From: Pontixanthobacter sp. CEM42
GTDB lineage: Bacteria; Pseudomonadota; Alphaproteobacteria; Sphingomonadales; Sphingomonadaceae
Assembly: GCF_017812015.1 (NCBI RefSeq)
Contig: NZ_JADQTN010000002.1
Span: 372,001-436,000 of the forward strand
DNA length: 64,000 bases
Reading direction: 5' to 3'
Positions 1-64,000 of this stretch are shown here, piece after piece (the stretch's first letter is position 1; each line of letters begins with the position of its first letter). A program made the position numbers and the translations under genes. The notes beneath the pieces were generated by a model, which was not told where the DNA came from, did not search any database, and saw only the letters and a list, made by a program, of their open reading frames with translations.

Positions 1-2
1 TG

Positions 3-938
3 GTGGTCGGGACAGCTGCGCTGGCCTTGCAATATTCGATTGGGCGCAACGGCCCCAAGGTCCTCGATACGGTCGACGGGCTGGTTGGTGGATCGCGCGA
101 TGTTGCGCTGGTGCATACCGAGAGTTTGGGTGAGCATTCCAAGCAGAAGCTATCCGTCTATCGCGTCGAGAATGGCAGTGAGGCTTCGACCGGACAGAAG
201 CCAGTTCTCCTATTCGTCCATGGCGGTGGTTGGCGCAGCGGCGATATTGATGATTACGGCTTCTTTGCGCGCGGATTAGCGCCCGAAGGCTACGTAATTG
301 TGCTGGTTGGCTATCGCTTGGGTCCGGATGGTACATTCCCGCGCATGTTGGAAGACACCGCCAAAGGTGTTGCTTGGACCAAAAACAACATCGCCCAATA
401 TGGCGGTGACCCCAATGCAATCTTTATCGCAGGCCATTCCGCAGGCGCATATAATGTCGCGATGCTTGGGCTAGACCGCCAATGGGTGGGCCGCGAAGGC
501 CTCGACACCAGCGATATTGCCGGTGTGATCGGTATCTCTGGCCCATATGATTTTTACCCATTCGATAGCGAATCGACCAAATTGGCATTTGGCGGCGCGG
601 AGGATGGTCCCTCCACACAGCCGGTGAATTTTGCGCGCGCAGATGCGCCACCTTTACTTCTAATCCAAGGTGAGAAAGACACAGTTGTGTCACCCCGCCA
701 CGCGCCGTCGCTGAAAAATGTCGTCGAAAAAGCGGGTGGTAAAGCCGAAACGGTGATGTTCGCCGATATGGATCACAATGCGCCAATATTGGCGACAGCC
801 AGTCCTTGGCGGCGAGACCGTACGTTCATCGAAACGATCGCTGCATTCACCGCCAAAGTGCTGCAATCTCGCGAAACGGCGAGTGAGCCCGAAGTCACCG
901 ACAACACTTCAGTTCCTGTTCAGGCCGAAACCGGCTAG
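3..938 (+). CDS. Alpha/beta hydrolase (carboxylesterase-like), 5' end cut off
   Basis: An alpha/beta-hydrolase-fold enzyme, probably an esterase acting on an unknown ester. The oxyanion-hole motif HGGGW is near residue 73 and the nucleophile elbow GHSAGAY near residue 144. A C-terminal DMDHNAP segment supplies the likely catalytic His. The arrangement resembles the lipase/esterase group that includes kynurenine formamidase. The frame is open to the window edge and the first codon used is a GTG, so the true start, possibly with a signal peptide, probably lies upstream. The gene ends 9 bp before the M48 protease gene and may be co-transcribed with it. The substrate cannot be deduced. Confidence 0.8.
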   Translation: MVGTAALALQYSIGRNGPKVLDTVDGLVGGSRDVALVHTESLGEHSKQKLSVYRVENGSEASTGQKPVLLFVHGGGWRSGDIDDYGFFARGLAPEGYVIVLVGYRLGPDGTFPRMLEDTAKGVAWTKNNIAQYGGDPNAIFIAGHSAGAYNVAMLGLDRQWVGREGLDTSDIAGVIGISGPYDFYPFDSESTKLAFGGAEDGPSTQPVNFARADAPPLLLIQGEKDTVVSPRHAPSLKNVVEKAGGKAETVMFADMDHNAPILATASPWRRDRTFIETIAAFTAKVLQSRETASEPEVTDNTSVPVQAETG

Positions 939-947
939 CATGGCGTG

Positions 948-2324
948 ATGCGCTTTCCCTCTCCGCTCTCGAAATATCTTGGCCGCTTGCTCGCGCTTGT
1001 CGCAGCCATCACGATGGCCGCGCAGCCGGTAGCCGCGCAGTCGATCCTTCGCGATGCAGAGACCGAGGCTTTGCTCAATGATATGGCCGCTCCGCTGATC
1101 GAAGCGGCCGACCTGGAGCCGAACAATGTCGATATGGTGCTGATCAATGATCGGTCGATCAATGCGTTCGTCGCGGGCGGGCAAGCAATTTACATCCATT
1201 CGGGCCTGATCGAAGCCGCCGACACGGCGAACGAAGTTCAAGGCGTTATCGCGCATGAATTGGGCCATATAACCGGCGGGCATATCAACCGTATGCGCGA
1301 TGGGATTGGAACAGCCACTAACATTTCAATTCTGTCGATGCTGATTGGCGTTGCCGCAGCATTGGCCGGCGCTGGCGAAGCTGGCGTCGGAATAGTCGCC
1401 GCAGGCCAGCAAGCGGCACTGGGGAAGTTTCTGGCCTTCACGCGCGTGCAGGAGGCAAGCGCCGACGCTGCTGGCGCGGAATATCTCTCCAGAGCGGGCA
1501 TTTCCGGGCGCGGCTCCATCGAGTTCTTCAAGAAATTGCAGAATCTCGAATTTCGCTATGGCCGCAGTCAGGCTGATGAAGCCACCTTCGGCCGCACGCA
1601 CCCGCTATCGGGGGATCGGATCGCGCTCTTACGCGAAACCTATATTGCCGATCCTGCATGGGAAAGTCCCGATGATCCCGAATTGCAGGCGCGTTTCGAG
1701 CGGGTGAAGGCCAAGCTTTACGGCTACCAAGCCGACCCGAACCGGACATTGCGGAAGTTCCCCGAAACACGCCAAGATGTGCCCGCGCGCTATGCTCGTG
1801 CCTATGCCTATCACAAGAGTGCGTTGATTGATCTCGCACTCGGCGAAGCCGATGCGCTGATCGCAGTGAACCCGGCTGATCCCTATTTTCTCGAGCTAAA
1901 AGGTCAGGTTCTGCTCGAATCTGGACGACCGGAGGAAGCTATCGAACCGCTTCGAAAAGCAACGCAATTGACGCGCAACGAGCCGCTGATCGCCTCGATG
2001 TTCGGCCATGCGCTAATCGCTACCGAAGACGAAAACAATTTTGCCGAAGCCGAACAGGTACTGCGGGCAGCAGTCTCGCGTGACCGCTTCAATCCGTTTG
2101 CATGGTATCAGTTAGGCGTGGTCTACGCAGCCAATGGCGATATGCCGCGCGCGCGGCTCGCCAGCGCAGAACAGCAAGTGATGAGCCGCCAATACGGGCT
2201 GGCCATTCGCAGTGCGCAATTTGCCGAGGCCGGATTGCCGGTCGGGTCACCCGATTGGATCCGCGCCCAAGATATCGGGCTGCAGGCACGCGCCGAGCTT
2301 GAACGGCTGCAGGACCGCCGCTAG
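948..2324 (+). CDS. M48 family zinc metalloprotease with TPR region (BepA-like)
   Basis: Predicted periplasmic zinc metalloprotease of 458 aa. An N-terminal signal peptide ends around QPVAAQ (residue 31). The zinc site HELGH starts at His103, and EASADAAGAEYL provides the third ligand Glu. The C-terminal half (about residues 260-450) is made of TPR-like helical repeats, the layout of BepA (YfgC), which degrades or assists misassembled outer-membrane proteins such as LptD. ATG 948 is chosen; a GTG lies directly in front of it at 945. It is followed 9 bp later by a DsbA-like gene, which suggests an envelope protein-quality operon. Family assignment is firm; the BepA role is inferred. Confidence 0.88.
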   Translation: MRFPSPLSKYLGRLLALVAAITMAAQPVAAQSILRDAETEALLNDMAAPLIEAADLEPNNVDMVLINDRSINAFVAGGQAIYIHSGLIEAADTANEVQGVIAHELGHITGGHINRMRDGIGTATNISILSMLIGVAAALAGAGEAGVGIVAAGQQAALGKFLAFTRVQEASADAAGAEYLSRAGISGRGSIEFFKKLQNLEFRYGRSQADEATFGRTHPLSGDRIALLRETYIADPAWESPDDPELQARFERVKAKLYGYQADPNRTLRKFPETRQDVPARYARAYAYHKSALIDLALGEADALIAVNPADPYFLELKGQVLLESGRPEEAIEPLRKATQLTRNEPLIASMFGHALIATEDENNFAEAEQVLRAAVSRDRFNPFAWYQLGVVYAANGDMPRARLASAEQQVMSRQYGLAIRSAQFAEAGLPVGSPDWIRAQDIGLQARAELERLQDRR

Positions 2325-2333
2325 CGCCCCAAT

Positions 2334-3050
2334 ATGGCAAACCAGATGCACAACACTTCATTTCGTTCACTGCTAACAACCGCTCTGATCGCCCTGGCCT
2401 TCGGGTTTGGGGGAGCAGCGCTATGGTCTGCGACCGGGCTGGGCCATGCACAGACACGCAGTTATCTGCTCGAGAACCCTGACATTCTTCCCGAAATGGC
2501 GGAGAATTTCCAAAAACAGCAAGCACGCGAACGCCTTGCCGATATTGCCGATGAAGTCATCGCTCCGTTCCCGGGTGCCGTGCTGGGCAATCCGGAAGGC
2601 AGCGTAACGTTGGTTGAGTTTACCGATTATTCCTGCGGCTATTGCCGTATGAGCACCGAGCATGTGGCGGAATTGGTTGCGAAGAATCCTGATTTGCGCG
2701 TCGTCGTGCGTGAATGGCCCATCTTGGGTACCGATCAAGCCGCACAGATGGCGCTCGCTGCCGCGCAGCAGGGCAAGTTCACTCAGTTTCACGAGGAAAT
2801 GTTCCTCGCAGGCCCTCCCAGCGAGAATGCGATCATGAAGGCAGCCGCAGCGGCTGGCCTTGATCTCGCCAAGGCACAGGAGTTCATCGCTTCGCGCGCA
2901 GCTGATTATGAGCTTGCCAAGAATGCCGAACTAGCCAGAAAGCTTGGCTTTGGCGGCACTCCCAGCTGGGTCATTGGCGACCAGGTTTTTGAAGGAGCGG
3001 TCGGCGAGGCCAAGCTGCAAGAAGCTATCGACGCTGCACAAGCATCGTAG
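2334..3050 (+). CDS. DsbA family thiol-disulfide oxidoreductase
   Basis: Periplasmic thioredoxin-fold protein of 238 aa. A hydrophobic N-terminal segment (about residues 10-32) acts as signal or membrane anchor. A short linker rich in Glu and Ala follows. The DsbA/DsbG-like domain carries the redox motif CGYC at Cys101-Cys104 in the context FTDYSCGYCR, and the cis-Pro loop GGTPSWV lies near residue 207. Proteins of this class oxidise or isomerise disulfides in secreted proteins. It sits between two M48-type proteases with gaps of 9 and 2 bp, so one transcript is likely. Whether it is an oxidase or isomerase cannot be told from sequence. Confidence 0.87.
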   Translation: MANQMHNTSFRSLLTTALIALAFGFGGAALWSATGLGHAQTRSYLLENPDILPEMAENFQKQQARERLADIADEVIAPFPGAVLGNPEGSVTLVEFTDYSCGYCRMSTEHVAELVAKNPDLRVVVREWPILGTDQAAQMALAAAQQGKFTQFHEEMFLAGPPSENAIMKAAAAAGLDLAKAQEFIASRAADYELAKNAELARKLGFGGTPSWVIGDQVFEGAVGEAKLQEAIDAAQAS

Positions 3051-3052
3051 GC

Positions 3053-4024
3053 ATGCGCCGAATTGCGCGCTCGCTCCCGTTTATCGCCGCAGTCTGGCTC
3101 GCTACTTCTGTAGTTCCTGTTGTGGCGCAGGACGAAAAATATGCTGAATCGCTTCGCAGCCTTCAGCAGCTCGATGCCCGGGTCCAAACAGTTGGATGGC
3201 ACCTGGCTCAAGGCAATGCCCAATATTGCTCCGCCACACGTCCTGCAATCGGGCTGCTGCTGCAGGATATTATGGGCTACAATCGCCCAACCGCTGCGCG
3301 CAATGCACTAGCAGTGCAAACCGATTTTGCGGTGCAGGCCGTGGCCCAAGACAGTCCGGCGCAGCGTGCAGGTTTAACCCCCAATCAACCGATCACGGCG
3401 ATCGACGGCCGTGATTTATCCAAGATGGTCCGCAACGCGAAAGCCCCATATCTGCGACTCAAATGGGCAGAGGCTGCGGTACAGCGCGGTCTCGATACGA
3501 ACGGCAAAATCGACGTGATATTGGCCGGCGAAACAGAGCCAGTTACGATTGCGGGTGAAGCCATTTGTGCGGCCAGCTTTGTAGTGCGCCCCAGCGATGA
3601 CAAGGCGGCTGCGGACGCAAAGGCCGTGTATATCGGCGGGAAGTTTGCGGGCCTGGCATATGCCGATGATGAATTGGCGGCTGCGGCAGCGCACGAATTG
3701 GCGCATGTATTGCTGAGCCATCCACAATGGCTGGCGGAGAATGGGCGCAAGCTCCGTGATGTCCGCCATACAGAGCGCGAAGCAGACCGGCTGATGCCAT
3801 GGCTGCTCTTCAACGCCGGGTATGCGCCGGAGGCGGCCATGCGCTTCATGACGCGCTGGGGCAAAGAGGAAGACAGCACCTTTCTGGCGATCCGGCGCAC
3901 GCATGATGGTTGGGACGAGCGCGTCGAACTGATTGAGGCAGAAATCGCAGTGCTCCGCCAAATCATTGCGGAGAAAGGCGCTGCGGACTGGTCGCAGAAC
4001 TTCGTCCGCCAGCCGAAAACCTAG
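3053..4024 (+). CDS. PDZ-containing M48-like metallopeptidase
   Basis: Secreted or membrane-bound protein of 323 aa with a signal peptide (about residues 1-24, ending VVAQ). A PDZ-like segment sits around residues 85-125 (DSPAQRAGLTPNQPI). A zinc-protease motif HELAH begins at His214, followed by HTEREADRL, which matches the ExxAD third-ligand motif of M48 peptidases. The domain is smaller than a full M48 and lacks the TPR repeats of the first protease in this cluster. It starts 2 bp after the DsbA-like gene. Its stop overlaps the stop of the convergent HD gene by 4 bp. Enzyme class is likely; the substrate is unknown. Confidence 0.75.
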   Translation: MRRIARSLPFIAAVWLATSVVPVVAQDEKYAESLRSLQQLDARVQTVGWHLAQGNAQYCSATRPAIGLLLQDIMGYNRPTAARNALAVQTDFAVQAVAQDSPAQRAGLTPNQPITAIDGRDLSKMVRNAKAPYLRLKWAEAAVQRGLDTNGKIDVILAGETEPVTIAGEAICAASFVVRPSDDKAAADAKAVYIGGKFAGLAYADDELAAAAAHELAHVLLSHPQWLAENGRKLRDVRHTEREADRLMPWLLFNAGYAPEAAMRFMTRWGKEEDSTFLAIRRTHDGWDERVELIEAEIAVLRQIIAEKGAADWSQNFVRQPKT

Positions 4025-4623
4025 TCTTCATTCACATACATCGAGCTCAGCGGCTTTGCCAATACGCGGCGCACCATCGGCTCGAAGAATTCCAGCGGTT
4101 CGCTATCATAATTCGGATCAAACGCCGCTTGGTCATACTTCTCGCAAAACTCGGCGCACGCATCGAAATGCGGCTCGTTGCGGAAACTGTCACGGACATT
4201 GCGATCCATGCCTAGGTGATGGAAGAAATAATAGCCTTGGAACGCGCCGTGATGCTGGCAAATCCAGTGCTCTTCCTCGGTCACAAACGGTTTGATAATC
4301 GCGGCGGCAACATCAGGATGGTTATAAGTGCCCAGCGTGTCACCAATATCGTGGAGCAGAGCCATTACTACATAACGTTCGCCACGCCCGTCACGATGCG
4401 CGCGAGTCGCGGTTTGCAATGAGTGTTCCAAGCGGCAGACCGGAAAGCCGCCAAAATCGCCTTCGAGCAGTTTGAGATGAGTCAGTACGCGGTCAGGGAG
4501 ATCGGAAGCAAACTCCATGTAATGTTTGCTGATAATAGCCCAGTCTTCGGCAGTGCCTTCTTTCATCTCGTGGAATTTGGCGCTTTCGCGTGCACCTTCC
4601 ATCTGACCGGTTTTGATATCCAT
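4021..4623 (-). CDS. HD domain phosphohydrolase
   Basis: HD-superfamily metal-dependent hydrolase, about 200 aa. Metal ligands are visible as LEHSLQTA, the paired ALLHDIGD and the downstream CQHHGAF. These proteins usually cleave phosphate esters of nucleotides or small metabolites; some relatives act on phosphonates, but nothing here indicates that. ATG 4623 is preferred because AGGGAGATAAGGTG lies just upstream; a longer reading up to 4695 has no good ribosome site. The gene is divergent from the histidine kinase gene. Function beyond the superfamily is unknown. Confidence 0.75.
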   Translation of the reverse strand: MDIKTGQMEGARESAKFHEMKEGTAEDWAIISKHYMEFASDLPDRVLTHLKLLEGDFGGFPVCRLEHSLQTATRAHRDGRGERYVVMALLHDIGDTLGTYNHPDVAAAIIKPFVTEEEHWICQHHGAFQGYYFFHHLGMDRNVRDSFRNEPHFDACAEFCEKYDQAAFDPNYDSEPLEFFEPMVRRVLAKPLSSMYVNED

Positions 4624-4747
4624 CACCTTATCTCCCTGCGACATCGACCTGACCGCCGATGCACCTTGTCGCATCAGTAATACCGCAAGCCGCATGATGA
4701 GTAAAACATATGTGACGCTGGCCGTGATTTTGGGCTAAAGAACACTC

Positions 4748-6001
4748 ATGGCCGTTTTGCCTTTTCAACCAACGCCGTTCTTTGCGAACAAGAACCGGGC
4801 TTTCTGGGTGCTGCAACTTGCAGGTTGGGGCGGCGCGTTCCTGCTCAGAGCCATGGCCGCCATCGCCAATCAACAGCCACCCTCCTTGCTGCTGCAACTG
4901 CTGATCAGCGCGATCACCGGCTTTTCGGTAACATTGGTACTGTCAGTCATTTACCGCGAGCTCATCAACCGCAAGCCGCTGGTGACGTGGGGCGTGACTG
5001 CCATAGTGCTGATGCTGTCGGTTGGCCTCTATACCTTCATCGACGCGTGGGTGCTGCAATTGATCCGCGGCGGCACCGAAACCTCTTTCACGCAGCTGGT
5101 GATCGGCTTGTTCTACCTGCCGATGACACTGCTCGGCGCATGGTCAGCACTCTATTACGCGATCAACTTCTTCCTTCAGGTCGAGCAACAGGCGGATCAG
5201 CTTGAGCGGCTCGAAGCACAGGCTACCAGCGCGCAGCTCGCGATGCTGCGCTATCAACTGAACCCACATTTCCTGTTCAACACGCTCAATTCAATCAGCA
5301 CGCTGGTTCTGCTCAAACAGACCGAACCCGCCAATGCGATGCTGACACGGCTATCTTCCTTCCTCCGCCACACACTGATGATTGAGGCGAGCGGCAAAGT
5401 GACCTTGGCGCAGGAAGTTGAAACGTTGAAGCTCTATCTCGGTATCGAGCGAATGCGATTCGAAGAGCGGCTGCGCACTGAATTCCAGATCGAGCCTGAC
5501 GCGGCTAAAGCGTGCCTGCCCGCCATGCTGCTGCAGCCGCTGGTCGAGAACGCGATCAAATATGCGGTCTCCCCTCAAGAAGAGGGTGCCAAAATCAGCA
5601 TTGCTGCGCAGCTCGTCGGACAGCGGCTGCGCGTCACCGTTTCCGATACCGGTCCGGGCTTGCAGGGCAGTGAAGGCAGGCGCAGATTGCCTGACGCCCT
5701 GACAGGAGACAGACAGGCCGTGTCGACCGGAGTAGGATTGCCGAATATTCGTGACCGCTTGGCGCAGGCCTATGGCGAAGAACACGCATTTGAAATCCGT
5801 ACTCCGCCTACCGGCGGTTTCACTGTTGTCATTGAATTACCACATGAGGAAGCGGATGAGGACGGTGAGGAACCCACTCCTGTCGTTCTCTCCAATTCGC
5901 CCCCGAAACTTGCTGCACCCGATCAGGAAACCCCCTCCCCTGCTGCAGCGCCCGCAGCTGTGTCCGCGTCCACGCAGCGCCAGATTGGAACCCAAACATG
6001 A
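4748..6001 (+). CDS. LytS-family sensor histidine kinase
   Basis: Membrane sensor kinase of 417 aa. About four transmembrane helices occupy residues 15-150, followed by a short coiled segment and a His_kinase domain with the motif NPHFLFN (His174 is the presumed phosphorylation site). A GHKL ATPase domain follows with the N-box VENAIKYA and the G-box DTGPGL. The last 60 residues are rich in Pro, Glu and Ala and look disordered. It overlaps the response-regulator gene by the 4-nt ATGA, so the two are co-translated. The signal sensed is unknown, since no periplasmic domain is present. Confidence 0.9.
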   Translation: MAVLPFQPTPFFANKNRAFWVLQLAGWGGAFLLRAMAAIANQQPPSLLLQLLISAITGFSVTLVLSVIYRELINRKPLVTWGVTAIVLMLSVGLYTFIDAWVLQLIRGGTETSFTQLVIGLFYLPMTLLGAWSALYYAINFFLQVEQQADQLERLEAQATSAQLAMLRYQLNPHFLFNTLNSISTLVLLKQTEPANAMLTRLSSFLRHTLMIEASGKVTLAQEVETLKLYLGIERMRFEERLRTEFQIEPDAAKACLPAMLLQPLVENAIKYAVSPQEEGAKISIAAQLVGQRLRVTVSDTGPGLQGSEGRRRLPDALTGDRQAVSTGVGLPNIRDRLAQAYGEEHAFEIRTPPTGGFTVVIELPHEEADEDGEEPTPVVLSNSPPKLAAPDQETPSPAAAPAAVSASTQRQIGTQT

Positions 6002-6795
6002 CCATCCGTGCAATCATCGTCGATGACGAAAAACTCGCTATTCAAGGCCTGCAGGTTCGGCTCGAAGCTTTTGACGATGTCGAAATAATCGACACTTGCG
6101 CGAATGGCCGCGAAGCGATCCGCAAAATCAAAACCAAAAAGCCCGATCTGGTGTTTCTCGACATTCAGATGCCAGGCTTCGATGGCTTCAGCGTCGTCAA
6201 AGGCGTGATGGAGATCGAGCCGCCACTAATCGTGTTCGTTACCGCCTATCAGGAACATGCGATCCGCGCTTTCGAGGCAAATGCAGTCAATTATCTGATG
6301 AAGCCAGTCGATGAAGACAAGCTGGCCGACACAATCGAGCGCGTGCGCGTGCGCTTGGCCGAGAAGAAATCGACCGAGGATGCGGAGAAACTGCTCAATG
6401 TCCTCGCCGAAGTAGCGCCCGACGCTGCGGAAGAGTTCGCTGACGAAGATGGCGAAAGCACCGAGCGGTTTGAGAAGCTTATCAACGTGAAAGATCGCGG
6501 TCAGATCTTCCGCGTAGAAGTCGGCTCGATCGAGCATATCGAAGCGGCCGGCGATTATATGTGCATCTATACGGGCGATAATTCACTGATCCTGCGTGAG
6601 ACGATGAAAGATCTGGAACGGAGGCTCGACCCGCGCAAGTTCCAGCGCGTGCACCGGTCAACCATCGTCAATCTCGATCAGGTCCGGCAGGTGAAGCCGC
6701 ACACCAATGGCGAATGCTTCCTGGTGCTCGATTCGGGCGCAGAAGTTAAAGTATCGCGCAGTTATCGCGACGTGGTGGCCCGCTTTGTCCACTAA
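5998..6795 (+). CDS. LytTR-family response regulator
   Basis: Two-domain transcription regulator of 265 aa. The receiver domain has the acidic pocket VDDE (Asp9-Asp10) and phospho-acceptor Asp55 in VFLDIQMPG. An acidic linker (about residues 125-160) leads to a LytTR DNA-binding domain that includes VHRSTIVNL. The partner is the kinase encoded directly upstream. Targets are not evident from the sequence. The 3' end overlaps the probable TTG start of nadC by 11 bp, tying NAD synthesis genes to the same transcript. Confidence 0.92.
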   Translation: MTIRAIIVDDEKLAIQGLQVRLEAFDDVEIIDTCANGREAIRKIKTKKPDLVFLDIQMPGFDGFSVVKGVMEIEPPLIVFVTAYQEHAIRAFEANAVNYLMKPVDEDKLADTIERVRVRLAEKKSTEDAEKLLNVLAEVAPDAAEEFADEDGESTERFEKLINVKDRGQIFRVEVGSIEHIEAAGDYMCIYTGDNSLILRETMKDLERRLDPRKFQRVHRSTIVNLDQVRQVKPHTNGECFLVLDSGAEVKVSRSYRDVVARFVH

Positions 6796-7654
6796 GCCTT
6801 TCAGCCTGGCTGGCTTCGACCTCGAAAAGTTTATCCGCGAGACCTTTGCCGAGGATCTTGGCGAGGGACTGTCCGGTGGCGGCCATGATGTGACGTCCGA
6901 GAGTGTAATCCCCGTCAACGCCCGCTTCGCTGGCGTAATGGACAGCCGCGACCCAATTACCGTCGCGGGCCTTCCCATCGCGGAAGCATTCTTTCGCGCG
7001 CTCGAACCGGACATGGAGATCGAGATTCTGGTCGAGGAAGGGCAACGAGTTCCGGCGGGCTCAGACCTTATGCGCCTTTCCGGCAATGCGCGCGCGATGC
7101 TGACCGCCGAGCGCTCGGCGCTGAACACAGTCCAGCATCTATCAGGCATTGCCACGATGGTGCGCGAATATGTCGACACTATGGATAATCCCGATTGCAC
7201 ACTGCTTGATACGCGCAAGACCATTCCCGGCCTGCGGCATCTGGAGAAATACGCTGTCCGCATGGGCGGCGCGAGCAATCATCGGATGGGCTTGTGGGAT
7301 GCCGCGATGATCAAGGACAATCACGTGTTGGTCGCAGGACATGTCGGTGAAGCCGTCCGCCGCGCGCGTGAAGCCGGTGTCGAAACAATCATTTGCGAAA
7401 TCGACCGGCTGGACCAGATCGAACCGGCCTTGGAAGCAGGCGCGACCCGTCTGCTGCTTGACAATATGGAACCCGATACGCTGCGCGAAGCGGTGGCGAT
7501 GGTCGCCGGACGCGTGCCGACGGAAGCCAGTGGGGGGATCAACCTACAAACCATTAAGGCCAAGGCCGCGACAGGCGTAGACTATGTCTCCGTTGGGCGC
7601 CTGACTCAAAGCGCACCCGCCGCCGATATTGGGCTAGACTTTACTCCCTTGTGA
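6785..7654 (+). CDS. nadC: Nicotinate-nucleotide pyrophosphorylase (carboxylating)
   Basis: Quinolinate phosphoribosyltransferase of de novo NAD synthesis: quinolinate plus PRPP gives nicotinate mononucleotide, CO2 and PPi. Family signatures include the N-terminal EDLG, RTAERSALN-like AERSALNTVQHLSGIAT, the LDTRKTIPGLR motif and the KDNH segment. TTG 6785 is chosen since the N-terminal helix is needed and no ATG or GTG lies nearby; it gives 289 aa, the usual length. It overlaps the preceding lytTR gene by 11 bp and the following RNase gene by 4 bp. nadA and nadB are not in this window. Confidence 0.93.
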   Translation: MSTKPFSLAGFDLEKFIRETFAEDLGEGLSGGGHDVTSESVIPVNARFAGVMDSRDPITVAGLPIAEAFFRALEPDMEIEILVEEGQRVPAGSDLMRLSGNARAMLTAERSALNTVQHLSGIATMVREYVDTMDNPDCTLLDTRKTIPGLRHLEKYAVRMGGASNHRMGLWDAAMIKDNHVLVAGHVGEAVRRAREAGVETIICEIDRLDQIEPALEAGATRLLLDNMEPDTLREAVAMVAGRVPTEASGGINLQTIKAKAATGVDYVSVGRLTQSAPAADIGLDFTPL

Positions 7655-8358
7655 GGTTTCTCGGGGGCCTTATTGCGCTGATTGGAATGCTTGGCGCTAG
7701 CGGCACCGCTATTGCCCAAGCTTATCAGTGCCGGATGCCTACAGCGATCTCTGTCCCCAAAATCGCACCGCAATCCAAACCGCGCCGCCTGCCGGTCAGC
7801 GGCTACACATTTGCCCTCAGTTGGTCGCCCGAGTTCTGCAAAGGCCGTGAGATGCAGGCGCGGCACCGCACACAATGTTCACGGCGCAATGGCCGGTTTG
7901 GCTTTGTTGCGCATGGATTGTGGCCGGAAAGCCGCGGCTCGTGGCCGCAATGGTGTTCGGCCACGCGCACTGTCCCGCCCGCTGAAGCGCGCCGCAATAT
8001 GTGCATGATGCCTTCAGCACGCCTTATCGCGAGCCAATGGGCCAAACATGGCAGCTGCATGACCCGAAAGCCCGAAACCTATTTCAACGTGACCCGGATT
8101 TTGTGGAATACGCTGAGCTTTCCGGGAATGGACCGGCTTTCTCACGATGACGAATTGACCGCCGGCAAGCTACGCGATGCGTTTGTAAGAACGAATCCAG
8201 CCTGGCCTCGCTCTGCAATCGGCATTGATCTCAACCGGCGCGGATGGCTGGAAGAACTGCGCCTCTGCTATGATAAGGACTTCATGCCAAAAGCGTGTGA
8301 CCGGCGGCGCTTCGGTCCACGCGATTCGGTTAAAATGAAGATTTGGCGCGGACTTTAA
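7651..8358 (+). CDS. Ribonuclease T2 family protein
   Basis: Secreted RNase T2-type endoribonuclease of 235 aa, starting at a GTG that overlaps the nadC stop. The signal peptide ends near AIAQA (residue 24). Conserved segment 1 is HGLWP with catalytic His88, and segment 2 is QWAKHGSC with His133. In well-studied members the residue four before the second His is a catalytic Glu; here it is Gln129. Conserved Cys residues suggest disulfides, in keeping with export. The likely role is degradation of extracellular or periplasmic RNA. Confidence 0.85.
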   Translation: MRFLGGLIALIGMLGASGTAIAQAYQCRMPTAISVPKIAPQSKPRRLPVSGYTFALSWSPEFCKGREMQARHRTQCSRRNGRFGFVAHGLWPESRGSWPQWCSATRTVPPAEARRNMCMMPSARLIASQWAKHGSCMTRKPETYFNVTRILWNTLSFPGMDRLSHDDELTAGKLRDAFVRTNPAWPRSAIGIDLNRRGWLEELRLCYDKDFMPKACDRRRFGPRDSVKMKIWRGL

Positions 8359-8810
8359 CGCTTGGCGCGAAAGAATTCGCGCAACATCCCGGCCGCTTCA
8401 GCCTCACCCATTCCCGAATAAACCTCGGGCTTGTGCAAACATTGCTCTTGCTCGAACACTTTGGAGCCATGCTCTACAGCACCGCCTTTGGGATCTGAGG
8501 TGGCGTAATAAAGCTTGCCGATGCGCGCATGCGCAATCGCACCGGCACACATCGCGCAGGGTTCCAGGGTCACCCAAAGCTCACACCCTTCCAGTCGCTC
8601 CTGCCCCAACGCCTTTGCAGCACCGCGAATCGCTTTAATCTCGGCATGAGCAGTTGGATCGTGATCGGTTCGCGGAGCGTTGTGGCCGGTTGCAATCACT
8701 TCGCCATTCCGGACAATGACGGCACCGATCGGCACTTCTCCCGCGTCAGCCGCCTGATGCGCCAGCGCCAGCGCTTTGCGCATAGGGTCGGGAAGGGGCC
8801 AGCGGGTCAT
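8355..8810 (-). CDS. tadA: tRNA-specific adenosine deaminase
   Basis: Zinc-dependent deaminase that converts A34 to inosine in tRNA-Arg(ACG), allowing wobble decoding. The deaminase motif HAE (in DPTAHAEIKAI) and the PCAMCAGA motif supply zinc ligands and the proton-shuttling Glu. The choice of ATG 8810 gives 151 aa, typical for TadA; a longer frame extends to 8903 without family similarity. Convergent with the RNase T2 gene, sharing 4 bp at the stops. A general nucleobase deaminase is a less likely alternative. Confidence 0.92.
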   Translation of the reverse strand: MTRWPLPDPMRKALALAHQAADAGEVPIGAVIVRNGEVIATGHNAPRTDHDPTAHAEIKAIRGAAKALGQERLEGCELWVTLEPCAMCAGAIAHARIGKLYYATSDPKGGAVEHGSKVFEQEQCLHKPEVYSGMGEAEAAGMLREFFRAKR

Positions 8811-8888
8811 ACCAAAGGCGCTAGCCAAGGCGCACGCACCCTGCAATACACGCCCCCACGATATTGAGGTGCAGCGGCGACGATTTGC

Positions 8889-8917
8889 TTGACGATTCGG
8901 CAACGGGAAGCTATCCG
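8889..8917 (+). promoter_or_regulatory. Putative rpmB promoter
   Basis: A TTGACG -35 at 8889-8894 is followed after 17 bp by TATCCG at 8912-8917. It would give a leader of about 75 nt before rpmB. The 12 nt GATTTGCTTGAC ending in this -35 element also occur ahead of rplM at 37744-37755. Confidence 0.45.
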
Positions 8918-8997
8918 CGCGCCTTTCCGGGATAATCCCACAGATTTAACTGGCCTTCGGCATATGCTGGCGGCCCCGAATTCGAACGAGAGACAGC

Positions 8998-9297
8998 ATG
9001 TCGCGCATTTGCGAACTGACCGGCAAGGGCCGCCTGACCGGCAACAATGTAAGCCACGCCAACAACAAGACCAAGCGTGTCTTCCTGCCTAACCTGCAGC
9101 ACGTCACCCTGCTGAGCGAAAAGCTGGACCGTGGTTTCAAATTCCGCGTCTCTGCACACGGCCTGCGTTCGGTTGAACATAATGGCGGTCTCGACAATTG
9201 GCTGCTGAAGACCAAAGACGAGAAGCTTTCCAAGAGCGCGCAGAAAGTGAAGCGCGAACTGAAGAAAGCAACCAAGGAAGCTGACAAAGCTGCTTGA
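8998..9297 (+). CDS. rpmB: 50S ribosomal protein L28
   Basis: Large-subunit ribosomal protein L28, 99 aa. The start [11 protein letters not shown] and the [12 protein letters not shown] segment are characteristic, as is [10 protein letters not shown] further on. The C-terminal 20 residues are a Lys-rich extension common in Alphaproteobacteria. The gene stands alone, with its own putative promoter upstream and a strong hairpin terminator 45 bp after the stop. No L33 partner gene is adjacent. Confidence 0.97.
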
Positions 9298-9341
9298 TTG
9301 CGTCTCGCTCTACCAAGGGCGGTCGATCAGGACTTGATTCG

Positions 9342-9373
9342 AAAAGGCGTGCGGAGATTTCCGCACGCCTTTT
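9342..9373. terminator. Bidirectional intrinsic terminator between rpmB and the esterase-like gene
   Basis: A perfect 10-bp stem (9346-9355 with 9360-9369, GGCGTGCGGA and its complement) has a 4-nt loop and is flanked by AAAA and TTTT. It can terminate rpmB on the plus strand and the convergent gene, whose stop codon is at 9374-9376, on the minus strand. Confidence 0.85.
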
Positions 9374-10369
9374 CTATTGCGCGCTGGACGCCGGATCCCA
9401 CGTCAATTTGAGCAGCATCGTGCGCTGGAACGATGTGCCATTATCGTCGGAGATCAACCATATATCGAGGGCGCCGTTATCCGTGCGTGGCAATATCGCG
9501 ATTCCTTCGTAATTGTCTTCCAGTTCGGGCGCGCTGATGACGGCAATCTCCTCACCACGCCACACACCGTCTGCTTCAATCTCTGCGGGATCAGCGACGA
9601 CCAGCTTCACATTGAACGTCGGCAGTACACCAAACACAAAATCACGGACCAGCACCAACACACGGCCATCGGGCAACTCGACCGCATCAACCGGACGATA
9701 TCCCTCAGGCGCCGCGAATCGAAACACCATAGGATCCGGGTTTTCGATTGGATCGCCTTTGAACAACAACGCGGGAAAGTCGCCATCCCAATAGTCTGCG
9801 CTGCCTTCAGCAATGACAATGAACCGTCCGTCGGACAAACGCGCCATCGACTCGGGCCCAGAGTTGGAAGGCCACGCGCGTAGCTCGTCTGGCCGAACAC
9901 TTTCAGCGCCCGTGAGATCACTTTCCAACCGCTCGATCGTGTTGGTGCCTTCATATCCTACCCAGATGCGGCCGGATCCAGGATCGCGGGTAAGCGATTC
10001 GATATCGATCAGCTTCTTCTTGAGTGCAGTGCGCCCGGCAAATCGCTCGATCACAATTTCACCATCGCAGCCGGGCACAGGGAAACGAAGCAATCTTCCG
10101 GTGTCGCTAGCCGACAAGAACTGACATTCCGGCAGGGCGAGCAGCGCCGAATAACTTCCGAACTGGCTGTTAGGGCTCTCCAGATGCCAAGCGCCGACCA
10201 GCTCCACCTCGCCCAAATCGAATCCTTCAGTCGCGAGCGGTGTCACACTCATGCTTTGCGAATCATTCGAAGTGGCGGGCGGGGAACGCAGCCAAGTTCC
10301 CGGCGCAATCAAGGCGGCGAGCAGCAAAATCGCGATCAGTCGCAAAGTGCTTCGCCGCCTGTCTTTCAT
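9374..10369 (-). CDS. Esterase-like activity of phytase family protein
   Basis: Exported protein of 331 aa with an N-terminal hydrophobic segment (residues 9-25). It shows the repeated beta-propeller-like blades of the phytase-like esterase family (Pfam 13449 type): DIESLTRDP, GSADYWDG, PVDAVELPDGRVLVLVRDF and NYEGIAIL. The true activity of this family is poorly known; the name follows similarity to an esterase-like domain. It lies 10 bp downstream of the M23 peptidase gene on the same strand, so both may be co-transcribed. The stop codon abuts a strong terminator. Confidence 0.75.
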   Translation of the reverse strand: MKDRRRSTLRLIAILLLAALIAPGTWLRSPPATSNDSQSMSVTPLATEGFDLGEVELVGAWHLESPNSQFGSYSALLALPECQFLSASDTGRLLRFPVPGCDGEIVIERFAGRTALKKKLIDIESLTRDPGSGRIWVGYEGTNTIERLESDLTGAESVRPDELRAWPSNSGPESMARLSDGRFIVIAEGSADYWDGDFPALLFKGDPIENPDPMVFRFAAPEGYRPVDAVELPDGRVLVLVRDFVFGVLPTFNVKLVVADPAEIEADGVWRGEEIAVISAPELEDNYEGIAILPRTDNGALDIWLISDDNGTSFQRTMLLKLTWDPASSAQ

Positions 10370-10379
10370 ATCAGATTGG

Positions 10380-11339
10380 TCAGTTCATGGGGCCGGTAAA
10401 CAGCAATGGATCAAGTCGCGAATTACGCCATTTCAGACCCCAATGCAGATGAGGCCCTGTGGCGCTGCCGGTCGAGCCAATATTGCCAATATATTGGCCT
10501 TGCTTCACCATATCGCCTTCGCTGACAACGATCTTTGAATTGTGCAGGAACGCGCTGTTGAGCCCGTTTCCATGATCGATGATCAGCAAATAGCCTTCAA
10601 GCGAAAACGGCTTCTTCGTTGCCAGTGTCACCACCCCGTCAGCAGGTGCAACATAGGGCGTCCCGCTGCGTCCGGTCGCGATATCAATGCCCGAGTGATA
10701 GCTGCCCGGTACGCCCGCATAGATGCGTTGATTGCCGAACCGGCCCGAAATGCGGCCTTTAACCGGCCAGATGAAATCCTGCCGCCAGCCTTCGCTCGGC
10801 GCATCCGCTTTGCGGGCCGCATTGATCTGTGCCAGTTCCGGGCGTCGGCGTACCATAAAAGCTTCGCTCGCTTTACCGCGCGGCCGAGCAAGATTAATCC
10901 GTTCGATGTTCCACTTGCGCGGACTGACGGTCATCGGGCTTTCGACTGTCCGACCATCCTGAAGGCGCGCCACGAGGGTTGCCGATGGCCCTGCGTCGCG
11001 ATCAAACGCAGCGAAGAAATAGCCTTCCTCATTCAAAACCAACGCCTGACCGCCCAATGTCGCTGATACTGTGCCGCCGGGTGCCTGGCCCCGGATCCAG
11101 CCGCCTTGAGTCAGTTGCCCGTCATAGAGAAACGTCGTCGGACCTATTGGCTCCGGCGGTGGGGGTGGTGTGAGTACCTGTGTCGGGGTGGGTGCTGGCC
11201 TTGCGGCTTCGGTAGCAATTGGCTGTACCACTTCAGCCTGACCAACCTCTGCTGGCGGCGGACTGTCGATCGCCGCGCCATTGCACCCTGCCAGAGCGAA
11301 CAGCGTGATACCAAGAATAGTGCGAAATAGTCCGCTCAC
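10380..11339 (-). CDS. M23 family metallopeptidase, predicted lipoprotein
   Basis: LytM/lysostaphin-type zinc peptidase or amidase activator, 319 aa. The lipobox LAGC ends at about residue 19. A Pro-rich linker follows, then a beta-sandwich region, and the C-terminal M23 domain with YHSGIDIA and PHLHWGLKW, which hold the zinc ligands. Such proteins cut peptidoglycan cross-links or activate amidases during division. It overlaps the DUF2093 gene by 4 bp and precedes the phytase-like esterase gene. All expected His and Asp ligands appear present, so it is probably catalytic. Confidence 0.87.
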   Translation of the reverse strand: MSGLFRTILGITLFALAGCNGAAIDSPPPAEVGQAEVVQPIATEAARPAPTPTQVLTPPPPPEPIGPTTFLYDGQLTQGGWIRGQAPGGTVSATLGGQALVLNEEGYFFAAFDRDAGPSATLVARLQDGRTVESPMTVSPRKWNIERINLARPRGKASEAFMVRRRPELAQINAARKADAPSEGWRQDFIWPVKGRISGRFGNQRIYAGVPGSYHSGIDIATGRSGTPYVAPADGVVTLATKKPFSLEGYLLIIDHGNGLNSAFLHNSKIVVSEGDMVKQGQYIGNIGSTGSATGPHLHWGLKWRNSRLDPLLFTGPMN

Positions 11340-11539
11340 GAATTGTCCATCATCTGCCGCGTTGCGATTTCAGCGCTAGCATAAGGTTCCTGCAAATCCA
11401 CGCTCCAATAACGCAATTCGTCGATCGGAATCTGTTCGCCCGAGACAGCACACAGAACATATTGCCCTGATTTGATCACCCGAAAGGCGTTGGGACCGTA
11501 AGCCAGTTTGGCGGCGTTATTTCCTGAAGACATCAACAT
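11336..11539 (-). CDS. DUF2093 domain protein
   Basis: Small protein of 67 aa matching the alphaproteobacterial DUF2093 family. The conserved core reads AKLAYGPNAFRVI, then CAVSGEQIP and LRYWSVDLQEPY. The single Cys and the CAVSG turn could suggest a metal or zinc-ribbon-like role, but no function is established. It sits between xseA (24 bp gap) and the M23 peptidase gene (4-bp overlap), all on the minus strand, and is presumably translated from the same mRNA. Confidence 0.85.
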   Translation of the reverse strand: MLMSSGNNAAKLAYGPNAFRVIKSGQYVLCAVSGEQIPIDELRYWSVDLQEPYASAEIATRQMMDNS

Positions 11540-11563
11540 GGGATCGCCCTTAGCAAGCGCGGC

Positions 11564-13024
11564 CTAACCGAACAAATCATCTTGTCGGTCCTGCGCCGCA
11601 TCGGTGCGAGGTTTGCGCTTCTTTGCCTTAGCCGGAGCTGAAGGCGCGGATCCGGTGACCACATCCAGCACACCGTCCGCAAACTTTACGCCAAGCTGCG
11701 AATGTTTCTCAGCCGCCGCTTTGGTCCGCACCAGATTGCCGTCCGCATCTTTCACCAGCACGAACCCGCGTTGAAGAGGGGCTTCAGGGTTCAGGGATTG
11801 GAACAGTCTTTCCAGCGCAGCAAAGCGTTCGGTGTCGCGCGCCGCCCGATTTTCGACGAGCGCGGGGGTCAGCCTATTCGCCGACAGCTTCTGCTGCGCA
11901 TCACGCAAATTGCGAGTCAATGTTGCGGAGGAAATCCGCAGACTGCCCAGTTTTTCGCGACCTTTGGCGGTTCGATCTTTCAGTCCACGTCGCAACCGAT
12001 CGGCCAAATCGTCCAATCGTTGCACTTGTGGTTGCAGCAGCGCTTCAGGCCGAGGGAGGCGCTTGATTCGCACATCCAGGCGTTCGCGGCCTAAGGTGAC
12101 AGGGCGAACGATTGCCCGCTTCTTGCGATAGGCGAGATCTTCGAGTGTTGCCGCCAACTCCGCACGCACAGGAACGGCCATCTCGGCTGCAGCCGTCGGC
12201 GTGGGCGCGCGCTGATCAGCGGCGAAGTCTGCTAACGTTGTGTCGGTTTCGTGGCCAACGGCGGAGATCACTGGAATCGGGCAATCGGCAATCGCGCGCA
12301 CGACCACTTCTTCATTGAAGCCCCATAAATCCTCAATCGAACCGCCGCCGCGAGCCACGATCAACAGATCGGGCTTGGGCACTCCTTCGGGAAGATCAGA
12401 GAAACCGCGAATAGCAGAGGCCACTTGATCGGCAGAGCCTTGTCCCTGAACCAGCACAGGCCACACCAGCACTTGACTGGGAAAGCGATCGGCCAGTCGG
12501 TGAAGAATATCGCGAATTACCGCTCCAGTTGGCGACGTTACAACGGCAATTGCCTTGGGCAGGAACGGAAGCGCCTTCTTCCGCTCGGGCGCAAAAAGCC
12601 CTTCTTTCTCAAGCCGCAAGCGAGTTTTCTCGAGCAGAGCCAGTAACGCACCCTCGCCCGCGATCTCCATGCTATCCATCACAATCTGGTACTTTGATCG
12701 CCCAGCATAGGTAGTGAGCTTCCCCGTCGCGACGACTTCAATCCCGTCCTCGGGCAAGAAGCCCAACCGCCCGGCATTGCCGCGCCACATCACCCCGTCG
12801 ATAACTGCTTTTTCGTCTTTGAGGCTGCAATAGAGATGGCCCGATGCTGCGCGCTTCACACCCGACAGTTCCCCACGCAGTCGGACAAAGCCGAACCGGT
12901 CCTCGACCGTGCGCTTCAGCATCGTCGATATCTCGGTGATCGACAGCGGTGCAGCGTTGTCGCCCTCGCCGCTGCGCGCTACCAAACCGTTTTCCGCATC
13001 ACTCTGAGATGAAGGACCGGGCAT
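11564..13024 (-). CDS. xseA: Exodeoxyribonuclease VII large subunit
   Basis: Catalytic subunit of exonuclease VII, which degrades single-stranded DNA to oligonucleotides together with XseB. The N-terminal OB fold ([12 protein letters not shown] and [11 protein letters not shown]) is followed by the core with [13 protein letters not shown] and [15 protein letters not shown]-type motifs, and a long coiled C-terminal region. ATG 13024 has the ribosome site AAGGA at 13030-13034 and shares two bases with the ATG of divergent purD. An internal TTG at 12985 is a possible later start. xseB is not in this window. Length 486 aa is normal. Confidence 0.93.
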
Positions 13025-14318
13025 GAATATCCTTTTGTTGGGCTCTGGCGGGCGCGAACATGCATTGGCGTGGAAACTGGCCCAGTCGCGCCTTCTCTCT
13101 GGGGAGGACGATACTCTCTACGCCGCGCCGGGCAACCCCGGCATTGCCGATCATGCACGGTGCGTTTCGCTGGATGTCAGCGATCACCAAGCGGTCATCG
13201 CGTTCTGCGCCGATCACAATATCGGACTCGTTGTGGTCGGACCCGAGGCACCCCTCGTCGATGGTCTGGGCGATAGCCTGCGGGCAGTGGGCATTCCGGT
13301 GTTCGGTCCTTCCAAGGCTGCCGCGCAGTTAGAGGGCAGCAAGGGGTTCACCAAGGACCTATGCGAGCGGGCAGGTATTCCCACCGCAGGCTATGAACGG
13401 ACCATGTCGCTCGGCGATGCGACTGCTGCACTCGACAAGTTTGAGGCACCCTACGTGCTCAAGGCGGACGGACTGGCGGCAGGCAAAGGCGTGGTAATCG
13501 CCGAGACGCGCGCCCTCGCCGCCGAAGCGCTGACCGATATGTTCAGCGGCAAATTTGGCGATGCAGGTGCCGAGGTTGTGCTTGAGGAATTCATGCAGGG
13601 GGAGGAAGCCAGCTTCTTCGCTCTAACCGATGGCACCACAATCATACCTTTCGGCAGCGCGCAGGATCACAAGCGTGTCGGCGAGGGTGATACCGGTCCC
13701 AATACCGGTGGGATGGGCGCTTACAGCCCCGCACCAGTGCTAACGGCCGAATTGGAAGCACTGGTGATGGAACGGATTATCAGGCCGACGGTCGATACGC
13801 TTCGTTCCGAGGGCATGCCTTATTCCGGCGTGCTGTTCGCAGGCTTGATGCTGACGGATGGCGGGCCCAAACTGATCGAATATAATTGCCGGTTTGGTGA
13901 TCCCGAATGTCAGGTGCTGATGAGCCGTCTGCAAAGCGATCTCGGTGAGATGATGCTGGCTTGCGCGATGGGAACGCTTGAGAAACAGAGCCCGGCCGAA
14001 TTCGCCAATGCCACAGCGCTGACTGTTGTGATGGCGGCAAATGGCTATCCCTCGACGCCGGAAAAAGGTGGAGAAATAGACCTCGGTGATGCCACAACCG
14101 GGAACACGAAGGTCTTTCATGCCGGGACCAAGATATCGGACAGTGGCCAGCTAGTTGCGAATGGCGGGCGCGTGCTCAACGTGACCCATTCCGGATCCAA
14201 TGTGACCGCTGCGCAATCTGGAGCATACGCGGCCGTAGATGCGATACGCTTTCCGAGCGGATTTTGCCGACGCGATATTGGGTGGCGTGAGGTCGAACGC
14301 GAGGCCAAGGGTGACTAA
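13023..14318 (+). CDS. purD: Phosphoribosylamine-glycine ligase
   Basis: GAR synthetase, an ATP-grasp enzyme that joins phosphoribosylamine and glycine in purine synthesis. The start [18 protein letters not shown] is diagnostic and fixes ATG 13023. The family motifs [38 protein letters not shown] and YNCRFGDPE are present. The ribosome site AAGGA (13012-13016) lies inside the beginning of divergent xseA. The protein has 431 aa, the usual length. The C-terminal residues read less like the family, which is common. It precedes a ribosomal oxygenase gene by 18 bp. Confidence 0.96.
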
Positions 14319-14336
14319 ACTAGTTCGTACTACCTC

Positions 14337-15482
14337 ATGGAATTGAAGGGCTTCAACCAAGCCGCATTTCTGCGCGACTATTGGCAGAAAAAGCCACTGC
14401 TGATCCCCAATTCGTGGTCTGACTGGCGCAACCCGCTCACACCCGAGGAACTGGCAGGTCTGGCTTGCGAAGAGACTGTTGAATCGCGCCTGATTGTTGG
14501 TGGCGATGATGCTCCAAGCGTCGAACACGGCCCCATAGTGACCGAACGGTATGACACTCTCGGAACACGCGATTGGACATTGCTGGTGCAAGCAGTCGAC
14601 CATCATGTTCCCGCAGTCGCTGCGCTGCTGGAACCATTCCGTTTTGTGCCCGATTGGCGGATCGACGATGTCATGGTGAGCTTCGCTGCCAATGGTGGCG
14701 GTGTCGGCGCGCATTTCGACCAATATGACGTTTTTCTTGTCCAAGGCGCTGGCAAACGACGCTGGCAAGTTGGCGGAATGTGCAATGAGAACACCAAGCT
14801 AAGTCCGCATGGCGATTTGCGTTTGCTCGCCGACTTCACTCCTACCGAGGAATGGGTGCTGGAGGCAGGCGATATGCTCTACATCCCTCCTGGCATCGCG
14901 CATAATGGCATTGCCGTTGGCGAGGATTGCATGACCTATTCCATCGGCTTCCGCGCGCCGTCCCGTAGCGATTTGATCGGCGGATGGATGGAAGATCTGA
15001 TTGGCGAAATGGTCGAAGATGATCGTTATTCTGATCCGGATTTGCACGAGCAGAATAATCCCGGAGAGATCGCACCCGAAGCAATCGAGCGGCTTCACGC
15101 GATGGTCACCGAACGGCTGAACGACAAAGCTGAATTCGCAAACTGGTTTGGAAGATATAGCAGCACCGCCAAATATCCCGAAGTGGATTGGCAGCCTGAT
15201 GTGCCCATGATGGCGGCAGAGTTTGCGGCGGAATTCACGGCTGGTGTCACATTGTTGCGTAACCCTGCGAGCCGCTTTGCCTACATTGAGCAAGAGGCAG
15301 GCGCGGTGCAGCTTTTCGTGCAAGGCGAAGACTATCTCTGCGATGGGGGAGTGGCTGAGTTTGCACGCTTGCTTTGCGGCACTTCAGCGATTGATCCAAC
15401 ACCCGAGATGGTCGCAAGTGAGCCAGTTGCCGAGCTTGTTCTGCAGCTGCTCAACACCGGCAGCTTGGCAATTCAGGCCTAG
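14337..15482 (+). CDS. JmjC-type ribosomal oxygenase (RoxA/YcfD-like)
   Basis: 2-oxoglutarate/Fe(II) oxygenase of the cupin-4 family, 381 aa. The iron ligands are His126 and Asp128 in GAHFDQYDVF and His189 in GIAHNG; their spacing matches E. coli YcfD (RoxA), which hydroxylates an arginine of ribosomal protein L16. The N-terminal YWQKKPLLI and the C-terminal winged-helix region also fit. It follows purD by 18 bp and may be co-transcribed. The L16 substrate is inferred from the family. Its stop shares 4 bp with the convergent pseudouridine synthase. Confidence 0.87.
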   Translation: MELKGFNQAAFLRDYWQKKPLLIPNSWSDWRNPLTPEELAGLACEETVESRLIVGGDDAPSVEHGPIVTERYDTLGTRDWTLLVQAVDHHVPAVAALLEPFRFVPDWRIDDVMVSFAANGGGVGAHFDQYDVFLVQGAGKRRWQVGGMCNENTKLSPHGDLRLLADFTPTEEWVLEAGDMLYIPPGIAHNGIAVGEDCMTYSIGFRAPSRSDLIGGWMEDLIGEMVEDDRYSDPDLHEQNNPGEIAPEAIERLHAMVTERLNDKAEFANWFGRYSSTAKYPEVDWQPDVPMMAAEFAAEFTAGVTLLRNPASRFAYIEQEAGAVQLFVQGEDYLCDGGVAEFARLLCGTSAIDPTPEMVASEPVAELVLQLLNTGSLAIQA

Positions 15483-16009
15483 CCTTCGCGCCATGCACCA
15501 GGCGGAATTCCGTCCAGACTCCAGTCGCCGATCGACCACCGAACCAGCCGCAATGTCGGATACCCGACCGCCGCCGTCATGCGGCGCACTTGGCGGTTCT
15601 TGCCTTCGCGAATGGTCAACTTGATCCAGCAGTCAGGAACGCTCTTGCGATAGCGCACTGGTGGGTCACGCGGCCATAGGTCCGGTTCTTCGATCTGCTC
15701 CACCTCGGCAGGCAAAGTCAGGCCATCCTTCAGCCGCACCCCGCGCCTAAGTTTCTCAAGGGTGGCTTCATCAGGCTCACCCTCAATCTGCGCGAGATAA
15801 GTCTTCGGCGTCTTGAATTTCGGATCGGAAATACGCGCTTGCTGCCGCCCGTCATCGGTCAATAGCAGCAGCCCCTCGCTGTCGCGATCAAGCCGGCCCG
15901 CCGGGTAGACATGCGGTACATCGATAAAGTCCGACAGGGTAGCGCGCGGCGTATGCCCGTCGGTGAATTGCGACAGAACCCCGTGCGGTTTGTTGAACAG
16001 GATCAGCAG
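15479..16009 (-). CDS. RluE/RsuA-family pseudouridine synthase, no standard start codon
   Basis: rRNA pseudouridine synthase, about 176 aa, of the RsuA/RluB/RluE group without an S4 domain, like RluE, which modifies 23S U2457. The catalytic motif AGRLDRDSEGLLLL with its Asp is intact, as are LFNKPHGVLSQFTD and EGKNRQVRRM. The full family N-terminus is encoded, but no ATG, GTG or TTG precedes it after the in-frame TAA at 16022-16024, which is the stop of the upstream kinase. CTG 16009, 10 nt after TAAGG, is used here as a provisional start; CTG 16006 is the alternative. A shorter TTG start at 15862 would delete the catalytic Asp. Confidence 0.8.
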   Translation of the reverse strand: MLILFNKPHGVLSQFTDGHTPRATLSDFIDVPHVYPAGRLDRDSEGLLLLTDDGRQQARISDPKFKTPKTYLAQIEGEPDEATLEKLRRGVRLKDGLTLPAEVEQIEEPDLWPRDPPVRYRKSVPDCWIKLTIREGKNRQVRRMTAAVGYPTLRLVRWSIGDWSLDGIPPGAWREG

Positions 16010-16021
16010 TGGAGGCGCGCC

Positions 16022-17017
16022 TTAGCTTAAGCGCTCTGCGACAAGCGCTTTCAGATCGGCTTCTGGCCGCGCGCCGTAATGCGAGATAATCTCCGCAGCG
16101 CAGATGGCGCCGCGAGTGAGGCAGTTTTCTAAGCTTTCGCCCTTCACATGGCCTGACAAGAAGCCAGCCGCGAACAAATCGCCTGCGCCAGTCGTATCGA
16201 CTACTGCGTCGACGGGTTCTGCTGCCACTTCACCGCGCTCACTTCCGGCGATTGCTACGGCGCCATTTGCACCTCTGGTCGCGACAATAACGGGCAACTT
16301 TGGTGCGATTGCGGCCAGGCCTGCTTCGAAATCATCTTCACCGGTTAGCGTCGCAAGTTCGGTCTCATTGACGAACAGAATGTCGATCAAGCCTTCATCG
16401 ATCAGGGCGCGGAAATCATCGCCATGACGGTCGATCACGAAGCTTTCCGAAGCGGTGAAAGCGACTTTGCGCCCTGCACCACGGGCCACTTCGATCGCAC
16501 GGCGCATGGCACTGCGCGGCTCTTCAGGATCCCAAAGATAGCCTTCAAGATAGAGCACTGCTGCGTCGCGAATGGCATCTTCGCTCAATGCCGCTGGCGG
16601 CAGGAACTGACTTGCACCAAGGAAGGTGTTCATCGTCCGCTCGCCATCAGGCGTTACGAAAATAAGGCAGCGGGCGGTTGGCGGTTCGCCTTCGCGCGCG
16701 GGCGTGTCGAAATCGATACCCGCTGCACGAATGTCATGGCTGAACACATCGCCCAGCTGATCGCTGGCAACTTGCCCGATGAAGGAGCATTGCGCACCAA
16801 GCGCTGCCAGGCCAGCCAGCGTATTGGCCGCCGATCCGCCCGAAATTTCCTTCGCCGGACCCATAGCCGAATACAAATCGCGCGCACCGTCGGCGTCGAT
16901 CAGCGACATCCCGCCTTTGGCGAGCTGCAATTCTTCGATCAGCGCATCTTCACAAGGGGCCATCACATCGACGATGGCGTTGCCGATTGCGATCACATCA
17001 TAGCGGGGGTCAGTCAT
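16022..17017 (-). CDS. PfkB-family sugar/adenosine kinase
   Basis: Ribokinase-family kinase of 331 aa, most like bacterial adenosine kinases, which would turn adenosine into AMP. The PfkB signature DTTGAGDLFAAGF contains the catalytic Asp and the anion hole. GGSAANT near residue 57 is the substrate-binding loop. ATG 17017 is supported by AGGA about 8 nt upstream; a longer frame to 17092 has no support. A pseudouridine synthase frame follows the TAA directly and in phase. The exact sugar or nucleoside substrate cannot be settled by inspection. Confidence 0.85.
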   Translation of the reverse strand: MTDPRYDVIAIGNAIVDVMAPCEDALIEELQLAKGGMSLIDADGARDLYSAMGPAKEISGGSAANTLAGLAALGAQCSFIGQVASDQLGDVFSHDIRAAGIDFDTPAREGEPPTARCLIFVTPDGERTMNTFLGASQFLPPAALSEDAIRDAAVLYLEGYLWDPEEPRSAMRRAIEVARGAGRKVAFTASESFVIDRHGDDFRALIDEGLIDILFVNETELATLTGEDDFEAGLAAIAPKLPVIVATRGANGAVAIAGSERGEVAAEPVDAVVDTTGAGDLFAAGFLSGHVKGESLENCLTRGAICAAEIISHYGARPEADLKALVAERLS

Positions 17018-17137
17018 ATCAGTTCCTGGATTTATCTGTTGCGCTGGCGCGCCTAGCCGCTTGCCGAGGGCAGGCCAAGGCTTTCCGCACAATGCGCGAT
17101 TGACGTGCAGTGCCGCCTATGGGCAAAGCAACCTTGT

Positions 17138-17857
17138 ATGACACGCGTCCCTGCCGCCATTTCCCGTGCAATCGCGCAACTAGGCGATCCGGCAATCATT
17201 CGCGTTCTCGTGAAGACAGTGCTGATCACACTGGTGATTTTCGGCCTGCTCGGCGCCGGTCTGTGGGCCGGGCTCAGCCACCTCTTGGCCGATCAAGAGG
17301 TCGCATTCGGTGCCGAACTGGGCGTGTTGGTCGCTATCGTCTTGACTATCCTCGGGGCATGGCTCCTATTCCGGATTGTCGCGCTCGCAGTTCTGCAATT
17401 TTTCGCGGACGAAGTGGTCGTTGCCGTAGAAACGAGGCACTACCCGGCGAGCCTTGGTTATGCTCGCAGCCTATCATGGCGGGAAGAACTACGGCACAGC
17501 GCGCGTTCGATTGGACGTGCCATAGGCGTCAATCTGTTAGCCCTCGTTATTGCCATTCCCATGCTGGTCACCGCGATTGGTCCGGCAATCGTTTTTTGGG
17601 CTGCTAATGGCTGGCTACTGGGCCGAGAATTGCAGGATGTGATTTGGTTACGCCATCGCCGTTCAGCGGGCGAAGCGCCACCGCTGGGCGGGCCAGAGCG
17701 GTTTGCACTTGGCGGCGTCATCGCAGCGATGATGGCGATACCCTTTCTCAATTTCCTTGCCCCGGTGATTGGGGCTGCCAGCGCGGCGCATCTCGTGCAT
17801 GGGCGCATGGAAGAACAACATTCCTCCGACACACTTGGACCGATCAATGTCACGTAG
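17138..17857 (+). CDS. EI24-domain (CysZ-like) membrane protein
   Basis: Integral membrane protein of 239 aa with about five or six hydrophobic helices, and the EI24/CysZ-type pattern including a central VETRHYP-containing loop and the conserved GREL segment. CysZ imports sulfate in enterobacteria, but EI24 proteins in Alphaproteobacteria have no proven role. ATG 17138 is preferred over an upstream in-frame start at 17105 because the family N-terminus begins there. It overlaps the following lipoprotein gene by 11 bp, so the two are translationally linked. Confidence 0.78.
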   Translation: MTRVPAAISRAIAQLGDPAIIRVLVKTVLITLVIFGLLGAGLWAGLSHLLADQEVAFGAELGVLVAIVLTILGAWLLFRIVALAVLQFFADEVVVAVETRHYPASLGYARSLSWREELRHSARSIGRAIGVNLLALVIAIPMLVTAIGPAIVFWAANGWLLGRELQDVIWLRHRRSAGEAPPLGGPERFALGGVIAAMMAIPFLNFLAPVIGAASAAHLVHGRMEEQHSSDTLGPINVT

Positions 17858-18308
17858 ACTCTTGCAGACACTCTTGCTTGGCATGGTGCCTTTTCTAGGT
17901 GCTTGTGCCGCCACAGCCGTACCGCCCCCATCGCCCGGCACCAGCCCGACGGCGCCAGTTGGCCGGACAACCCGCGTGCCGCGCCCTACAACACCGCCGC
18001 GCCAAGCGCCCCAGCCGTCGACCACGCCCGGTTTCCAAGCGCCGCGTATCATGGATATTCCTGGCCTTGAGAGTGTGATCGGCGCCGATAGCGCAGGTTT
18101 GCAGCGACAGTTTGGCCAAGCGCGCCTTGATGTGCGCGAGGGCGATGCGCAGAAACTGCAATTTAGCGGCGAAGCCTGCGTGCTCGACATTTATCTCTAT
18201 CCGCTTTCGCCCGGTGCAACTCCTACCGCCACTTATGTTGATGCGCGGCGCTCAAGCGATGGTCTCGATGTCGATCGCGCATCTTGCGTGGCTGCTCTGA
18301 AGCGATAG
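17847..18308 (+). CDS. Hypothetical lipoprotein
   Basis: Small predicted lipoprotein of 153 aa. A lipobox FLGAC at about residues 16-20 would be cut before Cys20. The next 45 residues are rich in Pro and Thr and likely disordered, spanning the periplasm. A globular C-terminal part (residues 70-153) includes IGADSAGLQRQFGQ and GEACVLDIYLYP, reminiscent of a small BamE-like fold in length only. It begins inside the 3' end of the EI24 gene. I do not recognise the family and infer only an envelope location. Confidence 0.7.
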   Translation: MSRRLLQTLLLGMVPFLGACAATAVPPPSPGTSPTAPVGRTTRVPRPTTPPRQAPQPSTTPGFQAPRIMDIPGLESVIGADSAGLQRQFGQARLDVREGDAQKLQFSGEACVLDIYLYPLSPGATPTATYVDARRSSDGLDVDRASCVAALKR

Positions 18309-18373
18309 GCAGCGCTAACAGGAATTTAAGCATCTTCGGCTAAGGGTTTCCTTGATATTTAAGGGAAGCCATC

Positions 18374-19318
18374 ATGAGTGTACAATTCGGCAATTTGGCA
18401 GCGAAAGTCGCGGCAGACGGCATTGTTTCGCGCGACGAGATTCTGAGCTTGCGCCAGCTCGGCTGGGGCGACGGTAAAATCTTTCGTGAAGAGGCCGAGG
18501 CGATCTTCGCGATCAATCACCAAATTCACGAACCAAGCACCGAATGGGTGGATTTCTTTGTCGAAGCGATCAGCGATATGGTGCGCAATGGCACCGAACC
18601 GCGCAACTACGTTGATGATGCCGAGGCAGCATGGCTGGTCGCCGCACTGGATCAGGACGGCAAACTGGAAACCATGGCCGAACTGGCGCTGCTCACCGAC
18701 GTACTTGAACGCGCGCAGAATGTGCCTGAAACGCTCAAACACTATACACTCAAGCAAATCGAAGAGGCTGTTTTGACTGGGTCCGGTCCCACCCGTTGCG
18801 GCGGTGAACTGTCGGACAGCCACATTAGCTCAGCCGAGTGCAAGCTGGTGCGCCGGATTATCTTCTCAAGCGGCGGCTACGGCCCTGCGGCTGTTAGCCG
18901 GTTTGAAGCGGAAATGTTGTTCCGCCTGAAAGACGCAACGCTTGATCATGATAGTGCAGATGAATGGCCAAAGCTGTTTGTCGATGGGGTCGCCAATTAC
19001 CTGCAAGGCTTTACCGCCGCCAACGCGCAGCTCGAACATGGCCGGATGAAGGAATTGGAAGCTTTTATTGCCGACGATTCGGTCAATGTTGGCCGGTTCT
19101 TTGGACGCATGGCGAAAGCAGCACCCCAAGTGCACAACCACTTTGGCAAAGCGTTTGGCAAGAAGCCCGCCAACTCTGGCTTCGTGGCACGTGAGGCCGC
19201 TGGCAATGTCGTGACCGAAAACGAAAAGAACTGGCTCGATGGCATGATCGAAGCCGACGGTGATGTCGACGCGCTCGAACAAGCCTTGCTAGAGCGTCTC
19301 GCCAACGACCTGCACTAA
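18374..19318 (+). CDS. Hypothetical protein with internal duplication
   Basis: Soluble protein of 314 aa without signal peptide or membrane segments. Two stretches resemble each other: residues 15-70, with EAEAIFAIN then EWVDFFVEAI, and residues 152-210, with EAEMLFRLKD then EWPKLFVDGV. Between them and at the C-terminus lie shorter related pieces (VAALDQDGKLETMAELALL; ENEKNWLDGMIEADGD) with acidic DQDG and EADGD loops. The whole looks like tandem helical modules, possibly TerB-like or EF-hand-like, but I cannot name a family. AAGGGAAG lies about 6 nt before the ATG. It appears monocistronic. Confidence 0.72.
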   Translation: MSVQFGNLAAKVAADGIVSRDEILSLRQLGWGDGKIFREEAEAIFAINHQIHEPSTEWVDFFVEAISDMVRNGTEPRNYVDDAEAAWLVAALDQDGKLETMAELALLTDVLERAQNVPETLKHYTLKQIEEAVLTGSGPTRCGGELSDSHISSAECKLVRRIIFSSGGYGPAAVSRFEAEMLFRLKDATLDHDSADEWPKLFVDGVANYLQGFTAANAQLEHGRMKELEAFIADDSVNVGRFFGRMAKAAPQVHNHFGKAFGKKPANSGFVAREAAGNVVTENEKNWLDGMIEADGDVDALEQALLERLANDLH

Positions 19319-19363
19319 GATTAGGCGAGGCAAGGCGGCGTTCGCAGCCTGCCACAACCCAAT

Positions 19364-19732
19364 TTAGACCATGAAGGACTCGCCGCAGCCACAGGCGCCC
19401 TTGGCATTGGGGTTTTCGAAGGTGAAGCCGGCGGTAAAGTCGTCCTCGACCCAATCCATGATTGAGCCGATCAGATACAGCACGCTGGCGCCGTCAATAT
19501 AGAATGTGCCACCAGGTGTTTCGATCTTCTCGTCGAAACCAACTTCCTCGGTCACGTAATCCACCGAATATGCGAGACCTGAGCAGCCCCGACGCGGCGT
19601 GGATAGTTTTACGCCAATCGCATCTTCAGGTGCTTGCGCCATCAAATGCGCGATCCGCGCCTCTGCACCTTGAGTCAACGTCACAGCTGCTGGCACTTTT
19701 CGGGTTTTCGTAGGCGTTATCGTCTCAGACAT
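19364..19732 (-). CDS. sufA: HesB/IscA-type iron-sulfur assembly protein (SufA)
   Basis: A-type carrier protein of 122 aa that receives Fe-S clusters from SufBCD and passes them to apo-proteins. The three conserved Cys are present as RRGCSGLAY and the C-terminal CGCGESF. It is the last gene of the suf operon and its start touches the stop of the SufT-like gene. A second A-type protein, ErpA-like, is encoded at about 50.8 kb. The name SufA is given from location; IscA would be sequence-equivalent. Confidence 0.9.
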   Translation of the reverse strand: MSETITPTKTRKVPAAVTLTQGAEARIAHLMAQAPEDAIGVKLSTPRRGCSGLAYSVDYVTEEVGFDEKIETPGGTFYIDGASVLYLIGSIMDWVEDDFTAGFTFENPNAKGACGCGESFMV

Positions 19733-20235
19733 CAGAGCATTCCCAATTCTAGGCGCGCTTCATCGCTCATTTTGCCAGGATCCCATGGCGGATCCCAAAC
19801 CAGAACCACTTCGGCGTCGCGCACACCCGGCACCGATGCGGCGCGCAACTCAACTTCGGCCGGCATAGATTCAGCCACCGGGCAGTTTGGCGTCGTTAGC
19901 GTCATGCTGACGGTGACATCTGAATCGGAATCAACTTCGACGCCGTAGATCAGGCCAAGATCGTAGATATTGACCGGGATTTCAGGGTCATAGATTTCCT
20001 GCAAGGCAGCGATGACCGCATCATGTAACTCGCCGCCCGGATCACCCGGCGCGACCGGTTCGGGCTTTTTCTGAAGAAAGCCTTCAAGGTAATCGCGCTT
20101 ACGCTCCAGCTTTTCGCCCATCGTTTCAGAGGCGCTGTCTTCCACCGCATCCTCGACACGTGCGCGAGCGGGTGCCGCAACTGCGGTCACTTCTTCAGTC
20201 TCAATCTTTCGCTCTTCATTCACGTTTCCGGTCAT
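19732..20235 (-). CDS. sufT: SufT-like DUF59/MIP18 family protein
   Basis: Fe-S assembly factor of 167 aa. The first 65 residues form an acidic and Lys-rich extension. The MIP18 (DUF59) domain follows, with DPEIPVNIYDLGLIYG, TLTTPNCPVAESMP including the conserved Cys, and VWDPPWDPGKMSDEAR. SufT proteins assist Fe-S maturation in bacteria that use SUF. It overlaps sufS by 4 bp and touches sufA, which places it inside the operon. The assignment rests on domain and context. Confidence 0.88.
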   Translation of the reverse strand: MTGNVNEERKIETEEVTAVAAPARARVEDAVEDSASETMGEKLERKRDYLEGFLQKKPEPVAPGDPGGELHDAVIAALQEIYDPEIPVNIYDLGLIYGVEVDSDSDVTVSMTLTTPNCPVAESMPAEVELRAASVPGVRDAEVVLVWDPPWDPGKMSDEARLELGML

Positions 20236-21467
20236 TGGCCAAAGATCCTCTTAGTCCGTTCAATACCGCGCATCAGAGCGTCGATATCGCTTTCATCGCT
20301 ATACAGCCCAAAGCTCGCCCGCGCTGTCGCAGGAACGCCGAGATACGTCATCAGTGGCTGAGCGCAGTGATGACCGGCGCGGATCGCAACATTCTCTTCA
20401 TCCAATATGGTACCGAGATCATGCGGGTGAACCCCCTCCATCTCGAAAGAGACAATCCCGGCCGACTTTTCAGGGCCGAACAACCGTATCGAATTGATTG
20501 TTCGCAGCTCGTTGCGGAGCTTCCCAGCCAGCCCGCTTTCGTGCGCAAACAGGCTCTCCAGATCAAGCGCATCGACATAATCAATCGCCGCATGCAGCGT
20601 GACCGCTTCGGTGATCATCGGCGTACCCGCTTCAAACCGCTGTGGCGGCGGGGCATAGGTCGTCTTCTCAAACGTCACGCTGTCGATCATCGCGCCGCCA
20701 CCTTGATAGGGGGGCATTGCATCCAGCAGTTCCTCACGCGCCCACAGCACACCTATGCCAGTCGGCCCGTAGAGTTTATGTGCAGAGAGAACATAGAAAT
20801 CGCAATCCAGCTCCTGCATGTTGAGCCGCATCCGCGGGGCTGCCTGACAGCCATCAAGCAGCAGCTTCGCGCCGACATTGTGTGCTAGCTTGGCAGCACG
20901 CTTCACACCCAAGATTGAGCCTAGTACGTTCGAGACATGCGCCAGTGCGACGATTTTATGCTGGGGCGTAAGCATCTGTTCCAGCGCATCCAGATCGATC
21001 AAATGATCTTCGGTGAGCGGGCAGACATCAATCTCTGCGCCAGTCTGCTGCGCGATCATTTGCCAAGGCACGATGTTGGAGTGATGCTCTAACTGGCTGA
21101 GCATGATCCGGTCGCCAGCCTTGAGGTTCATTCCACCCCAGCTTTGCGCTACAAGATTGATACCCTCGGTCGCGCCGCGCACAAACACGATTTCAGTCTC
21201 GCTTTTCGCACCGATAAATTCTGCGGTACGGCGGCGGGCAGCCTCATAGGCAAGCGTCATCTCCGCGGAGCGTGAATAGACCCCGCGGTGCACCGTCGCA
21301 TAATCACGCCCGAGCGCATTAGACATCGCATCGATCACCGCCTGCGGCTTTTGCGCGGTCGCAGCGGTATCGAGATAATGCCAAGGCTTGCCCTCAGCCG
21401 TTACAAGGCCGGGAAAGTCGCTCCGGCGATCGGTCGACCGCTCTTGTGTTTGCGTGTCTAAGGACAT
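20232..21467 (-). CDS. sufS: Cysteine desulfurase SufS
   Basis: PLP-dependent group II cysteine desulfurase, 411 aa, which takes sulfur from cysteine for Fe-S synthesis. The PLP lysine is Lys231 in SAHKLYGPTG, and the active-site Cys368 lies in GHHCAQPL, matching E. coli SufS. LEHHSNIVPWQ is also diagnostic. ATG 21467 has GGAGAG about 7 nt upstream. The start lies inside the 3' end of a small secreted-protein gene (10 bp overlap). No separate sufE gene is seen in this window. Confidence 0.95.
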   Translation of the reverse strand: MSLDTQTQERSTDRRSDFPGLVTAEGKPWHYLDTAATAQKPQAVIDAMSNALGRDYATVHRGVYSRSAEMTLAYEAARRRTAEFIGAKSETEIVFVRGATEGINLVAQSWGGMNLKAGDRIMLSQLEHHSNIVPWQMIAQQTGAEIDVCPLTEDHLIDLDALEQMLTPQHKIVALAHVSNVLGSILGVKRAAKLAHNVGAKLLLDGCQAAPRMRLNMQELDCDFYVLSAHKLYGPTGIGVLWAREELLDAMPPYQGGGAMIDSVTFEKTTYAPPPQRFEAGTPMITEAVTLHAAIDYVDALDLESLFAHESGLAGKLRNELRTINSIRLFGPEKSAGIVSFEMEGVHPHDLGTILDEENVAIRAGHHCAQPLMTYLGVPATARASFGLYSDESDIDALMRGIERTKRIFGQ

Positions 21468-21868
21468 GAGCCAACTCTCCACTTTCCAGCATCGGGCCCA
21501 CGTGCGCATTGCGAGCGCATCGTCATTCCAGCCAAGCTCCATCCATTCGTGACGGGCACCAGCTTTATGAGCCACTGCTGCGCCTGAACCGAATCATCCA
21601 GCACATTGTTTTGCGTTACTGTTGCCAAAAGCTGTTCTGAATTATCGGGATTGTTCTCGATAGTTATTGTCAGCTTCTGCTTGCCCTCAAGCGATTCGGG
21701 GAAGTTCCCTGCGAATGCCGCAGCGGCAGATAGCGGGTCAGGATAAACGGTCTCAGGAATGAGAATTTGAGGCGGTTTCGCCTCAGGCTGAGGCGCGGCA
21801 ACCGGACCGGCAGCGTGCGCACCAGCCGGCACCATCATCAACATGGAAAGGGCGAATAGCATTTTCAT
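21458..21868 (-). CDS. Hypothetical secreted protein within the suf operon
   Basis: Protein of 136 aa with a clear signal peptide (MKMLFALSMLMMVPAGAHA, about 19 residues). A short Pro-rich linker leads to a small domain with PDPLSAAAAFAGNFPESLEG, an acidic-polar middle and a C-terminal pair of Cys (RSQCARG, VGSCP) that could form a disulfide. I know no family for it. It overlaps sufD and sufS at its two ends, so it is translated with the suf genes although its product is exported. The purpose of such an arrangement is unclear. Confidence 0.7.
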   Translation of the reverse strand: MKMLFALSMLMMVPAGAHAAGPVAAPQPEAKPPQILIPETVYPDPLSAAAAFAGNFPESLEGKQKLTITIENNPDNSEQLLATVTQNNVLDDSVQAQQWLIKLVPVTNGWSLAGMTMRSQCARGPDAGKWRVGSCP

Positions 21869-22632
21869 ACAGTTGCCTGATCCAGCTCGGACAAAGTCCG
21901 CTCTAGCATCCGTTCGCGGGTTGCTTCATCTTCGATCGCTTCAAATGCATCGCCGACAAAGGCTTGGATTAGCAGCTTGCGCGCTATCTCCGGGGGAATC
22001 CCGCGAGCCGCCATATAATAACTGGCCTGCTCATCGAGCTGACCAATCGCCGCACCATGCGCACACAGCACATCGTCGGCGAAGATTTCCAGCTCAGGCT
22101 TGGTGTTGGCAGTCGCGCCCTTCTCCAACAGGATCGCGCGAAAATTCTGCGCGGCATCGGTCTTTTGCGCATCGCGCGCGACTTCGATCCGGCCAAGGAA
22201 ATTGCCCGTTGATTGGCCCCATTGGACCGCGCGAACGACTTGGTTCGATGTGGCATTGGGGTGCGAGTGCTTCGTGCAGGTCACAAATTCCTGCACCTTG
22301 TCACCACCGCCAAGCGTTACGCCGCCAAATTCGAAATGCGCACCTTCTTCAAGCGTTACTTCGATCTCGACACGAGCATAGCGTCCGGCTGCAATTGTCT
22401 TAAAAGCTTCGAACCGGCCACCTTTACCGACATGAACACGCAAGCGGTCAACCATGCCGTCAGAGGCCTCACCTGAACCGTGCATCGAGTGCTCGCTTCG
22501 GGTTTCGCCAGCCGGCACTTCAATCGTACGCCAATGATTGATCACGTCAGGATTAGACGCAGCGAGGTACTCGCCATCGGAATAGCGCCAATCCTCGTCA
22601 CGCGTCGTAGGAAGAGTTGCAGCTTCTGCCAT
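21865..22632 (-). CDS. sufD: Fe-S cluster assembly scaffold protein SufD
   Basis: Partner of SufB in the SufBC2D scaffold. It belongs to the SufBD family, with a right-handed beta helix, and at 255 aa is shorter than the E. coli protein (about 420 aa), as is usual in Alphaproteobacteria. Typical parts are TRDEDWRYSDGEYL at the N-terminus, the AHGAAIGQLDEQASYYMAARGIP-like motif near residue 200 and LLIQAFVGDAF at the C-terminus. The conserved His of the AHGA motif is present. Its start overlaps the stop of sufC by one base. Confidence 0.93.
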   Translation of the reverse strand: MAEAATLPTTRDEDWRYSDGEYLAASNPDVINHWRTIEVPAGETRSEHSMHGSGEASDGMVDRLRVHVGKGGRFEAFKTIAAGRYARVEIEVTLEEGAHFEFGGVTLGGGDKVQEFVTCTKHSHPNATSNQVVRAVQWGQSTGNFLGRIEVARDAQKTDAAQNFRAILLEKGATANTKPELEIFADDVLCAHGAAIGQLDEQASYYMAARGIPPEIARKLLIQAFVGDAFEAIEDEATRERMLERTLSELDQATV

Positions 22633-23375
22633 CAGGCTACTACCGCCTCATAGCCTTCGCTCTCGAGCTGCATAGCCAGTTCTGGCCCGCCGCTGGTGAC
22701 GATCCGACCTTTGGCCAGAACGTGCACCTTGTCCGGCTTCACATAGTCGAGCAGGCGTTGATAGTGAGTGATCAGCAAAACGCCTTTAGCGGGGGCGCGC
22801 ATGATTGCATTGATCCCGTCACCGACCACGCGCAGCGCATCGATATCCAGACCGCTATCAGTCTCATCCAGAACAGCGAATTTCGGATCGAGAATGCCCA
22901 TCTGAACCATCTCGGAGCGCTTCTTCTCACCGCCCGAAAAGCCGACATTTACTTGGCGCTTGAGCATTTCCATATCGAGCTTGAGCAGCGCGGCTTTCTC
23001 ACGCGCGAGCTTCAGAAATTCACCGCCAGACAAAGCTTCTTCACCGCGTGACGCGCGCTGCGCGTTCAATGCTTCGCGCAGGAATTGCACATTCGAGACA
23101 CCGGGAATTTCAACCGGGTATTGGAAACCGAGAAACAGACCCGTCGCAGCGCGCTCATGTGGCTCCAGATCAAGCAGGTCCTGCCCCATGAACTCGACCG
23201 ATCCTTCGGTCACTTCATAACCGGGACGGCCGCCGAGCACGTATGACAGGGTCGATTTACCCGCGCCATTGGGGCCCATGATCGCATGGATTTCGCCCGC
23301 ATTCACTTCGAGCGAGAGCCCTTTGAGGATCTGTGTATCGCCGACATTGGCATGGAGATTGGTGATTTTCAGCAT
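22632..23375 (-). CDS. sufC: Fe-S cluster assembly ATPase SufC
   Basis: ABC-type ATPase of the SufBCD scaffold, 247 aa. Walker A is GPNGAGKSTL (near residue 35), the signature is SGGEKKRSEM, and Walker B with its Glu is FAVLDETDSGLDIDAL, a sequence very characteristic of SufC. GLFLGFQYPVEIPGV is also family-specific. It drives conformational change of SufBD during cluster assembly. The gene lies between the DUF559 gene (20 bp gap) and sufD. Confidence 0.97.
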   Translation of the reverse strand: MLKITNLHANVGDTQILKGLSLEVNAGEIHAIMGPNGAGKSTLSYVLGGRPGYEVTEGSVEFMGQDLLDLEPHERAATGLFLGFQYPVEIPGVSNVQFLREALNAQRASRGEEALSGGEFLKLAREKAALLKLDMEMLKRQVNVGFSGGEKKRSEMVQMGILDPKFAVLDETDSGLDIDALRVVGDGINAIMRAPAKGVLLITHYQRLLDYVKPDKVHVLAKGRIVTSGGPELAMQLESEGYEAVVA

Positions 23376-23395
23376 TGCTTGGTTGGTCTCGTAAA

Positions 23396-23896
23396 TTATC
23401 GGATTGATCCGCGACGATTGAACTCGCGGTCTTCGTAATCAGGGCGCGCCGGCTTTGCGCGGCTGGGCTTGTCGAATGGCTTCATCAACTCTTCGTGGAT
23501 CGCTTCTTGAATAGGTTCTAAATCCCCCATCACTTCTTCTTTGGTGAAACGCATCACGCGAACGCCCACGTCTGCCAACTTGCGATCAGACAGTTCCTCG
23601 ATCTTGGCATCGGCCTCCGTATCGCCGCTAATCTCGACCACTAGCCAGCGCGTTTTGCAGGCGAAATCGACGACGGAAGAGCCCATCACAACTTCGCGGT
23701 TGAATGAGAAATTCCCGACGCCCTTATCCTTTAGCAGGCCCCACAGCCGCTTATGCGCCTCGGTCGGGTGCCGCCGGTTAAAGCGAGCACGATCATGCAA
23801 CTTGTCCTTGCGGGCTTCGGAAATATTCCAGCCAGCGGTCTTGTCCGCATTGGCCGTATCACCAGAGCCGAGAGAAAGGGTCTTTCGCTCAGTCAT
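23396..23896 (-). CDS. DUF559 endonuclease-like protein within the suf operon
   Basis: Protein of 166 aa with a DUF559 domain, related to very-short-patch-repair-type nucleases. HDRARFNRRHPTEAHKRLW, the FNREVVMGSSVVDFACK strand pair and RWLVVEISGD correspond to the PD-(D/E)xK core, with Asp in VVDF and Glu in VVEI as likely metal ligands. No proven function exists for these small stand-alone proteins. The C-terminal tail is Arg- and Pro-rich. It overlaps the upstream secreted-protein gene by 4 bp and precedes sufC. Confidence 0.83.
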   Translation of the reverse strand: MTERKTLSLGSGDTANADKTAGWNISEARKDKLHDRARFNRRHPTEAHKRLWGLLKDKGVGNFSFNREVVMGSSVVDFACKTRWLVVEISGDTEADAKIEELSDRKLADVGVRVMRFTKEEVMGDLEPIQEAIHEELMKPFDKPSRAKPARPDYEDREFNRRGSIR

Positions 23897-24375
23897 TGCG
23901 TCACGGTCTCTACCGCAGGCTTGTCCAAATTAACCTGTGTCTCTTCGGCTTTGCCGACTTGCTGCGCATAGGGGTCGCTTTCCAAACCGCGGTCCATATA
24001 GCCATCCAGCACACGGCCTCGGTCAATATGGACTGTCTTGATATTGTCGAACAACGTGTTGAGCTCATCCATCGACATTGCATATTTGGGCTTTTCAGCC
24101 AGCCGGTCGAAGGCTGCTTTCTTGGTCTTCTTTTCGATTTTGGCGCATAGCGGCACCGCGTTGCGATACTCGGCCTCGAACGTACGGCCCGAGCCAATCC
24201 GGACTTCCTGCGACCTGAGGCAAGTCGTATATTGATCGACATGAGGCGAAATGTAGATCGGATATTCGATAATAAATATCCGGGCTTTGAGCGGAGGCGC
24301 ACCTACAGGAGCGGGTTTGCTCGGCGGCAGGGCCTGCTGGGAGAACAGAAGTGAAGCAAGGGCTAGACTTAACAT
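23893..24375 (-). CDS. Hypothetical exported protein within the suf operon
   Basis: Protein of 160 aa with a short signal peptide (residues 1-18, LALASLLFSQQA). The mature part contains two Cys (TTCLRSQEV and VPLCAKIEKK), which may form a disulfide, and many charged residues, with no recognised domain. It sits 40 bp after sufB and overlaps the DUF559 gene by 4 bp. Together with that gene and the one before sufS it makes three non-canonical members of this operon. No function is proposed. Confidence 0.7.
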   Translation of the reverse strand: MLSLALASLLFSQQALPPSKPAPVGAPPLKARIFIIEYPIYISPHVDQYTTCLRSQEVRIGSGRTFEAEYRNAVPLCAKIEKKTKKAAFDRLAEKPKYAMSMDELNTLFDNIKTVHIDRGRVLDGYMDRGLESDPYAQQVGKAEETQVNLDKPAVETVTQ

Positions 24376-24415
24376 GGTAGATTCTCCGGCTGGAGTGGTT
24401 TCGGGCGGACGATCA

Positions 24416-25912
24416 TTATCCGACGCTTCCTTCGAGACTGATACCGAGGAGTTTCTGTGCCTCTACGGCAAACTCCATCGGCAATTGTTTCAAAACTTCT
24501 TTGGCAAAACCATTGACGATTAAGGCAACCGCCTCTTCTTCTCCTAGGCCGCGCTGCATTGCATAGAAAAGCTGATCATCGCTGATTTTGCTGGTGGTCG
24601 CTTCATGCTCAATCTGTGCGGTCGGGTTTTTCACCTCAATGTAAGGCACGGTATGCGCGCCGCATGTGTCACCTAGCAGCAGTGAGTCGCATTGGGTAAA
24701 GTTCCGGATATTGTCGGCATTCGCACCAACACGAACGAGCCCGCGATAGGTGTTATCCGATTTACCAGCGCTGATGCCCTTGGAGATGATTGTCGAACGG
24801 CTGCCTTTGCCGTTGTGGATCATCTTGGTGCCGGTATCGGCCTGCTGGTAATTATTGGTCACCGCAACCGAGTAAAACTCGCCCACGCTGTCTTCGCCAT
24901 TGAGCACGCAAGACGGGTATTTCCACGTCACTGCACTGCCGGTTTCGACTTGCGTCCAGCTGATCTTAGATCGCGCACCCTGGCACAGCCCGCGCTTGGT
25001 CACGAAGTTGTAGATCCCGCCCTTGCCCTCGGCGTCGCCCGGATACCAGTTCTGGACGGTCGAGTATTTGATCTCGGCATCTTCCATCGCGACCAATTCC
25101 ACGACAGCAGCATGAAGTTGATTTTCGTCGCGCATCGGCGCGGTACAGCCTTCGAGATAGGACACATAGCTGCCCTTCTCCGCCACAATCAGAGTGCGCT
25201 CGAACTGGCCTGTATTCTCGGCGTTGATCCGGAAATAGGTGCTGAGTTCCATGGGGCAACGAACACCCTCTGGAATGTACACAAACGTCCCGTCTGAAAA
25301 GACCGCGCAGTTGAGCGTTGCAAAGTAATTGTCGTGCTGCGGCACGACCTTGCCGAGCCACTTCTTGACCATGTCTGGATATTCTTTGATCGCTTCCGAA
25401 ATGCTTCGGAAGATCACACCTGCTTTTTCCAGCTCTTCGCGGAAAGTTGTTGCGACCGATACACTGTCGAACACAGCATCCACGGCGACTTTGCGTGCGC
25501 CTTCGACACCGGCAAGCACTTCCTGCTCGGCAATCGGAATGCCCAACTTGTCGTAAACGCGCTTGATCTCGGGATCGAGCTCGTCAAGCGATCCGAGTGT
25601 CGGTTTCTTGGTTGGCTCGGCGTAATAATAGGCGTCTTGGTAGTCGATTGTCGGGTAGCCAAGTTTCGCCCAATCGGGCTCTTCCATGGTCTGCCACAGA
25701 CGGAATGCTTTTAGCCGCCAGTCGAGCATCCATTCAGGCTCGCCCTTTTTCTCACTGATAAAGCGAACGGTATCTTCGTTGAGACCCTTGGGTGCGAAAG
25801 TCTGCTCGATATCCGACGAGAAGCCGTGCTCGTAAGTCTCGAGCTTCTTTGCCGCATCACGCGCCGCCTGGTCTTGGATTTCCTCTTCAGGAAGTGTGGT
25901 TTGCTCGTTCAT
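24416..25912 (-). CDS. sufB: Fe-S cluster assembly protein SufB
   Basis: Main scaffold subunit of the SUF complex, 498 aa, the usual length. Characteristic segments are [14 protein letters not shown] at about residue 60, the [19 protein letters not shown] stretch, [20 protein letters not shown] and the [20 protein letters not shown] stretch with the conserved Cys that receives sulfur. ATG 25912 overlaps the stop of the Rrf2 regulator gene by 4 bp. It follows that regulator as the first structural gene of the operon. Confidence 0.96.
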
Positions 25913-26334
25913 GCCAGTTCTCGTTGAGGAATATCTTGGGCCAATTGTGTCAGCGGAATATCCGCCAGCGCGCCGCGCAATGCTTGGTTGACTACCGGCC
26001 AATGAGGCCGGACCGCGCAATTTTGTTCGATACCGCAATCCGGCGCGCTGCCATCTACGCAGGCGGTAAGCGCAATCGGGCCTTCTATCGCCTCGACTAT
26101 ATCCGCGACCGTTATTGCCGCAGCCGGACGCGCCAATTGCAGGCCACCTTTCGCCCCGCGCACGGAGCGCAGCAGGCCAGCCGCAGTCAGCTTACTTACG
26201 ACCTTCTGAACTGTGGGCGCAGGCAGGCCGGTCTCTGCAGCCAACTCGCTCGCCGACACGCGCCCACCACCGCAATGACGCGCGGCAGCAGTCATTGTGA
26301 CAACAGCATAATCGGCAAGATTTGAAAGGCGCAT
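25909..26334 (-). CDS. Rrf2-family regulator of the suf operon (IscR-like)
   Basis: Winged-helix regulator of 141 aa. The DNA-binding part includes [13 protein letters not shown] and [20 protein letters not shown], followed by the wing [11 protein letters not shown]. Cys92, Cys100 and Cys106 lie in the same loop as the [2Fe-2S] ligands of IscR (Cys92, 98, 104 in E. coli), so it probably senses Fe-S status and represses suf when clusters are plentiful. A 25-bp inverted repeat lies 15 bp before its start codon, in keeping with autoregulation. It overlaps sufB by 4 bp. Confidence 0.92.
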
Positions 26335-26348
26335 GGTCCCTAAACTCT

Positions 26349-26373
26349 AATTCGGACTAATTCGTTCCGAATT
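26349..26373. promoter_or_regulatory. Putative operator of the suf operon
   Basis: A perfect inverted repeat, AATTCGGA at 26349-26356 and TCCGAATT at 26366-26373 with a 9-bp spacer, lies 15 bp upstream of the regulator's start codon. Its position and 25-bp size fit a dimeric Rrf2/IscR-type site. The regulator-site match is inferred from location. Confidence 0.55.
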
Positions 26374-26444
26374 GCAGCTAGAGATGGTTTCGCAGCCCTT
26401 CAAGCACAAAGACCTTGTTGCGAGTCGTTAGCATCTTGTGCTGG

Positions 26445-28250
26445 TCAGCTTTGCTCCGCCTCGATCCATGCGTCGACATTCTCTTCCATGATCGACAGCG
26501 GAACAGGGCCGCTTTTCAGGATTGTGTCGTGGAAGCCGCGAATATCGAACTCGCCGCCTAGCGCGGTCTTGGCCCGTTCGCGCAGCTCCATGATCTTGAG
26601 CTTACCGATCATATAAGCAGTCGCTTGGCCTGGATAAACCGCATAACGCTCAATGGCCTTGCGGATATCGCCATCGGGGTTCGGCGTATTGTCGGTCAGG
26701 TATTGGATCGCCTCTTCGCGGCTCCAGCGCTTGTGGTGAAGACCGGTGTCGACCACCAATCGGCATGCGCGCCACAACTCCATGCCCAATCGGCCGAAGT
26801 CGGAATAGGGGTCAGTGTAGAATCCCATATCCTTGCCCAATTCCTCCGAATAAAGGCCCCAACCTTCGGAATAGGCGGTGATCCCGCCAAACCGGCGGAA
26901 CGGCGGAACATCACCAAGCTGCGTCTGTATCGAAAGCTGCAAATGGTGACCCGGAAGCCCTTCGTGATAGGCCAGCGCTTCCAATTCATTCTTCGACATA
27001 TCGCGAAGATTGTAGAGATTCACATAATAAGTGCCGGGGCGTGAGCCGTCAGGCGCAGGACGCTGGTAGAACGCTTTACCTGCGCTCTTTTCCCGGAAAG
27101 CCTCAACCGCTTTGATCTGCAAAGGATCGGTCGGGAGAACACCGAAGAATTCGGGCATCTTTTCACCGAGCGCATCGATCTTGGCCTGCGCATCAGCGAT
27201 ATATTCCTCGCGGCTGGTGTAGAAGAACTGATCACCATTGCGGGTATATTGGAAGAAATCCTGCAGGCTGCCTTCAAACTCGACCTGCTTCATGATGGCG
27301 CGCATTTCGCCATGGATCCGCTCGACTTCGCGCAGCCCGATATTGTGAATTTCGTCCGCGCTCAGATCGGTAGTGGTGTAATTGGCAAGCAGTGCTTTGT
27401 AATATGCTTCACCCTCGGGGAAGCGCCAGACACCATCATCGGTTGGTGCAACCGCTTGCTGACGCTTCATTTCATCCAGAAGGCGGGCAAATGCTGGGCG
27501 TGCCCGGCTATTCCAGGCGGTAGCAGCCTCCAGCTTGAGCGCGTTTTTGGCCGACTCTTCGATCGACAGACCGTCAATCTTCTTATCGAAGTCTTCGAGC
27601 ACCGGATTGCCGCTTTGATCGAGAATATTCTCGATATCGGAGATCACATAGGGGAAGACCCAATCAGGCGGCAGCACACCATCATCGGCTTGGTTGCGGG
27701 TCGCAACAATCAGCTGATCAACCGCAGGGCCCAGCTTTTCGAGCCGGCTGACATAGGCCGCAGCATCATCCGCATCGGACACACGATGAATATTGATCAA
27801 GAACGCGGGAAGCTGGCTTTGGGCACCGCGCATCTGGTCAAAAATGTAATCATATTTGCGGAACTTAAAGCGCTCAGCGCTGCGCTTCGCCATCGCGTCG
27901 AACAGGCGGTACGACAGCGCATCGCCCTCGCTCAGCTCATTGACATTGAAATTTGTGCGCATCTTAGCGGCAGTCGCTTGGAGCAGTTCCTCATCGGCCA
28001 CGGCGGCGGCATCGCTGAAATCTCCCCACTCAGCATAGTCATCGTCGCGCATCCCGCGAAATGATTTCGACAGGGGCGAAAGTTCGAGTTGCGCCGCATC
28101 ATACTCTTCAAACAGCATGTTGATGTCTGCTGCCTCTACAGCTGCGTCAGTAGCCGCTTCAGCAGATTGCTCTTGGGCGTGAGTGGCAGCGCCTCCAGCA
28201 AGCATCAAACCAAGGGCTGCACAGGAAATCATCAGGGACTTGCGCGACAT
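26445..28250 (-). CDS. DUF885 family exported peptidase-like protein
   Basis: Exported protein of 601 aa with a signal peptide (residues 1-25, ending THAQ). It belongs to the DUF885 family, which resembles zinc dipeptidyl carboxypeptidases; HEGLPGHHLQ near residue 420 is the HExxH-like metal motif and YSEGWGLYSEELG supplies a further Glu. Typical family parts also include VNLYNLRDM and GQATAYMIGKLKI near the C-terminus. The probable role is peptide hydrolysis in the periplasm; substrate not known. It stands alone downstream of the suf regulatory region on the same strand. Confidence 0.85.
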   Translation of the reverse strand: MSRKSLMISCAALGLMLAGGAATHAQEQSAEAATDAAVEAADINMLFEEYDAAQLELSPLSKSFRGMRDDDYAEWGDFSDAAAVADEELLQATAAKMRTNFNVNELSEGDALSYRLFDAMAKRSAERFKFRKYDYIFDQMRGAQSQLPAFLINIHRVSDADDAAAYVSRLEKLGPAVDQLIVATRNQADDGVLPPDWVFPYVISDIENILDQSGNPVLEDFDKKIDGLSIEESAKNALKLEAATAWNSRARPAFARLLDEMKRQQAVAPTDDGVWRFPEGEAYYKALLANYTTTDLSADEIHNIGLREVERIHGEMRAIMKQVEFEGSLQDFFQYTRNGDQFFYTSREEYIADAQAKIDALGEKMPEFFGVLPTDPLQIKAVEAFREKSAGKAFYQRPAPDGSRPGTYYVNLYNLRDMSKNELEALAYHEGLPGHHLQLSIQTQLGDVPPFRRFGGITAYSEGWGLYSEELGKDMGFYTDPYSDFGRLGMELWRACRLVVDTGLHHKRWSREEAIQYLTDNTPNPDGDIRKAIERYAVYPGQATAYMIGKLKIMELRERAKTALGGEFDIRGFHDTILKSGPVPLSIMEENVDAWIEAEQS

Positions 28251-28330
28251 TGTATTCTCCTAAAACTAATCGCTGCCTTCCTAATCGTGCGAATAGTGGT
28301 TTGGCCAGAACGCTCGTCGAAAATGCGCGC

Positions 28331-28365
28331 AAAAAAAGGGGCAGCTCCGTTTCCGAAACTGCCCC
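28331..28365 (-). terminator. Strong intrinsic terminator on the minus strand
   Basis: Read on the minus strand, GGGGCAG (28365-28359) pairs with CTGCCCC (28344-28338) and is followed by seven T residues (28337-28331). No annotated gene on the minus strand ends here, since the DUF885 gene starts downstream at 28250. It therefore probably ends a short untranslated transcript. Confidence 0.7.
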
Positions 28366-28450
28366 TGAAGTCGAGGAACTCTTTGCGTTTTGCTAGAGCC
28401 CTTCGGGTCGCATTGGTGGGATAGGCAAAAGTGCCTCGAACCGATTGTAT
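28331..28450 (-). ncRNA. Candidate small RNA upstream of the DUF885 gene
   Basis: The 312-bp gap between the DUF885 gene and pyrD holds no convincing protein gene. It holds a minus-strand intrinsic terminator and, about 110 nt before it, a TACAAT -10-like element (minus strand, near 28450). Small local hairpins such as GGCACTTTTGCC lie between. No Rfam family was recognised; it does not read like 6S or SRP RNA. Its 5' end is a guess. Confidence 0.35.
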
Positions 28451-28562
28451 GGAAACGACAAATCTCAAAAAACCTGTCTGAAGTGCTGAAATAACAAGAA
28501 AATTTCGTGATACAAAAACTCATCATCGACAGCGGTCTTGCCCGTTGGCATAGCGAATCACG

Positions 28563-29594
28563 ATGATTTTTGAACTTCTCAAACCCGCCATATTTACGCT
28601 TGATCCTGAACGCGCCCACCGGTTGACGATTGCGGCGCTTCGCGCTGCCCCCAGCGGATCACCGCCAAAAGCCGGGAAGCTCGCCGTCGATGTGGCTGGC
28701 ATACCATTCCCCAATCCGGTCGGAATGGCGGCGGGTTTTGACAAGGACGGAGAAGTACCGGACGCGGTTTTGGGGCTCGGTTTCGGCTTTGCTGAAGTGG
28801 GTTCGATTACCCCGCGCCCGCAGGCGGGCAACCCCAAGCCGCGCCTGTTCAGGCTGGTTGAAGACAAGGCCGTTATCAACCGGATGGGCTTCAACAATGG
28901 CGGCGCTGCCATCGCCGGGAAGCGCTTGGCCGCGCGGAGAGGCAAAGGCGGTGTTGTTGGCATCAATATTGGCGCGAATAAGGATTCAAGCGACCGGATT
29001 GCTGATTATGCGGAAATGACACGCATTATGGCGCCGCTCGCGACATATCTGGCAGTTAATATCTCCAGCCCCAACACACCGGGCCTGCGCGCTTTGCAAG
29101 ATGAGGGCGCGCTCATCGAACTTCTTGACGCAGTGTTCGAAGCGCGCGGGAAAGATGGTCCACCGGTCTTTTTAAAGGTTGCACCTGATCTAACAGCATC
29201 GGATGTGGATTCGATTGCGCGCATTGCGGCAGACAAAGGACTTGGTGCACTCATCGTCTCGAACACAACAATCAGCCGTCCAGCTTCATTGCGGTCACCT
29301 AACATGGGTGAGACAGGCGGGCTGTCCGGCGCTCCGCTCAAACCGCTGGCGCTTGAGCGGCTGCGTGATTTTCGCAAAGCAACAGGCGGTGAAGTCCCAC
29401 TGATCGGGGTTGGCGGCATTGGCAGTGCAGAAGATGCGTGGGAACGCATTCGCGCAGGTGCCAGCCTAGTCCAGCTCTACAGCGCGATGGTCTATGAGGG
29501 GCCCGGTCTGCCCAAGACAATCACGCGCGGTTTGAAAAGCCTGATGAAGCGCGATGGCTTCTCCACCATTGCAGAGGCAGTCGGGAGCGAATAG
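28563..29594 (+). CDS. pyrD: Dihydroorotate dehydrogenase (quinone)
   Basis: Class 2 dihydroorotate dehydrogenase, 343 aa, which oxidises dihydroorotate to orotate in pyrimidine synthesis using membrane quinone. The N-terminal helix (residues 1-30, LLKPAIFTLDPERAH) marks class 2. FMN-binding and catalytic parts include PVGMAAGFDKDGE, GSITPRPQAGNPKPR, NRMGFNNGGA and VNISSPNTPGLR. The C-terminal IGVGGIGSAEDAW and VQLYSAMVYEGP bind the FMN phosphate. It precedes ggt by 10 bp. Confidence 0.96.
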   Translation: MIFELLKPAIFTLDPERAHRLTIAALRAAPSGSPPKAGKLAVDVAGIPFPNPVGMAAGFDKDGEVPDAVLGLGFGFAEVGSITPRPQAGNPKPRLFRLVEDKAVINRMGFNNGGAAIAGKRLAARRGKGGVVGINIGANKDSSDRIADYAEMTRIMAPLATYLAVNISSPNTPGLRALQDEGALIELLDAVFEARGKDGPPVFLKVAPDLTASDVDSIARIAADKGLGALIVSNTTISRPASLRSPNMGETGGLSGAPLKPLALERLRDFRKATGGEVPLIGVGGIGSAEDAWERIRAGASLVQLYSAMVYEGPGLPKTITRGLKSLMKRDGFSTIAEAVGSE

Positions 29595-29604
29595 CACGCT
29601 ACCT

Positions 29605-31341
29605 ATGACATATCATTTGATCGCCGCCCTGTCCGCACCGCTTCTGATTGCAGGGTGCGCAACCCCGATGGTTGAAGAAATGTCGGTTAATTCCGTCCCC
29701 GAGACCAAAATCGCTATCGCAGGCTCGGTGAGCGCGGCGGACCCTAGGGCGCAAGCGGCGGGTGAAGCAATGCTCGCGGCTGGCGGATCGGCAACTGATG
29801 CGGCGATCGCGGTTATGCTGGCTCTAACCGTGGTCGAACCCCAAAGTTCCGGCATTGGCGGCGGCGGCTTTTACGTGCGCGGAACTGCTGATGGTCAGGT
29901 TGAAACACTGGATGGCCGCGAGACAGCTCCAGCCGGAGCCGACCCACAATGGTTTATGAGCGAAGACGGCAAGCTACTTCCTTACCGCGAAGCACTACTC
30001 AGCGGATTGAGCGTAGGTGTTCCCGGCAATATCGCGATGGTGGCCAAAGCCCATGAAAAACATGGCAAGCTACCATGGGCAAAATTGTTCGAACCGGCAA
30101 TCAAGCTCGCCAAAGACGGATTCGCTGTCAATCGCCGGCTCAATCGATCGCTCGACGGGCAATTTGGTCGCGCGGGACTGACCGAATATGGGCGCAAAAC
30201 CTACTACACTCCGGATGGCGAGCCGAAGCCTGTCGGCACGATCATCACCAATCCCGACATTGTTTTCACGCTCGAAACGTTGGCCGAGAAGGGCACCGCA
30301 GGGTTCTACGAATCAGGATATGCGGTTGAACTCGCCAACACTGTCCGTCTGAAAACGCCGCGCAACGGCGGGATGACGGCAGCGGACGTGAATGGCTATG
30401 TCTCTAAGGAGCGTGAGCCGGTCTGTGGCAGATATCGCGGCTACAAAGTTTGCGGTATGGGCCCGCCGTCGTCAGGCGCGGTCGCGGTTGTGCAAATTCT
30501 CGGCCAATTGGAGCGTTTCGATCTCGCTTCGCTCGGTGCCGACAATCCGGTCACCTGGCATCTGTTTCTCGAATCACAGCGTCTCGCTTACGCAGATCGG
30601 GAGATATATCTTGCCGATAGCGACTACGTAAATGTGCCGGTTAAGGGCTTGGTCGATCCAAGCTACATGGCTCAGCGCAGTGCTTTGATTGACCCTGCCA
30701 AAGCAATCGAAAAGGCTATGCCGGGAACACCCGATGGCGCGCCTTCAATCGCATGGGCTGACGGTGACGAGCCGCCAGAGAACGGAACATCACATTTTGC
30801 GGTGGTCGACAAAGACGGAACTATGGTTAGCTACACCTCGACCATCGAGGGGCCATTTGGCTCGGGTCTGATCTTTGGCGGATTCTACCTCAATAACGAG
30901 CTGACCGACTTCAGCCGTTCGCCCGAGCGTGATGGCAGAATGGTTGCCAACCGTGTCGAGGGAGGCAAACGCCCGCGCAGTTCGATGGCTCCGACCATTG
31001 TCTACGATCCCGATGGCAAACCGTTCGCGGCAATTGGCGCAGCGGGCGGGACCACCATTCCCGTGCAGACCGCACGCGGCATTATCGGTCTGATCGATTT
31101 CAGCCTGCCAGTCGATGAAGCGCTAGGCCTGCCATTGCTGATGGCATTTGGTGAGCGGGTCTTGGTCGAAGAAGGCACTTGGTTCGAAGAGCAAACAGAC
31201 ACCTTCAAAGCCTTTGGTCACGATCAAATCATTGCTCGCAAACCGCCGCTGAAAGCAGGCGCAGTGCATTGGAATGGGGCCGAATGGGTATCTGCGCGGG
31301 ATCCACGCCTCGACGGTTTGCTGGAAACCACCTCCGAATAA
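29605..31341 (+). CDS. ggt: Gamma-glutamyltransferase, predicted lipoprotein precursor
   Basis: Gamma-glutamyl transpeptidase of 578 aa that cleaves glutathione and related gamma-glutamyl compounds in the envelope. The proenzyme is expected to cut itself before Thr395 in NGTSHFAVVD, creating large and small subunits. SGIGGGGFYVR and LDGRETAP are typical of the large subunit, and PRSSMAPTIV and GAAGGTTIP of the small one. The N-terminus has a lipobox-like LIAGC (residues 13-17), suggesting lipid anchoring. ATG 29605 is chosen over an in-frame codon at 29554 that lies within pyrD. Confidence 0.93.
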   Translation: MTYHLIAALSAPLLIAGCATPMVEEMSVNSVPETKIAIAGSVSAADPRAQAAGEAMLAAGGSATDAAIAVMLALTVVEPQSSGIGGGGFYVRGTADGQVETLDGRETAPAGADPQWFMSEDGKLLPYREALLSGLSVGVPGNIAMVAKAHEKHGKLPWAKLFEPAIKLAKDGFAVNRRLNRSLDGQFGRAGLTEYGRKTYYTPDGEPKPVGTIITNPDIVFTLETLAEKGTAGFYESGYAVELANTVRLKTPRNGGMTAADVNGYVSKEREPVCGRYRGYKVCGMGPPSSGAVAVVQILGQLERFDLASLGADNPVTWHLFLESQRLAYADREIYLADSDYVNVPVKGLVDPSYMAQRSALIDPAKAIEKAMPGTPDGAPSIAWADGDEPPENGTSHFAVVDKDGTMVSYTSTIEGPFGSGLIFGGFYLNNELTDFSRSPERDGRMVANRVEGGKRPRSSMAPTIVYDPDGKPFAAIGAAGGTTIPVQTARGIIGLIDFSLPVDEALGLPLLMAFGERVLVEEGTWFEEQTDTFKAFGHDQIIARKPPLKAGAVHWNGAEWVSARDPRLDGLLETTSE

Positions 31342-31444
31342 GCGGAATCCGGCTTGCCGCTAACCTTCGGGGAGCCTAAATCGCATTCAATCGTTATCCG
31401 GAACACAGAAATCCGCGAAACACATCTGGGAGCAGGAGCGCATT

Positions 31445-33250
31445 TTGCAGCTAGCTGACGTCGACACGGCCAATAATCTGGTCGAACTATTCCTCAAGCG
31501 CGCCGACCAAAAGGGCGATGCACCTTTTCTTGGCGCGAAAATTGATGGCGAGTGGCAAACCATCTCGTGGCAGGAGGCCGCCAATAGAGTGTGCTTGCTG
31601 GCCGAAAATTTGCGCAAAATCGGCCTGGTGGATGGCGACCGCGTAATGCTGGTGTCCGAAAACCGCCCCGAATGGTGCATTGCCGATCTGGCAATCATGG
31701 CCGCGGGCTGCATCTCTGTTCCAACTTACATCACCAATACCGAACGCGACCACGTTCACATTCTCGACAATTCCGGCGCAAAAGCGGTCATCGTATCGAA
31801 CGAGAAACTGCTCAAGCCGCTTCATCCGGCATTGCTCGCGACGGGTATTGCAGAGCATGTGATTGGTATTGAGGACTTGCACCGGCAGCAGTCGGGCAGC
31901 TTCGATTACGATTCATGGGAGACATTGCTGGAAGGCGATCCGGACGTAGCGCGCAAGGCGGTCGAAGAACGGATGACCAAAGTCGGGCGCGATGAAACAG
32001 CCTGCATCATCTATACCAGCGGCACCGGCGGTGCCCCGCGCGGCGTCATGCAACACCACGGTTCAATCCTGTGCAACGTCGCAGGCGCGGCAGAAATACT
32101 AGCCAATGATTTCGGCCTGGATGATGACGAGCGCTTCCTCAGCTTCCTGCCGTTGAGCCATGCCTATGAGCATTCAGGCGGACAATATCTGCCCATCGGT
32201 GCAGGTGCCGAGATCTACTATGCGCAAGGACTGGACAAGCTCGCCAGCAATATCGAGGAAACACGCCCGACGATCATGGTCGTGGTCCCGCGTCTGTTCG
32301 AGGTCCTGCGTACGCGTATCATGAAGCAGATCGGGCAGCAGGGCAAAGCCGCCAATTACATGATGGAGCGCGCGCTCGCTATCGGTGAGCATAAGGCGAA
32401 GGGCCGGATGCGTCTGCGCGACCGACCGATGAATCTGATTCTTGAGAAAGCACTACGCCCTAAAATCCGCCAGAAATTTGGCGGCCGGATTAAGGCAATG
32501 GTTTCCGGCGGTGCGCCGCTCAATCCCGAAGTTGGTATCTTCTTCGAGGCAATGGGCCTGACCATGCTGCAAGGCTACGGCCAGACGGAAGCCGGGCCGG
32601 TCATCAGTTGTAACCGGCCTGCCGCTGGTATCGCGATGGATACAGTTGGTCCGCCAATGAAAGGCGTCGAAGTCAATATTGCCGAAGACGGCGAAATCCT
32701 CGTGCGCGGCGAGCTGGTAATGCACGGCTATTGGCAGAACGAGTCTGAAACCAAGAAGACAGTGCAAGATAGCTGGTTGCACACCGGCGATATCGGGCAT
32801 CTCGACGACAAAGGCCGGATCAAAATTACCGACCGAAAGAAAGACATGATCGTCAATGACAAGGGTGACAATGTCGCGCCGCAAAAGATCGAAGGCATGC
32901 TGACGCTGCAACCCGAAATCGCACAGGCGATGGTTGCCGGGGAGCAGCGCCCCTATGTCGTCGGATTGATTGTTCCGGATGCCGAATGGGCGGTTGATTG
33001 GTCGCGCGCCAATGACGAGAAGTTCGACATGGCACAGCTACAAGATCTACCCGCCTTCCGCAGCGCCGTGAGCGATGCCGTAGGGCGCGTGAACAAAGAT
33101 TTGTCAGTGGTCGAGAAAGTCCGCCAATTCGCCTTTGCAGACGAGGCTTTCACCATCGAAAACGAAGAAATGACGCCAAGCATGAAAATCCGGCGCCACA
33201 AGATCCGAGATCGCTATCAAGAACGGTTGGATGGGTTGTACCGGCGTTAG
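31445..33250 (+). CDS. Long-chain acyl-CoA synthetase (AMP-forming)
   Basis: Adenylate-forming fatty acid-CoA ligase of 601 aa, the FAA1-like group of long-chain acyl-CoA synthetases. The AMP-binding motif is CIIYTSGTGGAPRGVM (about residue 182), followed by QGYGQTEAGPVIS and the GWLHTGDIGHLD-like segment (SWLHTGDIGHLDDKGR), with the KIKDRKKDM-type hinge (KITDRKKDMIV). The start is TTG 31445, supported by AGGAG about 6 nt upstream. It activates fatty acids for degradation or lipid synthesis; chain preference unknown. Its stop shares 4 bp with the convergent gene. Confidence 0.92.
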   Translation: MQLADVDTANNLVELFLKRADQKGDAPFLGAKIDGEWQTISWQEAANRVCLLAENLRKIGLVDGDRVMLVSENRPEWCIADLAIMAAGCISVPTYITNTERDHVHILDNSGAKAVIVSNEKLLKPLHPALLATGIAEHVIGIEDLHRQQSGSFDYDSWETLLEGDPDVARKAVEERMTKVGRDETACIIYTSGTGGAPRGVMQHHGSILCNVAGAAEILANDFGLDDDERFLSFLPLSHAYEHSGGQYLPIGAGAEIYYAQGLDKLASNIEETRPTIMVVVPRLFEVLRTRIMKQIGQQGKAANYMMERALAIGEHKAKGRMRLRDRPMNLILEKALRPKIRQKFGGRIKAMVSGGAPLNPEVGIFFEAMGLTMLQGYGQTEAGPVISCNRPAAGIAMDTVGPPMKGVEVNIAEDGEILVRGELVMHGYWQNESETKKTVQDSWLHTGDIGHLDDKGRIKITDRKKDMIVNDKGDNVAPQKIEGMLTLQPEIAQAMVAGEQRPYVVGLIVPDAEWAVDWSRANDEKFDMAQLQDLPAFRSAVSDAVGRVNKDLSVVEKVRQFAFADEAFTIENEEMTPSMKIRRHKIRDRYQERLDGLYRR

Positions 33251-33774
33251 GCGGCTTCTTTCTCAATAAATTCCGGAAAGAAACTGGGGCGAGCGTCGGA
33301 CCAGCCGGGCGCTGTGGCGGCGGCTTCACTTAGGCTCTGCAGCAGCATTTTGCGGCGCTCGGGGCGAATCTGCGGTAGCGCGGCAGCGGCGCAGAAGGCG
33401 CTCGGCAGCCATGGGCGGGCATCAGCACCAAGCAAACGCTCATAAAGAAAACGGAATGATGAGAAGCAGCTAAGGCGTTCTTGTGCCAAATCGAAAGCCG
33501 CCACGCGAGTTAGTTTGCCAATGAAGTTTTCGATAGAGTCGAATCCGGTCGCATTCGGAATGCTATCGCGCAGGGTTTTGAGCTCCTGATAGGCAACATA
33601 CTGGCTGCGGATCGCAGCGTTCTCTGCCGCATCACGCGCCCAAAGCTTGAATGCGTCCTGACGCCCCAAACCGATATCGAGGCTACGCTTGATGTAGCGC
33701 TGCTCGGCCGCTTCGAAATTCGCAAACTCGCGCATTTCGGCGATTGTCAGCGATGCAGTACTGGTGGTCGCCAT
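33247..33774 (-). CDS. Hypothetical protein
   Basis: Soluble, mostly helical protein of 175 aa with no signal peptide and no family that I recognise. The N-terminal half has many charged residues and heptad-like stretches (MREFANFEAAEQRYIKRSLD). The C-terminal half holds Pro- and Trp-containing pieces (DARPWLPSAFC, APGWSDARPSFFPEF). ATG 33774 is chosen with AGGGA about 10 nt upstream; in-frame starts further up at 33816 and 33864 are possible. It is convergent with the acyl-CoA synthetase and has a repeat element upstream. Confidence 0.65.
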   Translation of the reverse strand: MATTSTASLTIAEMREFANFEAAEQRYIKRSLDIGLGRQDAFKLWARDAAENAAIRSQYVAYQELKTLRDSIPNATGFDSIENFIGKLTRVAAFDLAQERLSCFSSFRFLYERLLGADARPWLPSAFCAAAALPQIRPERRKMLLQSLSEAAATAPGWSDARPSFFPEFIEKEAA

Positions 33775-33842
33775 AGCGATAATTCCCTCTGTTGTGAGGA
33801 GACACTCGCGCAACATGGTTAATTTTGGGTTTATTTGTTTAA

Positions 33843-34040
33843 CCTCAAACGCCGGCGGGGCCATCCGGCCCGTTAGGCTTCCGGCCTGACCGGCCGTCAG
33901 GCAGTCGCCCTCTGGCTGCCGCGACCAAGATCGGATGCTCCCATGACGGCTTGCTCCGGTCCGGTCGGCGACCAGCCGACCGCAAGGCCGACTGGCCGCC
34001 CGAGCTTATGCGAAATAGCAAAGCCTGCGGATGCAGGCGC
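33843..34040. repeat. Dispersed intergenic repeat, copy A
   Basis: This gap shares ordered blocks with a second gap at 40579-40802: CCTCAAACGCCGGCG at the left end, TGGCTGCCGCGACCA (33913-33927, 15 of 15 identical), a 39-bp core at 33961-33999 (35 of 39 identical) and TGCGGATGC at the right end. The core holds a perfect hairpin, GGTCGGC paired with GCCGACC. It is probably a REP- or MITE-like element. It lies just past the 3' end of the thiSG gene. Confidence 0.7.
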
Positions 34041-34063
34041 CCGGCTACTGACGGACTAAAATC

Positions 34064-35059
34064 TCAAATCAACCCTGCCAGCGGGCTGCTGGGATCAGCA
34101 TATTTGCGTGTTCCCATGCGGCCTGACAGGTAGGCGTGCCGCCCTGCTTCCACAGAAAGCTTCATCGCACGCGCCATGCGAAGTGGGTCTTTTGCCTCGG
34201 CAATTGCGGTGTTCATCAAAACGCCATCACAGCCCAGCTCCATTGCGACCGCTGCGTCCGATGCCGTGCCAACGCCTGCATCGACCAGTACCGGTACGCT
34301 AGCGCCTTCAACAATCAGGCGAATGGTAACGCGGTTCTGGATGCCAAGACCCGAGCCTATCGGTGCCCCGAGCGGCATCACAGCGACTGCGCCTGCTTCC
34401 TCTAATTGCTTCGCCGCGATCGGATCATCGACGCAGTAGACCATTGGCTTGAAGCCTTCATTAGCAAGCGTTTCGGTCGCTTTGAGGGTTTCGCGCATGT
34501 CGGGATAGAGTGTGCGCGCCTCGCCAAGCACTTCCAGTTTCACCAGATCCCAGCCGCCAGCTTCGCGCGCCAAGCGCAAGGTTCGGATCGCATCATCGGC
34601 AGTGAAGCAGCCTGCAGTATTGGGAAGGTAAGTGATCTTCTTCGGATCAATATAGTCGGTGAGCATCGGCGCTTTGGGATCAGACACATTCACCCGGCGC
34701 ACGGCGACAGTAACGATCTCCGCACCGGACGCTTCAACAGCCGCTGCGTTTTGTTCAAAGTCTTTGTACTTGCCGGTCCCGACAATCAGCCTCGAGGTGA
34801 AGCGTTTTCCCGCAACTTCCCAGCTATCATCATCATAGTTTTCGGCGTGATCACCGCCACCAACAAAGTGCACGATCTCCAAAATATCGGCATCGGCTAG
34901 CGTGGCCTCAGCCAACGTTGAGCGCGGAACGATCTCACCATTACGCTCAACCGCCACTTTCGCAGGGTCGAGGTCCAATTCGGCTACCAAAGCAGCAATA
35001 GAACTGGCGTGGGATTGGCGGCTTTCGCCGTTAACGGTCAGGGAAAGGGACTGGCTCAT
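34064..35059 (-). CDS. thiG: ThiS-ThiG fusion (sulfur carrier plus thiazole synthase)
   Basis: Fused thiamine-synthesis protein, 331 aa. Residues 1-69 form a ThiS-like beta-grasp domain that ends with the expected tail (EIVHFVGGG), where a free ThiS would stop. After a short acidic linker, residues 80-331 are thiazole synthase Thi[24 protein letters not shown] with the Schiff-base Lys, [12 protein letters not shown] and [18 protein letters not shown]. ThiG makes the thiazole phosphate from deoxyxylulose phosphate, dehydroglycine and ThiS thiocarboxylate. ATG 35059 is preferred over TTG 35068. Other thi genes are not in this window. Confidence 0.92.
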
Positions 35060-35075
35060 GCCAGCCAAATAGCGG

Positions 35076-35459
35076 TCAACGCTTCTCAGGCAAGTGCGAA
35101 CGCAAGTTCAATATGTGGCCAACCGAAACCAGAGTCACACCGATTACCGTCAAAACCACCTCATGCACGCCGTGCGGAACCGCCAAGGCGCCGCCCATAA
35201 AGGTCAGGCCCATCATCGCGATCACGAAAGGAGCTGTGCGGCGGTGTTGAATCGCGCCCCAACCAATAGCGACCGCAGCAATCACCAAAGCAATCGCCAG
35301 TCCGACGCGGTGAATTGCTGGTGCAAAGAACAATTCTCCACCGATACCAAGAGAGGACACAATCAGAATGCTCAGCAGACAATGCGCGGCGCAGAGGCCC
35401 GAGAGGACCACACCGGCGCGATCTAGTCTCGCGCGAATCGTGGGGAAAACGCTACGCAT
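35076..35459 (-). CDS. MerC-domain membrane protein
   Basis: Membrane protein of 127 aa with four predicted helices. The first helix carries the MerC motif [12 protein letters not shown] with two Cys able to bind a metal ion; HIL and HLPEKR at the end add His. MerC takes up mercuric ions in mercury operons, but chromosomal relatives without other mer genes, as here, may handle another metal. A Zur-like box 15-31 bp upstream points to zinc-responsive control. It is divergent from the heme A synthase gene. Confidence 0.82.
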
Positions 35460-35473
35460 TGCCGACGCTATGT

Positions 35474-35490
35474 ATGTGATAGTGTAACAT
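35474..35490. promoter_or_regulatory. Putative Zur box ahead of the MerC-domain gene
   Basis: The plus-strand sequence TGTGATAGTGTAACA (within 35474-35490, flanked by A and T) closely follows the Zur consensus of znu promoters, TGTGATA-N-TATAACA, with one change. It lies 15 bp before the MerC-domain start and 64 bp before ctaA. Zur would repress transcription when zinc is ample. The match is by eye. Confidence 0.5.
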
Positions 35491-35553
35491 TCTGCAAGTG
35501 AGGTTGCACGAATTGGTCTTGCCTAGCGCCATACACGTCAGCATTGGGGACGC

Positions 35554-36618
35554 ATGGATTCGCAGGAACACTCCGAAGATGCACAAGCGCTTGCCACACC
35601 GCGCCGTTATGGTCGGCCTGCCGCTCTAGCGAGATGGCTAATGGCTGTGGCTGGAGTCATCGTTGTAATGGTGATTGTGGGTGGCATCACCCGCCTCACC
35701 GAGTCCGGCCTCTCAATTACCGAGTGGAAGCCTGTGACCGGCACCCTACCGCCGCTCAACGAGGCGCAGTGGCAGGCCGAGTTCGAAGCGTACCAGCAGA
35801 TTGGCGAGTATCAGCAAATCAATGGTCCCGCAGGCATGACGCTGGCAGACTACAAGTTCATCTATTTTTGGGAATGGTTCCACCGATTGCTAGGGCGGTT
35901 CATCGGACTGATTTATGCGGTTCCACTCGCTTGGTTCTGGTTCAAAGGGGCGATTCCGACCGGCTACAAACCACGATTGCTCGCACTGCTCGCCCTCGGC
36001 GGGCTTCAGGGCACATTCGGCTGGTATATGGTGCGCTCGGGCCTTTCGACCGAGGTTACGGATGTCAGCCACTTCTGGCTCTCGATCCATTTACTGACAG
36101 CACTGTTCACACTGGCGGGTCTAATCTGGACCGCGCTCGACCTCAGGCGTCTGGAGCAGATCCCGAATGCGCGCCCTGCCCAACTTACAGGTGTCGGTTG
36201 GATTGTCAGTATCGTGCTGTTCATTCAGCTTTTGCTCGGCGCATGGGTCGCCGGTCTGAACGCTGGTCTGGCATCGGATAGCTGGCCGCTGATGCAAGGA
36301 CGGTTGGTACCAGAGTTCGACAGTTCAAAAGGCCTATGGTGGGCACTGACGCACGATCCGTACCTGCTGCACTTCCTGCATCGCTGGTGGGCATGGGTTG
36401 CAGTTATTGCTCTGATAGTTCTCGCGAGAAGAACACGCGCGTTCGATCGCCGGGCATCCGTCGCTATTCATTCTGCATTTGGCCTGCAGATCATTCTGGG
36501 TATCGCCACCGTCTGGACCGGCGTGAACATTTGGGTCGCGACCGCGCACCAAGCCGTCGGCGCCCTGTTGGTGGCCGCAACTGCTTGGGGCATTCATTTA
36601 CTCGGTCGCACGAAATGA
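35554..36618 (+). CDS. ctaA: Heme A synthase (COX15/CtaA)
   Basis: Integral membrane enzyme, 354 aa, that oxidises the methyl group of heme O to make heme A for aa3-type cytochrome oxidase. It shows about eight transmembrane helices and the family motifs VGGITRLTESGLSITEWKP (residues 45-65), YKFIYFWEWFHRLLGR with heme-ligand His, HFWLSIHLL, LHFLHRWWAW and TAHQAVGALL. The type without the N-terminal Cys pair is typical of Proteobacteria. It overlaps cutA by 4 bp. Confidence 0.96.
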   Translation: MDSQEHSEDAQALATPRRYGRPAALARWLMAVAGVIVVMVIVGGITRLTESGLSITEWKPVTGTLPPLNEAQWQAEFEAYQQIGEYQQINGPAGMTLADYKFIYFWEWFHRLLGRFIGLIYAVPLAWFWFKGAIPTGYKPRLLALLALGGLQGTFGWYMVRSGLSTEVTDVSHFWLSIHLLTALFTLAGLIWTALDLRRLEQIPNARPAQLTGVGWIVSIVLFIQLLLGAWVAGLNAGLASDSWPLMQGRLVPEFDSSKGLWWALTHDPYLLHFLHRWWAWVAVIALIVLARRTRAFDRRASVAIHSAFGLQIILGIATVWTGVNIWVATAHQAVGALLVAATAWGIHLLGRTK

Positions 36619-36971
36619 GCGCGCTCATCTGGACTGTGTTTCGCGACAAAGCACAAGCCGAGCCGATCTTGGCAGCGCTTCTTGAAGAAAAACTGATTGC
36701 CTGTGCCAATCTTTCAGAGGGGCTGGATTCGGTTTTTATTTGGCAGGGCAATATCGACGAGCAAAAAGAATGTGGTGCATTGTTGAAAACCCATCATTCG
36801 CTTCTACAGGCAGCAATCGACCGGCTTGAGAACTTGCACCCATACGAAACACCCGCCATTCTAGGTTGGCAATGCAACGAAGTCGGGGTCGCAACCGATG
36901 CATGGCTCAGCGAATTGGGTGAGTCCGATGGCAATGGGAGTGACGGGCATGAAGGCAGTTCCACGGCGTGA
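36615..36971 (+). CDS. cutA: Divalent-cation tolerance protein CutA
   Basis: Small trimeric cytoplasmic protein, 118 aa, of the CutA1 family. Typical segments are LIACANLSEG, SVFIWQGNIDEQKECGALLKT and LHPYETPAILGW. CutA has been linked to copper tolerance, but its biochemical role is not settled. The family domain ends near residue 104; the C-terminal tail is Gly- and Ser-rich. ATG 36615 overlaps the ctaA stop as ATGA, so both are one transcript. The 3' end overlaps the next gene by 23 bp. Confidence 0.93.
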   Translation: MSALIWTVFRDKAQAEPILAALLEEKLIACANLSEGLDSVFIWQGNIDEQKECGALLKTHHSLLQAAIDRLENLHPYETPAILGWQCNEVGVATDAWLSELGESDGNGSDGHEGSSTA

Positions 36972-37686
36972 TGCACTGAAAGCGCTTGGCGCTCTTTCTG
37001 CTCTTGCGTCAATTGACAGGCCTTTGAGTGCGAACGCTCTACAAACCGCTCAAAAATTCGCCCCACCAACAGGGCCGATGCGGTTTTCGCGTAGGCTTGT
37101 GCGTAATCTGACCGACGGCAAACAGATCATCGTCGAGCGAACATGGAAAGTTCTTTTCGCACCCGCTGGCCAAGGGTTTATGCTCGATGGCGAGCAAATT
37201 TCGGTCGAGGTATCGGCTCCTCCGGGGCTGGAAGCACTCGCCGATCTAGAGCGACGCAAGCGCGAAATCGGGCTTTTTCCGCTGATGTTGACAAGCGATG
37301 GTGTGATTATGGGCAACAGCGGCTCAGTTGCGCAGAAATCAGTAATTGATCGGGCGATTGAGCTGGCGAGCCAAGAAGTGGCCGCGCGCGCCTCGTCAGA
37401 AGCAGATCGGAAGGCAAGCCGTGAGTTTCTAAGAGCCCTTCAATCGTCCGCAGAGAAGGCAACGAGTCGTCTGCCTCGCGATTTGTTCCAGCCACAGCAG
37501 ATGTCGGCAGTTGATGAGCGCACATTGCCGCTGCCAGATGGTACGAAGGGTACGGTGCTGATCGAGTTTAGCGCCGAAATATCCGCGCAAACCGGCCTAA
37601 TGCAGAAAGCTAGCCGTATGGTCACAACCCGCATCGGCGACTCCGAGCGCACCTCGGCAGAAAAATGGTCTCTAGGGCCAATCTGA
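36949..37686 (+). CDS. Hypothetical protein with Tat-like signal
   Basis: Protein of 245 aa whose N-terminus, PRRDALKALGALSALASI, fits a twin-arginine (Tat) signal. The mature part has no recognised domain; it contains a duplicated ERTWKVLF and EVSAPPGLEALADLERRKRE-like region, a helical segment with many Ala, Arg and Glu, and a beta-rich C-terminus (GTVLIEFSAE). ATG 36949 has GGGAG about 8 nt upstream. Starts at 36928 and 36934 are also in frame. It overlaps cutA by 23 bp. Confidence 0.68.
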   Translation: MKAVPRRDALKALGALSALASIDRPLSANALQTAQKFAPPTGPMRFSRRLVRNLTDGKQIIVERTWKVLFAPAGQGFMLDGEQISVEVSAPPGLEALADLERRKREIGLFPLMLTSDGVIMGNSGSVAQKSVIDRAIELASQEVAARASSEADRKASREFLRALQSSAEKATSRLPRDLFQPQQMSAVDERTLPLPDGTKGTVLIEFSAEISAQTGLMQKASRMVTTRIGDSERTSAEKWSLGPI

Positions 37687-37750
37687 TCGCCGGATCAGCG
37701 CAAAAGGCGACACGGTATTATTTTACCTCCTCTGTGATGCGCGGATTTGC

Positions 37751-37779
37751 TTGACTTATGCGCCCTAAACCATCATTTG
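37751..37779 (+). promoter_or_regulatory. Putative rplM-rpsI promoter
   Basis: TTGACT at 37751-37756 is a good -35 element; a -10 at 37774-37779 is weak. The 12 nt GATTTGCTTGAC (37744-37755) are identical to those ahead of rpmB. The implied leader of about 85 nt could hold the site for L13 autoregulation, though no structure was recognised. Confidence 0.4.
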
Positions 37780-37866
37780 GCGCGCTCTTCACGGACCTAT
37801 CAAATAGATTCGCGAGTCAGGCGGTGCTTAGTGTGCTGCATCAATTTTTAGGAATGGATTCAGCCC

Positions 37867-38346
37867 ATGAAGGCTCTCAGCAAAATGACTCAGTCGGTTA
37901 AGCCGGCTGATGTCGAAAAGAAATGGCACCTTATCGATGCCGACGGTCTCGTCCCCGGACGCCTCGCCGCTATCGTCGCGAACCTGCTGCGCGGTAAGCA
38001 CAAGCCCAGCTACACCCCGCATGTTGATTGCGGCGATCACGTGATCATTATCAATGCCGACAAGGTGAAATTCACCGGTAACAAGGCTGCGAACAAGATT
38101 TACTACAAGCACACCGGACACCCCGGCGGCATCAAGGAAACCACGCCCGAGAAAATCCTCGAAGGCAAATTCCCTGAGCGCGTGCTTGAAAAAGCCATCC
38201 AGCGCATGATCCCGCGCGGCCCGCTTGGCCGTGACCAGATGCGTGCGCTGCACCTTTATAACGGCACCGAGCACCCACATGCCGGCAACAACCCCGAAGT
38301 GTTGGATGTTGCCTCGATGAACCGCAAGAATAAGGCGTCTGCATAA
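37867..38346 (+). CDS. rplM: 50S ribosomal protein L13
   Basis: Large-subunit protein L13, 159 aa. Family segments [42 protein letters not shown] and [13 protein letters not shown] are all present. The C-terminus is about 15 residues longer than in E. coli, as usual in Alphaproteobacteria. The stop codon overlaps the ATG of rpsI, giving the conserved rplM-rpsI operon. AGGA about 13 nt before the ATG is a weak ribosome site. Confidence 0.98.
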
Positions 38347-38870
38347 TGGCCGATACCAAAGATACCGTCTCCGATCTCGCCGATCTGAAAGACATCGCCG
38401 CTGACGCACCTGCTGCGGATGCTGAAACTGCCGAAAACGTTGTGGTCGAAGCTGCGCCTCTGCGTGAGCAAGAGATCGACGATCTCGGCCGCGCTTATGC
38501 AACCGGCCGCCGTAAAGATGCGAAAGCCCGTGTGTGGCTGAAGCCTGGCACAGGCAAGATCACTGTGAACGGACGCGATCAGGAAGTGTATTTCGCACGC
38601 CCTACTCTGCGTCTGGTTTTGAACCAGCCTTTCACCATCACTGAGCGTGAAGGCCAGTATGACATCATCGCAACCGTTCGCGGCGGCGGCCTTTCGGGCC
38701 AAGCCGGTGCGGTCAAGCATGGCATCAGCCAAGCGCTTGCGAAATACGAACCTGCACTGCGCAGCACGGTTAAAGCCGCTGGCTTCCTGACCCGCGACAG
38801 CCGTGTGGTTGAACGTAAGAAATACGGCCGCGCGAAAGCTCGTCGTAGCTTCCAGTTCTCGAAACGTTAA
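38346..38870 (+). CDS. rpsI: 30S ribosomal protein S9
   Basis: Small-subunit protein S9, 174 aa. The conserved part begins near residue 48 with [16 protein letters not shown] and ends with RRSFQFSKR, whose basic tail reaches the P-site t[18 protein letters not shown] is also diagnostic. The first 45 residues are an acidic extension rich in Ala, Asp and Glu that E. coli S9 lacks. It is co-translated with rplM and followed by a strong terminator. Confidence 0.98.
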
Positions 38871-38894
38871 GTTCTACGCTTTCGATGCAAAAGG

Positions 38895-38922
38895 GGCGGT
38901 CCGGAAACGGGCCGCCTTTTTT
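38895..38922 (+). terminator. Intrinsic terminator of rplM-rpsI
   Basis: A 9-bp stem with one G-U pair (38895-38903 with 38908-38916) closes a GAAA tetraloop and is followed by six T residues. It lies 24 bp after the rpsI stop and just before the stop of the convergent metallophosphoesterase gene at 38932. Confidence 0.88.
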
Positions 38923-38931
38923 GTTTGGCAG

Positions 38932-39684
38932 TTAATCGCCCGTGCCGAAGACGCGCTGCTGAACCTCAAGACCAGCCTTAGGATCATAGGTTACAACATT
39001 ATAACCCGGCTCGGCCCCGCGTAGCCGGGTCGAGAGCGTTCCTGCGCCAACCATCCTCACTGACTGGTTCCCCGATGCTCGGTTCAGATCGAACGGCACG
39101 TGGACATGGCCAGTCAAAATCGCATCGACGCCCGCATCGGCCAACGCCGCGAACGCATTATCGCCGCCAATGGTGGGATTCTTACCGTCGGGCGTTGCTG
39201 GAAGCAGGGGGTGGTGGCAGCTCACGATACGATAGCGATCATCATCGGGTAGCTCGGCTATCTCTCTTAACGTCTGAGCCAATGCATCCTTATGTACGTA
39301 ACCATCCGACCAAGGAAAACGTGGCTGGATTCGAACGGTCGTTTTCAGCGAAACGATAACACAATGCTCGAACGAAAGCGGCGCACCGACTGAATCAGCC
39401 AATGCGCCATAGCGTTTGTAAGGCTGTGTGAAGCGTTCCCACAAATTGTAATAGGGCATGTCGTGATTCCCCGGCTCCAGCGTCACCGGGGTATCAAGGC
39501 TTTGGAAAAATCTGCGTGCAGCATCAAACTGTGCGTGTGTCGCGCGCTGTGTCAGATCACCCGTGCAGATGACAGCATCAGGCCTCTCGTCACGCACGGC
39601 GTCGGCGAACCATTGCAGCGCTTCGCGGTGCTCGACCCCGAAATGCACATCGCTGACGTGGAACAGGCGAACGGGCTGAGTCAC
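38932..39684 (-). CDS. Metallophosphoesterase
   Basis: Calcineurin-like phosphoesterase of 250 aa, cytoplasmic. The metal-binding blocks are complete: FHVSDVHFG, ICTGDLTQRA, LEPGNHDMPYY, SCHHPLLP and LTGHVHVPFD. The group includes 3',5'-cyclic nucleotide phosphodiesterases and DNA-repair-type enzymes; the substrate is open. GTG 39684 is chosen because it overlaps the upstream gene's stop as GTGA and begins right before the first motif. A longer reading up to 39852 shares no family similarity. Confidence 0.87.
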   Translation of the reverse strand: MTQPVRLFHVSDVHFGVEHREALQWFADAVRDERPDAVICTGDLTQRATHAQFDAARRFFQSLDTPVTLEPGNHDMPYYNLWERFTQPYKRYGALADSVGAPLSFEHCVIVSLKTTVRIQPRFPWSDGYVHKDALAQTLREIAELPDDDRYRIVSCHHPLLPATPDGKNPTIGGDNAFAALADAGVDAILTGHVHVPFDLNRASGNQSVRMVGAGTLSTRLRGAEPGYNVVTYDPKAGLEVQQRVFGTGD

Positions 39685-40010
39685 ACTTTGCCCGACAGGA
39701 TCAGCCAACCAGACATCGCGTTGAGGCCTGTATACATCAGATAACCCCAGCCAATCGCGGGCCAGCCATTGGCTGCGAGCAGCATGGCCGCCAGCAGCAC
39801 CGCGAATTCCAACCCGAATGCGATCCGCCGGCCCCGATTGTTGGCGAACCATGGGATTTGTCCCAGCAGCGGATGCCCACTCTCCATCACCGCCTTATGC
39901 AGCGCGAAATTGCCGATCCCGAGCATGAAGATAAGCGCGATTGCCATGCCGCGCTTCTGCATAATCGCCCGTCGCTTAGCAAGCGCGGTTCGTCGGGCAT
40001 TCCATGTCAT
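39681..40010 (-). CDS. Hypothetical membrane protein
   Basis: Small membrane protein, 109 aa, with a basic N-terminus (NARRTALAKRRAIMQKRG) followed by three hydrophobic helices (about residues 22-40, 63-82 and 86-105). The positive-inside rule puts the N-terminus in the cytoplasm. Gly-Trp-rich WPAIGWGYLMYTGLNAMSGW stands in the last part. No family is recognised. It overlaps the metallophosphoesterase gene by 4 bp, suggesting a two-gene operon. Confidence 0.65.
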   Translation of the reverse strand: MTWNARRTALAKRRAIMQKRGMAIALIFMLGIGNFALHKAVMESGHPLLGQIPWFANNRGRRIAFGLEFAVLLAAMLLAANGWPAIGWGYLMYTGLNAMSGWLILSGKV

Positions 40011-40163
40011 CGGTCAGCGCGCTGGTGTTTTTGTCGAGCGTTGGCCAACCGCCATCGACGCTGTGGTGCAACCCTAACACAGCTGGCCTATTCCAATATT
40101 CGCCCAAGAGGCAAAAGGGCCTTTCACCCCCCTTCATTGGAAAGGCTCGCAGGAGGAAGTATT

Positions 40164-40457
40164 ATGAAAAAGTCCCTTATTGCACTGGCCGCTATCGGCA
40201 CGATGTTCACCGCTGCACCGGCTTTCGCCGGAGGTGTTGCGATCGAGTACAACGATCTCAATCTAAGCACTGCCAAAGGCCAACAAGCCCTTGAACGCCG
40301 GATCGACAAAGCCGCCAAGGATGTGTGCCAATATAACCGTCTGCGCACCGGTTCACGTATGACCAACCCCGAAATCCGGAAATGTTATCAAACCGCGAAA
40401 AAGCAGGCCACGCAGAAGATGGCAGCGATAGTGGATAGTGAGCGTCTCGGCGGCTGA
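40164..40457 (+). CDS. UrcA family protein
   Basis: Small exported protein of 97 aa. The signal peptide ends near AFAGG (residue 23). The mature part fits the UrcA family (TIGR04433 type) of Sphingomonadales and Caulobacterales: VAIEYNDLNLSTAKGQQALERRI, followed by a Cys pair (AKDVCQYN and IRKCYQTAKK) that likely forms a disulfide. No function is known for the family. An ideal ribosome site, AGGAGG, is 8 nt upstream of ATG 40164, and a strong terminator follows the gene, so it is monocistronic and likely well expressed. Confidence 0.88.
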   Translation: MKKSLIALAAIGTMFTAAPAFAGGVAIEYNDLNLSTAKGQQALERRIDKAAKDVCQYNRLRTGSRMTNPEIRKCYQTAKKQATQKMAAIVDSERLGG

Positions 40458-40523
40458 TCAATCCCCAGCACCAGAAGCTCACATAACCACTCTCTGTGTA
40501 CCCCTTAATTACGCAGAGACCCT

Positions 40524-40561
40524 AGCCCGAACCGGTCCAGTCCCCCGGTTCGGGCTTTTTT
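40524..40561 (+). terminator. Intrinsic terminator after the UrcA gene
   Basis: A perfect 12-bp stem (40524-40535, AGCCCGAACCGG, with 40545-40556) encloses a 9-nt loop and runs into a T tract, with a second T-rich tail at 40566-40572. It ends the UrcA transcript about 65 nt past its stop codon. Confidence 0.9.
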
Positions 40562-40578
40562 CGGCTTTTTTTGATCAG

Positions 40579-40802
40579 CCTCAAGCGCCGGCGTTCGCAT
40601 CAGCTCACTTGGCTATCCTCGCTTTCGCTCCCTATCGGTCACTTCGCTGCGGGCGGGGCCGCTTGGCCCTATGGCTGCCGCGACCAGGAACCGGCGCAAT
40701 AGGCATAGAATGGACCGGTCAGCGGCCAGCTGACCGCAAGGCCGACCGGCCGCACGCAGCGAAGGGATCAGCGCCGAGGACGCAAGTGCGGATGCGCTTG
40801 CG
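40579..40802. repeat. Dispersed intergenic repeat, copy B
   Basis: Second copy of the element at 33843-34040, in the same orientation. Shared blocks are CCTCAAGCGCCGGCG, TGGCTGCCGCGACCA (40672-40686), the 39-bp core at 40715-40753 and TGCGGATGC (40787-40795). The core hairpin is GGTCAGC with GCTGACC, so a G-C pair of copy A is an A-T pair here. With the terminator it fills the 357-bp gap between UrcA and the LytTR gene; nothing else was seen there. Like copy A it lies just past the 3' end of a minus-strand gene. Confidence 0.7.
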
Positions 40803-40814
40803 AAAAACAAAAAA

Positions 40815-41570
40815 TCATCTTCCCGCCATCGCCTTTACCTTCGGCAAATATGTCCTGCCAATACGCAGGGCTTCTCCATCCTCGAGTTCGACTGACCATA
40901 CGCCCAGGCCGTCATGCCGAAGGCCGCGGATGTTTTCGCGGCGCAGAATGGTCGAGCGGTGTATCCGGATAAACTCTTCGGGATTAAGGCGCTTCTCCAA
41001 GCCGGCGATGGTCTGTAGCAGCAGATAGGTCCGCTCGGCTTCGCCGGGCATGCCGACATAGAGGCGAACATAGTCGCGTTCCGCATCGATCCGGCTGACT
41101 TGCGAGACCTCGATCCGCAATAGCTCGCTGCGATGCGGAACCCACAATTCGGCCAGCCATTCACTTGCTTTGGCATCGCTGGCACCGCGCCGCGTCATCG
41201 CGCGCTCTATGGCCCGCTCCAGCCGGTCCGTCGCGACCGGCTTCAAAACATAGTCAACAGCATCGAGATCGAATGCCTCGACTGCAAAATTGTCATGCGC
41301 AGTCACAAAAATAATCGCCGGGCGGTGATCGGCATCGGTCAACGCGCGCGCGACTGACAAGCCGTCAACTTCCGGCATAGTCATATCGAGCAGCACCAGA
41401 TCGGGCTTGAGCGCTTCGATCAGCCGCAACGCCGCCGAGCCATCGCTAGCCGTGCCGACAACCGCCAAATCTTTGAGCTTGGCGCAGATGACCTGCATCC
41501 GCTCCACTGCAAGCGGCTCGTCATCGACGATCAGGGTACGCAGCGCGCCGTCTTTTCCGGTTTCAGCCAT
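40815..41570 (-). CDS. LytTR-family response regulator (second pair)
   Basis: Response regulator of 251 aa. The receiver domain has the acidic pair VDDE (Asp16-Asp17) and phospho-acceptor Asp62 in VLLDMTMPEVDG. The C-terminal LytTR domain includes IHRSTILRRENIRGL and RIGRTYLPKVKAM. It is encoded 5 bp after the LytS-like kinase gene on the same strand and is its evident partner. It differs from the first LytTR protein of this window mainly in lacking the acidic linker. Targets unknown. Confidence 0.92.
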   Translation of the reverse strand: MAETGKDGALRTLIVDDEPLAVERMQVICAKLKDLAVVGTASDGSAALRLIEALKPDLVLLDMTMPEVDGLSVARALTDADHRPAIIFVTAHDNFAVEAFDLDAVDYVLKPVATDRLERAIERAMTRRGASDAKASEWLAELWVPHRSELLRIEVSQVSRIDAERDYVRLYVGMPGEAERTYLLLQTIAGLEKRLNPEEFIRIHRSTILRRENIRGLRHDGLGVWSVELEDGEALRIGRTYLPKVKAMAGR

Positions 41571-41575
41571 TCTGG

Positions 41576-42808
41576 TCAGTCATGCTTTCTGAGGGGGATG
41601 CGGATTTCGGTGGCGTAGCCGGTATCAGTCGGACCAGCTACAATCGTCGCCTCCTTACCAAAACGAGCCTTTAATCGGTCGCGCACATTGGCAAGGCCGA
41701 TGCCAAAGCCGGGTTCGGCGATATCCTTGGAACCAGGACCATCGTCACTAACGGTAATAACTAGCCGCCCGTAATCCTCAGAGGCAATGACCCGAATTTT
41801 TACCGGGCGCTTGAGCGGCGCAACCGCATATTTGACCGAGTTTTCGATCAAGGGCTGTAAAATCATTCCGGGAATGCGCGCATCTTTGAGGTTTTCGGGC
41901 AAGTCGACTTCAGAAACCAGCCGGTCAGGGAAACGGATCGCTTCAATTTCGAGATAATGCTGCTGCAAGGCGAACTCGTCGGCCAGATCGACATCGGATG
42001 TCGTGTCATCCGCGAGGCTGTGCCGGTAAAAGCTCGACAATGTCTGGATCATTTCCTCTGCACGATCGGTCTTGCCGGTCATCACCAGTGCACTCAGCGA
42101 ATTGAGCGAGTTGAACAGGAAATGCGGGTTCACTTGGTAGCGGAGCGAACGGAGCTCGGCCTCTTTTGCCTGCCTCCGGAACAGGCTCTCGCGGCGCTCG
42201 GCCAATTTCACCTGCGCTACCGCAAGAAGAGCAAAATAGAGCGACGCCCATGCGAGAAGCAGGAAGTAGCGACCGATCGCAATGTCGACGATCATCCGCC
42301 AACTATCGAGGCCATCGGGGGCGGATTTGTAAATCAGCACCTCGCGCGTTGGCAGATCTTCATCGGTCGGATCAGCCGAAGTGGTTTGCTCGGGCGGAAG
42401 TTCGATAAAGATATTACCCGCGGCATCGCGGCGAATCGGTACTCCGCGCTCATTCGCCATCTTCTCCGCGACTTTGCCCTGCACTGGCGCAAAGACCACC
42501 TGATTCACTTGAGCGACCAGAATCGCAGCTGGCAGTGCCAAAATGAGCGCTGCGATCACTTTCATCCAAAGTGCGCGCGCATCGAACAGGCGGAGCAGCG
42601 ACCACAAGACCAGCGTCGTGGCTAGGCCGGCGAGTGTGACGACACCGCGCCGCCACAACAGCTCATACTGCATTTCGAGCCCGACAATCGAACCACGCAG
42701 CGTTGTCAGCAGAAAATAACATGACCACAACGCCACCATCGAGATGATGACGGTCTTGAAAGACACCCGGGCGGGCCGGTTTTCCTTAAGTTCACTATCC
42801 ATATTCAC
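41576..42808 (-). CDS. LytS-family sensor histidine kinase (second pair)
   Basis: Membrane histidine kinase, 410 aa, with four predicted helices. Unlike the first kinase it has a loop of about 70 residues between the third and fourth helices (residues 105-165, containing VNQVVFAPVQGKVAEKMANERG and acidic stretches), which may form a small sensor domain. The His_kinase motif is NPHFLFN with His229, then the GHKL parts IENSVKYAVAP and SDDGPGSKD. It is co-transcribed with the LytTR gene downstream. The signal is unknown. Confidence 0.9.
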   Translation of the reverse strand: MNMDSELKENRPARVSFKTVIISMVALWSCYFLLTTLRGSIVGLEMQYELLWRRGVVTLAGLATTLVLWSLLRLFDARALWMKVIAALILALPAAILVAQVNQVVFAPVQGKVAEKMANERGVPIRRDAAGNIFIELPPEQTTSADPTDEDLPTREVLIYKSAPDGLDSWRMIVDIAIGRYFLLLAWASLYFALLAVAQVKLAERRESLFRRQAKEAELRSLRYQVNPHFLFNSLNSLSALVMTGKTDRAEEMIQTLSSFYRHSLADDTTSDVDLADEFALQQHYLEIEAIRFPDRLVSEVDLPENLKDARIPGMILQPLIENSVKYAVAPLKRPVKIRVIASEDYGRLVITVSDDGPGSKDIAEPGFGIGLANVRDRLKARFGKEATIVAGPTDTGYATEIRIPLRKHD

Positions 42809-42899
42809 AGTGCAGCCCTAGCGCGCTGTGCGATGAACTGACCAGCACGGTCGTCGAAATGACTCTGTCCTTCGTCGAGGTATATGGTCACTCCAGCGG

Positions 42900-44420
42900 T
42901 CAGGCGAGCAGCCCTTCTTTGGCGATTTTCTCTTTCCACCGGGCGGGTGCGAGTGTGTGGACATTGTTGCCCGCACTGTCGACCGCGACGGTAACGGGCA
43001 TGTTTTCGACGGTGAATTCGTAGATCGCTTCCATGCCGAGATCTTCAAAGCCAACCACTTTGGCTTCCTTGATGGCGCGCGATACGAGATACGCTGCGCC
43101 ACCGGTAGCCATCAAATAGGCCACTTTGAAACGGCTGATCACGTCAACTGCATCATTGCCGCGTTCTGCCTTGCCAATCATCGCCAGCAGGCCCTGATCC
43201 AGCATCATCGCGGTAAACTTATCCATCCGTGTCGCTGTAGTCGGGCCAGCCGGGCCAACCGCTTCGCCCATTACCGGATCGACCGGACCGACATAATAGA
43301 TCGCACGGCCTTTGAAATTGACCGGCAATTCCTCACCTTTGGCGATCATGTCCTGGATGCGTTTATGGGCGGCATCGCGTCCGGTTAGCATCTTGCCCGA
43401 GAGCAACAATCGGTCGCCATGCTCCCAGCTTTCAACCTCGTCCTGTGTCAGCGTGTCGAGATTGACGCGTTTTGCCTCGCTGTCGGGCTGCCAGTTTACG
43501 TCAGGCCAATCATCAAGGTTGGGTTGTTCGAGATAAGTCAGGCCTGATCCATCTAGGGTGAAGTGCGCATGGCGTGTCGCAGCGCAATTGGGGATCATCG
43601 CGACAGGCTTGCCAGCGGCATGGCAGGGTGCGTCGTAAATCTTCACATCGAGCACAGTCGACAGACCTCCCAGCCCCTGCGCACCAACGCCCTGTGCATT
43701 GACGGCATCAAATATGTCGATCCGCAGCTGCTCGATATCTGTCTTCGCCCCACGTTCTTTGAGTTGACCCATATCAATCGGGTCCATCAGGCTTTGCTTG
43801 GCCAGCTTCATGCAGTGCTCGGCGGTCCCGCCAATACCGATGCCGAGCATTCCAGGGGGGCACCAACCCGCACCCATCGACGGAATCTGGTCAAGCACCC
43901 ACTCGACGATATTGTCGCTCGGGTTCATCATTTTGAATTTAGACTTGTTCTCGCTGCCGCCACCTTTCGCCGCAACGTCGATCTCGACTGTATTGCCCGG
44001 CACCATCTCCACCGAGAGCACGCAGGGCGTGTTATCGCGGGTATTGCGACGAGTGAAGGCGGGGTCAGCCAGAATCGACGCACGCAGCTTGTTTTCCGAA
44101 TGGAGATACGCCTTGCGCACGCCGTCATCGATCACATCCTGCAGGCTGCGGCTGGATTCGAGTTGGCAGTTTTGCCCCCATTTCACGAACACATTGACGA
44201 TCCCGGTATCCTGACAGATCGGGCGGTGCCCCTCTGCGCACATCCGGCTGTTGGTCAGGATCTGGGCAATCGCGTCTTTTGCGGCTGGCCCCTGCTCGGC
44301 TTTATAGGCCTCACCCAAGGCGCGAATATAGTCCATCGGGTGATAATAAGAGATATATTGCAAGGCGTCGGCGACGCTCTCGATCAGGTCTTCTTCACGT
44401 ATTGCAACAATGTCGCTCAT
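42900..44420 (-). CDS. fumA: Fumarate hydratase class I
   Basis: Oxygen-sensitive [4Fe-4S] fumarase of 506 aa that interconverts fumarate and malate in the TCA cycle. The N-terminal alpha domain has GHRPICQDTGIVNVFVKWG and GWCPPGMLGIGIGGTAEHCM, holding cluster Cys, and the beta domain has GRAIYYVGPVDP and AVGPAGPTTATRMD. ATG 44420 is chosen with AGGAG 10 nt upstream; ATG 44429 is one nt from that site and less likely. The two domains are fused in one chain, as in FumA/FumB. A 79-bp gap separates the gene end from the LytS kinase start at 42808. Confidence 0.94.
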   Translation of the reverse strand: MSDIVAIREEDLIESVADALQYISYYHPMDYIRALGEAYKAEQGPAAKDAIAQILTNSRMCAEGHRPICQDTGIVNVFVKWGQNCQLESSRSLQDVIDDGVRKAYLHSENKLRASILADPAFTRRNTRDNTPCVLSVEMVPGNTVEIDVAAKGGGSENKSKFKMMNPSDNIVEWVLDQIPSMGAGWCPPGMLGIGIGGTAEHCMKLAKQSLMDPIDMGQLKERGAKTDIEQLRIDIFDAVNAQGVGAQGLGGLSTVLDVKIYDAPCHAAGKPVAMIPNCAATRHAHFTLDGSGLTYLEQPNLDDWPDVNWQPDSEAKRVNLDTLTQDEVESWEHGDRLLLSGKMLTGRDAAHKRIQDMIAKGEELPVNFKGRAIYYVGPVDPVMGEAVGPAGPTTATRMDKFTAMMLDQGLLAMIGKAERGNDAVDVISRFKVAYLMATGGAAYLVSRAIKEAKVVGFEDLGMEAIYEFTVENMPVTVAVDSAGNNVHTLAPARWKEKIAKEGLLA

Positions 44421-44553
44421 CGATTCCATACTCCTGCCGGTCGATTGCATCTCCCATAGGCGCGCGTACCCGTTAGCGTCAAAGCACTTGGCCCGTGCTG
44501 CGCTTATCCCTATTGGCGGTCTGTGCCTTTTGAACCAACAGGTTGAAGGGTGA

Positions 44554-44581
44554 TTGACGGACTGTGTTATTGATGTAATAC
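44554..44581 (+). promoter_or_regulatory. Promoter of the PCMT-tolC unit
   Basis: TTGACG (44554-44559) and TAATAC (44576-44581) are separated by 16 bp, predicting a start near 44588 and a short leader before the gene at 44614. An inverted repeat at 44562-44583 covers the spacer and -10 element. Confidence 0.6.
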
Positions 44582-44583
44582 AG
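44562..44583. promoter_or_regulatory. Possible operator over the PCMT-tolC promoter
   Basis: The arms CTGTGTTA (44562-44569) and TAATACAG (44576-44583) are inverted repeats with 7 of 8 matching bases and a 6-bp spacer. The position over the -10 region would suit a repressor. No regulator can be named. Confidence 0.4.
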
Positions 44584-44613
44584 CCCCAAGCAAGGTGCGT
44601 TGAGTAGAGAATT

Positions 44614-45222
44614 ATGACACTGACCAAGACCAAACCTGATCCAGCGAGTTTTGCCGCCGCGCGCCGTGCCATGGTGGATAGCCAATTGCGCACCAGCGGT
44701 GTGAACGACGAATTCGTGCTTGCGCGGATGCTGGCGGTTCCGCGTGAGGAACACGTGCCCCAAGGGGCCCGCGGTACTGCCTATATCGACCGTGCAATTA
44801 CGTTGGATAATGGCCGCCGGATCGGTGCGCCGCTGTTCTACGGTATGGTTTTGGCTGAGTCTCAACCGCGTAGCGAAGACACGGTGCTAGTGGTCGATGC
44901 AGGCAGCGGGTATCTTCCCGCGCTGCTCAAGCCGCTCGTAAGCACAGTCGATGTGATTTCGCCTGAAGAAGCGGTTGCCAAGACAGGCAAACGCAAAACA
45001 TACTCGCTGGTTGTCGTTGATGGGGCTGTCGAATCAGTCCCGGCCACGCTCGCAAAGCGGATGGCGGATGGCGGACGGATTGTTACTGGCCTTGCGGCGA
45101 AAGGCGTTACCAAGCTCGCGGTTGGCCGCAAATCCACCAGCGACGTTGCTCTGTTGCCATTGGCAGAATTGGGCATTCCGCGCCTTGCTGAATTTGATAC
45201 GCCCGAGGGCTGGAGCTTCTAG
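44614..45222 (+). CDS. Protein-L-isoaspartate methyltransferase-like protein (PCMT family)
   Basis: PCMT-fold protein of 202 aa. The N-terminal part ARRAMVDSQLRTSGVNDEFVLARMLAVPREEHVP matches the family. The SAM-binding glycine motif is weak (VVDAGSGYLPALLK instead of the usual ExGTGSGY), and the region that normally follows is shortened by roughly 30 residues. Enzymatic activity is therefore doubtful. Such proteins stand directly before tolC in many Alphaproteobacteria, as here (4-bp gap), so a link to the outer-membrane channel is possible. Residue numbering and length differ from true Pcm, which has about 215 aa. Confidence 0.83.
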   Translation: MTLTKTKPDPASFAAARRAMVDSQLRTSGVNDEFVLARMLAVPREEHVPQGARGTAYIDRAITLDNGRRIGAPLFYGMVLAESQPRSEDTVLVVDAGSGYLPALLKPLVSTVDVISPEEAVAKTGKRKTYSLVVVDGAVESVPATLAKRMADGGRIVTGLAAKGVTKLAVGRKSTSDVALLPLAELGIPRLAEFDTPEGWSF

Positions 45223-45226
45223 AATT

Positions 45227-46708
45227 ATGTCAGGTCGGTTTGAGTCTTGGGGATATGGTAAATTGGCACTTCTGGCCGGTGCGGCGGTAATTGCCGTTCC
45301 CGCGCAGGCAGATACGCTGCGTGAAGCGTTGGTTGAAGCCTACAACACCAATCCGACGTTGCAGGCCGCACGGGCAAACCAGCGCGCCACCGATGAAAAT
45401 GTGCCAATCCAGAAGTCGAGCGGCTTGCCAAGCCTGAATACGACCGTGACCCATACCGAATTTGTCGACCCCTCGAACAACTCATTCCTTGCGCCGCAGC
45501 GCAACCTTGGCGTGAACCTCGCTTTGGGCGTGCCGATCTATTCGGGTGGCTCGGTCAAAAATGGGGTCAAGGCAGCGAAGGAGCGCGTTGCTGCTGGCCA
45601 AGCCAATTTGCGCGGAACCGAATCGTCGGTCTTCAGCCAGGTGGTCGCCGCCTATATGGATGTGATCCGCAACGAAGCAATTGTCGGCCTGTCCGCCAAT
45701 CAGGTCGATGTGCTTTCGGTCAATCTACAGGCCACCGAGGATCGGTTTGAAATTGGCGATCTGACCCGCACCGATATTGCACAATCGCAATCCCGGCTCG
45801 CCGTGGCGCAAAGCGATCTGCGCACCGCGCAGGCCAATCTGATTACAGCGCGTGAGACCTACATCCAGCTGGTCGGTTCGGGGCCCGATGATTTGCAGCC
45901 TCCGCCGCCACTGCCCGGCTTGCCCGACACAGTCGAAGATGCGGTCTATGCGGCGCTGGAGAACAATCCAGACCTGACCGCAGCCAAAGAGAACGCAGAA
46001 GCGGCTGGCTATGATGTTGAGGTTGCCGGGGCTGGTCGCCTCCCGACGGTGTCGCTGTTCGCCAATCGCGATTATTCAAACTTTTACGGGTCGCCAGCGG
46101 TACGGATCACCAGCGAGTTTACCGCAAATGCCGGTGTGCGAGTATCGATCCCGATTTTCCAAGGCGGGCGTACCGCCGCATTGCAGCGCCAGGCCGGCGC
46201 GCGCGCTTCCGCTGCATTTGAACAAGTGATCGCCGCCGAACGCAATGCCATCGCTCAGGTCCGTGCAGCTTATTCCAGTTGGCAGGCCTCAAACGCTATT
46301 ATCGAGAGCTCAAAAACCGCTGTAGCTGCGGCTGAGTTGAGCCTCGAAGGTACGCGCGCCGAAAATTCCATCGGCAATCGGACCATTCTCGACGTGCTCA
46401 ATGCCGAGCAGGAATTACTTTCTGCCCGAGTGCAATTGGTGACCGCGCGCCGTAATGCGTATGTGGCCGGCTTCAGTCTTTTGGCTGCGATGGGCCGCGC
46501 CGAAGCGCGTGACCTTGGCCTCGGTGATGAGGGGTTGCTCTACGATCCAACACTCAATTACGACCGGGTGAAAGGCAAGATCTGGGATTGGGATCGCGAC
46601 CCTGAACCAGCTGCGACCGCCACACGAACCGTTGACATTCCCGCGCCAGACGCTGACATTCCCCCGGCTGAAACGGCAAATGCCGAATCAAGTGACGGCG
46701 GCCAATAG
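45227..46708 (+). CDS. tolC: TolC family outer-membrane channel protein
   Basis: Outer-membrane factor of type I secretion and efflux systems, 493 aa. The signal peptide ends at about VPAQA (residue 27). The mature part shows the TolC pattern of two repeated halves: TLREALVEAYNTNPTLQAARAN, YSGGSVKNGVKAAKERV, LTRTDIAQSQSRL, then the second half with PDLTAAKENAEAAGYDVEVA, PIFQGGRTAAL and NRTILDVLNAEQELL. The C-terminal 30 residues are Pro- and Ala-rich. It is linked to the PCMT-like gene and followed by a PopZ-like gene after 26 bp. Confidence 0.94.
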   Translation: MSGRFESWGYGKLALLAGAAVIAVPAQADTLREALVEAYNTNPTLQAARANQRATDENVPIQKSSGLPSLNTTVTHTEFVDPSNNSFLAPQRNLGVNLALGVPIYSGGSVKNGVKAAKERVAAGQANLRGTESSVFSQVVAAYMDVIRNEAIVGLSANQVDVLSVNLQATEDRFEIGDLTRTDIAQSQSRLAVAQSDLRTAQANLITARETYIQLVGSGPDDLQPPPPLPGLPDTVEDAVYAALENNPDLTAAKENAEAAGYDVEVAGAGRLPTVSLFANRDYSNFYGSPAVRITSEFTANAGVRVSIPIFQGGRTAALQRQAGARASAAFEQVIAAERNAIAQVRAAYSSWQASNAIIESSKTAVAAAELSLEGTRAENSIGNRTILDVLNAEQELLSARVQLVTARRNAYVAGFSLLAAMGRAEARDLGLGDEGLLYDPTLNYDRVKGKIWDWDRDPEPAATATRTVDIPAPDADIPPAETANAESSDGGQ

Positions 46709-46734
46709 GGCCAACGGAATCGGGGGTTAAGTTC

Positions 46735-47205
46735 ATGCGCCAAGAAGGCGAAGCGTCTGTCGAAGAGATTCTTGAATCGATCAAGAAAGTCATCGCGCGC
46801 GACAATAGGGCCAGTGCAGTCATCGACCGCCGCAAGCGGGAACAGGAAGGCGTGGCCGAAGAAGCGCTCGAAGTGGCTCCCGAATCATTGAGCGATCAAG
46901 AAGATGAGGATATTCTCGACCTCGGCACCGCAGAGCTCATCGAACCCGGTGATACTGATGACGAGAGTTCGCTGATTACCGAAACCACGCGCGACACAAT
47001 GCGCGATAATTTGGCCGCATTGGCCATGTTGTCCGAACCCGGCGCTCCTCCACAAATCGTCCGCACCGGTGAGACTTCGCTGGAAGGAATGGTGCGTGAA
47101 ATGCTGCGGCCGATGCTGGCTGAGTGGCTTGATACTAATCTGCCCGGCATGGTCGAGAAGATGGTCAAAGCGGAGATTTCGCGGATCGCCGGCAAGCGCG
47201 GCTAA
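46735..47205 (+). CDS. DUF2497 / PopZ-like protein
   Basis: Acidic protein of 156 aa with the PopZ plan: an N-terminal helix EASVEEILESIKKVIARDNR, a long acidic and Pro-poor middle (residues 30-100), and a C-terminal helical region MVREMLRPMLAEWLDTNLPGMVEKMVKAEI. PopZ of Caulobacter (177 aa) forms a polar matrix that holds the ParB-bound origin and many signalling proteins. The C-terminal fit is good, so a polar-organising role is plausible. It lies between tolC and the S9 peptidase gene. Confidence 0.85.
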   Translation: MRQEGEASVEEILESIKKVIARDNRASAVIDRRKREQEGVAEEALEVAPESLSDQEDEDILDLGTAELIEPGDTDDESSLITETTRDTMRDNLAALAMLSEPGAPPQIVRTGETSLEGMVREMLRPMLAEWLDTNLPGMVEKMVKAEISRIAGKRG

Positions 47206-47264
47206 ATCCCCCAAAGTTGGCTTTGCGCTTGCGTCAAGCGGATGAGCGGTTAGTTCTTCGCTCC

Positions 47265-49460
47265 ATGAAAAACACATTCAGACTCACCGCCTCGTTCGCT
47301 GCACTCGCTAGCTTGGCTTTTGCGAGACCGGCATTTGCCGACGATCACGCCAGCGCATCCGCCGATGCCCCGCCAATGAGCGCACAGGATCTGGTCACCA
47401 TGCCGGGCCTCGGCTCTCCGACTGTCACTCCTGATGGCAATTATGCACTCTATTACGTGCGTACCACCGATCAGGACACGTTCGACCGGTCTACTACATT
47501 CTATCTTCAAGACTTGCGCGATACCGGTGCCGATCCAGTCGAAGTGGATCTGGGTGGTTCTGCCTCCAGCCCGGTCTTCACTTCCGATAGCTGGCTCTAT
47601 TTCCTCTCGGATCGCCCAAGCTATGATGCCGACGAAGATGCGGCAAGCTCCACCCAAGTGTGGCGTGCTGCTTTGGAGGGCGATGGCAATGTGACCGGTC
47701 CGATGCAAGTCACTGATCTGCCGACCGATGTACATGGTTTTCACGTCTCACCAGACGCGAAACGGATTGCCGTATTCGGCGATGTCAGACGCGATTGCCC
47801 GACTTTCGGTTGTGAAAATGATGGAACTGCACACCTTCCGGGTCCTGGCACAGGCCGCCTCTATGACGGTGCGGACGGCTTCTATCGCCACTGGGACACG
47901 TGGGAGACACCCGGTACATTCAGCCGCGTATTCGCATTCCATCTAGAAGGCGGCAAAGCCGTGGGTAATGGCGTTGCCGCCGATGGTCCTAACGGCAAAG
48001 GCGCGCTGGCCGGCGATACGCCTACCAAACCCTTTGGCGGCGGTGAAGAAATCGCTTGGGCGGCGGACAGTTCGGGCATTTATTTCTCGGCGCGCCAGGC
48101 AGACGGACAAGAGCCTATGTCGACCAATGTCGATATTTACTGGTCAGCACTCGATGGCTCAGCCCCGACCAACTTGACCGAAGCCAACGCAGCCTATGAC
48201 AATCAACCTGTTCCATCACCCGATGGTAAATGGCTCGCTTACACTGCGATGGAACGACCCAATTACGAGGCGGATCGGCTTGTCATCCATCTGCGTAATA
48301 TCGCTACCGGCGAAACACGCGCGCTGACTGAAGGCTTTGACCGTTCCTTCGGTTCGATCGCATGGACGCCCGATTCAAAGTGGATCATTGGTGGTGCGCA
48401 GGACGTGCTCGACACACCAGCATTCAAGATTGATCCTAAGAGTGGCAAGGTCGAACGGCTCGATCTGATAAAGGGTAATGAAGCGCGCATCAGCGGCGTT
48501 ACACCAATCGCAGGTGGCCGCCTGCTGTTCACCCGCAACTCGATCGCGGGACCGTCCGAAATGTTTCTGTCGGAGGGTTGGAAGCAAGCCGAACAACTGA
48601 CTGATGTCGGCACCTCACTGATGGCTGCCCGCGCGCCGGTCACCACCAAACGATTCAGCTTCACGGGGGCAAATGGTGACACGGTTTGGGGCCAGATCAC
48701 TAAGCTGCAGGATCACGAAGGGACCATGCCCGCGATCCTGTATGTCCATGGCGGGCCGCAAGGATCATTCAACGATGGTTGGTCCAGCCGCTGGAACGCA
48801 AAGGCCGTTGCAAGCCAAGGCTATGCAGTAATCTCGGTCGATTTCCACGGAAGCACCGGATACGGGCAGGAGTTTACCGATGCGATCAACAAGGATTGGG
48901 GCGGGAAGCCGCTAGAGGACCTCCAAAAAGGTCTGGCTGCTGCGCTGGAAATGGACGCGCAGATCGATGGTACAAAAGCCTGTGCAATGGGTGCTTCCTA
49001 CGGCGGTTACATGCTGAACTGGATTGCGGGTAAATGGCCGGACCGGTTCGACTGCCTTGTCCAGCATGACGGTTTGTTCGACATGCGCAGCTTCTATTAT
49101 TCAACCGAGGAATTGTGGTTCCCGCGTTGGGATTTTGGCGGCTCCTATGCCGAAGCCACGGAAGAATACGAGAAATGGAACCCGGTCAATTACGTCGACA
49201 ATTGGAAGACCCCAATGCTCGTAATCACTGGCGAGAGGGATTACCGGGTGCCCTATTCGCAAGGCCTGCAAAGCTTCACGGCCCTGCAGGAACGCGGAAT
49301 CCCGTCACAATTGCTGGTCTTCCCGGACGAGAATCACTGGGTACTAGGCCGCAAGAATTCGCTCCAATGGCACAACACAGTGTTCGATTGGCTCGACCGC
49401 TGGTTGGATGATGATTCTGTCGAGCCAACACCCGACGCTGAACCCATAGCTGCCGAGTAA
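47265..49460 (+). CDS. S9 family (prolyl oligopeptidase type) peptidase
   Basis: Exported serine peptidase of 731 aa. The signal peptide ends around ARPAFADD (residue 26). Residues 60-480 form a WD40/beta-propeller-like region with [11 protein letters not shown] and [12 protein letters not shown]-type repeats. The C-terminal hydrolase has the nucleophile in [11 protein letters not shown], Asp in [11 protein letters not shown] and His in DENHWVLG. This fits dipeptidyl aminopeptidases or acylaminoacyl peptidases. ATG 47265 is chosen over an in-frame codon at 47217. Role: peptide breakdown in the periplasm. Confidence 0.92.
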
Positions 49461-49467
49461 TTCACCG

Positions 49468-49872
49468 ATGAGCCGCAATGCCGACCTACTCAAGGCACAG
49501 CTGGCGCTTGGCAAGATCGGCGGTGAAACGCTGGATCGGCAGATTTTCCTGTGCGCAGTCTCGGAAAAGCAGAAATGCTGTGGTGCCGACGATGGCAAGC
49601 GGTCGTGGAACTATCTAAAGAAGCGCCTGAAGCAGCTCGGTCTCGTCGGACCGAAACAGGCCGACGGATCGGGCGGGGTGCAGCGCGCGAAAGCCGATTG
49701 CCTACAGATTTGCGCCTCTGGTCCCATCGCCGTCGTATGGCCTGACCGGGTTTGGTATCACTCCTGCACCGAAGAAGTGCTCGAGCGGATTATACAACAG
49801 CACTTGATTGGCGGCGAACCCGTTGAGGAATTTCGCTTACGCGATGCTGCGCATAGTGGCGATCTGCCCTAG
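49468..49872 (+). CDS. (2Fe-2S) ferredoxin-domain protein, thioredoxin-like fold
   Basis: Thioredoxin-like [2Fe-2S] ferredoxin of 134 aa. Candidate cluster ligands are Cys29 (FLCAVSEK), Cys37 or Cys38 (KQKCCG), Cys78 (ADCLQIC) and Cys82. The motif [15 protein letters not shown] is usual in this group, which often serves in cobalamin-synthesis or sucrose-related gene sets, though none is adjacent here. The gene follows the S9 peptidase by 7 bp. Its stop shares 4 bp with the convergent membrane-protein gene. The electron partner is unknown. Confidence 0.85.
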
Positions 49873-50171
49873 TCTTCCCAAGTATCGTCGTCATCCTTGG
49901 CCAGATCGGTTACCGATTCATCATGGCCTGTGCCGCTCGACAGGAACACCAGCCCCATTAGCGCTGACGTGAGCAACATCATAAAGCCAACGCCAAGGGC
50001 GGTAGCGATATAGAAATGCACCGACGCCGGGCTTTCACCGTCATACAGCAAGGCCACCGCCAGAATCACCACACCAATGGTGACAAACAGCATAAAGCGC
50101 ATCAGGCGTTTATATCGCGCCCATGCAAACGCAGCGGTTTCGGGATCTTCAAGAGGGGACTTGGGAATCAT
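49869..50171 (-). CDS. Hypothetical two-helix membrane protein
   Basis: Protein of 100 aa with two transmembrane helices (about residues 22-42 and 54-76) and an acidic cytoplasmic C-terminus ([12 protein letters not shown]). The N-terminal part has [16 protein letters not shown] 50171 is chosen, with GAGG about 6 nt upstream; a longer reading to 50264 is less convincing. Convergent with the ferredoxin gene and divergent from the CBS gene. Family not recognised. Confidence 0.68.
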
Positions 50172-50278
50172 GAGCGCCTCATGCTCCTGTGATTGCGCGC
50201 TGGCAATGCCCGTTAACGCAGGGATTCGCATTTTTGGGAGCTTCGTGGCACACTCGTTAAGCAAGGAGAGTTGCTCAT

Positions 50279-50710
50279 ATGGATATTTCCCAGCTTATTG
50301 CCGATCGGGCAGCAGCGGATGTGTATACTTGCGACGTAAATGATCGCGTACGCCAAGTGGTTGCTATGTTGGCGGAAAAACGGATCGGTGCATTGCCCGT
50401 CATGCAGGGCGGTCAGCTGGCCGGAATATTCTCGGAACGCGATTTGATTTACCGGATGGCTGACGAAGGCGCTGCCTGTCTGGAGAAGTCAGTTGGCGAA
50501 GTGATGACAGCACCTGCAATCACCGTCGAATCCAGTTCTACAGTGATCGAAGCGCTTGGTCTGATGACGCGTCGGCGTATCCGTCACCTGCCAGTTACTG
50601 AAAACGGGGCGATGTGCGGGTTCATTTCCATTGGCGATCTGGTGAAATCACGAATGGACGAAATCGCAGGCGAGGCCGAGGCAATGCGGAACTATATTCA
50701 GACCGCCTGA
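50279..50710 (+). CDS. CBS domain pair protein
   Basis: Soluble protein of 143 aa made almost only of two CBS domains (about residues 12-65 and 78-132), with the motifs IGALPVMQGGQLAGIFSERDL and IRHLPVTENGAMCGFISIGDL. Such stand-alone proteins bind adenine nucleotides and regulate partners. The partner is not apparent. AAGGAGAG lies about 7 nt before the ATG. It is followed by erpA after 45 bp and both may be one transcript. Confidence 0.9.
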   Translation: MDISQLIADRAAADVYTCDVNDRVRQVVAMLAEKRIGALPVMQGGQLAGIFSERDLIYRMADEGAACLEKSVGEVMTAPAITVESSSTVIEALGLMTRRRIRHLPVTENGAMCGFISIGDLVKSRMDEIAGEAEAMRNYIQTA

Positions 50711-50755
50711 GCTGCAGTGCTTGAGCCGAGAGGCGACACTACCTACATGGAAATT

Positions 50756-51085
50756 ATGGCTGACACGCTAACTCTTACCGAATCTGCCGCCAAGCGCATT
50801 GCTTGGATCGCCGAGAAGCAGGCGAAACCGGCCATTTTGCGGCTGTCTGTTGAAGGTGGCGGCTGTTCGGGTTTTCAATACAAGTTTGATCTTGCCGACA
50901 GCGCAGATGGCGATGACTCCGTCAGCGAAACCGACGGTGTGAAGCTGGTGGTCGATCCGATCAGCCTCGATCTAGTGGGTGGAAGCGTTGTCGATTTCGT
51001 CGAATCGCTTGGCGGGGCAGCTTTCAAAGTCGAAAACCCTCAGGCTGCAGCAGGTTGCGGCTGCGGTTCGAGCTTCGGCATCTAG
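50756..51085 (+). CDS. erpA: Iron-sulfur cluster insertion protein ErpA-like
   Basis: A-type Fe-S carrier of 109 aa. The three cluster Cys are in VEGGGCSGFQYKF and the C-terminal GCGCGSSFGI. LTLTESAAKRI is the usual N-terminus. Two starts are possible: ATG 50756, used here, and ATG 50747, which has GAGAGG further upstream. ErpA delivers clusters to specific targets, such as the enzymes of isoprenoid synthesis. It lies apart from the suf operon and touches xthA, whose GTG shares its last base. Confidence 0.9.
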   Translation: MADTLTLTESAAKRIAWIAEKQAKPAILRLSVEGGGCSGFQYKFDLADSADGDDSVSETDGVKLVVDPISLDLVGGSVVDFVESLGGAAFKVENPQAAAGCGCGSSFGI

Positions 51086-51873
51086 TGAGAATAGCGACTT
51101 ACAACATCAACGGGATCAAGGCGCGGCTTCCGCGGCTGCTCGAGTGGTTGGATGAAACGCGCCCTAAAGTCGCGTGTTTGCAAGAGATTAAATCGCAAGA
51201 CGAAGGCTTTCCGGCCGAAGAGTTCGAAAAGATCGGCTACAAAGCGATTTGGCATGGTCAGAAGAGCTTCAACGGCGTGGCCATCCTAGCCGATGGCACC
51301 GAGCCGATCGAAACAAAGCGCGGTCTTGGCATTGATGGCCCCAAAGAGGGCGAGGGCGAACAAGCCCGTTATCTCGAAGCAGATATCGAGGGTGTCCGCG
51401 TAGCTTGCATCTATCTACCCAACGGAAATCCCCATCCGGGACCTAAGTTCGACTACAAGATTGCGTGGATGAAGCGGTTGCGCGCGCGGATGGAGGAATT
51501 GTGGGACCAAGAGATCCCAACCGCTATTGTTGGCGATTACAATGTTATTCCTGAAGACGATGATGTTTGGGCGGTCAAAGGCATGGCATCGGATGCGCTG
51601 ATGCAACCAGAATCGCGCGACGCGTATAATCGCTTGCTCGCGGATGGCTGGACCGACGCGGTGCGCACACTCAATCCGCGCGGTGGGGTGTGGACCTACT
51701 GGGACTATCAACGCGGTGCTTGGCAGCGCGATCACGGATTCCGCATCGACCACCTGCTACTCACGCCCGAATTGGCTGACCGGATGACAGCCGTCGGTGT
51801 CGATAGGGAATATCGGGGACGCGAAAAGGCGAGCGATCATACGCCTGTCTGGGTCGAGATCGCCGCTCCATAG
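51085..51873 (+). CDS. xthA: Exodeoxyribonuclease III
   Basis: AP endonuclease and 3'-exonuclease of base excision repair, 262 aa, magnesium-dependent. Family motifs are IATYNINGIKARLPRL, CLQEIKSQD with catalytic Glu, IVGDYNVIPEDDDVW with Asp and Asn, and the C-terminal FRIDHLLLTPEL and KASDHTPVWVE with the catalytic His. GTG 51085 overlaps the erpA stop (TAGTG) by one base; translation is probably coupled. The length is normal for ExoIII. Confidence 0.95.
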   Translation: MRIATYNINGIKARLPRLLEWLDETRPKVACLQEIKSQDEGFPAEEFEKIGYKAIWHGQKSFNGVAILADGTEPIETKRGLGIDGPKEGEGEQARYLEADIEGVRVACIYLPNGNPHPGPKFDYKIAWMKRLRARMEELWDQEIPTAIVGDYNVIPEDDDVWAVKGMASDALMQPESRDAYNRLLADGWTDAVRTLNPRGGVWTYWDYQRGAWQRDHGFRIDHLLLTPELADRMTAVGVDREYRGREKASDHTPVWVEIAAP

Positions 51874-51906
51874 AAAAAGCCCCCTCCGCACCGGGCGAAG
51901 AGGGCT
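51874..51906 (-). terminator. Intrinsic terminator of the cell-wall hydrolase gene
   Basis: On the minus strand AGCCCTCT (51906-51899) pairs with AGGGGGCT (51885-51878), with one G-T pair, and is followed by five T residues (51878-51874). It lies 25 bp past the stop of the gene at 51932. It may also slow plus-strand transcription from xthA. Confidence 0.65.
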
Positions 51907-51931
51907 CTCCTAATTCGATCTGCCGGTCGCT

Positions 51932-52579
51932 TTAGCGATAGAAAATATGCGTACTGATCGCTGCGCGCTTGGCTTTGCGATAGCTCCAGCTCGGACGCAC
52001 ATAGGTTGCGTGGAAATACAGCGAATCCTGTGCCTCGCTATCCCAATGGCCTTCATGGGCGATCCGGGCGATTGCTTTGGCGCGTTTCCACGCGGTCGAG
52101 CTACGTGCGATGCGCGGCATCTTGCCGCCCTTCACGAAGCTGAACTGCGAACGCTGATACACAACACCGCAATAGCTTGATGGAAAACGCGACGATTCCG
52201 CACGGTTAATTACAACTTGCGCAACCGCAAGCTGGCCAGTCAGTGGCTCACCACGCGATTCGAAATAGACAGTGCCTGCAAGGCATTCCATTTCGCGCGA
52301 AAGGTCAGCGCTGATATCGGTAATCTGTACCAGCTCACGCAGCGAAGATGCTTGCGGTGCTTCAGTGACTTCTTCCGCTTCGGGTAGCGGTTGGATCACT
52401 GGTTCAGAAACGAATACAGGTACTGTCTCGTCGGTGAGAGCTGGCGCCTGTGTAGAATCTGTAATCTCTGCTTCGACGCCCTGTTGAGCGTTCGCGCCCG
52501 AGAGTTCGGCGCTTGCAAAAGTGAATCCAAGTGCGGTTACAAAAGTCACGGCACCTGCAAAGTGGGTCTTACGAGCCAT
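51932..52579 (-). CDS. Cell wall hydrolase, SleB-like
   Basis: Exported peptidoglycan hydrolase of 215 aa. An N-terminal signal segment (residues 8-25) precedes an acidic, Pro- and Thr-rich linker. The hydrolase_2 (SleB-type) domain begins near residue 95 with CLAGTVYFESRGEPLTGQLA, whose Glu is the presumed catalytic acid, and continues with VINRAESSRFP and HEGHWDSEAQDSLYFHA. In Bacillus, SleB opens spore cortex; non-spore-formers use relatives in growth or division. A terminator follows the gene. Confidence 0.87.
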   Translation of the reverse strand: MARKTHFAGAVTFVTALGFTFASAELSGANAQQGVEAEITDSTQAPALTDETVPVFVSEPVIQPLPEAEEVTEAPQASSLRELVQITDISADLSREMECLAGTVYFESRGEPLTGQLAVAQVVINRAESSRFPSSYCGVVYQRSQFSFVKGGKMPRIARSSTAWKRAKAIARIAHEGHWDSEAQDSLYFHATYVRPSWSYRKAKRAAISTHIFYR

Positions 52580-52769
52580 TAATCTACTACATTGAGCGGT
52601 GGACGAGCACTGGCGCAGGCTGGGACCTTGAGGGGATATTCAAATTGTTAGGGTCCAGAAAAGGCCTGCCGGCCGTCCCCCGTCTGCGTGCTAACCGAAT
52701 GACCGAATGTCATTCCGCCGCCTGCGCATCGGAAGTTCGATGGTGCAAATAGTTTCAATTGAAATTAAG

Positions 52770-53114
52770 TCAACCAGCTTTATGTTGCAGTGCGGCAAAG
52801 CGTTCTGGATCTGCGACGTCCAGCTCCAACACCCATAAATCTGGGTCCTGCGTACCTCGCTTTACTAAATATTCGTTAAATTCTAGAGGGTTATCGGGAT
52901 TCTGTTCACGCGACAAAACATAGGGTCGCGAACCGTCCATCTGCGGCATCCGCTCGTAAAGGCGTGCGAGGCCCTCACGGTCGAGCGTTACAATCATAAT
53001 TGCACCTGCATCACGCTCGCCTTTGGAAAGCACGGTGGCAAAGCCACCTTCCGCCTGAACAGCACGGATCATTCCCGAGATTTCAAGGTGGGCGGGTAGG
53101 CGAGCGTCCATCAT
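52770..53114 (-). CDS. DUF1491 family protein
   Basis: Protein of 114 aa of the alphaproteobacterial DUF1491 family. Conserved segments are ARLPAHLEISGMIRAVQAEGGFATVL, KGERDAGAIMI and DPDLWVLELDVADPERF. There is no signal peptide. The function is unknown. Two consecutive ATG codons start the gene at 53114 and 53111. It lies 6 bp after the thioesterase gene in a minus-strand series that leads from the origin region. A 190-bp gap follows to the cell-wall hydrolase gene. Confidence 0.85.
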   Translation of the reverse strand: MMDARLPAHLEISGMIRAVQAEGGFATVLSKGERDAGAIMIVTLDREGLARLYERMPQMDGSRPYVLSREQNPDNPLEFNEYLVKRGTQDPDLWVLELDVADPERFAALQHKAG

Positions 53115-53120
53115 GTGCGC

Positions 53121-53585
53121 CTATTCAGCGCTATATCCGTCAAGACCGGACAGCGCGATATGGGAACGCATAAACGTGCCGGTTCCACGGCCGATCTCGT
53201 CACCTTCTTCATCGATCAGCCGCGATTCTGCCACAAATACACGGCGCTTGCCGCTAACCCAGTGGCCTTCGGCAATAACGCGCCCTTCGCGTACGGGCTT
53301 GGTAAAGTGCAAATTGAATGAGGTGGTGAGCAAGAACCGGTCAGTCACCAGTGTATTCGCGGCGTAGAACGCCGCATCGTCGAGCATTTTGAAGTAAATC
53401 GTCCCATGCGCAGCACCCGCCGCATGATAGGATGCTTCGGTCACATCAAATACGAGCCGCGAGCGCCCGCGCTCGGTGATCTCCAGCGTAGAATCGAACA
53501 GTTGGTTGACCGGCGCCGATTGATAGAGCCGCTCGAGCGCCCGAAAATGCAGCTCCGAACCCGGTGTCGCACTGCCATCGCTCAT
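53121..53585 (-). CDS. PaaI-like hotdog-fold thioesterase
   Basis: Acyl-CoA thioesterase-like protein of 154 aa. The hotdog signature is seen in ASYHAAGAAHGTIYFKMLDDAAFYAAN, where PaaI has HGG and the active-site Asp or Glu follows, and in the strands TTSFNLHFTKPVREGRVIAEG and RRVFVAESRLIDEEG. The substrate is not known. ATG 53585 is chosen; the frame is open to 53615 without family likeness. It follows ptsN by 4 bp. Confidence 0.83.
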   Translation of the reverse strand: MSDGSATPGSELHFRALERLYQSAPVNQLFDSTLEITERGRSRLVFDVTEASYHAAGAAHGTIYFKMLDDAAFYAANTLVTDRFLLTTSFNLHFTKPVREGRVIAEGHWVSGKRRVFVAESRLIDEEGDEIGRGTGTFMRSHIALSGLDGYSAE

Positions 53586-53589
53586 CGAA

Positions 53590-54051
53590 TCAGGCGACGT
53601 CACGATCCGACACATTGGTCAGCATGGAATAGAGTGCTTCAGGCGTTTGCGCTTCGCTCATCGCCTGCCGGATAGCATCATCGCGCACTGTCCGCGAGAT
53701 TGCCGCGAGCGCGTGCAAATGGCCAACGCCGGCATTGGTCGGTGAAAGCAACCCGAACACCAGATCGACAGGCATTCCGTCTGCAGCGCCGAAATCTACC
53801 GGAGCGTCCAGCCGGAACAGCACCGCAACCGGCATAGAAATGTCATCGATACGGGCGTGCGGGATCGCGACACCGCGGCCAAAACCTGTACTGCCTAACG
53901 CTTCGCGCTCTTCCAGAGACTCAAGCACAATGCTGCTGTCTACGCCGTAAACCTCGGCGAATCGCTGCGACAAGGCCGCTAAAATTGCCTCTTTGCTATC
54001 AGCACCGATGGTGCCGACCGCTTCGGGCAATATCTTTACATTTACATTCAT
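53590..54051 (-). CDS. ptsN: PTS IIA-type protein (EIIA-Ntr)
   Basis: Nitrogen-related phosphotransferase protein of 153 aa. The phosphorylated residue is His65 in GRGVAIPHARI. DSKEAILAALSQR and MPVDLVFGLLSPTNAGVGHLHALA are typical. It accepts phosphate from NPr and controls potassium transport, stress and nitrogen responses. In many Proteobacteria it lies beside rpoN and hpf; here hpf is next to it, separated by a 153-bp gap, but rpoN is not in the window. Confidence 0.93.
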   Translation of the reverse strand: MNVNVKILPEAVGTIGADSKEAILAALSQRFAEVYGVDSSIVLESLEEREALGSTGFGRGVAIPHARIDDISMPVAVLFRLDAPVDFGAADGMPVDLVFGLLSPTNAGVGHLHALAAISRTVRDDAIRQAMSEAQTPEALYSMLTNVSDRDVA

Positions 54052-54204
54052 GTGTTACGCACTTTGAAAATTTGAGTCGGTGTAAAATCGACAAGTCGCA
54101 GAGAAACAAAGCGTTTTCGCCGGAAATCCAGCGTCGCAATCACAGCGTATGTCGAGGGGCTTGATACGGCGTGAGGGGCGCCGGTCGTGCCTTGTTCTTG
54201 GGCC

Positions 54205-54780
54205 CTAGCTTGGTTCCACCCATCCTATCGAGCCATCTTGACGGCGATAAACCATATTATGCCGCCCAGTTCCAGCATTTTTGAAGAACATCGCATTGGT
54301 ATGGCGCAGATCGAGCATCATTACCGCATCGGCTACGCTGGCCTCGGGAATGTCCACTTTGGTCTCTGCGACAATCATCGGCGCATCATCGCCAGCCTCT
54401 TCGGCTTCGGGTTCTTCGGATTCAGCTACCGCGAAGATCGTGTAGGCAGCCTCTTCCTCACGAGCTGCGTGATCGGCTTGTTCATGGCGATCGTTGAGGC
54501 GCCTTTTGTATCGCCTGCACTGGGTCTCGATTTTAGTTGCGGCCTTATCAAGCGCTTGGTGCGCGTCATGTGCTTCACCATGACTCTTCAGGACAATGCC
54601 TTGCATGACATGCGTCACAATATCACAGCTAAATGCGCCTGCCGGCGCCTTTCCAAAGGTGACATGGGAGGAGATCGCTCGGCTAAAGTACTTGTCGACA
54701 ATGGCATTCAGACGATCGGCAGCGTGATCCTGAAGTGCTGCACCGGTTTCCACTTGATGGCCTGAAACACGAATATCCAT
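54205..54780 (-). CDS. hpf: Ribosome hibernation-promoting factor, long form
   Basis: Ribosome-associated protein of 191 aa. The N-terminal RaiA/YfiA domain (residues 1-100; MDIRVSGHQVETGAALQDHA) binds the small subunit, and an acidic linker (115-140) leads to a C-terminal domain (145-191; AVMMLDLRHTNAMFFKNAGTG) that makes two ribosomes pair as a 100S particle. The long form in one chain is usual in Alphaproteobacteria. It stands upstream of ptsN on the same strand. Confidence 0.94.
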   Translation of the reverse strand: MDIRVSGHQVETGAALQDHAADRLNAIVDKYFSRAISSHVTFGKAPAGAFSCDIVTHVMQGIVLKSHGEAHDAHQALDKAATKIETQCRRYKRRLNDRHEQADHAAREEEAAYTIFAVAESEEPEAEEAGDDAPMIVAETKVDIPEASVADAVMMLDLRHTNAMFFKNAGTGRHNMVYRRQDGSIGWVEPS

Positions 54781-54837
54781 AGTCGACCTTCTCCTTTTTA
54801 TCGGGACGTGAAGTGTCCCGGATTATTTACCCCATGA

Positions 54838-55524
54838 TTACTTGCTCCATAGGGGTGCCTCGATTGTCTTTATAAACGCTTGATGCCGCGCCAATTCCTC
54901 TGCCGAGGGTGCATGGGCACGCGGCGCGCGAAATTCGCGGGGTGTTTGCGGCGCAGCGGCGGCCTCGGGGACGGTCTCAGCCTTGGCTTCAGCCGCAAGT
55001 TCGAGGCCGATCTGCCGGCCGCCGAGTAATTCTACATAAACTTGCGCAAGCAGCTCGGCATCAAGCAGCGCACCATGTTTCACCCGGTGGCTGCGATCGA
55101 CGCCGTAACGCGAACAAAGCGCATCGAGCGAATTTTTCGCGCCGGGATGTTTCTTGCGCGCAATAGCCACCGTGTCGACCATCCGGTCGAGATTGACCGG
55201 CGCACGGTCAATCATCTCCAGCTCATTGTTGAGAAAGCCGAAATCGAACCCGGCATTATGCGCAACCAGCGGAGCGTCGCCGATGAAATCGAGCAATTCC
55301 TGTGCGGTATCGCGAAACAGTGGTTTGTCGGAAAGAAACGCGGCAGAAAGACCGTGCACCGCTTCAGCGCCTGCAGGCATATCACGCTCTGGATTGTAAT
55401 AGGCGTGATAGGTCGCGCCCGTTGCGACTCGATTGACCATTTCAACGCAGCCCATTTCAACCATCCGGTCCCCGCTTTTGGGGTCTAGGCCGGTTGTCTC
55501 GGTGTCAAAGACGATCTCACGCAT
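54838..55524 (-). CDS. dnaQ: DNA polymerase III epsilon subunit
   Basis: Proofreading 3'-5' exonuclease of the replicative polymerase, 228 aa. The DEDDh motifs are present: REIVFDTETTGLDP with two acids, PLVAHNAGFDFGFL, and HGALLDAELLAQVYVEL with the last His and Asp. The C-terminal region, rich in Ala, Pro and Glu, links to the polymerase subunit. ATG 55524 is fixed by the family start MREIVFDTETTG. The order dnaQ-coaE-aroE-maf is conserved near the origin of several Alphaproteobacteria. Confidence 0.95.
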   Translation of the reverse strand: MREIVFDTETTGLDPKSGDRMVEMGCVEMVNRVATGATYHAYYNPERDMPAGAEAVHGLSAAFLSDKPLFRDTAQELLDFIGDAPLVAHNAGFDFGFLNNELEMIDRAPVNLDRMVDTVAIARKKHPGAKNSLDALCSRYGVDRSHRVKHGALLDAELLAQVYVELLGGRQIGLELAAEAKAETVPEAAAAPQTPREFRAPRAHAPSAEELARHQAFIKTIEAPLWSK

Positions 55525-55589
55525 TACACATGATATCGGCCTGCAAATCGCGTTAGGCAAGGGGTCTTTGAGGCGCTTGGCCGAGTTTT

Positions 55590-56189
55590 TTATGCTGCCC
55601 GTCCTGTTAACCGTTCGATTAGACGCGCAACTTGCGCTTCGGTTTCGGCGAGCGTGCAACCCGTGTCGATAATATGGTCCGCGCGATCGCGCTTTTTTGC
55701 ATCGGGTGTTTGAAGAGACAGGATATGTTCGAATTTTTCGGCGGTCATATCGGGTCGCGCCAACACCCGTTCGCGCTGAATTTCTGCAGGAGCAGAGACG
55801 ACAACGACGGTATCAACGGCCTCATGGCCACCTTTCTCGAACAACAGCGGAATATCGAATAGAATCATCGCGGCTTTGGCATTCTCCAGCAGAAATGCCT
55901 GGCGCCTCTCACCGACTGCCGGATGAATAATCGCCTCGAGCCGCGCCAAAGCCTCGGGATTGGCGAAGACATGCTGGCCAAGCGCATCGCGATTTACCCC
56001 ATCCGGACTAGTGCTTCCCGGAAACTCCACCTCGATAGCAGGAAGGAGTTCCCCATCGGGGCCTTGCATAGAGCGCACAGTTGCATCGGCATCAAAGACC
56101 GGCACACCTGCTGCTTCAAACATCGCTGCAACGGTCGATTTGCCCATGCCGATCGATCCCGTCAGGCCGATTATTAGTGGCCTGCTCAT
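55590..56189 (-). CDS. coaE: Dephospho-CoA kinase
   Basis: Last enzyme of coenzyme A synthesis, 199 aa; it phosphorylates the 3' hydroxyl of dephospho-CoA. The P-loop is GLTGSIGMGKSTVA and the substrate part includes FDADATVRSM, FDIPLLFEKGGHEAVD and VVVSAPAEIQRERVLAR. Its ATG overlaps the aroE stop by 4 bp. The gene is transcribed away from the presumed origin. Confidence 0.96.
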   Translation of the reverse strand: MSRPLIIGLTGSIGMGKSTVAAMFEAAGVPVFDADATVRSMQGPDGELLPAIEVEFPGSTSPDGVNRDALGQHVFANPEALARLEAIIHPAVGERRQAFLLENAKAAMILFDIPLLFEKGGHEAVDTVVVVSAPAEIQRERVLARPDMTAEKFEHILSLQTPDAKKRDRADHIIDTGCTLAETEAQVARLIERLTGRAA

Positions 56190-57049
56190 GCCATCAGCCT
56201 TTCGCGCAGCTCTTCATCATGTTCGCGCGGCGGGGCAGCGCCAAAAAACAACTCGAACGCAGCGGAAGCTTGCCCGATCAGCATCGAATACCCGTCAATA
56301 GTGCGAAACCCGGCATCTTTGGCGTTCCGGAGAAAATCGGTCTCAAGCGGGTCCATCACAATATCATAGGCAATGCTGCCGGGCGGCGCGTGGCTGAAAT
56401 CAAATGCCAAAGGCGGTTGGCCGCGCATGCCCAAGGGGCTGGCATTTACGATTATGTCACAGCAGCCCTCGCGGTCATCAAATTCAAAATCGGTCGGTTG
56501 GGCAAAATGATCGAGCGGTGCAATATGATGATCGCCTTGAGGCGCGAGTTCATCGATCATGGATTGTGCTTTTTCCTGATTGCGGCCCGCCAGAACGATA
56601 ACCATTCCATTGTCCGAAAGCCCGGTGATAATGGCCCGTGCTGCACCGCCTGTTCCCAATATGCGCGCCATCCGGAACAAGTGTTTTTTGGCAAGTGTGT
56701 CCGTCAGTGGTTCCAGGAAGCCGGCGACGTCGGTGTTGAAACCGCGCAGCGATCCGTCTTCTTGCCTGACGACTGTATTCACCGCGCCGATCCGCTGCGC
56801 GAGCGGATCTAGACTATCAAGCAAAGGGATGATCGCCTGCTTATGCGGCATTGTCACATTGCAGCCTCGCCAATTTGCGTCGACCCGCGATCGCGAAAGA
56901 TAATCCGCGAGTCCCTGCGGTTGAACGTGGGCTTTCCCGTACTCAGCAGTGAGGCCAAGTTTTTCGAGCCAGAACCCGTGAATTACGGGCGATTTCGATT
57001 GTTTGATTGGGTCACCAATGACCTGCGCGAAAGGAAACTCGGAGCTCAT
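56186..57049 (-). CDS. aroE: Shikimate dehydrogenase
   Basis: NADPH-dependent enzyme of the shikimate route, 287 aa; it reduces 3-dehydroshikimate. [19 protein letters not shown] binds shikimate, [17 protein letters not shown] holds the catalytic Lys, and [14 protein letters not shown] is the NADP-binding loop. [10 protein letters not shown] is also typical. It overlaps both maf and coaE by 4 bp, forming a tight block maf-aroE-coaE. Confidence 0.96.
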
Positions 57050-57630
57050 GATGGTAACTCGCCGATCTCACGCAGCGCGCCAAGAACGGGGAGCAGTGGC
57101 ATTCCAAGAACAGTGAATTGATCGCCCTCAATCCGCTCAAACAGCTGCACACCCATCGCTTCGATGCGAAATACCCCGACACATCCTGCAACCGCGGGCC
57201 ATTCGGCGGAAAGGTAGGATTCGATAAACTCTCCAGAGAGAGTGCGAACGTGCAGTTTGGCCAAATCACTACCCTGCCAGAGCACTTCATCATTACGCAC
57301 AAGCGCCGCACCGCTATGCAAGTGCATTTCCTTGCCCGAAAAGAACCGCAAATGCTCCGCGGCGGCATCACGATTGACGGGTTTATCGAACCTCTGACCA
57401 CTCACAACGACCAGAGAGTCGCTGCCGAGAATAGTTTGATCGGGCTTAAGTGGGGAAACGGCCTGCGCCTTCGCGACTGCCAGCCCTTCGGCGATTGTTG
57501 GGGGCTCGGCACCGACCATACCCGCCTCGGTCGCGCGCTCGTCAAGCGAAGCGGGCGCGCTTTCATAAGCCACACCGGCCGCATCGAGCATCGCGCGACG
57601 CGAGGCGCTTTTGGATGCAAGGACAATCAT
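57046..57630 (-). CDS. maf: Maf-like nucleotide pyrophosphatase
   Basis: House-cleaning nucleoside triphosphate pyrophosphatase of 194 aa. The N-terminus [19 protein letters not shown] is diagnostic, as is [10 protein letters not shown] with the catalytic Asp. Maf proteins hydrolyse dTTP, UTP or modified pyrimidine nucleotides and affect septum formation in Bacillus. Here the GSDSLV variant (usually GADTVV or GSDTVV) suggests the YceF-type 7-methyl-GTP group, which is an inference. It overlaps aroE by 4 bp. Confidence 0.93.
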
Positions 57631-57654
57631 ATCGGGCTTTTCATATTAGTTTGG

Positions 57655-58500
57655 TCATATTGGTTTGGGCCCAATGCGCGGCGGAATTTCGCGCCGTTCG
57701 CGCTCACCAACCAGATTGATCACGGCTGCGGCCGTTTCTTCAATCGACCGACGGGTTACATCGATCACTGGCCAGCCATTATCCGCAAACATGCGTCGCG
57801 CGAATTTTACCTCTTCGCGAACGCGCTCGTCGTCGATGTAAGAGGTTTCGGAATTCTCATTCAAACTAAGCAGCCGGTTGCGGCGGATCTGGACCAACCG
57901 CTCGGGCGCCGTAGTGAGGCCGACAACAAGCGGGTTTTTGAGCCGGTACAAATTCTCGGGCGGCGGGCTTTCGATCACCAAAGGAATATTCGCCGTCTTA
58001 TACCCGCGATTGGCAAGATAGATGCTGGTTGGTGTTTTGGAGGAGCGTGAGACGCCTGCGAGCACGATATCGGCTTCTTCCCAATTGTCCGATCCAATCC
58101 CGTCATCATGTGCGATCGTATAATGGATCGCATCGACACGTTTGAAATAGGCGTCGTCCATCAAGTGCTGCCGGCCCGGACGACCATGTGCCTCTTGCCC
58201 CAATTGATCTTCAAGCGCTTCGGTTACGGCATCAATTGCAGGCACCGCAGGCAGGCTGAGTTGCCGACAGTGATCTTCCAGCCGTTCGCGTGTATCGGGG
58301 TTAACCAGAGTAAACAGAACAAGCCCGGGATTCGCGGCAAGCTCCGGTACGATCCGGTCCAAATGCTGTTTCGAGCGGACCATTGGCCAGAAGTGACGGA
58401 CAATGTCTGCATCCTCGAACTGCGCCAGCGCAGCTTTGGCAATCATTTCCAAAGTCTCGCCAGTCGAATCCGATACGAGATGAAGATGCAAACGGCTCAT
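57655..58500 (-). CDS. ppsR: Pyruvate phosphate/water dikinase regulatory protein (DUF299)
   Basis: Bifunctional kinase/phosphorylase of 281 aa that uses ADP to inactivate, and inorganic phosphate to reactivate, PEP synthase or pyruvate phosphate dikinase. The family start MSRLHLHLVSDSTGETLEMIAK and the P-loop-like GVSRSSKTPTSIYLANRGYK are clear. Which dikinase it regulates cannot be seen. ATG 58500 is well fixed by the family start. It is the first gene left of the presumed origin, divergent from hemE. Confidence 0.92.
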   Translation of the reverse strand: MSRLHLHLVSDSTGETLEMIAKAALAQFEDADIVRHFWPMVRSKQHLDRIVPELAANPGLVLFTLVNPDTRERLEDHCRQLSLPAVPAIDAVTEALEDQLGQEAHGRPGRQHLMDDAYFKRVDAIHYTIAHDDGIGSDNWEEADIVLAGVSRSSKTPTSIYLANRGYKTANIPLVIESPPPENLYRLKNPLVVGLTTAPERLVQIRRNRLLSLNENSETSYIDDERVREEVKFARRMFADNGWPVIDVTRRSIEETAAAVINLVGERERREIPPRIGPKPI

Positions 58501-58820
58501 GAAAGGAGGTCGTGTCCGGGCTGTGGATAGTGATTGGCATAAACCACGGGATAAAGCTGGCGACAAGTCGGAGGTGCGATTCCATGCCCAATGCGAGTCC
58601 TTGCCGAGTCAGTTTGTGGACAGCAAAGCTAGCTTTTCGACAGGTGCTGGATAACGTGGACAACAAACACTGGACTCGCATTTCTGCGGAGTCGCGATAT
58701 GCAAAACGCTGTTCAACGCGGGAGAAGTCGGACAAAGCCCGCTTGTCCCCGAAATCCACAGGGCCAACAGACTCCATCATCCTATTTATAATATAATATT
58801 ATTTAGTAAGAGGGCCTTCG
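58501..58820. other. Presumed chromosomal replication origin (oriC)
   Basis: This 320-bp gap between ppsR and hemE has no gene. It holds DnaA-box-like 9-mers: TGTGGATAG (58522-58530, one mismatch to TGTGGATAA), TGTGGACAG (58615-58623), the adjacent pair GCTGGATAA and CGTGGACAA (58646-58663) and AAATCCACA (58752-58760), each with two mismatches. A pure A/T stretch of 23 bp (58783-58805) could be the unwinding element. Six GANTC sites (CcrM methylation) lie at 58578-58774. The location beside hemE equals that of Caulobacter, and genes point away on both sides. Confidence 0.75.
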
Positions 58821-59846
58821 ATGCCAGGAATTCTCTTAGATACGTTGTGCGGAAACCGTGCTGAACAGACTCCGATGTGGCTGATGCGTCAGGCTGGCCG
58901 TTATCTTCCTGAATATCGTGAACTCCGCGCTGACAAAGGCGGGTTTCTCGAGTTGGTATACGATACTGATGGTGCAGCCGAGGTTACTCTGCAACCGATC
59001 CGCCGGTTCGGTTTTGATGGGGCAATCCTGTTTTCCGATATTCTGATCATTCCCTACGCGATGGGTCAGAAACTCGAATTTCTGGCAGGCGAGGGACCCA
59101 AGCTCTCACCCAGGCTTGTAGATCATGCTCTGAGTGACCTTAAAGCGGTGCCTGAGCGCCTTTTTCCAATTTATGACACTGTGGCTAAGGTGGTAGCCGG
59201 ATTGGGCTCTGAGACCACCATGCTGGGCTTTGCAGGCTCTCCATGGACTGTCGCGACTTATATGACCGCGGGCGAGGGTAGCCGCGATCAGCACGAAACC
59301 CGGGCGATGGCCTATCGTGATCCCCAAGCATTTGGCGCTATCATCGATGCAATCGGTGAAATGACGGTCGAATATCTAAGCGGTCAGATCAAAGCGGGCG
59401 CCGAAGCTGTGCAATTGTTCGACAGCTGGTCGGGCACGCTTGCACCGTCCGAGTTTGAGCGCTGGGTCATCGCGCCCAATGCGGCGATTGTATCCAAGCT
59501 CCGTAAAATCCATCCGGACACTCCGATTATCGGCTTTCCCAAAGGTGCAGGTGAGAAGCTGCCAGCTTACATTCGCGAAACCGATGTAGACGCGGCCGGC
59601 ATTGACGAGACTGTCGATCCTGTATGGGCAGCGAGTGTCCTTGCGGACGGGTTGCCCGTTCAGGGCAATCTCGATCCTTTGCTGGTGCTGTCGGGCGGTG
59701 AGGCGCTGGATATTGCAGCCAAGCGGATTCTTGAGGCTTTCGCTGATCGACCGCATGTGTTCAATCTGGGTCATGGTATCGGACAATTCACTCCAATTGC
59801 GCATGTCGAACAATTGGTCGAAACTGTCAGAAACTGGCGTGCTTGA
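58821..59846 (+). CDS. hemE: Uroporphyrinogen decarboxylase
   Basis: Heme-synthesis enzyme of 341 aa; it removes four carboxyl groups from uroporphyrinogen III to give coproporphyrinogen III. RQAGRYLPEYRELR, the FSDILIIPYAMG loop with catalytic Asp, GFAGSPWTVATYM and FNLGHGIGQFTP are characteristic. GAGGG lies 6 nt before the ATG. Its promoter must lie within the A/T-rich part of the presumed origin. It is followed by hemJ after 59 bp. Confidence 0.97.
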   Translation: MPGILLDTLCGNRAEQTPMWLMRQAGRYLPEYRELRADKGGFLELVYDTDGAAEVTLQPIRRFGFDGAILFSDILIIPYAMGQKLEFLAGEGPKLSPRLVDHALSDLKAVPERLFPIYDTVAKVVAGLGSETTMLGFAGSPWTVATYMTAGEGSRDQHETRAMAYRDPQAFGAIIDAIGEMTVEYLSGQIKAGAEAVQLFDSWSGTLAPSEFERWVIAPNAAIVSKLRKIHPDTPIIGFPKGAGEKLPAYIRETDVDAAGIDETVDPVWAASVLADGLPVQGNLDPLLVLSGGEALDIAAKRILEAFADRPHVFNLGHGIGQFTPIAHVEQLVETVRNWRA

Positions 59847-59905
59847 TTTGAACGGATGACATTTGCGGGGATGACTGGATCGGTTTCAATCCCTAGGTGA
59901 GTGAA

Positions 59906-60361
59906 ATGCAGGAATATCTGATCCCAATTTACGAATGGCTTAAGGCCGGACATATCATTTTCGTCATCTTCTGGATGGCGGGCTTGTTTATGCTGCCGCG
60001 TTTCTTCGTCTACCACCAAGAAGATGGGCCGCCGGGATCAGAAATGGATGCGGTCTGGATCGACCGAGAGCGGAAACTGCTGAAGATCATACTCGCACCG
60101 TCGCTGATTGTGGTTTGGGTTCTGGGTCTTGCACTGATGTCGGCGACAGCATCGCACACACAGACATGGTTCCACATCAAGTTTTTGGTTGTGTTGTTGC
60201 TATCCGGATATCACGGATACATGGCGGGCTACGCTAAGAAATTGGCGCGCGGCGAGCGGCCGCTTGAGGGCAAGAGACTGCGACTACTTAATGAAGTGCC
60301 AGGTATATCCGCGGCGATCATTGTCATTCTGGTGATCGTCGGAAAACTCTATTTGCCGTAA
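59906..60361 (+). CDS. hemJ: Protoporphyrinogen oxidase HemJ
   Basis: Membrane protein of 151 aa with four helices, the oxygen-linked oxidase that turns protoporphyrinogen IX into protoporphyrin IX in most bacteria without HemG or HemY. The conserved His is in WLKAGHIIFVIFWMAG, and LPRFFVYHQED, ERKLLKIILAP, WFHIKFLVVLLLSGYHGYM and LNEVPGI are family marks. ATG 59906 has AGGTG about 6 nt upstream; GTG 59897 is an in-frame alternative. Located with hemE, so both act in the same pathway. Confidence 0.9.
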   Translation: MQEYLIPIYEWLKAGHIIFVIFWMAGLFMLPRFFVYHQEDGPPGSEMDAVWIDRERKLLKIILAPSLIVVWVLGLALMSATASHTQTWFHIKFLVVLLLSGYHGYMAGYAKKLARGERPLEGKRLRLLNEVPGISAAIIVILVIVGKLYLP

Positions 60362-60560
60362 ATCCGGACCGTTCCGATAGAATCTGAATTGACGCTGCGT
60401 TCCCGCGCGCCTAGTCCCGCATCACACACCGGCTGAGGTTTCGCATCGGCGAACCGGGTCTGCTTTCTCCAAGCCCCATGACCCGTCTTAATGACTTGCC
60501 GGCCATTTCCATATCCGCCTTTACGAAGGCGTCTGAATACGACTGTGAAAGACACCACAC

Positions 60561-61826
60561 ATGCATCTTAAAGATTTGAAACTCAAAGCACCGGCCGAGC
60601 TTGTCAGCATGGCTGAAGAGCTCGGCGTTGAGGGTGCCTCAACCATGCGCCGTCAGGATTTGATGTTCTGCATCCTGCGCGAACTGGCCGAGGATGACGA
60701 ATATACCGAAAACATTATGGGCATTGGCACGATCGAAGTGCTGCAGGACGGCTTCGGCTTTCTGCGTAGCCCCGAAGCGAATTATCTTGCTGGGCCCGAC
60801 GATATTTACCTATCACCCAATCAAATCCGCAAATGGGGTTTGCGCACGGGTGATACTGTTGAAGGCGAAATCCGCGCACCTCAGGAGGGTGAGCGCTATT
60901 TTGCACTGACCAAGCTCACCAGCGTCAATTACGAAGACCCCGATCAGGTTCGCACGCGGACGAATTTCGACAACCTCACGCCGCTCTACCCAGAGCAAAA
61001 GCTGTCGCTCGATACGCTTGACCCGACAGTCAAAGACAAATCAGCGCGGGTGATCGATATTATTTCGCCGCAAGGTAAGGGCCAGCGTGCGTTGATCGTT
61101 GCACCACCGCGGACCGGTAAAACGGTTCTTCTGCAGAACATTGCCAAGGCCATTACCGATAATCACCCCGAAGTGTTCTTGCTGGTTCTGCTGGTTGATG
61201 AGCGTCCGGAAGAAGTCACCGATATGCAGCGTAGCGTGAAAGGTGAGGTTATTTCTTCAACCTTTGACGAACCTGCAACGCGCCACGTTCAAGTTGCTGA
61301 AATGGTGATTGAAAAGGCAAAGCGTCTCGTCGAGCACAAGCGCGACGTTGTTATTCTGCTCGATTCGATCACGCGTTTGGGCCGCGCCTACAACACTGTT
61401 GTTCCAAGCTCAGGCAAAGTCTTAACCGGCGGTGTTGACGCCAACGCTCTCCAACGTCCGAAGCGCTTCTTCGGTGCCGCGCGTAATATCGAGGAAGGCG
61501 GCTCGCTTTCGATTATCGCAACGGCGCTGATTGATACTGGCAGCCGGATGGACGAAGTTATCTTCGAGGAGTTCAAAGGTACCGGTAACTCCGAAATCGT
61601 GCTCGATCGCAAGGTTGCCGACAAGCGTATCTTCCCGGCTCTCGATGTCGGTAAATCCGGCACTCGTAAGGAAGAGCTGCTGGTCGAGAAGGACAAGCTC
61701 TCGAAGATGTGGGTCTTGCGCCGCATCCTCATGCAGATGGGCACGATCGATGCGATGGAATTCCTGCTCGATAAGATGAAGGATTCCAAGACGAACGAGG
61801 ACTTCTTCGACAATATGAACCAGTAA
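60561..61826 (+). CDS. rho: Transcription termination factor Rho
   Basis: Hexameric RNA helicase of 421 aa that ends untranslated transcripts. The N-terminal domain begins [15 protein letters not shown], followed by the RNA-binding cold-shock-like part [23 protein letters not shown]. The ATPase core has the P-loop [24 protein letters not shown] and the R-loop region [12 protein letters not shown]. It is shorter than Rho proteins with inserted linkers. The 199-bp leader contains a small hairpin with a TACG loop (60516-60531). Confidence 0.98.
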
Positions 61827-61868
61827 TCTGGTTTCGATCAATGAGCGCTAAAGCATGAAGGATCCTCG

Positions 61869-62816
61869 ATGACTGTCGAACAGCAAGTCGGTGCCTTTAT
61901 GCAAGCCGGGAAATATGCCGAAGCGATCGCTTGCGCCGAGCAGGGTGCAAGCGAGGGCGATGCTTGGGCCTGTTTCTGCCTAGGCGACTGGAAGCTGATC
62001 GGGCAAGGTATCCCGCGCGATGTTCCTGGTGCGGTTGCTTTGTTGGAGCAGGGCGCGAAGCAAGATCATATTCAGAGTTTGTGGCGGCTTTACCCGTTGT
62101 TGTTGACCGGCACGGGAACGGCAGAAGATACCGGCAGGGCGCGGCGGATTGTCGAGCAGATCAAAGATCATGATTCCATTTGTGCTTATCAATTGCAGGT
62201 TTTGGAAGAAAACCCTGAATCTGGTGAGATTGCCGAGGAGGAATTGTCCAGCGATCCGCCAATAAAATTGCTTCGTTCCTTTGCATCCAGTGCCGAATGC
62301 GATTGGATCAAGATGGTGTCTGAAGCGCATGTTGAACCCTCATTTGTAGAAGATCCGCGCACCGGCAAGCGCATACCGCACCCCATCAGAACCTCTGATG
62401 GAACGAGTATTGGTCCTGCGCAGGAAGATCTCGTTGTGAACCGGATCAATCGCCGGATTGCGAAGCACAGCGACACGGCCTTCAGCGCCGGAGAGCCACT
62501 GCATATTTTGCGCTATCGCCCTAGCCAACAATACCGACCGCATTTTGATGCGATTCCAGGGGCAGAGAACCAACGGCGGAAGACGGCTATATTGTTTCTC
62601 AATACGGGTTTTGAAGGTGGTGAAACGGTGTTTCCCAAACTCGACTTGGAAATTCGCGCTGAGCAGGGTGACTTGCTGCTGTTCGACAATCTTGATGAGA
62701 GCGGCAAACAGCACGATGGTAGCTTCCATGCGGGTCTACTCGTTACTGGTGGTGAAAAGTGGATTGCAACCCGCTGGATCAGGGGCGAACGCTATCATCC
62801 TTGGGAGGGTGCATAA
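61869..62816 (+). CDS. Prolyl 4-hydroxylase-like 2OG-Fe(II) oxygenase with Sel1-like N-terminus
   Basis: Protein of 315 aa. Residues 5-85 resemble Sel1/TPR repeats (YAEAIACAEQGASEGDAWA; VALLEQGAKQDH). The C-terminal domain is a prolyl 4-hydroxylase-type oxygenase: iron ligands His225 and Asp227 (YRPHFDA) and His287 (FHAGLLV), and 2-oxoglutarate-binding Lys297 (GGEKW). KTAILFLNTGFEGGETVFP is also typical. The target may be a protein proline. The gene follows rho by 42 bp and precedes the BLUF gene by 79 bp. Confidence 0.88.
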   Translation: MTVEQQVGAFMQAGKYAEAIACAEQGASEGDAWACFCLGDWKLIGQGIPRDVPGAVALLEQGAKQDHIQSLWRLYPLLLTGTGTAEDTGRARRIVEQIKDHDSICAYQLQVLEENPESGEIAEEELSSDPPIKLLRSFASSAECDWIKMVSEAHVEPSFVEDPRTGKRIPHPIRTSDGTSIGPAQEDLVVNRINRRIAKHSDTAFSAGEPLHILRYRPSQQYRPHFDAIPGAENQRRKTAILFLNTGFEGGETVFPKLDLEIRAEQGDLLLFDNLDESGKQHDGSFHAGLLVTGGEKWIATRWIRGERYHPWEGA

Positions 62817-62895
62817 GGCTGGGCGTCATTGACAAATGGCCGGTGTTGTGGCGAGCGTTTCTGACGCGGCAAGCTGTTGAAATGGGGGTCATAAC

Positions 62896-63288
62896 ATGCG
62901 CCAATTTGTCTATATCAGCACGGCTGCGCATGACGTTTCGAATGATGACGTCGCGAAGATTCTTGAATCCTCACAGCGCAACAATCCGGATCGCGGGATT
63001 ACCGGCTTCCTGATTTTCAATGGTCGCAATTTTCTTCAATTGGTCGAAGGATCGGAAGAGGCACTACTCTCGCTGATGAACCAGCTCGCGCGGGATAGCC
63101 GCCATAGCGGTATTGTTCGGCTGGAAGATATTCCTATCGGTACGCGAACCTGTGAAGATTGGGCAATGACACGGTTACGCCTGATAGACCCGGTCAACGA
63201 ACGGAGGGCCGATCTTGATGCAGTTCTGCCGGTGAGCCTTGCGCCGAGTGTTCGGCGAACGATCCTGAATTTTGCCGCACTGAACTAG
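62896..63288 (+). CDS. BLUF-domain blue-light photoreceptor
   Basis: Short BLUF protein of 130 aa that should bind FAD and sense blue light. The photocycle residues are in exact register with AppA: Tyr6, Asn30, Gln48, Trp89 and Met91 (spacing 24, 18, 41, 2). Segments QFVYISTA, NNPDRGITGFLIFNGRNFLQLVEG and DSRHSGIV also fit. After the domain come about 35 residues without an output domain, so signalling must pass to another protein. It lies 79 bp after the oxygenase gene. A nearby partner is not evident. Confidence 0.93.
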   Translation: MRQFVYISTAAHDVSNDDVAKILESSQRNNPDRGITGFLIFNGRNFLQLVEGSEEALLSLMNQLARDSRHSGIVRLEDIPIGTRTCEDWAMTRLRLIDPVNERRADLDAVLPVSLAPSVRRTILNFAALN

Positions 63289-63327
63289 TGTTCTTTCACT
63301 CACGATGAACCCACAGGGAAGTGGGGC

Positions 63328-63747
63328 CTACTTCTTGGATCCGCCCGTAGCTGAGTGATTGGCCTCAAGCTGAGCGGCCATCATGTCCCATAGCTTGTTC
63401 ATGGCTTTCATCGGGCGAACCATCACTTTGAAATCGACAATTTTGCCGTCTTCATTGAAGCGGATCATGTCGATGCCGTTGACGTGAATACCATCCAATT
63501 CGTTGGTGAATTCGAGGATTGCATTGTCGCCGTCGATAACTTCGCGGACATATTGAAATGAGTCGCTGCCAAGCACCGATCCAGCGGCGGAGAGATAGGC
63601 AATGACTTTGGCGCGGCCTTCTTGCGGCGTATGCACAACGGGCGAGTGGAACACCGCATCCTCAGCTAGTATCTCGGCAAGATCATCAGGATTGCTGCCG
63701 GAACTGGCCACCCGGTGCCAATGTTCTACACCTGCTGCTGCGCTCAT
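63328..63747 (-). CDS. Nuclear transport factor 2 / SnoaL-like protein
   Basis: Small cytoplasmic protein of 139 aa with the NTF2-like cone fold. Typical pieces are AEILAEDAVFHSPVVHTPQEGRAKVIAYL, LEFTNELDGIHVNGIDMIRFNEDGKI and KVMVRPMKAMNKLWDMM. Family members bind or transform varied small molecules, or have no catalysis; no catalytic residues can be assigned here. Its ATG overlaps the stop of the upstream glutamate-synthase-like gene (ATGA), so they are co-translated. Confidence 0.82.
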   Translation of the reverse strand: MSAAAGVEHWHRVASSGSNPDDLAEILAEDAVFHSPVVHTPQEGRAKVIAYLSAAGSVLGSDSFQYVREVIDGDNAILEFTNELDGIHVNGIDMIRFNEDGKIVDFKVMVRPMKAMNKLWDMMAAQLEANHSATGGSKK

Positions 63748-64000
63748 GATACTCTCCTGAAACTATCCGCCCGGGCTGCTTTCCAATGGTCAGCAAGCTG
63801 GCCGGTTACGCCACCTTCGACGAACTGCCCCGGTTCGACAAAATTATAGATCGCACTGATCGCGTTGGAACGCGCGCCATTGAGCCGTTCGCGCATATCT
63901 TCGGGTTTGATTTCCCACGGAGACTCCAATCCCATCGCAACAACAATCTCGCGCAGGCTGTGCAGCGTTTGCTTCTGGAAGCGCGCGACACGCGGACCCT
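63744..64000 (-). CDS. FMN-binding glutamate synthase family protein, C-terminal end only
   Basis: The minus-strand frame is open to the window edge and encodes about 85 residues. FQKQTLHSLREIVVAMGLESPWEIKPEDM and NFVEPGQFVEGG resemble the C-terminal tail of FMN-binding glutamate-synthase-type proteins (GltB-like central domain, COG0069). The start lies beyond position 64000. It is co-translated with the NTF2-like gene. The identification rests on this short tail only. Confidence 0.6.
   Translation of the reverse strand, partial: GPRVARFQKQTLHSLREIVVAMGLESPWEIKPEDMRERLNGARSNAISAIYNFVEPGQFVEGGVTGQLADHWKAARADSFRRVS

Follow-up and report, generated by a model that had tools for sequence, protein, structure and literature searches.

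In the accessible parts of the papers cited here and below, the origin of Caulobacter crescentus (Cori) is described as lying between hemE and a gene of COG1806, a location that was identified experimentally (PMC1914354), with dnaA very close by (PMC2217572). Its DnaA sites are mostly weak and are accompanied by an A/T-rich element and several GANTC motifs (PMC1914354, PMC4468827, PMC3973325). Origins on the hemE side are already published for Sphingomonadaceae: a predicted oriC in which gene order is conserved, and which has DnaA boxes and a proposed duplex-unwinding element, has been described for Sphingopyxis granuli TFA and, from DoriC, for other members of the family (PMC4741004), and the origin of Novosphingobium PP1Y is likewise near hemE (PMC4059872). 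According to the available text of PMC8116508, a position of dnaA near the origin is not conserved in Sphingomonadales.

The stretch analysed here (the window, 64,000 nucleotides, C2:372,001-436,000) belongs to a genome of 3,075,034 bases in two contigs, C1 (2,095,968 bases) and C2 (979,066 bases). Between ppsR, a COG1806 gene, and hemE, the same pair that bounds Cori, it harbors a 320-bp gap of 50.6% G+C (C2:430,501-430,820), which we propose, with a probability of roughly 95%, to be the oriC of the main chromosome and to belong to the alphaproteobacterial hemE type. Relative to the prediction for Sphingopyxis granuli TFA, the present case concerns another genus and draws additional support from parS, from polarity across the genome and from 73 sphingomonad gaps compared with one another, of which it is one. 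Fixing the origin matters for gene dosage and strand bias and provides a place for base 1 of the chromosome.

Like Cori, the gap combines mostly weak DnaA sites with an A/T-rich element and several GANTC motifs. Unlike Cori, it contains neither a CtrA site (TTAA-N7-TTAA, zero or one mismatch) nor a match to the IHF consensus WATCAANNNNTTR with up to one mismatch (a weaker IHF site may be present), and dnaA, the one Bac_DnaA match in the genome, lies 357 kb away on C2; we therefore assign the gap to the hemE-type origins and not to the CtrA-controlled form represented by Cori. Exact CtrA sites occur in one of the 73 sphingomonad gaps (a single site, in L103) and in six of 31 other alphaproteobacterial gaps, including three in an uncultured Caulobacter (L136).

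Sequence elements of the ppsR-hemE gap

A likely chromosomal origin between ppsR and hemE had been proposed in the sequence-only reading, which drew on the hemE-side location of the Caulobacter origin, the neighbors maf, aroE, coaE and dnaQ, transcription of all close neighbors away from the gap, a 23-bp run of only A and T, five DnaA-box-like 9-mers in both orientations and the lack of a notable coding frame. The proposal is borne out by the box cluster, the combined skew, polarity, parS and conservation, and most of its particulars hold: the gene pair is that of the Caulobacter origin, Pfam matches on the minus strand are ppsR (PF03618), Maf, shikimate dehydrogenase, CoaE and an RNase_T exonuclease, hemE is followed on the plus strand by UPF0093 and Rho, so that all of these genes face away from the gap, and the A/T run is present. 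Caulobacter presumably has maf, aroE, coaE and dnaQ arranged in this order too. The box cluster, its two orientations and its single-mismatch member stand as well, but the count is six, and frames of 94 and 159 aa do cross the gap. Gap lengths within the genus vary (320, 319, 329, 323, 325, 341 and 325 bp), and the differences of 1 to 21 bp between close relatives argue against a conserved frame across it.

Table 1. Features of the proposed origin and exact DnaA boxes elsewhere in the genome (window positions unless a contig is given).
Feature	Position	Strand	Basis or remark
Proposed oriC core, ppsR-hemE intergenic gap	58501..58820	.	box cluster, skew change-point, polarity, conservation
ppsR (COG1806/DUF299), left boundary gene	57658..58500	-	PF03618 1.2e-95; NF003742 above cut-off
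hemE, right boundary gene	58821..59846	+	PF01208 1.8e-107; TIGR01464 above cut-off
DnaA box 1, CTATCCACA, 1 mismatch	58522..58530	-	predicted; within-2-mismatch scan against TTATCCACA
DnaA-like box 2, CTGTCCACA, 2 mismatches	58615..58623	-	mismatch scan
DnaA-like box 3, TTTTCGACA, 2 mismatches	58634..58642	+	mismatch scan
DnaA-like box 4, TTATCCAGC, 2 mismatches	58646..58654	-	mismatch scan; adjoins box 5
DnaA-like box 5, TTGTCCACG, 2 mismatches	58655..58663	-	mismatch scan
DnaA-like box 6, AAATCCACA, 2 mismatches	58752..58760	+	mismatch scan; closest to A/T-rich stretch
Conserved non-DnaA-box block, TTGTCG-17-TTTATG	58538..58566	-	family alignment
Six GANTC (CcrM-type) sites	58578..58774; starts 58578, 58595, 58606, 58673, 58689, 58770	.	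motif scan
Six middle-T triplets (NAN on other strand, DnaA-trio-like)	58776..58793	+	15 bp after box 6
A/T-only run, 23 bp, proposed duplex-unwinding element	58783..58805	.	begins 22 bp after box 6
Exact DnaA box, 76 bp upstream of ftsZ	C1:346,909 (L196 at 1510)		
Exact DnaA box, 21 bp upstream of ccrM	C1:434,586-434,594 (L166)		
Exact DnaA box, 62 bp upstream of mipZ frame	C1:516,271 (L197 at 1472)		
Exact DnaA box, 296 bp upstream of rpsB	C1:662,362 (L198 at 1463)		

Box-like sites were defined as 9-mers with at most two mismatches to TTATCCACA on either strand. Four of the six in the gap are on the minus and two on the plus strand. In 3000 dinucleotide-shuffled versions of the gap the mean was 0.85 sites, and a single version had six; when the consensus was permuted instead, one word in 2000 had six sites there. 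Scanning C2:300,001-540,000 (240 kb) as 320-bp segments in 20-bp steps, we found the gap to be the sole segment with six, the runners-up at C2 353 kb and 516 kb having five. The single-mismatch box taken alone is not significant, at least one such box being present in 189 of the 3000 shuffles. Its GTGGA core is conserved in 21 of the 22 rows of a family alignment, which also has conserved blocks at CATAAACCACGGGA, in the stretch at 58634-58663 and at TCCACAGGGCCAAC ahead of the A/T-rich stretch. The block at 58538-58566, conserved in this alignment, is not a DnaA box and, judging from its letters, may well be the ppsR promoter.

The A/T-only run is the sole one of at least 14 bp in the window. 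Unbroken runs of that length are found in 20 of the 73 sphingomonad gaps and are thus not general, whereas in 70 of the 73 the A+T content, taken over 30 bp, peaks no farther than 70 bp from hemE, and in 48 a plus-strand box starts within 130 bp of the hemE start, at 63-124 bp before it; that box together with the A+T peak is the sturdier part of the opening architecture. The arrangement of box 6, followed by GGGCCAACAGACTCC as a 15-bp spacer and then by six NAN triplets, matches the box-spacer-trio rule (spacer of 0-16 bp, at least three NAN triplets) of the BUS module, which pairs a DnaA box with a DnaA-trio (PMC8287927). Among 48 sphingomonad gaps, this one included, at least three triplets are present in 17 and block shuffles are beaten at the 0.05 level in seven, with a mean of 2.44 triplets against 1.83 in the shuffles. 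Since the triplets are inconsistent in relatives, we do not claim DnaA-trios here. Shuffles of the whole gap were discarded as a control for the triplets because they lose the box, which makes the comparison unfair, and were replaced by the block shuffles.

The six GANTC sites compare with 0.66 expected per 320 bp from the surrounding 240 kb, and their methylation may affect the origin. Sphingomonad gaps contain 4.41 on average against 1.42 after shuffling (n = 73), with averages of 0.42-1.92 per gap for seven further palindromes built in this way, one of which, AGNCT, is also raised (1.92 against 0.88). A second dense cluster, with 7 GANTC in 320 bp, lies away from the origin at C2:476,900-477,420 (L080).

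Read as an origin, the gap suggests the following order of events. DnaA-ATP would first bind the better sites, box 1 (58522) and box 6 (58752), after which the weak sites at 58615-58663 would be filled cooperatively. An oligomer extending from box 6 could then open the A/T-rich stretch at 58776-58805, allowing helicase loading and the departure of two forks in opposite directions, to meet near C1 1.006 Mb. Segregation of the new origins would fall to ParB, bound to the parS sites clustered 8-11 kb right of the gap.

Strand bias, polarity and parS around the gap

When the GC-minus-AT skew of an uninterrupted 240 kb is divided into two means, the best split falls at C2 430 kb, the kilobase of the gap, and the cumulative minimum of this skew is at C2 429,413; bootstrapping of 1-kb bins with the switch set at 430 kb gives a 95% range of 420-441 kb. 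The sequence-only reading had suggested cumulative GC skew as a check, with a minimum elsewhere counting against the origin. The combined skew switches at the gap; GC skew taken by itself is locally lowest at C2:416,510, 14 kb to the left. GC skew within the 64-kb window was set aside as a locator, its minimum being at 44,510 and its course too flat to place the switch, so that a longer stretch and the combined skew were required. Beyond the 240 kb, GC skew was sampled in 44 stretches and has the expected sign in 40, being negative in 10 of 12 left of the gap and positive in 11 of 12 right of it on C2, and positive in nine of 10 and then negative in 10 of 10 along C1.

The word GGGCAGGG is polar in many bacteria. 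Polarity was followed with GGGCAGGG(C) over the whole genome and with GGGNAGGG in the samples. Because 100 of the 158 places of GGGCAGGG were listed (97 of these agree and three disagree) and all 82 of GGGCAGGGC, the latter was used for counts, and 81 of its 82 genome sites fit an origin at the gap with replication ending near C1 1.006 Mb. On C2, three of four sites left of the gap are on the minus strand (the disagreeing one is at C2:81,884) and all 16 to the right are on the plus strand, which bounds the origin to 408,181-456,985, an interval of 49 kb; on C1, all 45 sites up to 990,796 are on the plus strand and all 17 from 1,011,164 onward on the minus strand. Assuming that both contigs form one circle, the arms measure 1,554,964 and 1,520,070 bases.

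In Caulobacter, a parS cluster lies some kb from the origin. Here, the three exact parS sites of the genome are at C2 439,010, 441,117 and 441,500, 8.2-10.7 kb right of the gap, among frames that we take by recognition to be mnmE-mnmG-rsmG-parA-parB. An exact match to the reversed control word is found nowhere in the genome, but with one mismatch allowed parS has three places and the control five, so the weight rests on the exact matches and their clustering. Places were listed for 24 relatives, the further genomes searched having parS matches as well. In 20 of the 24, ppsR has at least one parS no more than 16 kb away on its own contig, and five of these 20 carry additional parS at a greater distance or on the opposite side. 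In three others (G017, G031 and G035) most or all parS are on contigs other than that of ppsR, one parS of G017 being 21 kb from ppsR on the same contig, and in G036, a single contig, both parS are close to the end opposite ppsR.

The GC-only minimum 14 kb away, the 49-kb polarity interval and the displacement of parS by 8-11 kb would also suit a gap consisting just of the divergent ppsR and hemE promoters, with DnaA-regulated transcription and the true origin within some 20 kb; promoter-like blocks are indeed conserved, TTGTCG-17-TTTATG toward ppsR and the A/T-rich stretch before hemE. We regard this as very unlikely, given that the change-point of the combined skew falls within the kilobase of the gap, that every other 320-bp segment of C2:300,001-540,000 has at most five box-like sites, and that the gene pair is that of an experimentally identified origin (PMC1914354). 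The two-contig assembly also admits two distinct replicons, C2 with an origin at the gap and C1 with another, a reading to which we give a negligible probability: GGGCAGGGC on C1 shows a terminus-type switch (plus, then minus) and no origin-type switch, C2 carries every parS and the only Bac_DnaA match, and joining C1 and C2 yields nearly equal arms.

For an oriC of the main chromosome at the gap, polarity in relatives was considered where the places of the words were at hand, namely in G027, G036 and part of G028, without G005 (same genus, a single contig of 2,888,119 bases), G022, G004 and G016. In G027, one contig from another family, all 47 sites run one way, with 29 on the plus strand (441,717 to 2,408,804) and then 18 on the minus strand (to 3,840,759), and ppsR is at 436,625-437,407; as the interval from the last minus to the first plus site across the contig end spans about half a megabase, the pattern is compatible with an origin at the gap at that resolution only. 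In G036, also one contig, polarity is noisy, the reversed control word being as common as the word itself, and the record starts 59 bases before the ppsR match.

Conservation of the gap among relatives

ppsR was found in 38 of the 40 genomes searched (this genome included), and the divergent ppsR/hemE gap measures 295-820 bp across the loci examined. In a first set of 30 loci, hemE is present in 29, always divergent and across a gap of 295-509 bp, the remaining locus being cut at a contig start; among 80 named loci from GTDB genomes it is present in 75, again always divergent. Three of the five loci lacking it end less than 550 bp from ppsR, where the sequence is cut.

Box-like sites average 5.33 per gap against 0.79 after shuffling in the 73 sphingomonad gaps, all of which exceed the shuffle mean, and 5.45 against 1.11 in the 31 other alphaproteobacterial gaps, of which 29 exceed it and one has no site; as the sequences are related, counts across gaps are not independent. 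Gaps were assigned to the 73 or the 31 from kinship, identity and titles (those of L103 and L107 name other genera, and those of L088, L098 and L120 no order), and the sets were left unthinned, L061, L095 and L097 being near-duplicates. An exact DnaA box occurs in 27 of the 73 sphingomonad gaps, so that weak-only boxes are not general. The 73 gaps compared constitute a resource for mutational work.

The other two loci lacking hemE, L113 and L160, have none within about 3 kb, and the 500 bp beside ppsR contain six and five box-like sites; the box cluster thus seems to stay with ppsR where hemE is elsewhere. The same 500 bp contain four and five GANTC.

Exact DnaA boxes at ftsZ, ccrM, mipZ and rpsB

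Exact DnaA boxes were tried as a guide to the origin and rejected, as none is present in the gap and those of the genome sit upstream of other genes. Four exact TTATCCACA boxes were found, all outside the gap (Table 1); at ccrM, two GANTC sites come immediately before the box, and the ccrM start follows it. Distances are given from frame starts; in the mipZ frame, 41 residues precede the Pfam match, and for relatives the starts were extrapolated from the tblastn match. ftsZ was assigned by TIGR00065, mipZ by PF09140 (NCBIfam gave just weaker ParA-type matches) and ccrM by PF01555 together with RAMA, its NF050803 score of 601 bits being below the model's cut-off of 830.

Ten relatives selected from the same family, representing eight genera, were searched by tblastn with the proteins of this genome. 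They contain 48 exact boxes, against 109 occurrences of the reversed control word. Nine of the boxes are 19-33 bp upstream of ccrM (in 9/10 relatives), eight are 76 bp upstream of ftsZ (in 8/10), six are 22-52 bp upstream of the mipZ match, which has 49-67% identity (in 6/10), four are 278-321 bp upstream of rpsB (in 3/10), and one is at the ppsR edge of the origin (in 1/10); the other 20 are without such a neighbor. The arrangement of exact boxes at these four genes is largely preserved in the ten relatives.

In Caulobacter, DnaA is reported to control ftsZ and mipZ (PMC3708114), and CtrA to control ccrM (PMC2217572). A scan for DnaA motifs at alphaproteobacterial cell-cycle genes reported little conservation except upstream of ctrA (PMC2877005), which argues against a general link between DnaA and ccrM; the word Erythrobacter does not occur in the accessible part of that text. 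In the open-access literature we found no DnaA box at ccrM in print.

For the family of the window, we tentatively suggest, at somewhat less than even odds, a ladder of DnaA affinities with the few exact boxes reserved for the promoters of ccrM, ftsZ and mipZ (and one upstream of rpsB) and with weak boxes plus conserved GANTC at oriC, in which DnaA would set CcrM and CcrM would in turn re-methylate the origin, closing a DnaA-CcrM-oriC loop. DnaA would thereby set CcrM directly, whereas Caulobacter uses CtrA for ccrM. The pattern holds in nine of the ten family relatives examined, and the exact boxes in 27 of the 73 wider sphingomonad origins limit the suggestion to the family of the window. 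If true, it could couple replication to methylation and division in bacteria without CtrA sites at the origin, a claim that can be tested.

Lastly, stretches upstream of ccrM were compared in a wider sample (n = 30, this genome included). An exact box is present in 15, and a box with at most one mismatch in 16, against 1.2 expected. Among the 16 closest stretches, 14 have the exact box.
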